The notes beneath the pieces were generated by a model. The model ran no database searches. It had not been told where the DNA came from and worked only from the letters and a program-made list of their open reading frames with translations. From Nitrospira sp. (GTDB lineage Bacteria; Nitrospirota; Nitrospiria; Nitrospirales; Nitrospiraceae): 48,128 nt of DNA. The stretch's first letter is position 1. Each line of letters opens with the position of its first letter. This document shows positions 1-48,128 of the stretch, piece after piece. The stretch spans positions 1 to 48,128 of the forward strand of contig JAHBWT010000023.1 in assembly GCA_019636815.1 (NCBI GenBank). Reading direction: 5' to 3'. Made by a program: the position numbers and the translations under genes.

Positions 1-2
1 TA

Positions 3-413
3 TGGCATTCTTATGGTGGACCGCTTATTCTCAAAAAGAGGGAACAAAAGGAACGGCCTACCGGTTCAGACTACAATGGGTTGCAGGTGGTGTGTACTGA
101 ATTCCCTGATCTAAAAGTTTATGCCCAAATCGGCCAGGTTGGCCAATACAGGGGAAGCCGAGTCTATGCAGTCTCCCCAGAATGGGGTGATGCAAGCCAG
201 CCGTTGCGCTGGCCTGTAGGGAAGAAGGCATGGCCAACCGCGCTACGGATGAAGCTTGAGGGTGCTTATAGTATGGCTTACGACATTGAATATGGGGTGA
301 CCATGAATGATGGCAATCATACTCAAGCAAAAAACGGGGAATGGGCCGGTTTTAACCATGACAGCGAACGGTCATGGGCGGTGGTGTGGGTTGCTATCCG
401 ATCAAAGGAATGA
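3..413 (+). CDS. Hypothetical protein, 5' end outside the window
   Basis: The reading frame is open from the window edge to a stop at 411-413, so only the C-terminal ~136 residues are seen. A TTG at 81 could serve as an internal start, but nothing requires it. The segment is rich in Trp, Tyr and Gly with mixed charge (for example AYSMAYDIEYGV), which reads like a folded soluble domain and not a random frame. No signal peptide or membrane segment is visible in this part. I do not recognise the family. It is the last gene before the first tRNA-Lys fragment and so is probably cargo of an element lying mostly to the left. A chance open frame is possible. Confidence 0.35.
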   Translation, partial: WHSYGGPLILKKREQKERPTGSDYNGLQVVCTEFPDLKVYAQIGQVGQYRGSRVYAVSPEWGDASQPLRWPVGKKAWPTALRMKLEGAYSMAYDIEYGVTMNDGNHTQAKNGEWAGFNHDSERSWAVVWVAIRSKE

Positions 414-528
414 CGATGCTCTCTCGATTATGGAGAAATCGTTAACCCTAAAGAAGAAATCTAAAGAAAAGGAATACGCAATCACTTTCGCCGACCGCTC
501 ACACACTGAAGCGCTGAGGTGCTTCAGA

Positions 529-557
529 GGGAAGTCTCCGGCCCTCCGTGGGCTTCC
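529..557 (+). terminator. GC-rich hairpin with T-rich tail, repeat-family member
   Basis: A short imperfect inverted repeat, GGAAG paired with CTTCC with a GC-rich interior, is followed by TTATTTTCC. The preceding GCTGAGGTGCTTCA resembles GTTAGGTGCTTCA before the better hairpin at 5519-5545, so it is a degenerate copy of the same terminator-like repeat. It probably ends transcription of the gene finishing at 413. Confidence 0.35.
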
Positions 558-827
558 TTATTTTCCATACGCCTTCGAAGACCGAATGGAATGAGTTCGG
601 TGAGAATTGCAGGGAGTCTGATTGTCCACTCTCAAGTAGTCACGAGAACGTCTCATCTGTTAATTCAACGCGTCTTCTGATGTGCTAGATTTGTGCTAAA
701 ACTCCGTAATAGAGACCGCACTCTTCAGAATCAATCGAATCAGTTGAAACCCATCAACACCTTGATTTGCATGATAAAACGGGGAAACCTTCACGATTTC
801 AAGCCATTGTTATTATTGGTCTCTTCG

Positions 828-874
828 AACTTTTAAGGCGAGGGCCCTGGGTTCGAGTCCCAGCCGGCTCACCA
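828..874 (+). other. 3' half of tRNA-Lys(UUU): attachment site remnant, copy 1
   Basis: The segment begins with the anticodon loop CTTTTAA (anticodon TTT). It continues with a 3' anticodon stem GGCGA, a 5-nt variable loop, a perfect T arm (CTGGG, TTCGAGT, CCCAG), the acceptor strand CCGGCTC, discriminator A and encoded CCA. The matching 5' half, which should start GAGCCGG, is absent upstream. It is therefore not a functional tRNA but the sequence left when an element integrates in the anticodon-loop to 3'-end part of a tRNA gene. About 100 bp upstream of it resembles the sequence upstream of copy 3 (shared ATCAATCGAATC, GATAAAAC, TATTATTG blocks). Confidence 0.8.
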
Positions 875-969
875 ATTAAATCGATGAGTTAGTACATCGC
901 ACCATCGCCCATCACTGGCGCGATGGGAATGGGTGCAAATTTACTAGCCCACATAACCCCCTCATCTCG

Positions 970-1545
970 ATGGACCCTGTTTTTACTCTCCAGTGGCCCG
1001 AATTTCTTTTGGCGAATCGACTCCAAAAGCTTTTCCCAAAATCGAAAGGATATTCGGTGCTGATCCCTGCCTCTCGTCAGGAAAAGGGATTTGATTTGGC
1101 AATTATCAGGAGGCGTCGGGATGGAAGCTCACGAGTGGTGACCATCCAAGTTAAGGCCTCTAGGTCGTATGGTCAGGAACCACCGAAGCGAAAAACAACA
1201 AATCGGTGGCGATTCCATACCTGGTTCAATCGGTTTACCGTTCCCGAGCAAGCTGATTACTTCCTGCTGTTTGGTCTCTACGCTCCAGATGCGGGATGTA
1301 CTAAGACGGTTGGGCGCCACTGGTATAAGGACTGTACGTTGCTGTTTACGCAGCGAGAAATGAAGAAGTTCATGTTGTCTTGTCGTACAAGAGAAGGTAG
1401 CCCAGATGGCATGTTCGGCTTTGGTTTTGATGACGAGCGTAAGGTTGTTCAAACACGTGGTGACCGAGACCGTGGGTTCAGGAATTTCACACCATTCCTT
1501 CTTACGAAGAGACTCTCCCTCCTCAAAAGAGCCTTGCGTAATTAG
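970..1545 (+). CDS. PD-(D/E)XK nuclease-like hypothetical protein
   Basis: A 191-residue soluble protein starting at ATG 970, about 95 bp after the first tRNA-Lys fragment; no strong ribosome binding site is seen. The N-terminal half has the layout of a PD-(D/E)XK fold: a helix with a Glu (QWPEFLLANRL, ~9-19), then KGFDLAII (Asp ~41), then the strand VVTIQVKAS (~56-64), where the usual E-X-K appears as Q-V-K. Such folds occur in restriction, repair and recombination nucleases and in inactive relatives. The rest is basic and Trp/Phe-rich with no motif I recognise. It stands alone, with no methylase or helicase beside it, and looks like mobile-element cargo. The fold call is by motif reading only. 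Confidence 0.6.
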   Translation: MDPVFTLQWPEFLLANRLQKLFPKSKGYSVLIPASRQEKGFDLAIIRRRRDGSSRVVTIQVKASRSYGQEPPKRKTTNRWRFHTWFNRFTVPEQADYFLLFGLYAPDAGCTKTVGRHWYKDCTLLFTQREMKKFMLSCRTREGSPDGMFGFGFDDERKVVQTRGDRDRGFRNFTPFLLTKRLSLLKRALRN

Positions 1546-1646
1546 GGGTATTCCCTTCTCATTCGTTCCTACCAGATCGACCGTAACCGGATAGCTCTTG
1601 GGCAGTCTGATGCCCACTTTTTCTCTTCCGTCGAAGAAATCACCAA

Positions 1647-1880
1647 GAGGGGCACCGCTCGCGCCAGTCGCTCTATCACTCCCGCTGCTTGACCTCTCTG
1701 GTACGCCGGTTCCGGCCTCTGCGTCTATTCCTCCATGACCTGCTCGGTGCCTCTCCTCCTCCCATGAGAGAATCATCATCAGTTCAACACACCAGGAGTA
1801 AACACCATGACAACTAACACTTCATCCAAGCGACCAGCCACCAGGCGGCGGCAACATCAAGGCACGATCTGGCAGAATGT
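1647..1880. repeat. Long direct repeat module, copy 1
   Basis: 234 bp nearly identical to 3954-4189. It comprises ~150 bp of noncoding sequence, a ribosome binding site (CCAGGAGTAAACACC) and the first codons of a small gene. The two copies differ mainly by single-base indels (GCGTCTATT against GCGTCCTATT, and AAGGCACG against ACGGCCACG). More diverged relatives lie at 5393-5545 and 10786-10930. Confidence 0.85.
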
Positions 1881-1893
1881 CAGCGAGGGATGA
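1807..1893 (+). pseudogene. Truncated small phage/island-type protein, copy 1
   Basis: ATG 1807 follows the ribosome binding site AGGAG. The frame reads a basic N-terminus (SSKRPATRRRQ) then GTIWQNVSE and stops after 28 codons. GTIWQNVSE is the start of the conserved core seen in copy 2 (4115-4355), where it continues as KKGPFFATTFF and a helix FGLNDLEALATMAYEAKKW. Small proteins of this layout (about 70-90 residues, core x-TIWxN-E-x-GP) are, to my knowledge, common on bacterial islands and of unknown function. This copy keeps the correct N-terminal frame but has lost everything downstream. Confidence 0.6.
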
Positions 1894-2616
1894 TCCTGAA
1901 GACGCCCTGAATAAAACGGGTACGCTTCACGCCCCGTCACGGATCCTGCTAGACCAGTCAAAGGGATATATCCTCGATGTGCGCCATTCGGCTTGCTTTC
2001 ACTGCAACACCTAGACGTGCCCTAGTCTTTGACCTAGGTGCAAGAGTACTTATACCAAAGAGAATTTGACGACCCTAAGCTGAACTACTATCGTGCACCC
2101 CGGAATTGGAGGCGACATGCTTCGTCAACACTTCCTCCCATCAGCATCAACGCCCCACCTATCTCCCCAATCTGTGAGCCAGCCAACAGGCTACTACGAA
2201 GCATTATCCTTCTCATGCGCTCCAAGTACCAGACCAACAGCCTGCCCTCAGCACCACTGCGTTCTCACCAGACCAAATGCCGTTCTTTGTTTGCCGTTCA
2301 TCACGACGATAAACTTCATCCGACGACGAACACCATGCCAACAAGACTCTTTGCTGTGGTTAGGGAGAGGGTGACGATCGATTTGCTTACATCAGGCTAC
2401 ACGGCCGATTGAGTCATTAGTGGGATGAATCCTTCTGGGTTAGCAGCGAAACGTCAAGGTCTCGCCGGGATTATACACCCGCGACACATGGTGTTCTGTC
2501 CTTGAGCTGGACAGCGCTGGGTTTGGAACGCGAGCTCAGTCGTCCCGATAGTTAAGAGAGTGTTTGTCGGACAGCGTCCCCAGTACCGGGTCCTTCACTT
2601 CGATAGGAGGTGTGCC
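1894..2616. other. Long intergenic stretch, no gene supported
   Basis: Open frames here (for example from 2038 to 2412) have random-looking composition and no ribosome binding site, and I reject them. The right end carries the leader of the secreted-protein gene, with the ribosome binding site GATAGGAGGTG at about 2602-2612. Nothing else is recognised. Confidence 0.6.
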
Positions 2617-3702
2617 ATGGACTGTTACCAACGGTTCGTACTGCTCGTCGGAGGGATGATTTCAGTTCTGTGCTTCGTGGGATTGCCATCCGTGGCCTCC
2701 GCACAGCAGAAAGTAACCATCTGTCATATTCCGACTCACGGGAACATGAGCCCAACAACCTTAAAGTTACCGGCCCACGTTGCTCAGCAACAACATCTCG
2801 ATGTACATCCCAACGATTACACAGGAGAGTGCGGCGGCACCAAGTTTGCTATCGTAGCGGTCAGTGGCACCCTGGAAGAGGGCTTTCCATTACGCCCCAA
2901 CCTCGACTTTCTGACGGAAGTCAATGAAGGGAATCCGCCGGTCCTGGCCATCTTTCTGGGCAAGGCATTGGTTCGGGGGGTGAAAGCCTTCCTGGATGTG
3001 AAAGATTCAATGAGTCGGGAATTTAGACCAGAGGGCATGCTGAATCCGATAAATCCCGCACTGGTCGCCTCGGGCAATCACAATGATGCAAACATTTCTT
3101 CGATTTACTTGGTGGATAGGCGACAAGCGATGAGAGCCCTGCTGAATGAACCCCGATATCTCAGTATGGTGCCCGATCTTGCCAAGGTGGATATTAATGC
3201 CCCGGAAACGGATCCCACCGTTCGTGCGTTGATCCTCCAGGCCATCGCGGAAACCCCCCTGGCAGAACCGAAGAATTACACCACAGCGACCTTTCTCCAG
3301 GTGATCTCAACCTGGAAATCCTGTCATTTTGTCGAAAGCCCGCTGATCAAGCCCGTCAAGGCTGACGGCACGAGGGTAACGGATTTCCCGAACAGTTTGG
3401 CCCTCTGGGCCGGAACGACCGATGCACAGAGAATTGTCGATCCCGCCGGCTATAATGCAGCAGTAGAAGCCAAAATCAGAGCCACGCTTGACCTTCCGCC
3501 AGGAAGTCCTGGGTCAAACAACTGCGTGGACAATCCCTCAACCTTCCCAATTCCTCCGGCTCCGGGTGGTGCCGACCCCTTGATTCGTTATGCGGTTGAT
3601 AAGCACACCAAACGGATGAATGATGTGTACCGACCCTGTGAGTTTGAGGAATTTGCAGCACGTGCTGGCCTATCCATTCTAGTCCCCCAATGTCCCAAAT
3701 GA
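2617..3702 (+). CDS. Secreted protein with N-terminal VTICHIP motif domain
   Basis: 361 residues from ATG 2617, chosen because TAGGAGG sits just upstream and a clean signal peptide follows (hydrophobic core VLLVGGMISVLCFVGL, cleavage after SVASA). The mature N-terminus, QQKVTICHIPTHGN, followed by a HVAQQQHLDVHPND stretch and TGECG, belongs to a short Cys/His pattern found at the start of many exported bacterial proteins (K-V-T-x-C-H-I-P, then H, then C). The remaining ~280 residues have no recognised catalytic motif and contain cysteines in STWKSCHF, SNNCVDN and VYRPCEF. The location is presumably periplasmic or extracellular. It is a single-gene unit closed by a strong terminator 30 bp downstream, within the compartment between tRNA fragments 1 and 2. 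Function unknown. Confidence 0.8.
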   Translation: MDCYQRFVLLVGGMISVLCFVGLPSVASAQQKVTICHIPTHGNMSPTTLKLPAHVAQQQHLDVHPNDYTGECGGTKFAIVAVSGTLEEGFPLRPNLDFLTEVNEGNPPVLAIFLGKALVRGVKAFLDVKDSMSREFRPEGMLNPINPALVASGNHNDANISSIYLVDRRQAMRALLNEPRYLSMVPDLAKVDINAPETDPTVRALILQAIAETPLAEPKNYTTATFLQVISTWKSCHFVESPLIKPVKADGTRVTDFPNSLALWAGTTDAQRIVDPAGYNAAVEAKIRATLDLPPGSPGSNNCVDNPSTFPIPPAPGGADPLIRYAVDKHTKRMNDVYRPCEFEEFAARAGLSILVPQCPK

Positions 3703-3729
3703 GTTATGTTCTCCATCGTGGAGGAGAGC

Positions 3730-3761
3730 AGGGGGTAGCCCAAGTCATTGGGCTACCCCCT
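3730..3761 (+). terminator. Strong hairpin terminator after the secreted-protein gene
   Basis: A perfect 13-bp inverted repeat (AGGGGGTAGCCCA and its complement) with a 6-nt loop, 28 bp after the stop codon. There is no T-run, so it may be bidirectional or need Rho. Confidence 0.75.
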
Positions 3762-3910
3762 GTGCCGGTTGGTGATGAAATCGCTCGCAAAAAATAGGGG
3801 TCACAAATAGCTGTATGCATCGTTCAGCCAGACTCATACGTTGATGACACACCAGCAAGAGCTGAGCACAAACTTTCGTGACTCCACTCCTTTTCTCTCT
3901 CCCTTTGGCT

Positions 3911-4189
3911 GTGTCTGGTCGCCACTGTCAGTAGCCGACCAGCTAGCACCTCCGAGGGGCACCGCTCGCGCCAGTCGCTCTATCACTCCCGCTGCTTGAC
4001 CTCTCTGGTACGCCGGTTCCGGCCTCTGCGTCCTATTCCTCCATGACCTGCTCGGTGCCTCTCCTCCTCCCATGAGAGAATCATCATCAGTTCAACACAC
4101 CAGGAGTAAACACCATGACAACTAACACTTCATCCAAGCGACCAGCCACCAGGCGGCGGCAACATCACGGCCACGATCTGGCAGAATGT
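3911..4189. repeat. Long direct repeat module, copy 2
   Basis: From 3954 the sequence is nearly identical to 1647-1880. Its left part (3911-3953, GTGTCTGGTCGCC onward) instead matches copy 3 at 10786, so it is the most complete version of the module. It ends within the small gene at 4115. Confidence 0.85.
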
Positions 4190-4355
4190 AAGCAAGAAGG
4201 GCCCGTTCTTCGCAACGACCTTTTTCGCGGCCATTCAAGGATCAATCCGATGCTGGCGCAACGGCACTTTGTTTGGTCTCAATGACCTGGAGGCGCTGGC
4301 CACCATGGCCTATGAAGCCAAGAAATGGATGGCCACTCATGCCTTGAAGCGCTGA
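4115..4355 (+). pseudogene. Small phage/island-type protein, frameshifted copy 2
   Basis: ATG 4115 has the same ribosome binding site as copy 1. The start-to-stop distance is 241 nt, not a multiple of three: an extra C in ACGGCCACG, compared with copy 1, throws the frame. Reading across the shift gives the basic N-terminus, then TATIWQNVSKKGPFFATTFF, a linker, and the C-terminal helix FGLNDLEALATMAYEAKKW, about 79 residues, the usual size of this family. Uncorrected, translation would stop at about 57 residues with unrelated sequence. A hairpin terminator follows. The core is much better preserved than in copy 1, so the inactivation may be recent. Confidence 0.65.
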
Positions 4356-4368
4356 ACGGTTACTCTTA

Positions 4369-4396
4369 GGAAGCCTTTGGCTCCCCGGAGGCTTCC
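4369..4396 (+). terminator. Hairpin terminator of the repeat family
   Basis: GGAAGCC and GGCTTCC form a stem around TTTGGCTCCCCGGA, 13 bp after the small pseudogene. The following CTTCTCGCTGTGCAT matches TTTCTCGCTGTACAAT after the hairpin at 10910-10930, showing common descent of the two 3' ends. Confidence 0.6.
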
Positions 4397-4942
4397 CTTC
4401 TCGCTGTGCATTAACCCTCTGGTCGTTTCGTTGCACCTCAAATCGAGCGTGGCTACGCTTATTGAATATCCTCACCCATGACTGTCCTTTAGCATCGTCA
4501 GGTATATCTTCTCAAGTAATTGATTGTATTGCTATTTTTATTCTTTTATCAGGAAAACGTTCATGCTAGGATTCGCCTGCTGCCTTCTTTACGCCATGGA
4601 GTCTCTCCTGGTGCTAGGGAAATGGGGGAGGTGATGTGGTGATCACCTCCCCTTTCTTTTGCCGTGCCGCTTTTTCGTTGCCGTGATCTCAGCCGGTCGG
4701 TCGTTCCGTCCTCTTTTGCCTTATCCTTCATCTCCTGGGGTGCGTTTCGTCGGCGTGCCTGGTTGCAGCCGGACACCGTCGCCGATTCTATTCCGATGGA
4801 GGCTGGTCGGTGAAGGGGAGCTCTCGTCTGTGACGTGCGTTCTCTCGGGTGCTCGAGTCTCTCGGAAGTGTTGTTGATGAAGTGTTCGTTCGGACAGCGA
4901 CTCGTGCGATGCGGTGTTGAGCAAGATCGAGGACGGGGGATG
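4397..4942. other. Intergenic stretch with one terminator-like hairpin
   Basis: No convincing gene. An inverted repeat GGGGAGGTGA (4625-4634) with TCACCTCCCC (4643-4652), followed by TTTCTTTT, looks like a plus-strand Rho-independent terminator with no clear gene in front of it. A long minus-strand open frame here is Arg/Ser-rich, low in complexity, and is rejected. Confidence 0.5.
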
Positions 4943-4974
4943 GTGAGGAGGCGACGTGGCCGACGCCTCCTCAC
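4943..4974 (-). terminator. Terminator of the Lys/Ala peptide gene
   Basis: A perfect 11-bp inverted repeat, GTGAGGAGGCG with CGCCTCCTCAC around a 10-nt loop, lies 10 nt past the stop codon of the minus-strand peptide gene. The tight position supports real transcription of that gene. Confidence 0.65.
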
Positions 4975-4984
4975 GGTGCGACTA

Positions 4985-5041
4985 CTACTTCTTCTTGGCT
5001 GCCTTCTTGGCAGGCTTCTTCGCTGCTTTCTTCGTTGCCAT
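4985..5041 (-). CDS. Lys/Ala-rich micro-peptide, histone H1-tail-like
   Basis: An 18-residue reading frame, MATKKAAKKPAKKAAKKK, of only Lys, Ala, Pro, Thr and the initial Met. A purine-rich ribosome binding site (GGGAGGTGGAG) lies just before the ATG and a perfect hairpin just after the stop. The composition is that of histone H1-like or AlgP-type C-terminal tails, which bind nucleic acid through charge. A stand-alone tail this short could compact DNA, bind RNA or polyphosphate, or be the remnant of a longer KAAK-repeat protein. No partner gene is adjacent. Clean signals at both ends make it better supported than its length suggests; function is inferred from composition only. Confidence 0.6.
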   Translation of the reverse strand: MATKKAAKKPAKKAAKKK

Positions 5042-5345
5042 GAGCACTCCACCTCCCTTCGATGTCAAAAATGGTGATTATTTATGTGTGATATAACAGA
5101 GTTTGTGCTGTGAGTAAAATTCTCTCTCCACAATTTGTTCTGATCGACGGAAATCAGGATCAAGCCTTGTTCTGTGCATCCCCGCTTTCTGAGGATTCGG
5201 GATGTGAATCTTTATCGGAGACCTTTGCTTGCTGCTCGACGGATTTCTGACAAGCTGCTTGCGTATGCTCGGTGACCGCGCAATATCGCAACGAATAATG
5301 GGAAACCATTGCAATAGCGAGCACGTATCAAAAGCCCTTGATTCG
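5042..5345. other. Intergenic stretch leading to tRNA fragment 2
   Basis: AT-richer sequence upstream of the minus-strand peptide gene and next to the second tRNA-Lys fragment. GGGAAACCAT near 5300 recalls GGGAAACC in the arms before fragments 1 and 3. No gene is supported. Confidence 0.4.
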
Positions 5346-5392
5346 AACTTTTAAGGCGAGGGCTCTAGATTCGAGTCCCAGTCGGCTCACCA
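5346..5392 (+). other. 3' half of tRNA-Lys(UUU): attachment site remnant, copy 2
   Basis: The same 47-nt segment as at 828-874, with several substitutions. GGCTCTAGATTCGAG replaces GGCCCTGGGTTCGAG, which breaks the T stem, and CAGTCGG replaces CAGCCGG. Copies 1 and 2 share TTCGAACTTTTAAGGCGAGG, so identity extends 4 nt left of the AACTTTTAA block. It is the most decayed of the three copies and hence probably the oldest junction. Confidence 0.75.
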
Positions 5393-5545
5393 CCCTTGTC
5401 ACTCTTGCTCCGTGATTCCGCTTCGGTTCCCGACCTCTGCCTCGCCTTTCCTTCATGAACTGCATAGTGCCATTCATCCTCCCGTGAAAGAGCCACCTTA
5501 GCGTTAGGTGCTTCACGGGGAAGCCTTCGGCCTCTGGGGGCTTCC
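5393..5545. repeat. Diverged repeat module copy 4 with hairpin terminator
   Basis: Directly abuts tRNA fragment 2. CTCTGCCTCGCCTTTCC, then CATGAACTGC, then CATCCTCCCGTGA align with CTCTGCGTCCTATTCC, CATGACCTGC and CTCCTCCCATGA of copy 2. It ends in a 7-bp hairpin, GGAAGCC (5519-5525) with GGCTTCC (5539-5545), followed by TTTCATCTTT, a good terminator. The small gene of copies 1 and 2 is missing. Confidence 0.55.
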
Positions 5546-5619
5546 TTTCATCTTTACATATGTGTTGTAAGCAGAGGTCTTGTGAGGTAGCCGAGAGATG
5601 GAGAATGCCCAGATTCAGT

Positions 5620-5955
5620 CTATTGATTCAACATCACTCGGACCTCTTGATTGAGCGTCGGTACTTTGTTCTTCACGATGTCCCAGACGATTTCCGAATC
5701 CAAGCCGAAATACTCATGAATCAGAATGTCGCGAAGCCCGGCCATTTTCTTCCATTCCAGCGCCGGATGCTGAGTACGGAGGTCCTCGGGGAGTTTCTTG
5801 ACGGCCTCACCGATCACTTCAAGATTCCGCACCACCGCATCGAAGGTTTTCTCATCGTCTAGAAACGCGGCCTTGGACAGGTTTGCCGTATAGGATGCAA
5901 TCTTGCGAGTGGCCTCCGGAATGTCTTCCAGGTAGACTCTAGAATCCCGGGGCAT
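5620..5955 (-). CDS. hepT: HEPN-domain toxin, HepT family (DUF86)
   Basis: 111 residues, the normal length for HepT. HEPN toxins of this family are RNases that inhibit growth, held in check by a partner nucleotidyltransferase. The diagnostic R-x4-H-x-Y motif is intact as RDILIHEY (~75-82): Arg and His form the RNase site, and the Tyr is the residue that MntA-type partners AMPylate in characterised pairs. The helical pattern (TFDAVVRNLEVIGEAVKKL before the motif) fits the DUF86 fold. It lies 10 nt downstream of the MNT gene on the same strand, the standard antitoxin-first order. It is intact, so the pair is probably functional and may stabilise the island between tRNA fragments 2 and 3. Confidence 0.88.
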   Translation of the reverse strand: MPRDSRVYLEDIPEATRKIASYTANLSKAAFLDDEKTFDAVVRNLEVIGEAVKKLPEDLRTQHPALEWKKMAGLRDILIHEYFGLDSEIVWDIVKNKVPTLNQEVRVMLNQ

Positions 5956-5965
5956 AGACGGTTTC

Positions 5966-6238
5966 TCATTGGATAATCGGCAGGAGTCGCGGCTTGATGG
6001 AACTCATCGTAACCAGGTCCACGCGTGACCGGAACAGGTCCTCAAGGAAGATCTTCGTATCCATATAGGCGTCGAAGGACTTCTCCGACAGCTCAACCAC
6101 AAAATCGAGATCACTCCCTGGCATGGCCTCGCCCCGGGCATAAGACCCGAACAAGCCCAACCGGCGAACTCCCAGCCTTCTCAGAGTGGCCTGATTTTGC
6201 TCAATGAGCTTCAGAACTTCGTCTCGACTTGTAATCAT
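5966..6238 (-). CDS. mntA: MNT-domain nucleotidyltransferase antitoxin
   Basis: 90 residues from ATG 6238; an upstream ATG at 6334 would add 32 residues unlike the family. The minimal nucleotidyltransferase signature is complete: GSYARGEAMPGSDLDFVVEL (~35-54), with the GS motif and the two metal-binding Asp of D-x-D, and a third acidic residue in SRVDLVTM. In characterised pairs MntA transfers AMP to the Tyr of HepT and so neutralises it. It is the first gene of a two-gene operon with the HEPN toxin. The ribosome binding site is weak (CCCAGGCG before the ATG). Confidence 0.85.
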   Translation of the reverse strand: MITSRDEVLKLIEQNQATLRRLGVRRLGLFGSYARGEAMPGSDLDFVVELSEKSFDAYMDTKIFLEDLFRSRVDLVTMSSIKPRLLPIIQ

Positions 6239-7142
6239 CGCCTGGGATTCTTTCTGGTTGATCACGCCCTTGAGCCAGTCCTGGCATCCGACTCTACGCT
6301 CCGCTTTACGATGAGATCGCGGGTATTCTAGCACGAGGGAGAACAGGGGGCATCATCGGAACTTCATTTCCGACCCATGTTTCGTACATGGAGCGCGACC
6401 CGGAGTGAATGCCGCAGGAGACACTGTTCGCGATGGTATCTCAATCCGAACCTGGTACGCACACTCCAAGTAGTCTGTCAGGGTAGCCCCTCGATAGCGC
6501 CGGATATACCCTCTCATTGCAGGGAACATCACATGTCGGGAACGACTCCCTCAACTTTTATACAGTGTCACTACTGTGGTGAATTGTGTAACAAAACTCT
6601 TCCCCAACTTTTCTTCTTACGGTGTATATCGTACAATTAAGACAGTAACGTCAAAGCGCTTCTTTTTATTAGATCGAAGCAAACTGAAGTCGCTTGATGT
6701 GGCCGGCTGACCAAACTAGGTGAAACCCTTGCATCAGCAGTAAGCTACTGATTATTCCTCAGGAAATCAGGGCGGGAAGCCGACAAGGCTCTGGATGTTG
6801 AGGCAAAATCGTTTACAAATTGCATAATTGATAGTATACCTAATGTTATGCTTCACATGTCTGTACCCGAGAAGTGTTTATGCGCCTGCAAGGCCAAAGT
6901 TCCCCGTCACCTGGCGTGACTGAGGATTGGGTAATAACCCCTATCACGTGCCGGGCACAACCGAGGGATCGGTCTTGCTTCACGGTGGTTTTCTGCACGG
7001 TTATCTCTCCTGATCTCCCCGGGAAGTGCTCTTGCTCCCTTCATGGTACGAGTACAGAACATGTGGGGCACCGGCCGAGCCTGCTCTCGAAGTCCTCGCC
7101 GCGCGGCCTCGCCTTTGCTCCTGCCTCGAAGATCCAGATCCT
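6239..7142. other. 900-bp intergenic stretch before the hybrid kinase
   Basis: No firm gene. A 35-codon frame at 6533-6640 begins MSGTTPSTFIQCHYCGELC and could be the remnant of a small zinc-finger protein, but it degenerates after one CxxC. The DNA is AT-rich at 6600-6860. AGGGATCGGTCTTGCT (6964-6979) has GG and GC separated by 10 nt, a weak sigma54-like match in front of the kinase gene at 7143. Upstream in-frame codons from 7026 look noncoding. Confidence 0.45.
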
Positions 7143-9902
7143 ATGAAGGCCAAGCTGCGCCGTCTCCAATTTGTTAGGAGCGTCCTGGTACTGGCCGCCC
7201 TCTATGTCGGCGCGGCCAAACTCGGACTGATGTTGGCGTTTGTGCACGCCAGCGCAACCGCGGTGTGGCCACCCACAGGTATGACGCTGGCCGCGTTCCT
7301 GATCTTGGGATATCGGGTCTGGCCAGGTATTTTCCTGGGCGCATTCCTGGCCAATCAACTCACCGCTGGGTCGATTCTGACGTCCCTTGGCATCGCGACG
7401 GGCAACACGCTGGAAGGACTCATGGGCGCGTATTTGATGAACCGATTTGCCCACGGTCAGCGTGCCTTTTCCTCTGCACCAGGGGTGTTGAAGTTCGCGG
7501 CGCTTGCCGGATTGATAAGCACCACCATCAGTGCCACCTTCGGGGTGAGCAGTCTTGCTGTGGGCGGCTATGCCAGCTGGGCCAACTACCCATCGATTTG
7601 GATGACCTGGTGGCTGGGTGATGTCGCAGGGAACCTCCTCGTGGCTCCCACCCTCGTCCTGTGGTCACAACGTCCCCATGTGCGATGGAATCGTGACCAG
7701 ACATTTGAAGCGGCCCTCTCGATAGTCGTGCTCCTCGGGATGGGCCTGGCCTTATTCACTAATGTGGTCCCAGGGACCCTCAAAAACTACCCCCTCGTGT
7801 TTCTGGTCGTCGCGAGCCTTGTCTGGGTCGCCGCCCGCTTCAGTGAACGTGACACCGTCACCGCGACGTTCCTGCTTTCAGGGATCGCCATATGGGGTAC
7901 CCTGCAGGGCTCCGGTCCCTTTACCAGGGAGTCGCAGAATGAGTCCCTCCTGGTCTTGCAATCCTTTCTGGGTCTCAGTGGCATCATGGCTTTGGCACTG
8001 GCGGCGAGTATTTCAGAACGGAAACGGGCCGAGGCCGCCGTGCGTGACGCGCATAACGCATTGGAACAGAAAGTGACAGCACGAACGAGCGACCTCTCCG
8101 TGGCGAACCGGGAGTTGGAAAAAGAAGTGGCCGAGCGTCGGCACACCGAAGCACGATTGCATGAGCGAACGGACGCACTACGCGAGAGCGAAGCTCAAGT
8201 GACTGCCTATGCGCGGGAGCTGGAGCAGAAGAACCGCGACCTCGACCGGGCGTTAGTCGAGGCGCAGGCTGCCACACAAGCCAAATCCGCCTTCCTCGCC
8301 GTCATCAGCCATGAGATTCGTACTCCCCTCAACGCCATCATGGGGTTTAACGGACTCTTGCTCGATACTCCCCTGACTTCCCAGCAGCGGGACTACGCCG
8401 AAGATGTGCAGCGGTCCAGCGAAGCCCTGCTCGACCTCATCAACGACATTCTTGATTTCTCGAAGTTCGAAGCGGGCGGATTGACTTTTGAGACGATCGA
8501 TTTTGACCTCCGGACCACTGTCGAAGAGGCACTGGATCTCTTTGCCAAACCAGCGCAGCGCAAGGGCCTGGAATTGGGCTGTCTCCTGCATGCAGAAGTA
8601 CCCACGGCGTTACAAGGGGACCCCGGCCGGTTGCACCAAATCCTTATCAATCTTCTTGGCAATGCGGTCAAGTTCACCCGACAGGGCGAAGTGATGATGC
8701 ATGTGACACGGAGCAAGGAGAGCGCCGAGCGCACCCTGATCGAATTTGCCGTGGTCGACACGGGGATCGGCATTGCCCCCGAGGTACAGGAGCGTCTGTT
8801 CAAGCCGTTTACCCAGGCAGACACCTCAACCACGCGCCAGTTTGGTGGCACCGGACTGGGCCTTGCCATTTGCAAACAACTCGTGGAACAGATGGGCGGA
8901 CAGATTGGAATAGAGAGTACTCTGGGTCATGGAAGCACCTTCCGGTTTACGGTGTGGCTGACCCATCAACAGACTCGCGCGATACCATTGCCAAGAGGGT
9001 CTCTCGCGGGCCGGCGAGTCTGCATCGTGGATGACAATGCCACTAACCGACGTATCCTGGAACAATACGCGTTCCAGTGGGGCCTCCAGAGCGTCACCGC
9101 CTCGGATGGATATGAAGCCCTCGCTCTACTGAAAGGTGCGGCGGCCCGGGGCGAACCCTTTGATGTGGCGATTCTCGATTTGCAGATGCCGCGCATGGAC
9201 GGACTGGAATTGGCGCAGACAATCAAATCTGATCCCCTACTGGCGACCATTCCCCTGGTCTTACTGACCTCAATGGGTATGCGGGGGCAGGCTGAACAAG
9301 TGAAACAGGTGGGGATTGCCGCCTACCTGACCAAGCCCGTCCATCGCGCGGACTTATACGACTGTCTGACTATGATTGTGGACAGGTCAGCCCATGCATC
9401 ATCCCCTGACGTACTGGATGTGGGAGCCGCGAGTCGCCCCCGCGATGTGTTGGTGACCCGTCATGTTATTAAGGAAGCCGCCAGGGCGGCGCGCGCCCGC
9501 ATCCTCGTGGCTGAGGACAATATTGTGAACCAGAAAATCACTGTGATTCAGTTGGAAAAGCTCGGCTTCCGGGCCGATGTCGTGGCCAACGGGCTTGAAG
9601 CGGTCGACGCGGTCGCTCGAATCCGGTATGCGTTGGTCCTGATGGATTGCCAAATGCCTGAGTTGGATGGTTGGGAGGCCACGGCGATGATCCGAAAGGA
9701 GGAAGGGGCACGCGGAAGCCCACGGCTTCCCATCATCGCGATCACCGCGAACGCCATGCCAGGGGACCGCGAAAAGTGTCGTAAGGCCGGCATGGACGAT
9801 TATCTCGCCAAGCCGGTGACGCTCGAAGAGATCCGAGTCATCTTGGCCCGATGGATTCCGGGCCATTCCTCATCGGCTGTCCAACAGGAACCGGTGTCGT
9901 AG
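7143..9902 (+). CDS. MASE1-domain hybrid histidine kinase with two receivers
   Basis: 919 residues from ATG 7143, where the membrane domain begins; codons upstream lack protein character. Residues ~10-285 form a MASE1-type multi-helix membrane sensor ([20 protein letters not shown] is typical). A coiled coil (~300-375) leads to HisKA with the phospho-acceptor His in [10 protein letters not shown] (~386). The ATPase domain has [21 protein letters not shown] and GGTGLGLAI. Two receivers follow: VDDN with [11 protein letters not shown] (Asp ~677), and AEDN with [11 protein letters not shown] (Asp ~832), each with a Lys-Pro pair (TKPV, AKPV). There is no Hpt or output domain, so the signal must pass to another protein. 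It is the only sizeable gene between the toxin-antitoxin pair and tRNA fragment 3, so it appears to be island cargo. Ligand unknown. Confidence 0.9.
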
Positions 9903-10108
9903 GAAAGTTGATCCTGTTCTCTCTCGTCAATCATCTCAGAATATCTACCGATGTCTCTACTGAGATGATGTGGTCTTGGAGTACCGCCATAAAATAGACC
10001 AAATTACTCATATCAATCGAATCGGTAGAAAGCCGCTAACACAACGATCTAGAAGATAAAACTGGGAAACCATAGTAAATCCAAGCCTTGCTATTATTGA
10101 ATGATTAT

Positions 10109-10155
10109 AACTTTTAAGGCGAGGGCCCTGGGTTCGAGTCCCAGCCGGCTCACCA
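10109..10155 (+). other. 3' half of tRNA-Lys(UUU): attachment site remnant, copy 3
   Basis: Identical to copy 1 over AACTTTTAAGG through the encoded CCA, with an intact T arm and acceptor strand but no 5' half. About 100 bp upstream matches the region upstream of copy 1 at an estimated two thirds of positions (ATCAATCGAATC, GATAAAAC, GGGAAACC, TATTATTG), as expected if both are the arm of related elements. It marks the right boundary of the kinase-bearing compartment. Confidence 0.8.
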
Positions 10156-10526
10156 CTTGGGACCAGAGACAGAACTTTCAAAACGGCCTTCCTCCTCAAT
10201 CCGCCTGCATAGGCTCAGCCATATCGGGTGAGTTAGGCGACGACAGGTCTAGTAAGCGAAACAACTCGCAAATCCATTCTTCCCTAAGCTAGATCTAGCA
10301 AACTCTTCATCAGCCTGCGGCAAGATGTGTGACGGTTCACAACGATGCTGTTGCGATTGTGTTCGCACGATCAACGCATGTCTGTTTTGAGATTGGAGCG
10401 ATGAGCACCGATATGTTATCAGTGTAGAACGAACCGTGTGGCGGACGCGGGCCACTTCCTGCAGTAATCGCCACACCATGGAAATGACGTTCCAAGAACT
10501 CATACGACTGTCGTGGAGACATAGCG
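10156..10526. other. Intergenic stretch after tRNA fragment 3
   Basis: No gene is supported. Short open frames on both strands lack ribosome binding sites and coherent composition. Confidence 0.5.
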
Positions 10527-10697
10527 ATGCCCAAAGCCCGAAGTGCTGGCCAGTGTTATCGATGCGAAGCCGAAGATCGAGTCAGGATGACCTTTATGAC
10601 ATGCACCCGGTGCCGCCGGTATTTCTGTAGTGAGCACGGCACCTCGGAATTGGACCAATGCGAAGTATGCATTGAAGGCGGCGAAGAGACGGAATAG
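10527..10697 (+). CDS. 56-residue zinc-finger protein with paired CxxC motifs
   Basis: ATG 10527, with GTGGAGAC upstream as a plausible ribosome binding site, opens a 56-residue frame. It carries CYRC (~10-13), CTRC (~26-29), FCSEH (~33-37) and CEVC (~45-48), followed by an acidic tail. Seven Cys and one His in this spacing can hold two zinc ions in a cross-brace or double-ribbon arrangement like AN1 or B-box folds. Such a protein is likely to mediate protein or nucleic-acid contacts and has no catalytic motif. It stands alone right of tRNA fragment 3, with no DNA-processing partner. The ordered metal ligands make chance unlikely; the function is unknown. Confidence 0.7.
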   Translation: MPKARSAGQCYRCEAEDRVRMTFMTCTRCRRYFCSEHGTSELDQCEVCIEGGEETE

Positions 10698-10785
10698 CGA
10701 ATGATCAATCGGAGTGACCGGTGAAAAAGTACCGGCAGTCTTGCCTAGCGACATCTGTCTGTCCGGCATCAAGCTGTCTTCGCAT

Positions 10786-10930
10786 GTGTCTGGTCGCTAT
10801 CGACGATCGCCGACCGGCTAACACCTGCGAGGCGCATCGCTCGCGCCAGTGATTCTGTCGCTCCCGCTGCGTGACCCTCTTCGGCACGCCGGTTCCGGTC
10901 TCTGCTCGGGGGAAGCCGCCGGGGCTTCCC
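10786..10930. repeat. Diverged repeat module copy 3 with hairpin terminator
   Basis: GTGTCTGGTCGCTATC, then GCCGACCGGCTAACACC, then GCATCGCTCGCGCCAG align with 3911 onward in copy 2, including the CTCCCGCTGC and CACGCCGGTTCCGG blocks. It then jumps to an 8-bp hairpin, GGGAAGCC with GGCTTCCC (10910-10930), followed by TTTCTCGCTGTACAAT. The small gene found in copies 1 and 2 has been deleted between the two conserved ends. Confidence 0.65.
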
Positions 10931-11097
10931 TTTCTCGCTGTACAATATCCTCCAGTCATTGCATACGTCATTGTGAGCAACACCATAAGCCACGGCTCAC
11001 CTGTTCCATCAGGGTCGCTGACACCACACCACATTCCGGCCGTACCGCGATTTCGTGCGCATTTGTGAGCCCGTGATGTTTTGTGCTTCGGGGGCCT

Positions 11098-11283
11098 TCA
11101 ATAGAGCGGAGGCTGCGGCCCCCAATGCAAGCCGGCGAGGTCAGGATCCTCGCCCTCCTGCGTCGGCCGGTTCAGCTTGGCGGCCTTCCGCTGTACTCGG
11201 CGTTCTTCTTTTTCACGTTGTTTCTGCTGACGTGATTTCTCACGGTCCCGCTTTGCCTGGGTAGTCTTACCTGTTCCTGCGAT
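11098..11283 (-). CDS. Small highly charged protein, apparent ATC start
   Basis: About 62 residues, mostly Lys, Arg, Glu and Gln (for example REKSRQQKQREKEERRVQRK), then a conserved-looking end GEDPDLAGLHWGPQPP. It looks like a single charged helix or disordered basic protein. The coding part begins AGTGKTTQAKRD. Exactly where the start should be, 5 nt after a strong GGAAAGGAGG site, stands ATC. The next upstream frame-compatible ATG would add ~35 residues of poor composition across the ribosome binding site. So either ATC is used, or the ATG has mutated and the gene is silent. It is the second gene of a minus-strand pair (40 nt after the gene at 11324). Role unknown. Confidence 0.55.
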   Translation of the reverse strand: MAGTGKTTQAKRDREKSRQQKQREKEERRVQRKAAKLNRPTQEGEDPDLAGLHWGPQPPLY

Positions 11284-11323
11284 GGTGCCCTCCTTTCCGG
11301 TGCGACGTGCTGATATAAGAGAC

Positions 11324-11593
11324 CTACTGCGAAGCGCTCCCACGTTTGCGATCAACCGCCGCCGCCTTGGGCCGAGGTTTGGAGCGCACATCCGTCTGGC
11401 GAGAGCGGGAAAGAGTGTCCGAACTCAATCCCCAACTGGCGGCGGACGAGATCTGGCGGCGAATGTCCTCGATTGACGGTGACGAGGATGATTGCGCCGG
11501 ATCTTGGAGTCCCAGCATTTCCCAACGGACCTTGGTTCGAAGAACGACCCGCTTCCGTCGATGTGAGGCTTTGGCGCCCCATGATGTATTCAT
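11324..11593 (-). CDS. Hypothetical 89-residue basic protein
   Basis: Begins at ATG 11593 behind a clear ribosome binding site (GGTGGAGGAGCG), chosen over an ATG at 11647. The N-terminus is basic and ordered (ASHRRKRVVLRTKVRWEMLG). A Ser-rich acidic patch follows (SSSSPSIEDIRRQ), then a basic C-terminus (VRSKPRPKAAAVDRKRG). No membrane segment, signal peptide or catalytic motif is seen. It forms an operon with the charged protein at 11098-11283. Two small, basic, Lys/Arg-rich products from one transcript suggest a nucleic-acid-associated or stress role, but that is only inference from composition. I do not recognise the family. Confidence 0.6.
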   Translation of the reverse strand: MNTSWGAKASHRRKRVVLRTKVRWEMLGLQDPAQSSSSPSIEDIRRQISSAASWGLSSDTLSRSRQTDVRSKPRPKAAAVDRKRGSASQ

Positions 11594-11937
11594 CGCTCCT
11601 CCACCTTTAAAGTTGTTCTGACACTTATGGGCGGCGGGATCCGCCATTAATCACCGAGGCTTGTCGAGGGTGCAGGCCTGATCGAAATGGGCAGGCACGG
11701 CCTGATGATTGCAATCGCGCAGGAACGACACGGGGAGGGAAAAGCGCGAGGATCGGAATGATCCACCCGGTTACTCTACCACATCATGGTCTAGATTGCT
11801 CACGAGAGGCAAGAGGTGGATGGCTGTTGAAATATGGATAAGCTCGAGAGCCTGTAAGCGAAGTGCATCGGGCAGGATTACGCCGGAGCCCAGTTCAATG
11901 CCAAGAGTGTGCAGAGGCTAGGTCTAATGGAAAATGA
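11594..11937. other. Intergenic stretch, nothing recognised
   Basis: Contains the promoter region of the minus-strand pair. A plus-strand frame from 11709 has random composition and is rejected. Confidence 0.5.
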
Positions 11938-11963
11938 CAGAGTGCTTCAGCTGAAGCACTCTG
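11938..11963 (-). terminator. Palindromic terminator of the RRM gene
   Basis: A perfect 26-bp palindrome (CAGAGTGCTTCAG and its complement) 27 bp past the RRM stop codon. On the minus strand it is followed by TCATTTTCC, as expected of a Rho-independent terminator. Confidence 0.7.
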
Positions 11964-11990
11964 CCGGTAGGTCGTTGATGGCGAAGCGGG

Positions 11991-12296
11991 TTAGTAGCGG
12001 TTACGGGTATATCCACCACCGGATCGACCCCCCCCACCAGACCGAGGCTCCATCGGCTTCGCCTCATTGACCGTGAGCGATCGTCCATCCATCTGTGAAC
12101 CGTTTAAGGCCGTGATCGCAGCCTTGGCTTCCTCAGCGGTCGACATTTCGACAAAGCCAAAACCTCGAGATTGGCCGGTGAATTTGTCCGCGATGATGCG
12201 GGCCGATTCGACGGTCCCATGCTCGCCAAATAAGGTGGTAAGTTGAGATTCGGTTGCTGCAAATGGCAACCCGCCAACATACAGTTTTGTACCCAT
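11991..12296 (-). CDS. RRM-domain RNA-binding protein, glycine-rich tail
   Basis: 101 residues starting at ATG 12296, five bases after AAGGAGG; an upstream in-frame ATG at 12347 has no such site. A single RNA recognition motif fills residues 2-78. RNP2 is KLYVGGLPF (~3-11) and RNP1 is GQSRGFGFVEM (~40-50), with the aromatic residues that stack on RNA. The tail GGGGRSGGGYTRNRY is Gly/Arg-rich, as in cyanobacterial Rbp and plant glycine-rich proteins. Bacterial members act on single-stranded RNA and are often cold- or stress-induced. The gene stands alone with its own palindromic terminator, and a hairpin sits ~155 bp upstream. Family assignment is secure; the RNA targets are unknown. Confidence 0.92.
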   Translation of the reverse strand: MGTKLYVGGLPFAATESQLTTLFGEHGTVESARIIADKFTGQSRGFGFVEMSTAEEAKAAITALNGSQMDGRSLTVNEAKPMEPRSGGGGRSGGGYTRNRY

Positions 12297-12450
12297 GAGA
12301 GTCCTCCTTGTGAGAATGACATTGTCCATGACGCGAGAGGACTTCAAAGGGGAAGGAGAGGGCCAAAGACGTAATAGGTGAACGGCTCAGGTCAGGCTTC
12401 CGATCAGATTCTCGGTAGGAACAACATCGGTGGTAGGCCGTTGGATGATC

Positions 12451-12479
12451 GTTTCATGCGAGGCCCTCCGCAATGAAAC
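12451..12479. promoter_or_regulatory. Hairpin between the RRM and PilZ genes
   Basis: GTTTCATGCG pairs with CGCAATGAAAC, leaving one bulge and a 7-8 nt loop. It lies upstream of the RRM gene and downstream of the PilZ gene, both minus-strand, so it could be a leader element of the first or the end of the second transcript. No T-run follows on either strand. Confidence 0.4.
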
Positions 12480-12597
12480 ACCGTCATTCTATCAGGTAAG
12501 CGCGAAAATAGCTACTCTGTCGTTCCGATCGATACGACGTTATCTCACGGAGGTGGACGGGTTAGATAAAAGCTGAAGAGTTTCGGTGCGCCGTCGT

Positions 12598-13248
12598 CTA
12601 GTTGTTCGCAATCGGATCCCGGCCGGTCCGTGCACGAGCCGCTTTGAGAGCAAGCATCCTGCGAATGATGCGGCGCGCCTCCGGAAAAATCGTTTCCGGC
12701 AAGCGGATGAAGGGTGAGTGACGCTCTCCCTCCTGAAAGTCCGAGTTGCCGGTCCCGTGCGCATCGGCAGACATGTCGGTCGAATCGGTGTGAAGGGCGG
12801 AGAGTTCTCGCTGCAGGTCCTCAACGGATGGAACGGGAAACTCTGGTAAGACGGTTGCGCTATGAGTCATCTCATCTCTGGGGTGAACGGAGATCTCATG
12901 GTCGGCGGTTCGTGACATCCATATGAGGCCGAGTTTTTGGCGAAGGAACTCGTCGACCCAGGTGTGGTCGATGGGTGCCATTTCGTGGGCCTCAATTGCA
13001 AATTCATGATCCTTCACCCACAGCACGGTCGCCCGTTGGATACGAAGTGGGGTGGACCGTTCGGGAATGGAGACTTGGAGAGTCAACTGCATGCCGGGGA
13101 CAACCGGCATCGATCCCGCGAGTCGCCAGCCGAGAGAAGTCAAATCTAAGACAGTCCCTTCCGCGACAAGCTCATCACTTCCATACAGCATGGGCCATCT
13201 GACCGGAAACCGACTATAGCGGCGCACGGGATTCGGCCTGTTCGTCAT
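12598..13248 (-). CDS. PilZ-domain protein, probable c-di-GMP receptor
   Basis: 216 residues from ATG 13248, with GGAAGGAG upstream. The PilZ domain occupies ~8-105: the R-x3-R element is RRYSRFPV (~9-16), and the second motif is DLTSLGWRLAG (~35-45), close to the D-x-S-x-x-G consensus with Thr-Ser-Leu-Gly-Trp. PilZ domains bind cyclic di-GMP through these two elements and change partner or output activity. The C-terminal ~110 residues are acidic, then basic (FPEARRIIRRMLALKAARAR), and may be the effector or docking part; I do not recognise them. No diguanylate cyclase or pilus gene is adjacent. PilZ assignment is secure; c-di-GMP binding is inferred from the motifs. Confidence 0.85.
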   Translation of the reverse strand: MTNRPNPVRRYSRFPVRWPMLYGSDELVAEGTVLDLTSLGWRLAGSMPVVPGMQLTLQVSIPERSTPLRIQRATVLWVKDHEFAIEAHEMAPIDHTWVDEFLRQKLGLIWMSRTADHEISVHPRDEMTHSATVLPEFPVPSVEDLQRELSALHTDSTDMSADAHGTGNSDFQEGERHSPFIRLPETIFPEARRIIRRMLALKAARARTGRDPIANN

Positions 13249-13598
13249 AGGTACTCCTTCCGCTTATGCCTATCCTTCCTGATAGACAAAAGCGTAGCAG
13301 GGAGAGTAGCCGAGCGCATTCCCCAAAATATCTGCTACGAAAGAGGGGGGTGCTCATTCTGAACACAGAAGCCACTGGCGAACCATGGTTTCGGTGGCCT
13401 TCACGTGACACATAACATCGTCTAATGGGATCAGCAGAAAGGCCATGGACGATACCATCGGGCGGCCTCGCCGGGCAGTTCGAGGCCACTGATCCTCTCG
13501 TCGAAAGTAAAGTCCGAAAAGCAGACTACAGAAGCCGTATGTTATCTTGAATCCATCGTCCGGTAGCAAGGCTCGATTGTAAAATAGGAGGCGAAGCG
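13249..13598. other. Divergent promoter region
   Basis: 350 bp between the minus-strand PilZ gene and the plus-strand IscA-like gene. A minus-strand 71-codon frame (13354-13569) has no ribosome binding site and is not supported. The plus-strand site ATAGGAGG precedes the start at 13599. Confidence 0.5.
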
Positions 13599-13907
13599 AT
13601 GAAATTTACACGACCGGCTGTCGAACGGTTGAAGAAGTTGATCATCGAGCATCCCGAGGATCCCATCGTGAGGGTGCAGGTCAAGGATATGGACGACCGA
13701 CGGTTGGCCTTCAGCATCACGCTGGAAGATCGAGCTCAGCCGGAGGATCAGGTCCAGGCGATCGACGGGTTGACGGTGGCCGTCCCCGCGGCGAGCGCCG
13801 CGCGCATGGACAGCGTTATTATGGATTATCAGGATCTGGGAGGATTCAAGTTCCATCATACCGATCAGCAAGATGAATCCCGATCCGATCTCATCAAGTT
13901 GAACTGA
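13599..13907 (+). CDS. IscA/HesB-fold protein lacking all cluster cysteines
   Basis: 102 residues from ATG 13599 behind ATAGGAGGCGAAGCG. The sequence follows the A-type Fe-S carrier fold end to end: the helix PAVERLKKLIIEH (~6-18), strands RVQVKDMDDRRLAFSITLED, the V-x-x-x-A-A-x-x-M turn where carriers have a conserved loop, and YQDLGGFKFHH (~76-86) in place of Y-x-x-x-L-x-G-x-G-F. Canonical members bind iron or clusters through a C-x(n)-C-G-C set; this protein contains no cysteine at all. It cannot therefore act as a normal cluster carrier. It may bind metal through its His/Asp residues (FKFHHTDQ) or serve as a scaffold. It is monocistronic. Confidence 0.75.
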   Translation: MKFTRPAVERLKKLIIEHPEDPIVRVQVKDMDDRRLAFSITLEDRAQPEDQVQAIDGLTVAVPAASAARMDSVIMDYQDLGGFKFHHTDQQDESRSDLIKLN

Positions 13908-14010
13908 GGCGTCATGATCTCTCTTTATACATTGCGCCGTCCCTCGAATCCCTCCTAGAATATAGCGTTCGAAGCGTTGCCGGCCATCCACATGGTCTGG
14001 ATCATGAACC

Positions 14011-14805
14011 ATGCCGTCCAACGACAATAAGAAAAAGAAAGCTGAAGTTGCTCGCGCCAACACTCGCCGGATTATCGAGCAGGCGCCGAAAATATTAATT
14101 GGTTTGTTCGCGATCACGGGTGTGGCCTATCTGGCGGGATCGGTTTACACGCGATCGTATTTTTCAGAATTTGGAGCCGCATGGATCTTGGATGAGGTTC
14201 CGACGACGGTCTACTTTAGCCAAAGCTGGATTCCGCTGCTCTTGATTCTCTTCTTGGGCTATCTGGCTACCACGAACCTGGCTTCTATGGAGAGTCACGG
14301 CAACGTCACAGGAACCAAACGTTTCAAGGTGTCCGTTGCCGTGGTTCAGTATGGCCCATGGCTTCTGGTCGGGTTCCTCACCATGATCCCTCTGCTCAGT
14401 GGATTGAGCTGGGTCATGCCTACCATTGTCCTGTCGGTCGTTGCGATCGCCCTTCTTCTCCTATTGTTTGCCTCGACACTTGAACTCCTGGTCGTGCGGT
14501 TCGCCAAGGCCGGCGGGCACATTGATCTGTCGATGGTATACCTTTCTCTCGCCGTCATGGCCGTCGGTCTGTATATTGTATCGGTGCAACTTGGCCTGAA
14601 TTGGGCACGAGTCGATAAACAAGCCTCATCTAGTCTGTTCAAGGTGTACCTTCGCGATGATGAGGCCAGGGAATACAAGGTTCTGTTCGCGACTGGTGAC
14701 AAACTGTATGTATTCCCAAGTGCCTACGAAGGAGAATATCCTCCCGTAGCAGCCACGGCGGCCTCCGAAGTTACGTTTATCCCCTCTGGCGCCAAAACCG
14801 ACTAA
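14011..14805 (+). CDS. Multi-pass inner-membrane protein, unknown function
   Basis: 264 residues. A basic cytoplasmic N-terminus (DNKKKKAEVARANTRR) precedes about five hydrophobic segments, near 30-46, 70-86, 113-132, 134-155 and 172-190. The last ~70 residues are soluble and probably periplasmic (VDKQASSSLFKVYLRDDEAR onward). The soluble tail is beta-rich (YKVLFATGDKLYVFPS) and could be a small sensor or adaptor domain. No transport, enzyme or signalling motif is recognised. The start at 14011 has only a weak ribosome binding site; the positive-inside N-terminus supports it. It lies ahead of the NtrC-type regulator on the same strand, but 256 bp apart, so co-transcription is uncertain. Confidence 0.75.
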   Translation: MPSNDNKKKKAEVARANTRRIIEQAPKILIGLFAITGVAYLAGSVYTRSYFSEFGAAWILDEVPTTVYFSQSWIPLLLILFLGYLATTNLASMESHGNVTGTKRFKVSVAVVQYGPWLLVGFLTMIPLLSGLSWVMPTIVLSVVAIALLLLLFASTLELLVVRFAKAGGHIDLSMVYLSLAVMAVGLYIVSVQLGLNWARVDKQASSSLFKVYLRDDEAREYKVLFATGDKLYVFPSAYEGEYPPVAATAASEVTFIPSGAKTD

Positions 14806-14934
14806 AGCTTGGTCGAGGAGGGAACTATCTCTCGGTCCACCCCTCAATTTCAGGAGCCAAGATTCTTCCAAGCAGTTCAGCATACATCTCTATGTCGAAG
14901 TTTCCTTCCAGCTATCAACTTCCCTGGTCCCTTC

Positions 14935-14950
14935 TTTGCAAATCTGTTAT
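14935..14950 (+). promoter_or_regulatory. Possible sigma54 promoter of the NtrC-type regulator
   Basis: TGGTCCCTTCTTTGCA has GG and GC separated by exactly 10 nt and a TTTGCA -12 half, against consensus TGGCAC-N5-TTGC. The -24 half matches only in TGG and one C. It lies 112 bp before the regulator start at 15062 and would allow autoregulation. It is a sequence match only. Confidence 0.35.
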
Positions 14951-15061
14951 TGATGTGTATCCCTGAGTGCATAAACTGGCCCATAATGCGCCACCTACCG
15001 AGGTCGGCTGTGGCGTGATGGGGCAGCCCTTGGTGATCTGGGGGGTTGAGGAGAGAAGGAA

Positions 15062-16441
15062 ATGACCGAAGATTGGGGAGCGATTCTCGTCGTCGATGAT
15101 GATGCCGATATGCGGGAACTCGCTTACGACATGCTGAAAGATCGCGGGCACCAAGTCACGACGGCCGGAAGTGGTCAGGAGGCCCTAAGATTGCTGGCCG
15201 AGGAGGACTACGCGGTTGTCCTGACCGATCTTCGGATGAAAGGGATGGAAGGATTGGAATTATTGATCCAAATCAAACAGACATATCCAGACAGCAATGT
15301 CATCCTCATGACGGCATTCGGCTCCGTGGAGACAGCCGTCGAAGCGATGAAACACGGAGCCAGCGATTATCTCACCAAGCCGGTCAAGAAGGATGAGTTG
15401 GTTCGCGTGATCGAGCGGGTCGTTCGAGAAGCATCCCTACGACGGGAAGTCAGCCGACTCAGGAAAGAAGTCCACAAGGAATACAGCTTTCACCATATCT
15501 TGGGCAAGAGCAAGGCGATCCAAGCGGTCTTCGATCTCATTCGTCGAGTCGCCGATAGTCCGACCAACGTCCTGATCACAGGAGAGAGCGGAACCGGGAA
15601 GGAGTTGGTGGCGAAAGCCATTCACTACAACAGCGATCGGAAAGATGCACCCTTTATTCCGGTGAACTGCGCAGCGATTCCGGAACAGCTGCTGGAGAGC
15701 GAACTGTTCGGCCACATGCGCGGCGCGTTTACCGACGCGAAGATGGACAAGCGCGGATTATTTGAAGAAGCCCAGAAAGGCACGTTGTTTCTCGATGAAA
15801 TCAGTGAGTTACCGCTCATGCTTCAGGCCAAGATTCTGCGCGCAATTCAAGAAAAAGAAATCAGGCGCGTGGGAGCCACCAAACCGATCTCGGTCGATGT
15901 GCGGATCATTGCCGCCACCAACCTGAATCTCAGCGAGGAAGTGAAAAACAAGCGATTCCGCGAGGATCTCTTTTATCGACTGAATGTGATCGAGCTGAAG
16001 TTGCCGCCGCTGAGAGAACGCCGAGAGGATATTCCACTCTTGGTCGAAGCCTTTCTGAAGAAGTGCGGCGAGGCCCGTGGGAAAGAAGTCAAGGGCGTCA
16101 GCGAGGCGGCTCTCGCCATGCTCATGGACTATGCCTGGCCCGGGAATGTCAGGGAGCTGGAGAATGTCATCGAACGGGCCGTCACGTTGAGTCGAGGCGA
16201 AAAAGTCTCCCCGGACGATCTGCCCGTGGCAGTACAAGGAGCACGTGGGGACCGCCGCGTGTTGGACGAAGCCTCCGAGAAGGCTCTCCCTTTACACGAA
16301 CTCGAGAAAGAGTACATCAAGAAGATCCTCGAAAAGTCAGGCGGCAATAAGTACCAAGCTGCTCATGCCCTTGGCATTGATCGGAAGACTCTGTATCGTA
16401 AGCTCGCCGAAATCGAAGGTAAGCCTCATCTAGAGGAATGA
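15062..16441 (+). CDS. NtrC-type response regulator (sigma54 activator), GAFTDA variant
   Basis: 459 residues from ATG 15062 behind GAGGAGAGAAGG. A receiver (1-120, Asp in VLTDLRM ~55, Lys in TKPVKK) is followed by an AAA+ domain (~145-370) with Walker A GESGTGKE (~174) and Walker B LFLDEIS. A Fis-type helix-turn-helix lies at the C-terminus (NKYQAAHALGIDRKTLYRKL). It should bind upstream sites and drive sigma54 polymerase when phosphorylated. The loop that contacts sigma54, normally GAFTGA, reads GAFTDA (~221); the paralogue at 19466 keeps GAFTGA. The equivalent Gly-to-Asp change in NorR is, as I recall, activating. The PAS kinase 58 bp downstream is the likely partner. Confidence 0.93.
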   Translation: MTEDWGAILVVDDDADMRELAYDMLKDRGHQVTTAGSGQEALRLLAEEDYAVVLTDLRMKGMEGLELLIQIKQTYPDSNVILMTAFGSVETAVEAMKHGASDYLTKPVKKDELVRVIERVVREASLRREVSRLRKEVHKEYSFHHILGKSKAIQAVFDLIRRVADSPTNVLITGESGTGKELVAKAIHYNSDRKDAPFIPVNCAAIPEQLLESELFGHMRGAFTDAKMDKRGLFEEAQKGTLFLDEISELPLMLQAKILRAIQEKEIRRVGATKPISVDVRIIAATNLNLSEEVKNKRFREDLFYRLNVIELKLPPLRERREDIPLLVEAFLKKCGEARGKEVKGVSEAALAMLMDYAWPGNVRELENVIERAVTLSRGEKVSPDDLPVAVQGARGDRRVLDEASEKALPLHELEKEYIKKILEKSGGNKYQAAHALGIDRKTLYRKLAEIEGKPHLEE

Positions 16442-16499
16442 CAACCTCTTTCTGATCATCGTATCAGAATTGGCTTCGGCCCGTGCTGAGGCAGCCGGG

Positions 16500-18800
16500 A
16501 TGGATCACGTGATACTCGTGGGCAGTCTTGCTATGCGCGCTGTGCCGTGGATGATTCCCGTTTTCACGATCGGAATATTCATCGCCGACCTCCTCGCCCC
16601 CGTCGGAATTGCCGTGTCGATTCTGTACGTCATTCCGATGCTCCTGACACTCCTCTCATCTCGCGTGTATGATCCTCTCTCTTTTTCCGTTGTTGCCACC
16701 GCGCTGACCTGGATGGATCTTCTGATAAAACCGGACGGTGTTCCGCTTCCCTACGCGGTATTCAACCGTGCATTGAACACGATGGTTCTCTGGGTCATTG
16801 CGATAGGGTTGATGTGGTATCGACGAACTCAGGAGGAGTTGACGTCCGCACGGGTCGAGCAAGCGCATGCCGAAGGTTTGATGACGGTGGCGCAAGAGGC
16901 CCGAGACCGTGCGGATAGGGATATCGTGCGCGCCGTCGTTCGTCGCGAAAAGGCTGAAGAGCAACTCGTCGTCAGCCAGCTCAGACTGGAAGGTATCATT
17001 GAATCCGCGATGGATGCGATCATCACGGTGGACGAGGATCAGAACGTCGTGTTGTTCAACCGAGCAGCCGAACGGATGTTCGGCTGCTCTACTCAAGAAG
17101 CAATGGGGCGGCCGCTTGAGCGCTTTCTGCCCGAGCGGTTTCGCGAAACCCACCGTCATCATATTCATACATTTGGGCAATCCGGTGTGACAACCCGACA
17201 GATGGGTAAACTGGGCACGGTGATGGGGCTCCGCTCGAACGGAGAAGAGTTTCCCATCGAGGCTGCCATCTCCCATATCGCCGTGGAGAAGAGAATATTC
17301 TATACCGTCATTCTCCGAGACATCACTGAACGGAAACAAGCAGAAGAAGCCATCCGTGAGGGTGAGCGGCAACTGGCCACGTTGGTCGGCAACCTTCCGG
17401 GCTTCGTCTATCGGTGCCAAAATGATCGCGACCGGATCTTCGAGTATGTCAGTGAGGGGGTCTGCGATTTGACCGGGTACACCACCGATGAATACCTCGT
17501 TCAACGCAGTACCTCATACGGCACGAATATGCATCCCGATGACAGCGAGCGTGTCTGGCAGGATGTTCAGGCCGCTCTGAAGCAGCATCGCCCCTTCGAG
17601 ATGACCTACCGCATCCTGACCAGATTGGGTGAGGTCAAATGGGTGTGGGAGCGAGGCGAGGGGATTTACACACCGGACGGCTCACTCAACTACGTAGAAG
17701 GATTCGTCACCGATGTGACCGAACGCAAGCGAGCCGAACAGCTGCTCCGACAGAGTGAAGAAAGCCACAGACGCCTTATTGCGTTCTCACCCTACGCAGT
17801 GCTTGTCAACAGGGGCGACCGGATCGTGTTTGCCAACGACCAGGCCATCAAGCTGTTTGGCGCCGTGAGGGCGAACGAGATTCTGGACAAGTCACTCTTG
17901 GATCTCATTCATCCGGATCATCATGCCGTCGTTCGCGAGCGGATCCACGAGTTGCTGGAGGGGATGCAAGTGGTTCCGGTCTCGGAGGATAAAATCCTCA
18001 AGCTCGATGGGACGTCGATTGACGTCGAGGTCAGCGCCACTCGATTCACTGATGAAGAGGGACCGGCCATCTTGGTCATGCTCCGGGACGTCAGCGAGCG
18101 GAAGCGGCTACAGGCACAATTGCGCAGGACCGAGCGGATCGCAGAGCTTGGGACGCTGGCATCCGGTATGGCTCACGAAATCGGAACACCGATGAACGTC
18201 ATCCTTGGCCGCGCCGAATATCTGATGGATCGGGTGACGGAGGAGCCGATCAAAAAGGGGCTCCAGACTATCATTACCCAGGTCGAGCGGATCACAAGGG
18301 TGATGAATCAGCTGCTATCGTTCGCGCGCCGCAAAATGCCCGAACGTCGTCCGTTGGATCTTCGAAAGGTGATTGAAGACAGTGTGGAGATTTTCCACGA
18401 ACGTCTCGCGCGAAATCGGATTCACGTTGAAATGGACCTGGCAACCTCCTGTCCCTTGGTCCTGGCTGATGCGGATCACATGAGCCAGGTGGCGATCAAT
18501 CTCATCATGAATGCCGTCCATGCCATGCCGGACGGGGGAATTCTGCGAGTCGGTCTGGCGTCGGAGAATCAGATGGTGAAACTCACGGTGGTGGATACGG
18601 GCCATGGAATTCCCCGAGATGTGATCAAGAAGATCTTCGAGCCATTCTTTACGACGAAAGAATTCGGCCAAGGAACTGGATTGGGATTGACCGTGGTCAA
18701 GGGCATCATCGACGAACACCAGGGTTCCATCGCCGTTGAGAGTGAAGAAGGGAAGGGTACGACGTTTAGAATTCTACTGCCGCTTGCTTCAACCAGCTGA
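16500..18800 (+). CDS. PAS histidine kinase with four-helix membrane sensor (NtrB-like core)
   Basis: 766 residues from ATG 16500; a TTG at 16470 is possible but lies before the membrane domain. Residues ~12-105 form a four-segment membrane module (DLLAPVGIAVSILYVIP, later FNRALNTMVLW) shared with the kinases at 39905 and 45891. After a coiled coil come three PAS domains near 162-285, 289-410 and 421-535. HisKA has the acceptor His in SGMAHEIGTPMN (~557), the pattern of NtrB/ZraS-type kinases that pair with sigma54 activators. The ATPase has NLIMNAVHAMPDG, DTGHGIP and GTGLGLTVV. It follows the GAFTDA regulator by 58 bp on the same strand and is its probable partner. The signal is unknown. Confidence 0.92.
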   Translation: MDHVILVGSLAMRAVPWMIPVFTIGIFIADLLAPVGIAVSILYVIPMLLTLLSSRVYDPLSFSVVATALTWMDLLIKPDGVPLPYAVFNRALNTMVLWVIAIGLMWYRRTQEELTSARVEQAHAEGLMTVAQEARDRADRDIVRAVVRREKAEEQLVVSQLRLEGIIESAMDAIITVDEDQNVVLFNRAAERMFGCSTQEAMGRPLERFLPERFRETHRHHIHTFGQSGVTTRQMGKLGTVMGLRSNGEEFPIEAAISHIAVEKRIFYTVILRDITERKQAEEAIREGERQLATLVGNLPGFVYRCQNDRDRIFEYVSEGVCDLTGYTTDEYLVQRSTSYGTNMHPDDSERVWQDVQAALKQHRPFEMTYRILTRLGEVKWVWERGEGIYTPDGSLNYVEGFVTDVTERKRAEQLLRQSEESHRRLIAFSPYAVLVNRGDRIVFANDQAIKLFGAVRANEILDKSLLDLIHPDHHAVVRERIHELLEGMQVVPVSEDKILKLDGTSIDVEVSATRFTDEEGPAILVMLRDVSERKRLQAQLRRTERIAELGTLASGMAHEIGTPMNVILGRAEYLMDRVTEEPIKKGLQTIITQVERITRVMNQLLSFARRKMPERRPLDLRKVIEDSVEIFHERLARNRIHVEMDLATSCPLVLADADHMSQVAINLIMNAVHAMPDGGILRVGLASENQMVKLTVVDTGHGIPRDVIKKIFEPFFTTKEFGQGTGLGLTVVKGIIDEHQGSIAVESEEGKGTTFRILLPLASTS

Positions 18801-18999
18801 CAGGAGGCCAGGAAGGCTGTTGCATCCTGCGACAGCTGCCGTCCCTATGGATGTGGTTTTTCTCGCCACTCGAGGCGCACTCATCCAGACACCGCCTTAA
18901 TTCTTCTGCTATTTGACCCATCTCTCCTTGCCTCCGGAGGCACGCGCCTTGCCACAGAGTTCTTCAGACGCTCACGAATGAGCAAATGAGAGCCGAAGG

Positions 19000-19398
19000 A
19001 TGATCATGACACGACCAGAACGAAAGACCGTCGTCCTGCTGATCGTCGAAGATGACAGAGACATGCGCAGTCTGCTCTGTGATGAATTTTGGGGAACGGG
19101 GTATCAGCTTCGTGAGGCGAGGGATGGAGATGAAGCCTTTCTGTCGGTGCTACAATCCGTGCCGGATCTGATCCTTACTGATTTGCGAATGCCGGCAGGT
19201 GGAGATGATTATATCAGCCGGCTCCGGACGGTGGCTCCCCGTTGTCCTATCGTCGTCATTACGGGATTCGGCGATGCGGCATTGAAAGCCCGAGTGTTAC
19301 GAGCAGGAGCGAACGCATACTTCGACAAGCCCGTCCGTATTGCGGACCTCAAGGCATGTGTGCAACAATTATTAGTCTATGAAACGGGGTGTGATTAA
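19000..19398 (+). CDS. Stand-alone receiver-domain response regulator
   Basis: 132 residues, only a receiver domain. The acidic pair is VEDDRD, the phospho-acceptor Asp is in LILTDLRMP (~60), the switch Thr in ITGFG and the Lys in DKPVR. There is no output domain, so it acts as a CheY/Spo0F-like relay or phosphate sink. Two ATGs lie six bases apart, and the second (19006) has better spacing from GAAGG, giving 130 residues. It lies 200 bp after the PAS kinase and just before the second sigma54 activator, so it may link the two. A hairpin terminator follows. Confidence 0.88.
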   Translation: MIMTRPERKTVVLLIVEDDRDMRSLLCDEFWGTGYQLREARDGDEAFLSVLQSVPDLILTDLRMPAGGDDYISRLRTVAPRCPIVVITGFGDAALKARVLRAGANAYFDKPVRIADLKACVQQLLVYETGCD

Positions 19399-19417
19399 TC
19401 GCGCTGGAGTCCGTTTC

Positions 19418-19445
19418 ATGGCAGGCTAAGGGAGAAGCCTGCCAT
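19418..19445 (+). terminator. Hairpin after the stand-alone receiver
   Basis: A 10-bp inverted repeat, ATGGCAGGCT with AGCCTGCCAT around an 8-nt loop, lies 20 bp past the stop. There is no T-run. It sits between the receiver gene and the next activator, so it may reduce read-through rather than stop it. Confidence 0.55.
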
Positions 19446-19465
19446 CAACCAGGCGCGAGATCGTT

Positions 19466-20845
19466 TTGTCTGACTCAGAAATCCCACCAGGTTCTGCGTC
19501 GATGGATCCTATCATTACCGCACGCTTAGAGGCGATCAAACAATTGGCTCGTGGACTGTCCGATCGAGTGGCTGTTATGGATCGAGCCTTCAACGTCGTG
19601 TACGCGAACGAAGCTGCCTGGGCGGTGGACCAGAGGCAGGACCGTCGCCAGCATCACGCCAAGTGTTATGAAGCCTTCGCCCATCGGAAAGATCCTTGCG
19701 GAACCTGTCCCGCGATCAAAGTATTCGAGACACCGGAGGTGCAGTGTGTGTCGTGTTCGGGAAGCGGTGATGGGACTGCCTGCGGGATGCACGAAGCATT
19801 TCCCCTGACGGATCAGAACGGCGCAGTGGCATCGATGCTCGTGCTGTTCGAGACGGCCTCGAACACGATGCACAGCAACCTATCTCCCGACACCTCGACC
19901 ATACCAGCCGCAGATCGCCTCGGCGATCTGATCGGCCGAAGTCCGGTCATGCAGCAGCTCTTCGACATGACCCGACTTGTCGCGGACAGCTCGGCGACGG
20001 TCCTCATTCAAGGGGAGAGCGGAACGGGAAAAGAACTCCTGGCAAAAACGATTCACATGCTCAGTACCCGGAGGGATCAGCCGTTCGTCGTGGTCGATTG
20101 CGGCGCACTTCCAGAAACTCTGCTTGAAAGCGAGCTCTTCGGTCACGTGAGAGGGGCGTTCACCGGAGCGGTGACAAACAAACGGGGGTTATTCGAAGAA
20201 GCGGACGGCGGGACGATTTTCCTCGACGAGATTGCCGATACGACGCCGACCTTTCAAGCAAAGCTGCTTCGTGTGCTGCAGGAGAGTGAGATCAAACCGG
20301 TCGGTGGCACGCGAGCGATGAAGATCCATGCGCGTGTCATCTCAGCCTCCAACAAAGATCTGGCCGAACTCGTGAGGGCAAAAACTTTTCGACAGGACCT
20401 TTACTATCGACTAGCCGTGCTGCCGCTGTATTTACCGGCTCTCAGGGAACGGAGAGAGGATATCCCCTTGCTGACTCGGCACTTCATCGACGCCTCTTGT
20501 GCCAGACATCATCAAACGGTCCGGTCTGTCGATGAAAAAGCGATGCGGGCGTTGTATGACGCTCCATGGCCGGGCAATGTTCGTGAATTGCAGCACTACA
20601 TCGAGCGAGCCGTCGTCACGACCACCGGACAATCGCTGGTGTGCGATGATCTGGTTTCACGTGACGCCGTTGTTGAGGAGGAGAGCTTACGCTCGGCGTC
20701 GCGAGGAGCTGTTGCCCAGACAGAGCGTGCGCGAATCGTCGATGCCCTGAATAAGACTGCGGGAAACCGATTGAAGGCCGCCAAATTGCTCAAGATCAGC
20801 CGAGCCAGTCTCTACAACAAGCTTCGTGCCTATTGCATTGACTAG
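19466..20845 (+). CDS. Sigma54-dependent activator with cysteine-rich PAS-like sensor
   Basis: 459 residues if TTG 19466 is used; ATG 19502 would give 447, and neither has a clear ribosome binding site. Residues ~20-135 form a PAS-like sensor ([18 protein letters not shown]) with a Cys cluster: KCYEAF, PCGTCPA, QCVSCSG and ACGMHEAF. That gives seven Cys in about 50 residues, suited to binding a metal or cluster or to thiol redox sensing. The AAA+ domain has Walker A GESGTGKE (~186), intact GAFTGA (~232), FLDEIAD and a C-terminal Fis-type helix-turn-helix ([19 protein letters not shown]). There is no receiver, so it is activated by direct sensing. It is a candidate regulator of the sigma54 promoter at 23683. 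Confidence 0.92.
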
Positions 20846-21723
20846 CCTTCGTTTGCCCTACCTCATCTCGTTCTTGATTTTCCCATGGTCCATGAGTATA
20901 CCGGCGGACCTCCATGACATCCTACCGGTTGATTGACCTTCCTTCATCCGACTGATCATCGCGCAGGGATCCTGGTCACCGCCCGGATTCCTTTCTGCAT
21001 CGCTACCTACGTCGCTCGAATCCGACGCGCATAGACAACCGCCTGCTCTTGGCTGTTGGTTGCGACCCGGCCAGAGCCAACTCAGGGAAATGTCTCGCTG
21101 ATGCCCCATTTCGCCCTTTGTTCCTAGATGTGTCGTCTATCCGTTTAGACGGGATAAGTGAATGATATCTAAACGTGTGCGCGAGACCTCCTTCTGACTG
21201 TCCAACTCGATGGATTTATTTCGGCACGACAACAGAAGTTCGTGTGCCGAAGAAAGTCATACTCATCGCTATCGATGCATAAATGAGCCGGTCGAGAGAA
21301 CGCGAGCAATCATGGCATGCACGTTGCTCATTACTGGGAGCAACACAGGGAGGGCTGACTCTCTGGTGCGGGATGGGGATTCGCCCTGTCGCTATCTAGC
21401 ACAGTCCACTCAGTTGTGAGCGGTTGTCCCGGCCGCCACAGGTGAGCGATGAGGGGGCCACATGTGAGGTGGTCCTCTCCTCAATTTTTGGGGATGGAAT
21501 TGTACGTGACAAGCTCTGGTATGCCGTCACGCCGATGGGGGTCAATGAACGACGGGTCATCTCGATGCTGCCGTATGTGACAGAGCGGCGGATGGGTCCG
21601 CTCAAGAACGTGTTCTCCAACATGAAGGGTGCGTTCGCCTATTTCGGGTCTGCCGTCCTGGTGCGCCTGCCAAAGACGAGGGGGACTTCGATCGGTGACG
21701 CCGCGACCTCGCAGTCCGATACG
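20846..21723. other. Long stretch without a firm gene
   Basis: No reliable gene. A plus-strand frame from about 21430 (with KLWYAVTPMGVNERRVISML and NMKGAFAYFGSAVLVRL) has some protein-like composition but no start signal, and it runs out of frame into the degraded gene that follows. It may be the 5' part of the same ruined locus. Confidence 0.4.
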
Positions 21724-22405
21724 ATGTCGGATCATCCAACATTGCAATTCCTCGCGGGGGCCGGTGGTGCGTCTCTCAATCGCGATTCCTGAGGCCCAGG
21801 TGGTCGAGGCTCCGGCTTTGCTGAGGCTGGTCCGAATGGCGCCGACCTGGGACGTAGAGGCCGATGAACAAGGGGCGTTGTACGTCGCGTTCTTCGAGGA
21901 CTTTCCACAATCGGCCGAGATCGTCGAACGACTGATCGAAGAAGCCTGGGACCTGCACCATGTCCGAATCCGGCTTGAGGGGAGACCCGTCGCGAGCCGG
22001 ATCAACTTCTACATCGCCCTCCGATGCTATCACGAAAGTCTCGGCGCGCCGGACCCGGAAGCCTATTGCCATCAGCAGGCGGCCAAAGTAGGGACTGATC
22101 GAGGATGTCCGGATCGATCGTGCCTGTCTCACTGTCGGTTTATTTGTTCAAGGTGTGTGGGACTGTCGCACGATCGACACGCTGGCCCGGTTCTGATTCA
22201 GCTCAAGGAACTGGCGCGCCGAGCGGAAGTGGATTGGTGTCCGAATCTGCGCCTCGCGGAGGGGATGCGCAAGTCGTCACGTAACGATTGGGCAGGACCA
22301 AGAAAAGGCGAGCACGTTTGTCGCGCCTATGGATTGAACGATGGACCGGTGAGGAATCGATCATTCACCACGCTGACACCTCGATGGCGAGTGTTTGTCA
22401 GCTGA
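21724..22405 (+). pseudogene. Degraded gene of unknown family, frameshifted
   Basis: ATG 21724 opens MSDHPTLQFLAG in frame 1. After a run of five G the sensible sequence continues in frame 2 as VVRLSIAIPEAQVVEAP, then GALYVAFFEDFPQSAEIVER, INFYIALRCYHESL and DPEAYCHQQAAKV. Beyond ~22090 neither frame is clearly right: frame 2 gives a Cys-rich stretch, and frame 3 gives IEDVRIDRACLTVGLFVQGV before a stop. Two or more frame changes are needed to keep protein-like sequence, so I call it a pseudogene. It could also be two short overlapping genes. It sits between the signalling block and the beta-barrel gene. I do not recognise the family. Confidence 0.35.
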
Positions 22406-22456
22406 TTGCTCGAAGGAGGGCCGTGCTCCTCGATGCGTAACCAGAGGGGGAGCTTC

Positions 22457-23146
22457 ATGCATACTTGGAACATTCACCGCAACGTGGGGGGTTGGGCCGT
22501 CGCGGTTTCACTTGCTGCGGCAATTGCCGGAGGAGGTGTAGGGCCTGCTTCAGCCGAAGAGACGACAGAGACGACGTCAACGGGAAATCGCGTGTTCTTT
22601 CGCGGGGGCTATGGCGAGATGCTGAGCGATCGCGCCGGCGAGTTGATCACCGACGTCCATGGCGTAGCTGGCAAGAACGATGGGACCGGCGGCTATTACA
22701 TCGGTGGTGGAGCCGAGCTCATGATCACCAAGGATCTGTGGGGTCTGGTGAACGGCGTCGCGCTTGTCGGCGAGATCGGATTGGAATTCAAGCGGTGGGC
22801 CTCCAGCAGCGTCGTGAATGGGGAAGCCCTGGTTGGTGATACCACACCGGCCAAGGTGCAGATGACCATGTTGACAGCGAGCGTGGCGCCTAAAGTGAAG
22901 TTCAGGCAGGGAACCGATTTCCAGCCCTGGATCATTCCGGCCGGGTTGGATTTCCACGTCATCAGCCCGACGTCGAGTCAGATCAACTACTTGGACATTG
23001 GGGTTCAGTTCGGTGGCGGAGCCGAATATCGAGTGTGGAAAGAGTTATGGCTGGGTCTCGACAGCCGATTCCACCTTGCCTCCAATCAAACCAACACGGT
23101 GAACAATTTCTGGACGGCGGGCGTTTATGGGGCCATCGGATTCTGA
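22457..23146 (+). CDS. Outer-membrane beta-barrel protein
   Basis: 229 residues from ATG 22457, preceded by GAGGGGGAG; an ATG at 22406 would put 17 odd residues before the signal peptide. The signal peptide (VAVSLAAAIAGGGVGPASA) ends before EETTET. The mature chain alternates polar and hydrophobic residues with Gly and aromatic belts (VFFRGGYGEML, GGYYIGGGAELM, GGGAEYRVWKELWLGLDSRF). It ends in GVYGAIGF, whose terminal Phe is the usual insertion signal for outer-membrane barrels. The size suggests an 8-10 stranded OmpW/OmpX-like barrel. The gene lies just upstream of the broken chlorite-dismutase-like gene and the oxidase operon. Substrate, if any, unknown. Confidence 0.82.
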   Translation: MHTWNIHRNVGGWAVAVSLAAAIAGGGVGPASAEETTETTSTGNRVFFRGGYGEMLSDRAGELITDVHGVAGKNDGTGGYYIGGGAELMITKDLWGLVNGVALVGEIGLEFKRWASSSVVNGEALVGDTTPAKVQMTMLTASVAPKVKFRQGTDFQPWIIPAGLDFHVISPTSSQINYLDIGVQFGGGAEYRVWKELWLGLDSRFHLASNQTNTVNNFWTAGVYGAIGF

Positions 23147-23177
23147 AACGGCCATGCGATAGGTAGAAGGTGCGTTC

Positions 23178-23452
23178 ATGCCGACTCCTGAACAAAGCCC
23201 CGTGCCGACTACAAGATCGATCCGGCTTGGCGTCGTCTCCCCGAGAATGAACGTACTAGAGGCAAGCAGAAGTTTCTACGGGCGGTCGAGGAGTATGCCG
23301 ACAAGGTCCTTGTGGTGGCGTACTCCTTGATCGGCATCGAGAGGAGCATCACGGAAGCCGTCGACGGGTTGGAACCATCCATCATCCGCCGCGTTCATGC
23401 TCAGGCCAAACGCGAAGCAGGTCGAGCAAGACTCCCATACTTACTCTGCTAG
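23178..23452 (+). pseudogene. Broken chlorite dismutase-family gene (N-terminal part)
   Basis: ATG 23178 reads MPTPEQSPVP, but the recognisable protein lies in another frame. From ~23206 it reads DYKIDPAWRRLPENER (23208-23255), then FLRAVEEYADKVLVVAYSL. This matches the first strand-helix unit of the Cld/HemQ-like heme protein family as I know it (x-K-x-D-P-A-W-R-x-L-P, then Y-S-L-x-G). After YSLIGIE the similarity ends in unrelated residues and a stop, so the heme-binding C-terminal domain and distal Arg are gone. It is thus both frameshifted and truncated, about 80 residues instead of more than 200. Related genomes carry intact Cld-family genes; here the function is lost or supplied elsewhere. 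Confidence 0.6.
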
Positions 23453-23682
23453 ACATCGCTTCATCATTGCCCCATCACGCCCCAGTTTCCCGATAAACAC
23501 CGTCCAATAGCTTGGACAGCGCAACGCGTTGATTTCTCTTGATAGGCACGTTGAGAACTCCGTTGCTGCCTCTTTGTGTAGACGGATGCCACGAAGTTCA
23601 GCGATTGGCGCTCTTTAACCACGATAATTCTAACGTCGTGTCACAGTTGGTAATTTTGACTGATGTTCGTCTTTCTGCCTGG

Positions 23683-23698
23683 TGGCACGGCGATTGCG
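23683..23698 (+). promoter_or_regulatory. Near-consensus sigma54 promoter upstream of the oxidase operon
   Basis: TGGCACGGCGATTGCG matches the consensus TGGCACG-N4-TTGC-W at every defined base except the last, with GG and GC exactly 10 nt apart. Transcription would start near 23709, giving a ~310-nt leader before the oxidase start at 24022. An inverted repeat, CACGA (23620-23624) and TCGTG (23636-23640), 45-65 bp upstream is a possible activator site. No other gene starts between promoter and oxidase. Confidence 0.65.
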
Positions 23699-23736
23699 CT
23701 ATGCAGGCAACGCTGGTGAGGGTTGGGTGATTTTGG

Positions 23737-23836
23737 ACCGGCCTCCGAATGACCCATTCCTTCGCAAGAAGGAACCCTTCACCAGCTCTTAACCCTTCTG
23801 AGATACGAGGCCGGTAAGGTCGGTTCGGAGGCCGGT
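23737..23836 (+). ncRNA. Structured leader RNA with alternative pairing
   Basis: The 13-nt ACCGGCCTCCGAA (23737-23749) pairs perfectly with TTCGGAGGCCGGT (23824-23836), closing a ~100-nt domain. Inside it are a hairpin, TTCCTT with AAGGAA around CGCAAG, and a second GAGGCCGGT (23807-23815) that could take the same partner as the one at 23828-23836. Two competing 3' arms for one 5' arm is the layout of a riboswitch or attenuator. It lies in the predicted leader of the oxidase operon. It does not match a riboswitch class I know. It could instead be a small RNA or an unusual terminator. Confidence 0.45.
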
Positions 23837-23888
23837 TCTTCTCCTCAAGAGTGTGACGAAGGGAGTCAGGTTATGGGCGGGAAAATTC

Positions 23889-23937
23889 TAGCTGTAATCA
23901 GGCGGTTAAATAGTAGACGGTTCAATATAGCTGTAAT
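23889..23937. repeat. Paired direct repeat TAGCTGTAAT in the oxidase leader
   Basis: TAGCTGTAAT occurs at 23889-23898 and 23928-23937, with GGCGGTTAA and GACGGTTCAA between. Spaced direct repeats in a short AT-rich tract just before the ribosome binding site may be an operator or a second promoter region. Confidence 0.4.
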
Positions 23938-24021
23938 TTAAGAGAAAGGGGAGGCCGAGTTATGAGATCTCATCAGTTCAAAATTCCCAGTCACAGTAAG
24001 AGGCAAAGGAGGGCCGGCGTC

Positions 24022-27000
24022 ATGCGACGATTCCTGGCCCTGGTAATGGCGAGCGGTCTGGCCGTGGCACCGATGGCGTTGGCCGCTGAGAAACACGGTC
24101 ACCACCGGGACACGACGACACAGGCGTCGGCGGAAAAGGTGATCTACCGCGAAGGCGGGGCGATCCTGCATGACCGCATGATGGAGGAGGTCAAACGGCA
24201 GCAGGAATTCATGGGGACGAAGGGCGGTTATAGTACCGGCGCCAACAGCCATATGCTGCAGCAGGGTGTGCTGTTGGTGGCGGAGGACCCCGCCAAGGTG
24301 GCCGTCGGGAACGGGCAGCGGTGTCCAACGAACGCGCCGGTCAAAGAATATCACGTCTCGGCGATCAACATCGAGATTACGCTGAGCCGATTTCTCGATT
24401 ATTTCCCGGGGTACATGTATGTCCTGAAGGAAGATCTGGAGAAGGCCCGCGCGGAAGAGGCGGCGAATAAAGCGGCGCGGGAAAAGGAGAACGATCCGGG
24501 TGCCGTGTCGAACGGATTGCAGGGCGACGTGATCCAGCCTCTGGTGATTCGGGCCAACCAGGGCGATTGTCTGAAGCTCACGTTGCACAACGACATCACC
24601 GAGGAGGAGGAGGCGACCAACCTCATCATCAATGGTTCCTCGATGGTCGTGTCATCCACCGGCAAGCCGGCGACGCCGTCGAACCCAGACGCGACCGTGG
24701 CGGCCGGGAAGCAGCAAAGTTTCGAGTGGTACATCAAGCCGGATACCCAGGAGGGCGCTCGATTTTTCCGGTCGCATGCATCACGTGAACAGTTCAATCT
24801 GGGCTTGATCGGGATGCTGGTGGTGGAGCCACGAGGCTCTCGGTATCTCAGCCCATTCGATGGGAAGCCGATGGCGAGCGGGTGGGAAGCGATGATCGAA
24901 GATCCTAACGGGGCGGATTTCAGAGAGTTTGCGATCTTTTATCATGAGGCAGGTGACGAGGCCTTCCGGCTCTTGAACAAGAAAGGGGAGATGCTCCCCC
25001 AGCGTGATCCGCACACCGATTCCTATCGGCCCGGCGCGCGGCTTTTGAACTACCGCAGCGAACCGCACGGGACTCGCATTGAGCTGCAGGCCCACATGGG
25101 ATTCTATGGCGACGAGTCCATGGCCTATGGGTCCTACACATTCGGCGACCCGGCGACGACGATTCCCCGATCCTATCTCGGTGATCCGGCGAAGTTCCGG
25201 ATGGCGGGCGGGTCAGAAATCGTCCACTCTCATCATTTGCACGGCGGGTCTATCCGTTGGGCGCGCCAGCCGGAGAACAGTAACCTTGACTTCGCAGCCT
25301 CCAGCAACGGGCCGGTGAAGTTCCCCCTCATCAGTGATAACTCGGATCGTCTCGACGTGCAGTCCATCGGTCCGACGGAAATCTATGACCAGGTGATCGA
25401 GGGCGGATCGGGCGGATTGCAGGCATTGGCCGGCGAGTTCGTCTTCCACTGCCATATTCCGCAGCATTATGTGACCGGGATGTGGGGTTTCTGGCGGGTC
25501 TACAACACACTGCAACAAGCGGGGTATCAGACCGACGTCATGAAACCACTGGCTGAGTTGCCGGACCGGATCGGCCGCATGAAGCCCGGCACGCCGAGCG
25601 AGAAACTGGTCGGGACGACGGTCGACTGGTATGGCGGCAAGAAGTTCGAGATCACCAAAGGCAAGACCGATTGGAAAGCAAATCCGGTCAAGGTTTCATT
25701 GAAGGATTGGGTCGAGATGCAGCTGCCACCGCAAGGCAAGCCGGGCCATAAGAAAACGGAAAAAGAGCAGACGCTCGCCTACGACGCGACGGTGAACGAT
25801 TGGGCCTGGGACGGCGCCAAGGCGCTCACTGAACCGGAGACGACCTACGAATGGGTGAACTACACTTCGGCAACACCGGGCAAGCGGCAGACCATTTTGT
25901 TCGATCCGAGAACCGGGAAGGTGGCCTGGCCCTGGCTGCGGCCGCACCTCGGCCGGCGCGTGCCGTTCTCGCCGAGCCACAGCGGCGCGCCGTGGTTGGA
26001 GCCGATCCACCGGCGCGACGACGGCAGCAATTCGACGGAGCCGGCCAAGCCTGGTGAGAACGGGCCCTGGAGTCTCTGTCCAGAAGGCGCACCGCTCAAG
26101 CAGTTCAATATCCATGCGATCACGTTGCCGATTACTTTGAAGAAGGCGACGGCCAAGACACCGGCGATCGTGGATCCGCAGGGGCTGCTCTATGTGCTGC
26201 ACGAAGAGGAAGCCGAGGTCCGGAAGAACCCGGCCAAGCAGATGCCGCTGGTCATTCGCGGCAACGTGCAGGATTGCATCGACGTCGTCTACAAGAGCGA
26301 ACTCACGGACGACGAACGGCAAGGGTTCTCCAGCAAGACGAACCTGCATCCGCACATGTTCCAGTTCGACACGCAGGCGTCCGATGGGCCGATCATCGGG
26401 TTCTCCTATGAAATGTCACTCCGTCCTTTCACCATCCTGAAAGACGAGCATCCCGGCAAAGGCATGCCGGTGCCGATGAACACGACCATCGAGGCGGATG
26501 CCGCGAAGGGTGCGACCAGTATCAAAGTGAAGGATGCCTCCCGCTTCCACGTGAAGACCGAGCTGGGGGTGGGCATGGACGAAGTGGGAAGGTTCGAATC
26601 GGCCCGCATCAGCAAGATCGAGGGCAACACCATCACCTTCGAGCGGCCGTTGAAGTACGGGCATAAGAAGGGCGAGATCGCGTCCGTCGAATGGATCCGC
26701 GAACGCTGGTATGTGGACGCCGATTTCGGCACCACGTTCTGGCACGACCACGTGTTCGGTCTCGACGGGTGGGGGCATGGGTTCTACTCCACCTTCATCG
26801 CCGAACCGCCACGGTCCACCTATCATGACCCCGTGACCGGGAAAGAGATTCGCAGCGGCCCGGTCGCCGACATCCACACCACCGAGCCGGTGTCCGCCCA
26901 CATCCGGGGCTCCTTCCGGGAGATCGTGACGCAGGTTATGGACTCCAATCCCCGGACATCCGAGCTGATCACGGCTGACAATCCTCAGGTCAGAGTCGGA

Positions 27001-28737
27001 GCGATTTCCGTGGACGGCACGCCGTCCGCGGTCTATCCGGCACGGCTCAATCTGTCGCCGATGAAGTTCCTCAATGGCGGCGAAGCGACGACGGGCGGCG
27101 GATACAATATGCGCGTCGAGCCTCTGTCGGTGCGATTGGCCAACAATCCCGACCCCTCGCAATTGTTCAACAGCCGGATCCACGGTGATCCCGAGACGCC
27201 GATGTTGCGGGCATACCTGGGCGACCCGGTCGTGGTGCGGTTGATCGAGGGATCGGCCAACGAAGTGCATTCCTGGCATATCAGCGGGCACTGGTTCCCG
27301 ATGGAACGCTACAGCAAGAACTCCATCCCGCGGAGCTCGCTGCACGTGGTGATCGGGGAACGGTACGATGCGGCCATTCCGGCCGCCGGCGGACCGCAGC
27401 AGATGGCCGGCGACTACCTGTACTACAGTGGCCGCGCCTCGCACTTTGCGGAAGGCAGTTGGGGACTCTTCCGGGTCTTGGACCAGGCGGATGCGACATT
27501 GAAGCCGCTGCCGGGCCGTGAAGAGATCCCGCAGTCGGCCACGTCCGTCTGTCCGGCCGACGCGCCGGTGAAAAGCTTCAACGTCGCGGCCATCGACAAG
27601 GCGATCCGTTACAACAAGGGCGCGCCTGGGGTGATGGAGGTGGACCTGGAGCGTAAGATGGTGTTCGGGAACGAGACCGGCAAGATGTACGTGCTCGAAG
27701 GCGAGAAGACCAAGGTCGCCTCCGGCAGCCTTGAGCCGAGTCCCTTGACCCTGCACGTGAACGTGGGCGATTGCATCAAGGTCCACCTCAAGAACGAGAT
27801 GGCCAAGGACCGGGCCGGATTCCACGTGGATCATCTGGCGTTCGACCCCAAGGAATCGATGGGGATCAACGCCGGCAATAATCCCGGAGATCAAACGGTT
27901 GCGCCGGGCCAAAGCCGGACGTACACGTTCTACGCCCATCCGGAGTTCGGAGAGAACGCGGCCCTGATTCAGGACTGGGGCAACGTGATCGAAAACCCGC
28001 GGAACGGGCTCTTCGGCGCGATCATCATCGGGCCGAAGGGATCGCTGTACCGTGATCCGGTGACGGGCGAGGATCTGGCCCAGAAGAGTTCCTGGCGGGC
28101 GGACGTGATCGTGGATCGGAGCCAGTCGGGAAACGAGACCAGGCAGAACTACCGGTCCTTCGCGCTCCTGTTCCAGGACGAGGACAACATCATCGGCACC
28201 AGCTTCATGCCGTACCTCCAAAAAGTGGCCGGCGTGACCGCGGTGAATTACCGCTCTGAGCCGACCGACTACCGCATGGAGAAAGGCTGCGCGTACAGCG
28301 AGGTCTTCGCGTGCGTGAAGACGGGGGAAACGCCGGTGACGCCGACCATCGCGGCGCACGTCGGCGATCAGGTGGTGATCCATGTCCTGGGTGCGTTCAG
28401 TGAGCAGGTGCAACTGTTCAGCGTGGCCGGGCATGAATGGAAGCACGAACCCTACATGAGCGGAGCGGACCTCGTGAGCACGATGGAGTTCGGCGGCACC
28501 GAGGTGATCAATGCCTGGCTGCATGGAGGGGCCGGCGGCCCGAACGGGATTCCCGGCGACTATCTCTGGTTGAACCAGCGCCCGGGCTACATGGACGCCG
28601 GTCACTGGGGAATGTTGAAGGTCCTGGACCGGGACAGCCGCGCGATCCTGCCGTTGAGCGGGCAGGCGCCGGCTACGCAGCAGGCCGAACATCAGATACC
28701 GGCGCAGTCCATGCCGGTGTCGATGAAGGCCGACTAG
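24022..28737 (+). CDS. Giant multicopper oxidase with permuted copper motifs (MnxG-like organisation)
   Basis: 1571 residues from ATG 24022, behind AAAGGAGGG and at a clean signal peptide (FLALVMASGLAVAPMALA). ATG 23962 also has a good site (GGGGAGG) and would add 20 basic residues. Normal laccases have ~500 residues; this has several cupredoxin units. All four copper motifs are present but permuted. HSHHLHGG (~401) and HCHIPQHYVTGM (~475, type 1 Cys, His, Met) come first, then LHPHMFQFDTQASDG (~774) and FWHDHVFG (~907). The last ~500 residues are further cupredoxin-like domains without copper ligands. To my knowledge this order and size resemble MnxG-type manganese oxidases, but the substrate could be another metal, a nitrogen compound or phenolics. 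It is the first gene of an operon with cupredoxin and metal-binding genes. Confidence 0.88.
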   Translation: MRRFLALVMASGLAVAPMALAAEKHGHHRDTTTQASAEKVIYREGGAILHDRMMEEVKRQQEFMGTKGGYSTGANSHMLQQGVLLVAEDPAKVAVGNGQRCPTNAPVKEYHVSAINIEITLSRFLDYFPGYMYVLKEDLEKARAEEAANKAAREKENDPGAVSNGLQGDVIQPLVIRANQGDCLKLTLHNDITEEEEATNLIINGSSMVVSSTGKPATPSNPDATVAAGKQQSFEWYIKPDTQEGARFFRSHASREQFNLGLIGMLVVEPRGSRYLSPFDGKPMASGWEAMIEDPNGADFREFAIFYHEAGDEAFRLLNKKGEMLPQRDPHTDSYRPGARLLNYRSEPHGTRIELQAHMGFYGDESMAYGSYTFGDPATTIPRSYLGDPAKFRMAGGSEIVHSHHLHGGSIRWARQPENSNLDFAASSNGPVKFPLISDNSDRLDVQSIGPTEIYDQVIEGGSGGLQALAGEFVFHCHIPQHYVTGMWGFWRVYNTLQQAGYQTDVMKPLAELPDRIGRMKPGTPSEKLVGTTVDWYGGKKFEITKGKTDWKANPVKVSLKDWVEMQLPPQGKPGHKKTEKEQTLAYDATVNDWAWDGAKALTEPETTYEWVNYTSATPGKRQTILFDPRTGKVAWPWLRPHLGRRVPFSPSHSGAPWLEPIHRRDDGSNSTEPAKPGENGPWSLCPEGAPLKQFNIHAITLPITLKKATAKTPAIVDPQGLLYVLHEEEAEVRKNPAKQMPLVIRGNVQDCIDVVYKSELTDDERQGFSSKTNLHPHMFQFDTQASDGPIIGFSYEMSLRPFTILKDEHPGKGMPVPMNTTIEADAAKGATSIKVKDASRFHVKTELGVGMDEVGRFESARISKIEGNTITFERPLKYGHKKGEIASVEWIRERWYVDADFGTTFWHDHVFGLDGWGHGFYSTFIAEPPRSTYHDPVTGKEIRSGPVADIHTTEPVSAHIRGSFREIVTQVMDSNPRTSELITADNPQVRVGAISVDGTPSAVYPARLNLSPMKFLNGGEATTGGGYNMRVEPLSVRLANNPDPSQLFNSRIHGDPETPMLRAYLGDPVVVRLIEGSANEVHSWHISGHWFPMERYSKNSIPRSSLHVVIGERYDAAIPAAGGPQQMAGDYLYYSGRASHFAEGSWGLFRVLDQADATLKPLPGREEIPQSATSVCPADAPVKSFNVAAIDKAIRYNKGAPGVMEVDLERKMVFGNETGKMYVLEGEKTKVASGSLEPSPLTLHVNVGDCIKVHLKNEMAKDRAGFHVDHLAFDPKESMGINAGNNPGDQTVAPGQSRTYTFYAHPEFGENAALIQDWGNVIENPRNGLFGAIIIGPKGSLYRDPVTGEDLAQKSSWRADVIVDRSQSGNETRQNYRSFALLFQDEDNIIGTSFMPYLQKVAGVTAVNYRSEPTDYRMEKGCAYSEVFACVKTGETPVTPTIAAHVGDQVVIHVLGAFSEQVQLFSVAGHEWKHEPYMSGADLVSTMEFGGTEVINAWLHGGAGGPNGIPGDYLWLNQRPGYMDAGHWGMLKVLDRDSRAILPLSGQAPATQQAEHQIPAQSMPVSMKAD

Positions 28738-28760
28738 GCGGAGCACGCCGGGAACGGCGT

Positions 28761-28795
28761 GAGGGAATCCGGCGGCATCAGAGCCGGGTTCCCTC
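28761..28795 (+). terminator. Hairpin after the multicopper oxidase gene
   Basis: GAGGGAATCCGGC and GCCGGGTTCCCTC form a 13-bp stem with one G-T pair and a 9-nt loop, 24 bp past the oxidase stop. There is no T-run. It may partially terminate or stabilise the oxidase transcript, lowering expression of the four downstream genes. Confidence 0.55.
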
Positions 28796-28860
28796 GCACG
28801 ATCCGGTATCCCGAGGACCAATGTCTTGAAGCGGATCCGAGCCTGCGGTAGAAGCATCAG

Positions 28861-29460
28861 ATGAAAGACGGGGCGCGCGGGGGCAGAGCGGGTCGTCGGA
28901 TCGGGAGCTGGTTGGCGGTCGGCTTTCTCGTCGGCATGGCCCATCAGGCAACCGCGCTCGACTTTTCAGCAGACCGGATCGTGAAGAGCGGGAACAGCGT
29001 GGTGACGGCCCACGTCAATGTCAAGGACGATCGCTGGCGGTTCGAGTTCGCCCAGCCGCAGGGAGAGGCCAGCATCATCATCGTGCGGATGGACCGCCAA
29101 GCCTCCTGGCTCATTTTGTCGAAGCGGCGCCAATATCTCGAAGTGCCGATCGCCGAGCATCATCTGTTATCGGTGACCGAAAAGATGGCGGGAGAATTGT
29201 CACGGCAATTCATCGGCACCGAGACGTTGAACGGCTATCCCACGGAATTATTCGAGGTCACGGTGTCCGGGGACACCGGAGACCGGCATTACTATCAATG
29301 GGTGACGCAGAGGCAGCGGTTCCCGGTCAAGACGGTCAGCAAAGAGGGGACCTGGTCCGAAGAGTTTCGCCATGTCGTCTTTACGGAGCAGTCCCCACTC
29401 TTATTCGAGTTGCCGCAACGGTTAGACCGGGCGAATCCGCCAATGCAGAGACAAGGCTAG
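28861..29460 (+). CDS. Periplasmic LolA/DUF4412-like protein
   Basis: 199 residues with a signal peptide (SWLAVGFLVGMAHQATA), so periplasmic. The mature part reads DFSADRIVKSGNSVVTAHVN, then DRWRFEFAQPQGEASIIIVR, then WLILSKRRQYLEVP. This is the beta-sheet pattern of LolA/LolB-like and DUF4412 folds, in which a hydrophobic half-barrel binds lipid or another ligand. The ETLNGYPTELFEV stretch (~121-133) is typical of this group. Here it may chaperone or present something to the oxidase rather than sort lipoproteins, as no Lol partner is near. It lies 123 bp after the oxidase, with the next gene 19 bp downstream. The start at 28861 has a weak ribosome binding site. Confidence 0.65.
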   Translation: MKDGARGGRAGRRIGSWLAVGFLVGMAHQATALDFSADRIVKSGNSVVTAHVNVKDDRWRFEFAQPQGEASIIIVRMDRQASWLILSKRRQYLEVPIAEHHLLSVTEKMAGELSRQFIGTETLNGYPTELFEVTVSGDTGDRHYYQWVTQRQRFPVKTVSKEGTWSEEFRHVVFTEQSPLLFELPQRLDRANPPMQRQG

Positions 29461-29479
29461 GATGGGAGGAGGAAGACTG

Positions 29480-30253
29480 GTGAGACATCTGACGATCCTC
29501 GTGCTGAATCTCCTGATACTGGCGCCGGCCGGCATCGTGGTCGGAGATGGGGGGCATGCGAGCGCATATGATGCCGTCCCCGTGACCGACGGGGCGGTCG
29601 TGAAGGGGACAGTAACGTTCAAGGGGACGATACCGGATCCCAAGGGATTCGAGCTGCGCCGCTACTCGGACCGGGCGTTTTGCGGCGCGCTGTCCGACGG
29701 TGACGGGTATCGGTTCCTCAAGGAAGTGAACGTCGGGCAGGCGGGCGGCCTCAAAGATGTGGTGCTTGTGGTGGAAGGTGTCCAACAGGGGAAGCCGTTT
29801 ACGTCCACGGACGCGCAGGTCGAAGCCAACGTGTGCCAGTTTCTCCCCTTCGTGACCGTCGTCGGCGATAAGCGCCAACTGACCGTGACCAACCGGGACC
29901 CCGTGTCGCACGATATTCAGGGCTATGCGTATGACCAAACCGGGGTGGATATTGTCCTGCACCGGCCGTCACTGAAAGCGACCGGGACTACGGATACGGT
30001 GCACTTGGTCAAGGGGCGAAGAGTGTTTACTATGCAGTGCGGGATGCATCCCTATATGCAGAACTGGGGCTATGCGATCGACAACCCCTATTATGCCGTG
30101 ACCGATCTGGAGGGCTCGTTCACCATCGGAGATCTGCCGGCCGGCCGGTACCGGATCAAGGCCTGGCATCCGATCCTGGGGGAACAGGAGCGGGAAGTGA
30201 CCGTCGAACCGAACGGCACGGCGACCCTTGATCTGGTGTTTGAACGAAAGTGA
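29480..30253 (+). CDS. Secreted cupredoxin-like protein with C-terminal regulatory-like domain
   Basis: 257 residues from GTG 29480, chosen because GGAGGAGG lies 7 nt upstream. An ATG at 29462 overlaps that site. The signal peptide (LTILVLNLLILAPAGIVVG) is followed by VKGTVTFKGTIPDPKGF, a strand set found in MauL/plastocyanin-like copper proteins. Candidate copper ligands are the His in NRDPVSHDIQGYA (~143) and the Cys, His and Met of FTMQCGMHPYM (~183-191), a complete type 1 site. The last ~50 residues (DLEGSFTIGDLPAGRYRIKA) form a carboxypeptidase-regulatory-like beta-sandwich. It could be the electron partner of the multicopper oxidase or a copper carrier. Confidence 0.8.
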   Translation: MRHLTILVLNLLILAPAGIVVGDGGHASAYDAVPVTDGAVVKGTVTFKGTIPDPKGFELRRYSDRAFCGALSDGDGYRFLKEVNVGQAGGLKDVVLVVEGVQQGKPFTSTDAQVEANVCQFLPFVTVVGDKRQLTVTNRDPVSHDIQGYAYDQTGVDIVLHRPSLKATGTTDTVHLVKGRRVFTMQCGMHPYMQNWGYAIDNPYYAVTDLEGSFTIGDLPAGRYRIKAWHPILGEQEREVTVEPNGTATLDLVFERK

Positions 30254-30267
30254 CAAGGAGAAAGAGG

Positions 30268-30774
30268 ATGCGAGTCATACCGGCTGTCGGTCTTGTGATA
30301 GCGGCAGGGACGCTCTGGATCGGAACGGCCTTGTCCGGGGACCAGCAGGCTGCATCAACCGGCCGGGTGGAAGTGGTGTTGGCCGGCGAGCACCGTCAGG
30401 ACCTGGCAATGATCAAACAGAACTTTGCCGACGCCGGCTTGGCCAACGTCCATATTCAATTCATGAAGGCGGGGCGACCGCCGACCAATCTCGGGCTTGG
30501 ACCCCAGGTGACGGCGGAACGCGCGCGTGCCGCCATTCGGATGGCCAAGCAGTATAACCAGGGCGTTACGATCCTCTTGCCGGAACGGCTCTTCCCGGGC
30601 CATTATATCGCCATCGCCTCCTCCGGCTTCGACGACACCGTGGAGTATCCTGTGAGTGAGGAGGCGGTGCAGGAACTGGAGAATCCGTCGCTCACGACGG
30701 AGGAGTTTCACGAACTCTACCGCCGGCTGACGTCCGCGGATCACGCACCAGCCAAGAAAGGCCGGGTATTCTGA
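30268..30774 (+). CDS. Exported protein of unknown function in the oxidase operon
   Basis: 168 residues from ATG 30268, directly after AAGGAGAAAGAGG; an ATG at 30250 lies before that site. The N-terminus IPAVGLVIAAGTLWIGTALS is a signal peptide or anchor. The mature part is an alpha/beta mix: RVEVVLAGEHRQDLAMIKQN, then ANVHIQFMKAGRPPTNLGLG, then GVTILLPERLFPGHYIAIAS. No Cys is present, so it is not a thiol or type 1 copper protein. It overlaps the next gene by one base (TGATG). I do not recognise the family; consistent spacing in the operon suggests a role with the oxidase and cupredoxin. Confidence 0.7.
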   Translation: MRVIPAVGLVIAAGTLWIGTALSGDQQAASTGRVEVVLAGEHRQDLAMIKQNFADAGLANVHIQFMKAGRPPTNLGLGPQVTAERARAAIRMAKQYNQGVTILLPERLFPGHYIAIASSGFDDTVEYPVSEEAVQELENPSLTTEEFHELYRRLTSADHAPAKKGRVF

Positions 30775-31181
30775 TGACAGCCATGCGGATCTTCGGCGCG
30801 CTGTTCTTTTCAGCCGCCGCTGGCGCGACCCTGGTGTTGGCCGGGCCGCCGAACGCCATTCAGGACCACGGCCGGGCGATGGTGCGGGATGCCGAAGAAA
30901 TGGTGATGCACGGAGGTATGGGCGACGGTAAAGCGATCATCCACCATTGCGGCGAAGTAACGAAACATGCGGAAGCCATTCTCCAGTTGTTGCCGCGCGC
31001 CGACGAACATGGCAAGAAAGCCGTGCCGCATTTGCAGGATGCCATTAAACATTGCAAGCGGGTGGCCGAGATGGGGGACAGGGTGGATCCCGGCGCCAGC
31101 TTGAATCCCGGCACTAAAGCGCGCGCGGCGGCCAGAGAGGCCATGAAACATCTCATGGCGATGAGAGACGGCGGTGCGTGA
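30774..31181 (+). CDS. SmbP-like small periplasmic metal-binding protein
   Basis: 135 residues; its ATG overlaps the preceding stop, indicating translational coupling. The signal peptide (FFSAAAGATLVLAGPPN) is followed by a helical chain with regularly spaced His and Met: DHGRAMV, MVMHGGMGDG, AIIHHCGEVTKHAEAIL, AVPHLQDAIKHCKRVAEM and EAMKHLMAM. This helix-His periodicity is that of SmbP from ammonia oxidisers, a four-helix periplasmic protein that binds copper and other divalent metals. Two Cys next to His (HHC, KHC) are additional soft ligands. It is the last gene of the oxidase operon, so it probably buffers or delivers copper, or holds the metal being oxidised. The family is inferred from pattern. 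Confidence 0.7.
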   Translation: MTAMRIFGALFFSAAAGATLVLAGPPNAIQDHGRAMVRDAEEMVMHGGMGDGKAIIHHCGEVTKHAEAILQLLPRADEHGKKAVPHLQDAIKHCKRVAEMGDRVDPGASLNPGTKARAAAREAMKHLMAMRDGGA

Positions 31182-31571
31182 AAGATCGGCCGTTTGTCAA
31201 CGATCATTGCTACGGCAGGTGCGTCTACCTAGGCACACCCGGCCGCGCGTAGCTCGTCCTCGATCACCTATTTCTTTCTTCCAGGAGGATCGGAACACAG
31301 AGTATGCGACTTGTACCGCAGCAAAGGTCTCGCTTTTGCCAAGCAGCTGCGAAGCGTGGTGTGGTTGATGGAAGTACGGGAGCAGATGGGCTATGGGATA
31401 TCAACCTCGTTCAGCATGTATCTCATAAACGCAGGCATCGGATTCCTAGTGCGTTGAAGACGTGACTTTTTAGGTCCGGGCATGACCGATTTCCACAAGC
31501 CGCGTTCCCGTTCGCATTCTCGCACCGGTTTTGAGACAGTTAATCACGGTTCCGTTTTTCTTGCCTCGGCT
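31182..31571. other. Intergenic stretch between convergent genes
   Basis: 390 bp between the end of the oxidase operon and the patatin stop. A plus-strand frame around 31320-31460 reads KGLAFAKQLRSVVWLMEV and ends GFLVR before a stop. It has coding character but no start, so it may be the tail of a lost gene. No clear terminator is seen. Confidence 0.4.
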
Positions 31572-32939
31572 CTAGTCCCTATTCGGCTGGGCCTCACAGT
31601 GGGTCTTGAAGTCCGCCTTTGGCAACAGGCTCCGCTTCTCCATTTCCGTGATCAAGACATGGGCGGCCTCGAAGAGGTCGCGCTGCTCGTCGTCCGAGAC
31701 CCAAAACTTCGTTTTGATGCGGGTCGCCCGTTCGGGCAATGTCGATTCGTCCGGCACCTCGTCTGAATAGGATAAGTGCCGGAGCGCGATATGCCGCACC
31801 TCGCATCCGCACTGGTGAGGGTCGTTCACCGGAAGGCGCCCGCGCATCTCTCGGTCCTGTTGCGAGCTCGGAATGCCGAGATGCTGGAGCGTCGTCCGCC
31901 GGGATTCGAGCAGCATGGTGTCCGTCGCATCGAGCGCGTTGGTATTGATGAAATAGTCGATCGTCCGGCGGCTCGATCGGCGGCCGTTCAGTTCCGCGTT
32001 CTCGTTGGCCGACGTTGCATCAACGAGCAAAATGAGGCAGCCGTTCGGGAAGATGCCGTCGAGCGTTTTCCCAGGAAGGTGACGGTTGAGGTATTCGAGC
32101 ATCGCCTGGACGCCCAGGTTATCGATCGGGCCGCCGTCGTAGAGATGGAAGTATCGCATCGGATCGAGTCCGAGTTCGGCGAGCGCCTCGGCGTTCTGCG
32201 GCCTGTAGTTTTCCAGCGTCACATCGTCGAACGCGCCGGGAAAAGCGGAGGAGGCATTGACCGCATTGGCGATCCGGTAGCGAGACAGGTTCGAACGCAG
32301 GTCGGCAAACCGCTCGTCGGTGAAGGTGAAGCGCGTGTGATCGTTGCGCAGGGTGGCGTTCAAGAGGATCTTGGGATGCGGGCGCAGGTCGGCGAAGGTC
32401 GCGTGGTGGTAAAGCCGTTTGTTGAAGACCTGGACCATGATGTCGGACCGGGTGAAATCGGTCAGCCAGAAACGGAAGATGTTCTGGGGGAGCAGCCAGC
32501 GCCACAACCAGCTGCTTTGAAAGTCGAACCCGAGCGCGGCGCGGACAGCCTCCGGTGTGAAGGCGCCGGCTTTGTCGCCGAGGCCGTAATAGGTCGCCGG
32601 TAAGGTCCCGCCGGATACGCCGGAAATCACATCGACCTGTTGAAGTAGCCCGCGTTCCTGCAATTCCAGCATGACGGCGGCCCCGAAGTTCGCCGCCCGA
32701 CTGCCTCCCCCCGAGATCGCCAGCCCCACAAAGCGCCCGTCTTGTGTTTCGAGATCGGTCAACGCCCAAGACGCGGCGGTCGCCGGCGGAGACGGTTCGG
32801 TCTGATACGGCTCGTTCCACCCGGGCCGCCAATGTCCCGGGAGAATGGCACACCCGGCTGCCAGACAGAACCAGATGATCAACAGAGTCGGCAGAAGATA
32901 TGGACGGCATAGCCGGAGGAAGGGTCGGGACTCATGCAT
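31572..32939 (-). CDS. Patatin-like phospholipase lipoprotein
   Basis: 455 residues. An N-terminal hydrophobic stretch ends in the lipobox LAAGC (~26-30), so the protein is lipid-anchored in the envelope. The patatin active-site elements are in order: oxyanion loop SGGGSRAANFG (~75-85), nucleophile elbow GVSGG (G-x-S-x-G, ~105-109) and the catalytic dyad Asp in YDGGPIDNLG (D-G-G, ~267-276). Patatins hydrolyse acyl chains from phospholipids. This variant may act in outer-membrane turnover or as a secreted lipase. It is convergent with the oxidase operon and is preceded upstream by other minus-strand envelope genes, with a ~200 bp gap. Catalytic residues look intact. Confidence 0.88.
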   Translation of the reverse strand: MHESRPFLRLCRPYLLPTLLIIWFCLAAGCAILPGHWRPGWNEPYQTEPSPPATAASWALTDLETQDGRFVGLAISGGGSRAANFGAAVMLELQERGLLQQVDVISGVSGGTLPATYYGLGDKAGAFTPEAVRAALGFDFQSSWLWRWLLPQNIFRFWLTDFTRSDIMVQVFNKRLYHHATFADLRPHPKILLNATLRNDHTRFTFTDERFADLRSNLSRYRIANAVNASSAFPGAFDDVTLENYRPQNAEALAELGLDPMRYFHLYDGGPIDNLGVQAMLEYLNRHLPGKTLDGIFPNGCLILLVDATSANENAELNGRRSSRRTIDYFINTNALDATDTMLLESRRTTLQHLGIPSSQQDREMRGRLPVNDPHQCGCEVRHIALRHLSYSDEVPDESTLPERATRIKTKFWVSDDEQRDLFEAAHVLITEMEKRSLLPKADFKTHCEAQPNRD

Positions 32940-33138
32940 GGTTTCCCTCTATAGATGGTTTGACGTTCTGGCCCTCAACCATAGCGACGTATCCGATGGC
33001 CGTCAACGGAGGATGTATGCGAGGTCTGCCACCAGCCATTTCACCCGGCTGATCTTTTCTTCCGGGCAGACGAGGCAGCATCGCGACCCTGTGGCCCGCA
33101 GCGGTCGCCAGGAAGACATCACTGGCCTGGATGAATTT

Positions 33139-33753
33139 CTATTTGGGAGCGTCTGGTTTGGGCATGACCGGGCTCACGGCATTCTGGTCTCGTCCCGCCT
33201 CATAGGACTCCAGCACCCGCGTGATCGTCGGCATCAGTTGGGTTATGCGGTCGGCCGGCAGCTTGATCCGCACGCCTCGGCCTTCGTTGCGGCCGAGGGA
33301 AAAGATGTGGAACTCCTGTATGGCGTTGTGCCGGTCGTCTCGATAGGTGAAGGTCAAGCGCTTTGCGGGGAACCTCGCCAGAATCGTGTCCTGATCCTTC
33401 TCCCAGGCAATCTGGATCTGCTTCTTGTCATAAAGATCCGTCATGATGCGCCGGTGCGCGGCGGCGAATTCTTCAAGCGTCTGGCGCCTGTCCTGATTCG
33501 TGCCTTCCGTCAGATTCATGAATCCGGAGAGAGCGACTTGGCTTTTTTCGACCGGCGGATAGAGTGTGATGCCGATCCCGTCCGGCATCGGGTTTCCGAG
33601 ACGCCAGTCTCCCGGGTATCGGACGGAAAATCCGAAGCGCTCGTTGGTGTAGCGTTTCGTGTCGCCGGGCTCCGCCGCACGAGCGAAGGGAGCGCACGGA
33701 TCAAGGCCTTGGCTCACCATCAGCACGATCAAGATCGTCCACACTCGGTTCAT
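33139..33753 (-). CDS. Exported PsbP/DUF1795-like protein
   Basis: 204 residues from ATG 33753 behind CAGGAGGAACGGT. The signal peptide (VWTILIVLMVSQGLDPC...ARA) is followed by KRYTNERFGFSVRYPGDWRL, the hallmark opening of PsbP-like and DUF1795 domains (Y-x-x-x-x-F-G-F-x-x-x-Y-P-x-x-W). The core continues with TLEEFAAAHRRIM and EFHIFSLGRNEGRGVRIKLP, alternating strands ending in a helix (ITRVLESYEAG) as in that fold. These domains are periplasmic ligand or partner binders with no known catalysis. It lies 46 bp downstream of the SUMF1-like gene on the same strand, so the two probably form an operon. Confidence 0.75.
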   Translation of the reverse strand: MNRVWTILIVLMVSQGLDPCAPFARAAEPGDTKRYTNERFGFSVRYPGDWRLGNPMPDGIGITLYPPVEKSQVALSGFMNLTEGTNQDRRQTLEEFAAAHRRIMTDLYDKKQIQIAWEKDQDTILARFPAKRLTFTYRDDRHNAIQEFHIFSLGRNEGRGVRIKLPADRITQLMPTITRVLESYEAGRDQNAVSPVMPKPDAPK

Positions 33754-33799
33754 ACCGTTCCTCCTGCCTGTTCATTGCGCGAGATCCTGTTCCTGTCAG

Positions 33800-34675
33800 C
33801 TAGGGCAGCGATCGCGCACAGCGAAAACCAATGGTCACGGCGCGTCGATCCGGCGAGGCGCCCCCTCGCGTGGCCGTTCGTAACAACGCCGGCGCACTTT
33901 TCCAAGACCCTCCGCGCACCGCTTTGTATCGACCGCTGGTTGGCCCACGGGGGTTGCGGTCCGGCATGGCCACATAGTAGTCGATCCCGAACCAGTCTTG
34001 AACCCATTCCGCCACGTTACCCGCCATGTGATGAAGGCCGTAAGGGCTGCGGCCCTCCTTGCCACTTTCCACGGCAGCGACGATAGGTATTTCGTGGACA
34101 TGGTACTGCCCGAATGTCGCCAGCATCGGTGTGGGTGGACTCTGCCCCCAGGGGAAGAGATTGCCTCCGTCTCCTCGCGCGGCCTTTTCCCACTCGGCTT
34201 CCGTCGGAAGCCGCTTGCCCTGGGCCAGGCAAAACTCCGACGCCTCGGCCCATGTGACATAGAGCGCCGGCCAACGGGCGAGTGTTTCGGAAGGAACGGC
34301 ATGGACGGTCCTCGTATGGTCGATCAGCTTGCGCATTTCTTCGGGAATAGGATGGTCTTGCCGTTGCAGCCACAGCAACAATTCCCCCAGGCTGACCTCA
34401 TCTCGATCGATCTCAAACCGATCCAGCCACACGCGGCGCTGCGGTTGTTCCGTGTCGTCGTAGGGGAGATCGAGGCTGAATGGAGTATAGCTTGCTCGAG
34501 CCGTCCCCATGAGAAAGGGACCTTCGGCAACGAGCATCATGGGCGAGCCTGAAGCAAGCGACGCGATAGGCTCAAACGGTGACTCCTCGCTGGCGTTTCC
34601 GGTCGTTGGACGCGGGAATAGTCCCGTGAGCGCCGCGATAACGAGGAAACTGGAAACGACGAGATGGTGTCGCAT
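33800..34675 (-). CDS. SUMF1/formylglycine-generating-enzyme-like exported protein, no catalytic Cys
   Basis: 291 residues from ATG 34675, where GAAGG precedes the start and a signal peptide follows (HHLVVSSFLVIAALTGLFP); the frame is open further upstream but without protein character. The SUMF1 fold is evident: GPFLMGTARAS (~51), VTWAEASEFCLAQGKRLPTE (~152), AEWEKAARG, HMAGNVAEWVQDWF and AVRGGSWKSAPALLRTATR, ending IGFRCARSLP. In true formylglycine-generating enzymes the C-terminal R-G-G-S-W motif is followed by a copper-binding catalytic Cys (C-R-x-A-x-R). Here it is L-R-T-A-T-R, so sulfatase activation is not expected. Related folds (EgtB-like, ligand-binding, envelope assembly) remain possible. 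It is the first gene of a pair with the PsbP-like gene. Confidence 0.85.
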   Translation of the reverse strand: MRHHLVVSSFLVIAALTGLFPRPTTGNASEESPFEPIASLASGSPMMLVAEGPFLMGTARASYTPFSLDLPYDDTEQPQRRVWLDRFEIDRDEVSLGELLLWLQRQDHPIPEEMRKLIDHTRTVHAVPSETLARWPALYVTWAEASEFCLAQGKRLPTEAEWEKAARGDGGNLFPWGQSPPTPMLATFGQYHVHEIPIVAAVESGKEGRSPYGLHHMAGNVAEWVQDWFGIDYYVAMPDRNPRGPTSGRYKAVRGGSWKSAPALLRTATRGGASPDRRAVTIGFRCARSLP

Positions 34676-34790
34676 ACCTTCGTGTATCGGGAACTTCAGC
34701 CGGGAGTCAATGGCCGGAGGATGAAGCGTCAAGAGTGGAACGGCGAGTTGAGGATGACGATTTTTCGCTCGGGATCGACTATGATGCGGC

Positions 34791-35267
34791 ATGTACTCGA
34801 TCTTGGTCGTCCTGCACATCCTTGCCGCCATGATCTGGATCGGGGGGATGATGTTTCTCTCCCTGGTCTTGGCCCCGCTGGTCAGAAGTCGCAAAGCGGC
34901 GCCGGAATTCATGGCGCTGTTTCGATCCGCAGCGCTGGGATTTCGTCCCGTCGTCTGGATGGCGATAGCGGTCCTGCTTACCACAGGCCCGATGTTGTTG
35001 GCACATCGCGGGATCAATGTGGCGAATCCGGGCTCGTGGGCCGGGATCGTGACGGTGAAGGTGACGCTGGTCGTCCTATTGTTGTTTCTGACCGTCCTCC
35101 ACGATCTTGTCTTCGGCCCTCAGGTGAGTCGTGTCAGTACGATTCCGGAATCCCAGCGAACGCCCAGTGAACAGGTTGTTTTCAAGACAGCGCGCTGGCT
35201 GCCGCGCCTCTCGTTGTTCATCGGGCTAGCTGTGGTGATCGCGGCGGTGATGCTGGCACGGTCGTAA
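34791..35267 (+). CDS. CopD-like four-helix membrane protein
   Basis: 158 residues with four hydrophobic segments near 3-27, 47-70, 83-105 and 137-156. The first carries LHILAAMIWIGGMMFLSLVL, the L-H-x-x-A-x-x-x-W-x-G-G pattern of CopD-domain and related heme-copper-type membrane proteins; the His can ligate copper or heme. A soluble loop (QVSRVSTIPESQRTP) joins helices 3 and 4. CopD proteins take part in copper uptake or resistance with CopC, but no CopC is seen here. It is divergent from the SUMF1-like gene (115 bp between starts). A copper link fits the nearby oxidase operon, but that is context only. Confidence 0.75.
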   Translation: MYSILVVLHILAAMIWIGGMMFLSLVLAPLVRSRKAAPEFMALFRSAALGFRPVVWMAIAVLLTTGPMLLAHRGINVANPGSWAGIVTVKVTLVVLLLFLTVLHDLVFGPQVSRVSTIPESQRTPSEQVVFKTARWLPRLSLFIGLAVVIAAVMLARS

Positions 35268-35357
35268 AAGCCCTGGCAAGCTCATACGACTCCTCACCAA
35301 GAAATGAAGCGGATGAGATGGATATGAATCGTCCGCCGGTCGGACGTGTGCACAGTT

Positions 35358-35810
35358 CTACGGCTTAGGCTTATCCTTGTAGACGCCGTGATCCGCGGGG
35401 CCTTTCATCTGGTGGCCGGCGACTCGCGTGATGGAAATCTCCTGCAACCCTCCATCGCGCTTGATCCCTAATTTCACGGCGGTTCCCGCTTCTCCTCTGA
35501 CCATCCGCACCACCTGCTCATACGTTTTTCCCGAGGCTGCCACGCCGTCGACGCTCACCAACTCATCGCCGTGCTTCAGTCCGGCCTTGTGGGCCGGCCC
35601 TTCAGGGCGCACTCTGCCGACGTACAACGACGCCGGATCCCCGACGCGCTCGGCCCCGATGTGGAGTGAAATCCCGATCATGCCGTCGGGCATCTTGGCT
35701 TCGTCTGTGCGAGGGGGACCCTCTCCCGGTTGGTCTGCGGCATGAAGCGGACCGATCATCATGAAACTGAACACCATACCGGCTATAACAGCCATCCTTC
35801 TGTTCCACAT
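35358..35810 (-). CDS. Exported single-PDZ-domain protein
   Basis: 150 residues from ATG 35810. A second ATG at 35816 touches the ribosome binding site GAGGAGGA, so 35810, with 6-nt spacing, is preferred. The signal peptide (MAVIAGMVFSFMMIGPLHA) leaves a mature protein that is mostly one PDZ domain (~60-125): GISLHIGAERV, VRPEGPAHKAGLKHGDELVS, VDGVAASGKTYEQVVRMV and TAVKLGIKRDG. There is no protease domain, unlike DegP or CtpA, so it acts as a peptide-binding adaptor in the periplasm. It is convergent with the CopD-like gene, and 340 bp separate its start from the divergent cytochrome gene. Confidence 0.82.
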   Translation of the reverse strand: MWNRRMAVIAGMVFSFMMIGPLHAADQPGEGPPRTDEAKMPDGMIGISLHIGAERVGDPASLYVGRVRPEGPAHKAGLKHGDELVSVDGVAASGKTYEQVVRMVRGEAGTAVKLGIKRDGGLQEISITRVAGHQMKGPADHGVYKDKPKP

Positions 35811-36147
35811 GGACATTCCTCCTCTTCCGATCGGTGTAAGAAAAAAAGCGGCTTGCTGGTTCAACCAAGAAGCGAGCCGGGATGAATCATATTCGGTCAC
35901 TTTACCAGGTGTTCATGAGAAGAAGGTTAAGCGAGCATTAGAACGTGATTCGAGTCGTTGCCTTCTGCGACAGGGGTTCGTGCTCCTTGTGGCAAAGCGG
36001 AACGTTTTTCGACGGCAAGGCCGAATTGCATTGATGCCCTGTTGTTTCCGTCCGGCTGGTGAATTTCCCGGCCGAACTGTGAGCCTGCTTCGTTCGTCTC
36101 ATCCGGTTTCCTTCTTGCAATTCAGTCGGTCGAGGCTCGACCGTAAG

Positions 36148-36615
36148 ATGAAATCGAAAGCATGTATGGCTGCCATCATCCTGTGGATCATGACAGTGAC
36201 CGCAGTCGGATGGTTGTTCGTGAAGGGATGGACGACGGAAGGAAGCGACGGTCGCGCGGAAATACTCCTGGCTCCGGTCGAACGCGATCAAATACTCGCG
36301 GAGATGCGACTGCTCCTGAAAGCGGTGGATGGCATCATCAGAGGGCTTGGCGAACCTCTGCCTGATTTGAAAGCGATGGAAGCAGCAGCCAGAGGGGCTG
36401 GAATGGATATGGCCAGAGACGTGGAGCCAACGATTATGGCCAAGTTGCCGCTGCCGTTTAAACAGATGGGCATGTCGATCCACAAGGATATGGATGCGCT
36501 GGCCGATGCGATCGCGCAGAGCGAATCGTCCCAACAGATTTTGCAACGGTTATCGAGCATGACAGCTCGCTGCACAACCTGTCATGACATGTACAGATTC
36601 GGAGCGAGCAGGTAG
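36148..36615 (+). CDS. Class II (c'-type) cytochrome c-like protein
   Basis: 155 residues from ATG 36148, after a long open but noncoding-looking upstream stretch; the ribosome binding site is weak. An N-terminal hydrophobic segment (ACMAAIILWIMTVTAVGWLF) is a signal peptide or membrane anchor. The heme c motif CTTCH lies near the C-terminus in SMTARCTTCHDMYRF (~143-147). That terminal position, after a helical domain with no other Cys, is the hallmark of class II cytochromes (c', c556), which bind heme in a four-helix bundle and carry electrons or bind NO. The helices ILAEMRLLLKAVDGIIRGL and MDALADAIAQSESSQQIL fit. A distal Met or open site cannot be decided. Confidence 0.8.
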   Translation: MKSKACMAAIILWIMTVTAVGWLFVKGWTTEGSDGRAEILLAPVERDQILAEMRLLLKAVDGIIRGLGEPLPDLKAMEAAARGAGMDMARDVEPTIMAKLPLPFKQMGMSIHKDMDALADAIAQSESSQQILQRLSSMTARCTTCHDMYRFGASR

Positions 36616-36674
36616 GCGCCAGTCTTCAGCAACCAACTGTTACTGCTCCTCAGTCTCATCTTGGATCAAATTAA

Positions 36675-37124
36675 TTAGAACATTGTATTGCTGTTGGCGG
36701 CCTTCTCCGGGACTGGTTGAATAACGTCCCAATGTTCGACGATCTTTCCGTTCTCGACCCTGAAGATGTCTATGATCGCCAGTCCGGGGTCATTCTCATC
36801 AACCTTCGAATGAAGGTGCAGCGCGACCAGATCACCATCTGCGAGGATGCGCTTGATGTCCACGTGGGACTTTGGATGCTCCTTAAAGAATCCTTCAAAG
36901 AACCCATAGAATGCTTCGGCGCCATTGGGGACGTTTGGATTGTGTTGAATGTACTGCTCGCCGATATACTTCTTCGCAGCTTCCGTGGGGCGGTGCTGAT
37001 TGAATGCCAATTCATAAAAATCACGGACCAATTTCTTATTCTTCTCAGCGACGGTTTCTGCCAGGGCAGCTGTGGCAACCAACAGGACCACCATCGGAGC
37101 AAGGATAACGCTCACTGCTTTCAT
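36675..37124 (-). CDS. Exported SnoaL-like (NTF2-fold) protein
   Basis: 149 residues from ATG 37124 with AAGGAGGATCTT upstream. The signal peptide (VSVILAPMVVLLVATAALA) is followed by a SnoaL/ester-cyclase-like domain: NKKLVRDFYELAFNQHRPTE, then YIQHNPNVPNGAEAFYGFFE, then HVDIKRILADGDLVALHLHS and VDIFRVENGKIVEHWDVIQP. Q-H-N-P and V-E-H-W-D are characteristic of this group. Members include polyketide cyclases and small-molecule isomerases; the many exported bacterial ones have no assigned substrate. It is a single gene with no related neighbour. The reading of IIDIFRVENGKIVEHW supports the fold strongly; activity is unknown. Confidence 0.85.
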   Translation of the reverse strand: MKAVSVILAPMVVLLVATAALAETVAEKNKKLVRDFYELAFNQHRPTEAAKKYIGEQYIQHNPNVPNGAEAFYGFFEGFFKEHPKSHVDIKRILADGDLVALHLHSKVDENDPGLAIIDIFRVENGKIVEHWDVIQPVPEKAANSNTMF

Positions 37125-37394
37125 AAGATCCTCCTTGTTGAGTCTTTAGTGTTGAGCTGGCAAGTGAGCGAGCCCGGGCTTGACGGACACCCCAAAAGGG
37201 AGAATGAATTCGCCACCGGCGATGCCCCATTTTTCCACGAGACCCCCGCCTTGCTGCCGCATATCGCAACACTTTCGTTACTCTTGGAACACTTTTTCCA
37301 GTTGGTGCAAGAGCAGGACCATTAAACCGACTTGCTCGGTGTTCAGAGCGTTAACGGACGAAACGATGTGGATGGCGGTGAGCCGATGGCCGTC

Positions 37395-37543
37395 TTACTG
37401 AATCGGAAAGCTCTCAAAGCATCTTTGCTGTATGCGACTCATCATCCACCATTGCATGAACAGGCTCAGCGTCGCTTCGGAAGCCAGCTGCACGACCAGA
37501 TGAAATGTCCCTTTCTTGCTCTGAACGGTTGTCGTTTCGCCAT
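37395..37543 (-). pseudogene. Small frameshifted gene with intact ribosome binding site
   Basis: A strong site (GGGAGGTGTCCG) precedes ATG 37543, which reads MAKRQPFRARKG. One base later in frame the sequence becomes TFHLVVQLASEATLSLFMQ, then MMSRIQQRCFESF and a stop at 37395. The start-to-stop length of 149 nt is not a multiple of three, so one indel separates them. As it stands only a 25-residue peptide is made. The family is unknown, and the case rests on the ribosome binding site plus composition. Confidence 0.35.
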
Positions 37544-37887
37544 CGGACACCTCCCGGGGTCATAGGAGCGAAAGGTCCGAATGGTCATGATACAGCTTCC
37601 TTGCTTGTCACGACGTCACCGTGTTTCTACAGAAGTCGGAGACCGCACACAAGGGTCCTAGGGCTAATGTCAGACAGGCTCCTAGAAAATGCAAATACGG
37701 ATGCCTTGATGCACCACTATTAATATATGTCGTCGACTGAAAATGGGATAGCGTGGACAACTCTTGCATCGAATATGACGCGGTTTTATTTATGGTTCCC
37801 TCATACCGTACGCCGGTCGTTCCTACCGACTTGCTTTCTCTCCCCAAGAGGATGCATATGGTAAACGTTAGAACTCATTTTCGCTGA
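37544..37887. other. Intergenic stretch, nothing recognised
   Basis: AT-richer DNA with no supported gene. Short frames on both strands lack start signals. Confidence 0.45.
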
Positions 37888-38234
37888 ATGGTCCGTACAA
37901 GCATCCTTTTCCTGGTACTGGTCGTATTCCTTCCTCTTATTACACATGCGCAATCGCTCCCACCTCTGCCACATTTGTTCTATGAAACACGGACAATGGA
38001 GACTTGTCAGAGGTTGAACGACAGATTCGAGACCTTCAAAGGAAATTGTTAGCCAGAGGACTGGCTACTAAACAAGATGCTGTTTATGAGATCCTCGATG
38101 AAGCTAGGGAGCAGGTCAACGTGCCGGAGATGAAATGCATTGCTTTGGGTGGGTACATGTTTCTGGCAAGTCTGGTAACAGACCAGCATTTGATACCAAC
38201 CGCGATGCAGGATGTGAAAGTGGAACATACTTAG
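37888..38234 (+). pseudogene. Possible exported small protein split by a frameshift
   Basis: ATG 37888 opens a clear signal peptide (MVRTSILFLVLVVFLPLITH, then AQS). The frame runs only to 38052. From about 38004 a different frame carries better protein sequence: SEVERQIRDLQRKLLARGLA, then YEILDEAREQVNVPEMKCIA, to a stop at 38234. The second part has no ATG of its own; a TTG at 38004 is possible. The simplest reading is one exported helical protein broken by an indel near 38000. Two unrelated small frames cannot be excluded. Family unknown. Confidence 0.3.
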
Positions 38235-38374
38235 GTGAAGGGCTACACTTCGAGGACGATTGAGTAATTGAGTAATAGATAGCCTTCGGTCTCATACCTC
38301 ACACGAGGAGATATTTCAGCTGCTCTGGACCACGAGAGAGCTTTTAGACAGATGTTCTTGCCGCCCCAAACGCC

Positions 38375-38509
38375 ATGAAAGCGGAAGAGAACTACGCGAT
38401 CATCATGCGGCGTCCGTGCAAGCGGAAAGATGAACGGTGCAAAAAGAAGGTTATTACCCAAGCTACCTACGACAAAATCAAGGAGAAGGTAGTAGCGAAG
38501 CAGAAATGA
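38375..38509 (+). CDS. Possible 44-residue basic protein
   Basis: ATG 38375 to TGA 38509 reads a Lys/Arg-rich peptide with RRPCKRKDERCKKKV and a helical end YDKIKEKVVAKQK. Two Cys flank a basic stretch. There is no obvious ribosome binding site. It ends 21 bp before the DUF3800-like gene on the same strand, so it could be a small partner or an upstream peptide. Weak evidence, from composition and position. Confidence 0.35.
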   Translation: MKAEENYAIIMRRPCKRKDERCKKKVITQATYDKIKEKVVAKQK

Positions 38510-38530
38510 GACCTTGAGTCTGGACGGATA

Positions 38531-39316
38531 GTGGAAAATGCACCTTCACAGCGGAAGGAGCCGACGAAAGTTGAGCCTACAGTGTCAGCCTTTGCTGACG
38601 AAAGTGTGACGCCAGAAATCATTGTCTGTGCAGCTGCAATTTTCCCAATAGAGCAGGTAGCAATGGCCGTAGCGAGATTGGCTTCAATGAAGGAGGATTT
38701 AGGGCTATCTCCAACAGCAGCCCTACATTGTCGGGTCATCTTTAACGGGAATGAACGGCGCCGTTCAGATTGGAGAAACATCTCACCACAATCTATAACT
38801 TCCGCAATCATGGCCCTGTGTCAGGATCTTTCGGTAATGGGCCACCGTCCAGTCGCGTTTGTATCCCCACCTTTGTCCATCGTGATACCACCACCTCCCA
38901 ATGACAAATCCAAAGCTGTCTCTCTCGATGACAAAGGACAAGTAGCGACGGGCTATCAAGTGCTTAGTTTTCACCTGACAAAGGTGTATGGACATGGAGG
39001 GGCAAAGCTTTGGATCGATCCTGATCCCACGAAGATTCCGTGGCTTAATGGAAGAACTCAAGCCAACTTCACCAGGTCGGGCTTCATGGACTTAGGTCCT
39101 GAATTCGAGCCTCCTCGCTCCGAACCAATCATCGATTCTAGGTCTAAACATCCGTTACTTGAAATCGCTGATCTATATGCCTACGTTACTGCAAAGGCAC
39201 ACACGGCAAAAGGTGGATGGAAGGATCGTTGGTTCCAAGAAGTGTATTCAGTCCTAAAGCCAGGACGTCTTCTATGGCAGGCTACTAATCCGGATATAAA
39301 ATGGGAAAAGGGGTGA
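38531..39316 (+). CDS. DUF3800-like protein
   Basis: 261 residues with a GTG start at 38531; no later Met would keep the N-terminal motif. The layout fits DUF3800: an acidic N-terminal strand TVSAFADESVTPEIIVCAAA (~17-36, with D-E-S), a central SDWRNISPQSITSAIMALCQ helix, and a C-terminal HPLLEIADLYAYVTAKAH (~207-224) matching the conserved A-D-L-x-A-Y element. The family has an RNase H-like fold as I understand it and is frequent in phages, islands and defence clusters; its biochemical role is not settled. Neighbours are broken genes and an RND fragment, so this is another accessory patch. The base composition is visibly more AT-rich than the operons on either side, suggesting transfer. Confidence 0.6.
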   Translation: MENAPSQRKEPTKVEPTVSAFADESVTPEIIVCAAAIFPIEQVAMAVARLASMKEDLGLSPTAALHCRVIFNGNERRRSDWRNISPQSITSAIMALCQDLSVMGHRPVAFVSPPLSIVIPPPPNDKSKAVSLDDKGQVATGYQVLSFHLTKVYGHGGAKLWIDPDPTKIPWLNGRTQANFTRSGFMDLGPEFEPPRSEPIIDSRSKHPLLEIADLYAYVTAKAHTAKGGWKDRWFQEVYSVLKPGRLLWQATNPDIKWEKG

Positions 39317-39386
39317 TTCACCTGCGACTACCAAAGCTCCCCCCACAATTGCACTTGTCTTCATTATTACTGCGAGCGGCCGAGGC

Positions 39387-39671
39387 ATGGGGATGTTTTG
39401 TTATCAGGCCAGGAAATGGATCGGCGCGCTGGTTGCGGCACTGATGGTGGGCGCGTTTGTTATCATTCTCGATCCTATCTTCCAAGGGTTGGCCGTTTCA
39501 TTGCTGTTCGGGGTCGGTGCTTCCACCGTGCTGACCCTCGTCGTCATCCCGGTGCTCTACTATCATATGATGGGGAGACCGGATGGCGGGAACCGCGCTG
39601 ATGGTCAAGAAGTCTTAGGAAACGGAGATGCCATTCTTCATCGAGAACTGTTACGGGTAGCTTCCACCTAA
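39387..39671 (+). pseudogene. C-terminal remnant of an RND efflux pump
   Basis: Residues ~13-60 of the open frame (WIGALVAALMVGAFVIILDP, IFQGLAVSLLFGVGASTVLT, then LVVIPVLYYHMMGRP) match the last two membrane helices of AcrB/CusA-type RND transporters, whose usual ending is D-P-I-F-Q-G-L-A-x-S-L... V-I-P-x-L-Y-Y. A full pump has more than 1000 residues; the rest is absent from the upstream sequence, which belongs to the DUF3800-like gene. The downstream 30 residues are not pump sequence. It marks a deletion or recombination point beside the island-like gene. Confidence 0.7.
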
Positions 39672-39904
39672 TTGTGTCATGAGAACGTAAAAGCCCTTCC
39701 TCTTGGACACGAACATTGAGTATCGTTCTCTCATATCCTAATCGTGTCACAAACTCGTAGGTATACATCCCCTACTGCCACCAGGGAGGCCCTGTGGCCA
39801 AAACTCGGGTTTGCCCTAGGGTATTGCAAAGTCCATTTGTGGTAGCCTAGCCAGTCCCTTTGCCCCCTACAAGAAACATTTTGACAACAATAATGTGAAT
39901 TCAA
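39672..39904. promoter_or_regulatory. Promoter region of the hybrid kinase
   Basis: 233 bp. TTGACA at about 39880 followed by AT-rich sequence (ACAATAATGTGAATT) precedes the start at 39905, but it is too close for a standard -35/-10 pair with a leader. No sigma54 match is seen. No gene. Confidence 0.3.
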
Positions 39905-42900
39905 ATGACACGTTTTGAACGAACTCCCACCCCGCTGGTTTATGGCGCGATCGTCTTCTCGGTCGGCGCCGTGTTCATCAGCGACCTTTTGACCAAGCTC
40001 GGCATTGCGGTCTGGGTTTTTTATCTCCTCCCGCTGGTCTTCTCATACTTCACGTGGCGGCCGCTGGTCCCGATCTACACGGCTGCGGCGATCACGCTCC
40101 TGGTACTCGTCGGCCTCTTCTTGAGCCCACCCGGTGATGACCCGTTTCGTGCGGTACAGAACCGCGCGCTTATGGTGGGGACCAGTTGGGTCTTGGCGGC
40201 CCTCGGCTATCAGTTCATTACCAATAAACTCGCTGTCCGCAAACAGGAGTGGCTACAATCCGGGCAGACCCTCCTGAGCGAGCGGATGGCCGGAAATCCG
40301 CACGTTGACCAACTGGGGTCGCGAGTGCTCAGCACGATTGCCGAATATCTCGGCGCCCAGGCCGGTGCCTTTTTTATCGAGAATGGACGCGCGTTCAAGC
40401 GGGCGGAGACGTATGGAGTCCCGGCCGATGCCCGCATCCCGCTGGAAATCCAAGCCGGCGATGGCTTGCTCGGTCTGGCGCTCGCCGAACAAAAAGTACG
40501 TGTCGTAATCGACGTACCCGATGGCTATCTCACCATCGGGAGTTCGCTGGGCCGCAGCGCTCCGCGACATCTGCTCATCGCCCCGCTGGCCGTGGAGCGC
40601 TCCATTAAAGCGGTGCTGGAATTGGGATTCTTCCATCCGGTGGGCGAGTCGGATAAGGAATTCGTGGCCAGGGTGTCCGAGTCGATCGCGGTGGCAGTCC
40701 GCTCGGCCCAAACCCGCGCCCACATTCAAGAATTGTTGGAAGAAACCCAGCGCCAGGCGGAAGAGTTGCAGGTGCAGAGCGAAGAACTAAGAGCGGCGAA
40801 CGAGGAGCTGACGGAGCAAAGCGCCAGGCTTCAGGATTCCCACACCAGGTTGGAGGAGCAACAGACCGAGCTGGAACAGAGCAATGCGCAGTTGGAAGAG
40901 CAGACGCAGATGCTGGAGACCCAGAAGGATGTATTGACCCGAGCCCAAAACGACCTGAAGGACCACGCCCGTGAGTTGGAGCAGGCCGGTCGGTACAAAT
41001 CCGAATTCTTGGCCAACATGTCCCACGAGCTGCGCACGCCGCTAAATGCATCGCTGATTCTGGCTCGCCAGCTCGGCGACAACATCGGCGGCAACCTGAC
41101 ACCGGAGCAAGTCAAATACGCCAGGAGCATCGAATCCGCCGGGCGGGATCTGTTGACACTGATCAACGAAGTGCTGGATCTGGCGAAAGTCGAAGCCGGT
41201 CGTATGGACGTGCAGCTCCATCCTGTTCGTCTGGGCACCGTAGTTCAGCATATGGAGACGATGTTTCAGCCGGTGGCGGGGGACAAGGGCTTGAGCCTGC
41301 GCGTCCGGCTTGTGGAAGGACTGCCGGAGACGATCGAAACCGATCAGCAACGACTGGAACAGGTGCTCAAGAATTTGCTCTCGAACGCGATCAAGTTTAC
41401 GGAACAGGGGGAGGTTGTTCTGGAGATTGGTCGCGCGGCGGACGGCCGAATTGCTTTGACGGTCCGTGACACCGGGATCGGCATTAGCGAAGACCAACAG
41501 CAAGTCATCTTCGAACCGTTTCGCCAGGCCGATGGCACGACCAATCGGAAATACGGGGGCACCGGGCTTGGCCTGTCCATCGCCCGCGAATTTACGCGTC
41601 TATTGGGCGGCGACATCCGGTTGTCCAGCGCGCCGGGGGGGGGCAGCACCTTTACCGTTCTTTTGGCGGAACAGTATAAAGGGGCCGGGCCCCATTTGCG
41701 CGAAGCGCCCTTCGAGTCTTTCAGCCCCATTTTGGCAAAGAGTCAGGCACCGCCCCCTTCGGGCGCGGGAACGGGGCCTGTCCCGGTTCTGATTCCGGAC
41801 GACCGCGAACGGCTGTCGGGCGACCGGCGTGTCGTCTTGGTCGTCGAAGACGACGAACCTTTCGCCAGGATTCTCTATGATCTCGCGCATGAGCAAGGAT
41901 TCCAAGCCTTGATCGCAACGACCGCGGATGAGGCGCTGGTCTTGGCGCGGCAGTTCTTGCCGAGTGCGATCCTGCTCGACATCAGTCTGCCAGACACCTC
42001 GGGACTGTCCGTGCTTGACCGGTTGAAGATCTATTCGCCCACCAGACATATCCCGGTCCACATCCTGTCGGTCCACGATTACACGCAGACGGCGCTCTCG
42101 CTCGGCGCCGTGGGCTACATTCTCAAGCCGGTGAAGCGCGATCAATTGGTCGACGCCTTCCAGCGCCTGGAGCAACGCCTCACGCAACGGTTGCGGCGTG
42201 TGCTGATCGTGGAAGACGATGCGGTGCAGCGGGAAGCCGTCACCGCGCTACTGGCCTCACGAGACGTGGAAACTGTCGGCGTAGGCACCGCCGCGGACTG
42301 CCTGGACCGGCTTCGCGCCACGACGTTCGACTGTATGGTGCTCGACTTGAGCCTCCCGGATGAGAACGGGTACGCATTGTTGGAAACGCTGAGCCGGGAA
42401 GATCGGTATTCGTTTCCGCCGGTCATCATCTATACGGGTCGCGACCTGTTGCCGGATGAAGAACAACGGCTCAGGCGTTACGCCAAATCCATCATCATCA
42501 AGGGCGCCAAGTCGCCGGAGCGGTTGTTGGACGAGGTGACACTCTTCCTGCATCAGGTGATCGCCGATCTGCCTCCCGAGCAACAGGCCATGCTCAATCG
42601 CGCGCGGCACGGCGACGCGGCATTGGAGGGGACTCGATTGCTGGTCGTGGAGGACGACGTACGCAACGTGTTCGCGCTCATGAGCTTGCTGGAGCCGCGC
42701 GGCGCCAAAGTGCAGGTGGCCCGCAACGGCCGCGAAGCTCTGGAGACGTTGGAAGGGTCTCTCCAGCCGGACGGCGCTCCGGTCGACCTTGTGCTGATGG
42801 ACATCATGATGCCGGAAATGGACGGCTTGACCGCCATGCGCGAAATCCGCAAGCGCCCTGAATGGAAAAACTTGCCCATCATCGCGCTCACCGCGAAGGC

Positions 42901-43012
42901 GATGAAGTCCGATCATGTGCAGGCATTGACCGCCGGCGCCAACGACTACATGGCCAAACCGCTGGACGTGGACAGGCTCTTGTCGCTGGTGCGGATCTGG
43001 ATGCCGAAGTAG
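39905..43012 (+). CDS. GAF hybrid histidine kinase with three receivers
   Basis: 1035 residues. Residues ~10-110 form the four-helix membrane module (LLTKLGIAVWVFYLLPLVFS, QNRALMVGTSWVLAA). A GAF domain (~130-275) leads to a long Gln/Glu-rich coiled coil (~278-360). HisKA carries NMSHELRTPLN (His ~373), and the ATPase has LLSNAIKFT, DTGIGISED and GGTGLGLSI. Three receivers follow, with Asp in LLDISLPDTSG (~692), VLDLSLPDENG (~812) and LMDIMMPEMDG (~965). The architecture suits a phosphorelay hub. A CheR methyltransferase starts 35 bp downstream and a second hybrid kinase overlaps CheR, so the three probably form one operon with a shared task. Confidence 0.93.
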   Translation: MTRFERTPTPLVYGAIVFSVGAVFISDLLTKLGIAVWVFYLLPLVFSYFTWRPLVPIYTAAAITLLVLVGLFLSPPGDDPFRAVQNRALMVGTSWVLAALGYQFITNKLAVRKQEWLQSGQTLLSERMAGNPHVDQLGSRVLSTIAEYLGAQAGAFFIENGRAFKRAETYGVPADARIPLEIQAGDGLLGLALAEQKVRVVIDVPDGYLTIGSSLGRSAPRHLLIAPLAVERSIKAVLELGFFHPVGESDKEFVARVSESIAVAVRSAQTRAHIQELLEETQRQAEELQVQSEELRAANEELTEQSARLQDSHTRLEEQQTELEQSNAQLEEQTQMLETQKDVLTRAQNDLKDHARELEQAGRYKSEFLANMSHELRTPLNASLILARQLGDNIGGNLTPEQVKYARSIESAGRDLLTLINEVLDLAKVEAGRMDVQLHPVRLGTVVQHMETMFQPVAGDKGLSLRVRLVEGLPETIETDQQRLEQVLKNLLSNAIKFTEQGEVVLEIGRAADGRIALTVRDTGIGISEDQQQVIFEPFRQADGTTNRKYGGTGLGLSIAREFTRLLGGDIRLSSAPGGGSTFTVLLAEQYKGAGPHLREAPFESFSPILAKSQAPPPSGAGTGPVPVLIPDDRERLSGDRRVVLVVEDDEPFARILYDLAHEQGFQALIATTADEALVLARQFLPSAILLDISLPDTSGLSVLDRLKIYSPTRHIPVHILSVHDYTQTALSLGAVGYILKPVKRDQLVDAFQRLEQRLTQRLRRVLIVEDDAVQREAVTALLASRDVETVGVGTAADCLDRLRATTFDCMVLDLSLPDENGYALLETLSREDRYSFPPVIIYTGRDLLPDEEQRLRRYAKSIIIKGAKSPERLLDEVTLFLHQVIADLPPEQQAMLNRARHGDAALEGTRLLVVEDDVRNVFALMSLLEPRGAKVQVARNGREALETLEGSLQPDGAPVDLVLMDIMMPEMDGLTAMREIRKRPEWKNLPIIALTAKAMKSDHVQALTAGANDYMAKPLDVDRLLSLVRIWMPK

Positions 43013-43047
43013 CGGAGGGGGTGGAGAGCGGGCAGTGGAGAGTGAGA

Positions 43048-43937
43048 ATGGTCGGCGAGCAACATGAAAGCTCACGCAGTGGAGCGGCTTCTAAGACGGC
43101 CCAACCCGAAGGACGCGCAGGGAAGACTGATGCGCTCGAAATCGAGTTGCTGCTCGAATCGCTCTATCGGGCCTATGAGTACGACTTTCGCGGTTATGCC
43201 AGACCGTCGCTGACGCGTCGCTTGGCGCTGGCACGCGAGCATTTCGGCTGCCGGAGCTATTCGCAACTACAAGATGTGCTGCTGCATGAGCCGGCGGCGC
43301 TGCCGAAGCTGCTCGGCTATCTGACCGTGCAGGTGAGCGAAATGTTCCGCGATCCGGTATACTTTCGCGCGCTGCGCCAGGAGGTGGTGCCGCATCTGAA
43401 AACCTATCCGTCGCTCAAGGTGTGGGTGGCCGGTTGCGGCGCGGGCGAAGAGCTCTATTCGCTTGCCATTTTGTTTCGCGAAGAAGGATTGGAAGACCGC
43501 ACGCTGTTCTACGCCACGGACATCGACCGCGACGCGCTCAAGGAAGCCGAGGCCGGGATCTACGCGCTGGGCCGGCTGGCATCCTTCACGACGAATCATC
43601 GGCGGTCGGGCGCGAAAGAGTCCTTGTCCGAGTATTACCATGCCGGATCGCGGGCGGCGGTGTTCGACAAGACTTTGCGCAAGCGGACGGTCTTCGCCGA
43701 ACACAATCTGGTCTCCGATGCCGTATTCGCCGAAGCGCATTTGATTTCCTGCCGCAACGTGCTGATCTACTTCGACCGGCCGCTTCAGAGCCGGGCCATC
43801 GGGCTCTTCCGGAAGGCGCTCGTACGGAAAGGATTTTTGGGCTTGGGAGACAAGGAAACCGTACACGTTACCGGCCATGATGAGACCTTCGAGCCGTTCG
43901 TGCCGAAGGAACGCATCTATCGAAAACGAGGGGATCT

Positions 43938-43941
<4 letters not shown>
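43048..43941 (+). CDS. cheR: CheR-type protein methyltransferase
   Basis: 297 residues from ATG 43048 behind GGAGAG; the frame is open upstream inside the kinase gene but not protein-like. The N-terminal helical domain (LLESLYRAYEYDFRGYARPS) has the D-F-x-x-Y-x-x-x-S/T-x-x-R-R signature of CheR. The SAM-binding domain begins with VWVAGCGAGEELYSLAI (~125-141) and continues with YATDIDRDALKEAEAGIY and LISCRNVLIYFD (N-V-x-I-Y-F). CheR methylates glutamates of chemoreceptors, but no receptor, CheA or CheB is seen here. Set between two hybrid kinases and overlapping the next gene by 4 bp, it more likely modifies a sensor of this relay. Confidence 0.92.
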
Positions 43942-45683
<1,742 letters not shown>

Positions 45684-45890
45684 GCCTGTTCATTCCGCCG
45701 ATTCGCGGCTGACCGAAGCTCCATTGATTCCCATCGTGTAGACCTCACTCTATTTTGGAGTCGAGTTCTAACGATCAGCCTACAGTACCTTACCGGTGTC
45801 CGAGGTGATCCAGCAGAGAGACGAGTTCTTGAGGCGGCGGATCCATCCTCACCCTTGCGACAGATTTACTCAGACATTTAGAATGATCGA

Positions 45891-47420
45891 ATGGAATTGC
45901 CTTCCCTTCCTAACCCGACCACGGCGTTTCCTTCCGACGCAGCCGTTGACCCTCCTGCTTCTATTCCATCGTTTCGCGGAGAGACCAAGTCAGAGAAAGG
46001 AAAGGGAAACTACCGGGCGTTGAGCAGCTGGCTCATTTCCGCCGGGCTCGTGGGCGCTCTGTTTGTGATCGATTTACTGTCTCCGCTCGGCTATGTCGTG
46101 TGCATGCTCTATGCGTTGCCGGTTCTCCTCACTCGGCTCATACCGGACCTGCGGAGCACCTTGATCATGGCCGGGGCAACGGTTTCGCTGACCTGGGTAG
46201 GAGCGGTATTGTCTCCGGACGCGATCGCACGGCACGACAGCACGAATCGAGCCTTAGCAACGGCGTTGCTGGTTGGCATTTCCTGGATCCTGGTCACGCA
46301 AAAACAATCGACACGCCATGTCCAAGCGGCGCAGCAGGCCATGCGCGAAAGTGAAGAGCGCCTGCGCCTGTTCATCGAGCATGCGCCCGTAGCGCTCGCC
46401 ATGTTCGACCGCGACATGCGGTATCTGGCCGTGAGCCGCCGCTGGATCGCTGACTATGGATTAAGTGACAGGGACGTGATCGATCACAGACACTATGAAC
46501 TATTCCCCGACGTTCCAGACCGGTGGAAGGACGTCCATCGGCGTGGGCTGGCGGGTGAGATTGTACGGGAGGGAGAAGACCGCTTTGAGGGAGCCGATGG
46601 TTCAGAACAATGGCTCTGCTGGGAAGTGAGACCCTGGCAAACGGGCGATGGGCGGGTAGGAGGCATCATCATCTTTACGGAGAACATCAGTGAACGCAAG
46701 AGAGCGGAAAAGGTGCTGCTCAAGAACCAGAAAACACTGAGCAATCAGCAAGCGCAGCTACAGGAGCTGACAACCAAGCTTCTCTGGGCCCAGGAACAGG
46801 AACGAAAACGAATCGCTCGAGATCTCCACGACGATTTCACCCAACAACTTGCTGCACTGACGATCGATCTGCAACGATTGTCTCTGCAAACGTCTGAATC
46901 AGGTGCGTCATACTCGAGTCTCCTCGGGCAGATGGGGAAAAAGACGGAGCAGCTCACGACCGAGCTCCAGCGCCTGGCACATCAGCTTCATCCCTCGTTA
47001 CTTGAGCACGTAGGCCTGGAAGCGGCCATCCGCGAATGCGTGGATGAATTTTCCACGCGAACCGGATTGCCGACAGAGATCATAGTCCGAGAGGTGCCGG
47101 CGGCAATCCCGCTCGCGCAGGCGACCTGTCTCTACCGGATCTTGCAGGAAAGCCTGCAGAATGTGAAGAAACACGCCGAGGCCACCAATATCCTCGTGCG
47201 CCTGCTGTGCACCAGGAATGGGTTGGGAATATGTATCCATGACGACGGGCGTGGGTTTGACCAGCCGGAGGATGCTGCGCCTCCAAAGGGATTGGGGTTG
47301 ACCAGCATGGCGGAGCGTGTGAAAACACTCCGTGGCACGTTTCATGTGAAGAGTAAAGCCGGAATTGGCACGGAGATCCATGCGTGGGTGCCACTTGCTG
47401 AAGTGAGCAGTGACCGCTGA
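45891..47420 (+). CDS. NarX/DegS-type histidine kinase with four-helix membrane sensor
   Basis: 509 residues from ATG 45891 (weak ribosome binding site). After ~45 polar residues the four-helix membrane module spans ~46-145 (FVIDLLSPLGYVVCMLYALP, STNRALATALLVGIS), the same type as in the kinases at 16500 and 39905. A PAS domain (~160-270, FIEHAPVALAMFDRDMRYLA) follows. The HisKA_3 helix has IARDLHDDFTQQLAALT (His ~312), and the ATPase has LQESLQNVKKHAEA, HDDGRGF and GLGLTSMAERV. The NarL-type regulator 74 bp downstream is the obvious partner. The 208-bp gap before it suggests its own promoter. Confidence 0.92.
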   Translation: MELPSLPNPTTAFPSDAAVDPPASIPSFRGETKSEKGKGNYRALSSWLISAGLVGALFVIDLLSPLGYVVCMLYALPVLLTRLIPDLRSTLIMAGATVSLTWVGAVLSPDAIARHDSTNRALATALLVGISWILVTQKQSTRHVQAAQQAMRESEERLRLFIEHAPVALAMFDRDMRYLAVSRRWIADYGLSDRDVIDHRHYELFPDVPDRWKDVHRRGLAGEIVREGEDRFEGADGSEQWLCWEVRPWQTGDGRVGGIIIFTENISERKRAEKVLLKNQKTLSNQQAQLQELTTKLLWAQEQERKRIARDLHDDFTQQLAALTIDLQRLSLQTSESGASYSSLLGQMGKKTEQLTTELQRLAHQLHPSLLEHVGLEAAIRECVDEFSTRTGLPTEIIVREVPAAIPLAQATCLYRILQESLQNVKKHAEATNILVRLLCTRNGLGICIHDDGRGFDQPEDAAPPKGLGLTSMAERVKTLRGTFHVKSKAGIGTEIHAWVPLAEVSSDR

Positions 47421-47446
47421 GGGCGTACCGTACGTGTCACATTGTG

Positions 47447-47468
47447 CACCGGGACGTATCTCCCGGTG
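47447..47468 (+). promoter_or_regulatory. Hairpin between kinase and NarL-type regulator
   Basis: CACCGGGA and TCCCGGTG form an 8-bp stem around CGTATC in the 74-bp gap between the two genes. It ends 25 nt before the regulator start and has no T-run. It could attenuate or stabilise the downstream message. Confidence 0.45.
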
Positions 47469-47493
47469 GGGAGATGAATTCGAAAGGGCGAGT

Positions 47494-48128
47494 ATGATGA
47501 AAAAGCCACGCGTGCTGATGGCTGATGATCATTCCATTCTGCTGGCCGGTGTACGCAAATTGCTCGAAGACCAGTATGACGTGGCGGGAATGGTCGAGGA
47601 CGGTCGGGCATTGATCGCGGCGGCGGATCGATTGAAACCCGACCTGGTTTTATTGGATATCTCCATGCCGCTGTTAAACGGCTTTGAGGCAGCCCGCCAA
47701 CTCAAGAAAGTGCTGCCGGAGACAAAGATCCTCTTTCTCACGATGCATGCAAGCCCGCAGTATGCCACCGAAGCCTTCAAAGCCGGAGGTAACGGGTACC
47801 TGTTGAAACAATCTGCCGTCTCTGAATTACCCCAGGCGATCGAGGCCGTCTTGGGGGGCAAGTACTATCTGACGCCCTCCATAGCCAAACCGGTCATTGA
47901 GAGAGCCTTGAAAGCCGAGGAAAGACCGGCGGTGAAAGGATCTCTTGAGGAGTTGACACCTCGACAACGCGAAGTGCTGCAATTGATCGGTGAAGGCAAG
48001 GCAACCAAGGAGATTGCCGAATTGCTCGGGCTATCCGTGAAAACCGTCGAGTTCCATAAGAACTGCCTGATGAAAGACCTGGATATTCATACGACAGCTG
48101 AGTTGGTACGCTACGCCATCGTGCAAGG
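47494..48128 (+). CDS. NarL/FixJ-type response regulator, 3' end outside the window
   Basis: 211 residues are visible from ATG 47494 (a second ATG at 47497), behind GAAAGGG; the stop lies beyond the window, probably only a few codons away. The receiver has ADDHSI, the Asp in LLDISMPLLNG (~54), a Thr in FLTMHAS and a Lys in LLKQSA. The C-terminal LuxR-type helix-turn-helix reads LTPRQREVLQLIGEGKATKE (~154-173), followed by IAELLGLSVKTVEFHK. It is a DNA-binding transcription factor, most likely phosphorylated by the NarX-type kinase just upstream. Target genes cannot be read from this window. Confidence 0.93.
   Translation, partial: MMKKPRVLMADDHSILLAGVRKLLEDQYDVAGMVEDGRALIAAADRLKPDLVLLDISMPLLNGFEAARQLKKVLPETKILFLTMHASPQYATEAFKAGGNGYLLKQSAVSELPQAIEAVLGGKYYLTPSIAKPVIERALKAEERPAVKGSLEELTPRQREVLQLIGEGKATKEIAELLGLSVKTVEFHKNCLMKDLDIHTTAELVRYAIVQ

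Follow-up and report, generated by a model that had tools for sequence, protein, structure and literature searches.

A conserved five-gene multicopper oxidase unit of Nitrospira preceded by a sigma54-type promoter and a structured leader RNA

The gene for an MnxG-like multicopper oxidase of Nitrospira is preceded by a sigma54-type promoter and a three-way-junction leader RNA, and it heads a set of five genes for exported proteins whose order recurs over the genus (Table 1). We consider it probable, if well short of assured, that this is a periplasmic metal-oxidizing unit of the order Nitrospirales under layered control. The main nitrite oxidizers belong to this order, as do all comammox bacteria known, and oxidases of this family are near universal there (96 of 98 genomes searched), falling into three clades with roughly 90, 70 and 55% identity to the protein of the window, by which we mean the whole 48,128-nt stretch of DNA analysed, a single contig of a 4.0-Mb draft genome. 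The conserved promoter and leader RNA offer a direct handle on this enzyme, and the trigger of the RNA would tell the purpose of the oxidase. To our knowledge, few regulatory RNAs are known in the Nitrospirales, and a true riboswitch at this position would be a new class.

Table 1. Features of the oxidase locus (positions in the window).
Feature	Position	Strand	Description
sigma54-type -24/-12 promoter	23683..23697	+	TGGCAC-N5-TTGC; no other strict match on either strand of the 48 kb window
Leader RNA core	23711..23787	+	77 nt, three-way junction; covariation; no Rfam match; models R1/R2
First segment complementary to P2 loop	23807..23814	+	GAGGCCGG; downstream of 79/125 RNAs, expected 1.5
Second segment	23824..23838	+	TTCGGAGGCCGGTTC; 15-nt pairing with P2 sequence GGACCGGCCTCCGAA, one G-U included; pseudoknot or alternative fold
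Shine-Dalgarno region	23950..23956	+	GGAGGCC; complements invariant GGCCUCC of leader RNA
Oxidase gene	23962..28737	+	MnxG-like multicopper oxidase, 1591 aa (1571 aa from start 24022 of the sequence-only reading)
Conserved hairpin between oxidase and LolA-like genes	28759..28797	+	15-bp stem; strong stems after nearly all clade A, B and C oxidase genes
LolA-like exported protein gene	28861..29460	+	199 aa
Cupredoxin gene	29462..30253	+	263 aa; exported, C-terminal CarboxypepD_reg sandwich
ORF4	30250..30774	+	174 aa; exported, family unassigned; likely start ATG 30268
SmbP-family protein gene	30774..31181	+	135 aa

Inspection of the open reading frames in the window bore out the order and strand of the five genes as given by an earlier, sequence-only reading of this DNA, and hydrophobic N-termini, judged by eye, are visible on all five proteins, in agreement with the signal peptides that it had assigned. 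That reading had identified the oxidase gene correctly but probably started it too far downstream: the upstream ATG is the likelier start because GGAGGCCGAG(N)TATGAG is conserved there in clade A, with a conserved GGAGG 7 nt before the codon. A gap of 123 nt separates the oxidase gene from the LolA-like gene and 1 nt the latter from the cupredoxin gene; with the likely ATG of ORF4, the cupredoxin and ORF4 genes adjoin, and the stop and start codons of the ORF4 and SmbP-family genes overlap by 1 nt.

The relatives that share these genes under a name are Nitrospira metagenome-assembled genomes. At 34 clade A loci from other Nitrospira with enough downstream sequence, some of which were fetched twice from two collections so that not all are independent, the oxidase gene is accompanied by the cupredoxin gene in 34, the LolA-like gene in 33, the SmbP-like gene in 29 and ORF4 in 19. 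The full order oxidase-LolA-cupredoxin-ORF4-SmbP is found in 14 of the 34; an apparent swap of SmbP and ORF4 in two more is due to a long alternative SmbP start, and the LolA-like and cupredoxin genes are swapped in two. The genes thus clearly co-occur in other genomes, and because their order recurs over the genus the conservation is strong, beyond chance, which supports the proposal of a dedicated, exported copper-protein unit. Clade B units are mostly arranged as oxidase-(cupredoxin)-ORF4-SmbP, and a clade A unit is often a few kb away; clade C units are arranged as oxidase-cupredoxin(s)-(LolA). The unit had been thought undescribed, and the five-gene set as such is indeed absent from the literature searched, although the oxidase and cupredoxins near it were noted for nitrite oxidizers in 2013. 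Neither the five-gene unit nor its promoter or RNA turned up in the openly searchable literature (subscription papers lay outside the search), and the literature searched gave no structured RNA linked to a multicopper oxidase.

The genome of the window carries paralogs on contig 72, where a second MnxG-like oxidase gene stands with two cupredoxin genes and has no leader RNA by either covariance model, and on contig 82, with a lone cupredoxin gene. At seven loci (L084, L086, L094, L095 and L097-L099) clade A and B oxidase units follow each other in tandem at a distance of a few kb, which suggests an old duplication. Three other loci (L076, L226 and L286) hold fragments of the cupredoxin, LolA and ORF4 genes, or the RNA, with no intact clade A oxidase gene, and these degraded units indicate repeated loss.

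While its account of the genes holds, the sequence-only reading overlooked the promoter and the leader RNA. A GGCA[CT]-N5-TTGC core is present in 22 of 22 distinct clade A upstream regions, against a background of 0.023 per kb per strand. Weights for scoring the promoter followed the sigma54 consensus; the strict TGGCAC pattern gave few sites, and the signal came from the relaxed core at a fixed position. Across a wider set, 113 of 125 RNAs have a sigma54-like core no more than 70 nt ahead of them (3.3 in shuffled sequence), nearly always at a distance of 26-28 nt; with this spacing, transcription would begin at the foot of helix P1. The genome of the window has rpoN, and the GG-N10-GC core, the fixed spacing and this gene together point to a sigma54 promoter; a scan for sigma70-type promoters gave nothing on the + strand, with matches no more frequent than in shuffles. 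A homolog of sigma54 activators is encoded directly upstream at 52 of 125 RNA loci. In the window, genes for a sigma54-activator response regulator and then a PAS histidine kinase (15062-18800, +) are found about 5 kb upstream; the former is a possible cognate activator.

The RNA block begins about 20 nt past the promoter core and is conserved well beyond its surroundings. It consists of three helices: P1, formed by GCUGGUGAGGG and CCUUCACCAGC; P2, closed by the invariant GGA-CCGGCC-UCC; and P3, UUCCUUC-GCAA-GAAGGAA. In a plain MAFFT alignment of 20 sequences (A6), which was not fitted to any structure, 97.5% of cells are paired, compared with 35-60% for slid structures, and five pairs show two-sided changes. 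An alignment of 82 distinct sequences (A9) was fitted to the covariance model and so leans to the structure; there, 92.5% of cells are paired, 25 of 29 pairs change on both sides, and the covariation score is 0.341 versus 0.150 for shuffled and at most 0.090 for slid controls. P1 varies in 11 of 11 pairs, and the GGA-CCGGCC-UCC hairpin is almost invariant. The 5' leader thus has a conserved, covarying structure such as is expected of a riboswitch. No Rfam 15 model matches the window region at E up to 5, and for another 13 loci none does so with E values up to 0.5.

With covariance model R1 the RNA is found in 67 of 98 relatives and, class-wide, in 179 of 269 genomes (27 of 56 genera), usually as one copy per genome. 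In a sample of the phylum, 81 of 295 genomes have it, all within the order Nitrospirales save one borderline match (G098, E 0.0025), which we treat as chance together with two matches below 30 bits. The RNA is closely associated with the oxidase: 119 of 130 sampled copies are followed on their own strand by an oxidase start within 900 nt, at a median of 213 nt. Among the other 11, three show an oxidase N-terminus by eye, two hold remnants of the unit, two stop at a contig edge and two are the weak matches taken as chance; the last two precede a Crp/FNR-like gene and a beta-barrel gene. The former of these (G313) is an intact RNA of 71 bits, followed by the regulator gene where the oxidase gene is expected; the latter (G071) is a weak copy before a gene for a beta-barrel outer-membrane protein. 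At 40 gene-neighbourhood loci, 30 of 31 matches of model R2 are upstream of oxidase genes, and many clade B and C genes have no RNA. In two genomes (G022 and G036) the RNA of the clade A unit is degenerate and a neighbouring clade C oxidase gene on the same contig has an intact one.

The invariant hairpin of P2, GGACCGGCCUCC, is complementary both to the Shine-Dalgarno region of the oxidase gene and to a segment in between. The sequence GGAGGCCGG occurs downstream of 71 of 125 RNAs (0.4 expected), and GGAGGCC or GGAGGCCG is present at 86 of 117 oxidase starts. The pairing of GGCCUCC could either form a pseudoknot with P2 intact or replace P2. For the leader of the window, the alternative fold is computed at -96.2 and the junction fold at -94.1 kcal/mol; across the leaders tested, the junction fold is the more stable by a median of 5.6 kcal/mol, and the two folds come within 5 kcal/mol of each other in 44% of them; bistability is therefore not general. 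Between a fifth and a third of leaders have a short complementary segment or none.

From these features, the leader RNA is probably a switch for oxidase production. The chances are nearly balanced that it is a protein-bound or purely thermodynamic element (a thermosensor, an RNA-protein site or an mRNA stabilizer) with no small ligand, a reading favoured by the fact that the invariant part is one hairpin and not a large pocket; against it, extreme hairpin conservation and downstream complements are usual for switches, though not decisive. With more reserve, and with the balance leaning somewhat the other way, we hypothesize that the leader is a new class of riboswitch restricted to the Nitrospirales, which would sense a metal ion or a metal-linked metabolite and gate the Shine-Dalgarno region of the MnxG-like oxidase gene; the same tentative proposal has it coupled to a sigma54 promoter whose position makes the RNA the first part of the transcript. 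Very improbable is the idea that the upstream inverted repeats, long and directly after the promoter as they are, serve as a DNA operator for a regulator beside it and not as RNA, since G-U pairs and changes on both sides keep three separate helices paired, the stronger RNA members score 85-105 bits where the reverse strand reaches 17-24 bits, and the loop is complementary to the Shine-Dalgarno region.

Profile searches place Cu-oxidase_3 and Cu-oxidase_2 over the cut-off on the oxidase, and its closest solved structure is MnxG (PDB-code: 9bxa; E 5.4e-99, in five aligned stretches). All ten copper ligands (His and Cys) are invariant in 48 of 48 homologs. Numbered from the start at 24022, the type 1 site comprises His-402, Cys-477 and His-482 with the axial Met-487, and the trinuclear ligands are His-405, His-407, His-476 and His-478 together with His-776, His-778, His-908 and His-910, in the motifs HSHHLH/HCH of domain 2 and HPH/HDH of domain 3; the later domains have motifs lacking the type 1 cysteine. 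Position 340 of 9bxa, which matches His-482, is an alanine, probably a deliberate mutant. The protein scores 126 bits against the NCBIfam MnxG equivalog cut-off of 3100 and is therefore a relative of MnxG, not an equivalog.

There is no methionine-rich stretch of the CueO type in the oxidase (at most four Met per any 50 aa). This and its likeness to MnxG make Mn(II) at least as likely a substrate as Cu(I), so that of the copper-oxidation pathway envisaged earlier the exported copper proteins stand and the oxidation of copper becomes no more than one possibility. We found no report of manganese oxidation by Nitrospira in the literature searched. The purpose could be to guard nitrite oxidizers against reactive oxygen by producing Mn(III), which we think rather unlikely as the specific function; it has behind it the similarity to MnxG and a published proposal for the MnxG-like oxidase of Nitrospina gracilis and Ca. 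N. defluvii (PMC3578206), and it is a version of the metal-oxidizing unit favoured here, differing solely in physiological purpose. Slightly further down, and unlikely in our judgement, is copper homeostasis, with the oxidase turning Cu(I) to Cu(II) in the manner of CueO, the cupredoxin and SmbP holding copper, and expression following the copper supply. Every partner that can be assigned binds copper or metal, and SmbP binds copper in Nitrosomonas, which fits this scheme. Set against this are the MnxG-like and not CueO-like architecture with no Met-rich segment, and the two or three paralogous units that a genome often carries, beyond the need of a detoxification enzyme. A role specific to comammox was set aside: within the genus, the clade A oxidase is present in 23 of 34 genomes with amoA and 10 of 25 without it, a difference too weak and confounded by kinship.

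The four partner proteins differ in how well they can be assigned. The LolA-like protein has no match to the LolA Pfam family in the profile search, which matched DUF4412 weakly; its AlphaFold2 model (pLDDT 84) is predicted to have the half-barrel fold of the LolA/LolB/RseB/ependymin group, with Z of 10-11 to LolA and about 12-13 to RseB/ependymin. The description of the third protein as a type 1 cupredoxin fused to a regulatory-like sandwich was confirmed: the ligands His-150, Cys-193, His-196 and Met-199 are kept in 96 of 96 homologs, and CarboxypepD_reg (PF13620) is over its cut-off. Its short C-x2-H-x2-M loop is like that of amicyanin. The last protein matches PF16785 (SMBP) with 38.6 bits (gathering threshold 29, E 1.3e-9), and Glu-41, Met-43, His-46, Met-49, His-57, His-58, Cys-59 and Cys-94 are invariant in 64 of 64 sequences. 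ORF4 is confined to Nitrospirota, with 59 loci among 84,980 genomes, and was absent from the plasmids searched. Pfam, NCBIfam and PDB profile searches gave no family for it, and Foldseek no match below E 0.001; its predicted structure is alpha/beta (pLDDT 81), with a best fold match of Z 3.3. A PDB match of ORF4 to a designed protein (E 1e-4) spans 30 residues only and was not used.

The hairpin after the oxidase gene differs in sequence among the clades and shows compensatory changes within clade A; a T-rich tail follows it in several clade C genes but not in the window. This strong, conserved stem in three clades makes simple co-transcription of all five genes doubtful, contrary to the single operon proposed before, and speaks for attenuation or protection of the 3' end and against an even expression of the five genes.

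In the metal-oxidizing unit that we favour, sigma54 RNA polymerase would start transcription at the foot of the three-way junction, and the leader would either keep its GGA-CCGGCC-UCC hairpin or pair that strand with the GGAGGCCGG segment or the GGAGGCC Shine-Dalgarno sequence, the balance of these pairings setting translation of the oxidase. The downstream hairpin may lower or uncouple expression of the helper genes. The exported oxidase would take electrons from metal ions at its type 1 copper, most likely from Mn(II) and next from Cu(I), with O2 reduced at the trinuclear centre that lies between domains 2 and 3. Of the helpers, the cupredoxin may carry electrons or copper and the SmbP-like protein may buffer metal, while assembly or ligand handling may be the part of the LolA-like protein and ORF4.

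The surroundings of the unit recur in part. A beta-barrel outer-membrane protein gene upstream (22406-23146, +) is found before clade A units in several genomes, and in G071 it is the gene preceded by the weak copy of the leader RNA. Genes for a weakly PsbP-like exported protein (33139-33753, -) and an FGE-sulfatase-domain protein (33803-35017, -) are convergent to the unit, and in most genomes the PsbP-like gene recurs close to units of clades A and B. A patatin-like phospholipase gene (31572-32939, -) stands between the unit and the PsbP-like gene and was not found near the units of the relatives compared.

With translational riboswitches and other cis-regulatory RNAs of Rfam, the leader shares a conserved 5' junction and complementarity to a Shine-Dalgarno sequence, while it matches none of the Rfam 15 families. 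ORF4 has a loose alpha/beta likeness to LytR_C-type domains (Rv2700, PDB-code: 6q10, Z 3.3; Rv0431, PDB-code: 2m5y, Z 2.9), and at these values we do not claim membership. The SmbP-family protein has the Pfam family and export in common with SmbP of Nitrosomonas europaea (PDB-code: 3u8v) and differs in having nine His in 135 aa and conserved H/M/C positions, with no strongly His-rich repeat. CueO and PcoA follow the same logic of a periplasmic multicopper oxidase; the Nitrospira enzyme is far larger, lacks the Met-rich segment and has other partners. Two novel oxidases have been described for Ca. Manganitrophaceae (PMC9040806), and multicopper oxidases go unmentioned in the main text of a comparison of the order from 2025 (PMC12342949). 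Another related system is the multicopper oxidase of the NXR cluster in Nitrospina gracilis and Ca. N. defluvii, which, in the parts of that paper drawn on here, resembles a Mn-oxidizing Bacillus oxidase, is proposed to defend against oxygen radicals and, compared by description, has cupredoxin-like proteins in the same cluster, as in our unit; those parts do not report a LolA-like/ORF4/SmbP unit, a sigma54 promoter or a leader RNA (PMC3578206). The Bacillus Mnx complex (PDB-code: 9bxa; PMC5622069) is also among the closest known systems. The Nitrospira oxidase is about 370 aa longer than MnxG and differently regulated, and by description its cupredoxin, LolA-like, ORF4 and SmbP partners stand apart from MnxE and MnxF. 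Since MnxG needs its copper-binding MnxE/F partners (PMC5622069), an oxidase with genes for copper-binding partners is not new in kind: both oxidases are long chains of several cupredoxin domains that carry the type 1 site in domain 2 and divide the trinuclear half-sites between domains 2 and 3, and genes for small copper-binding partners lie near both.
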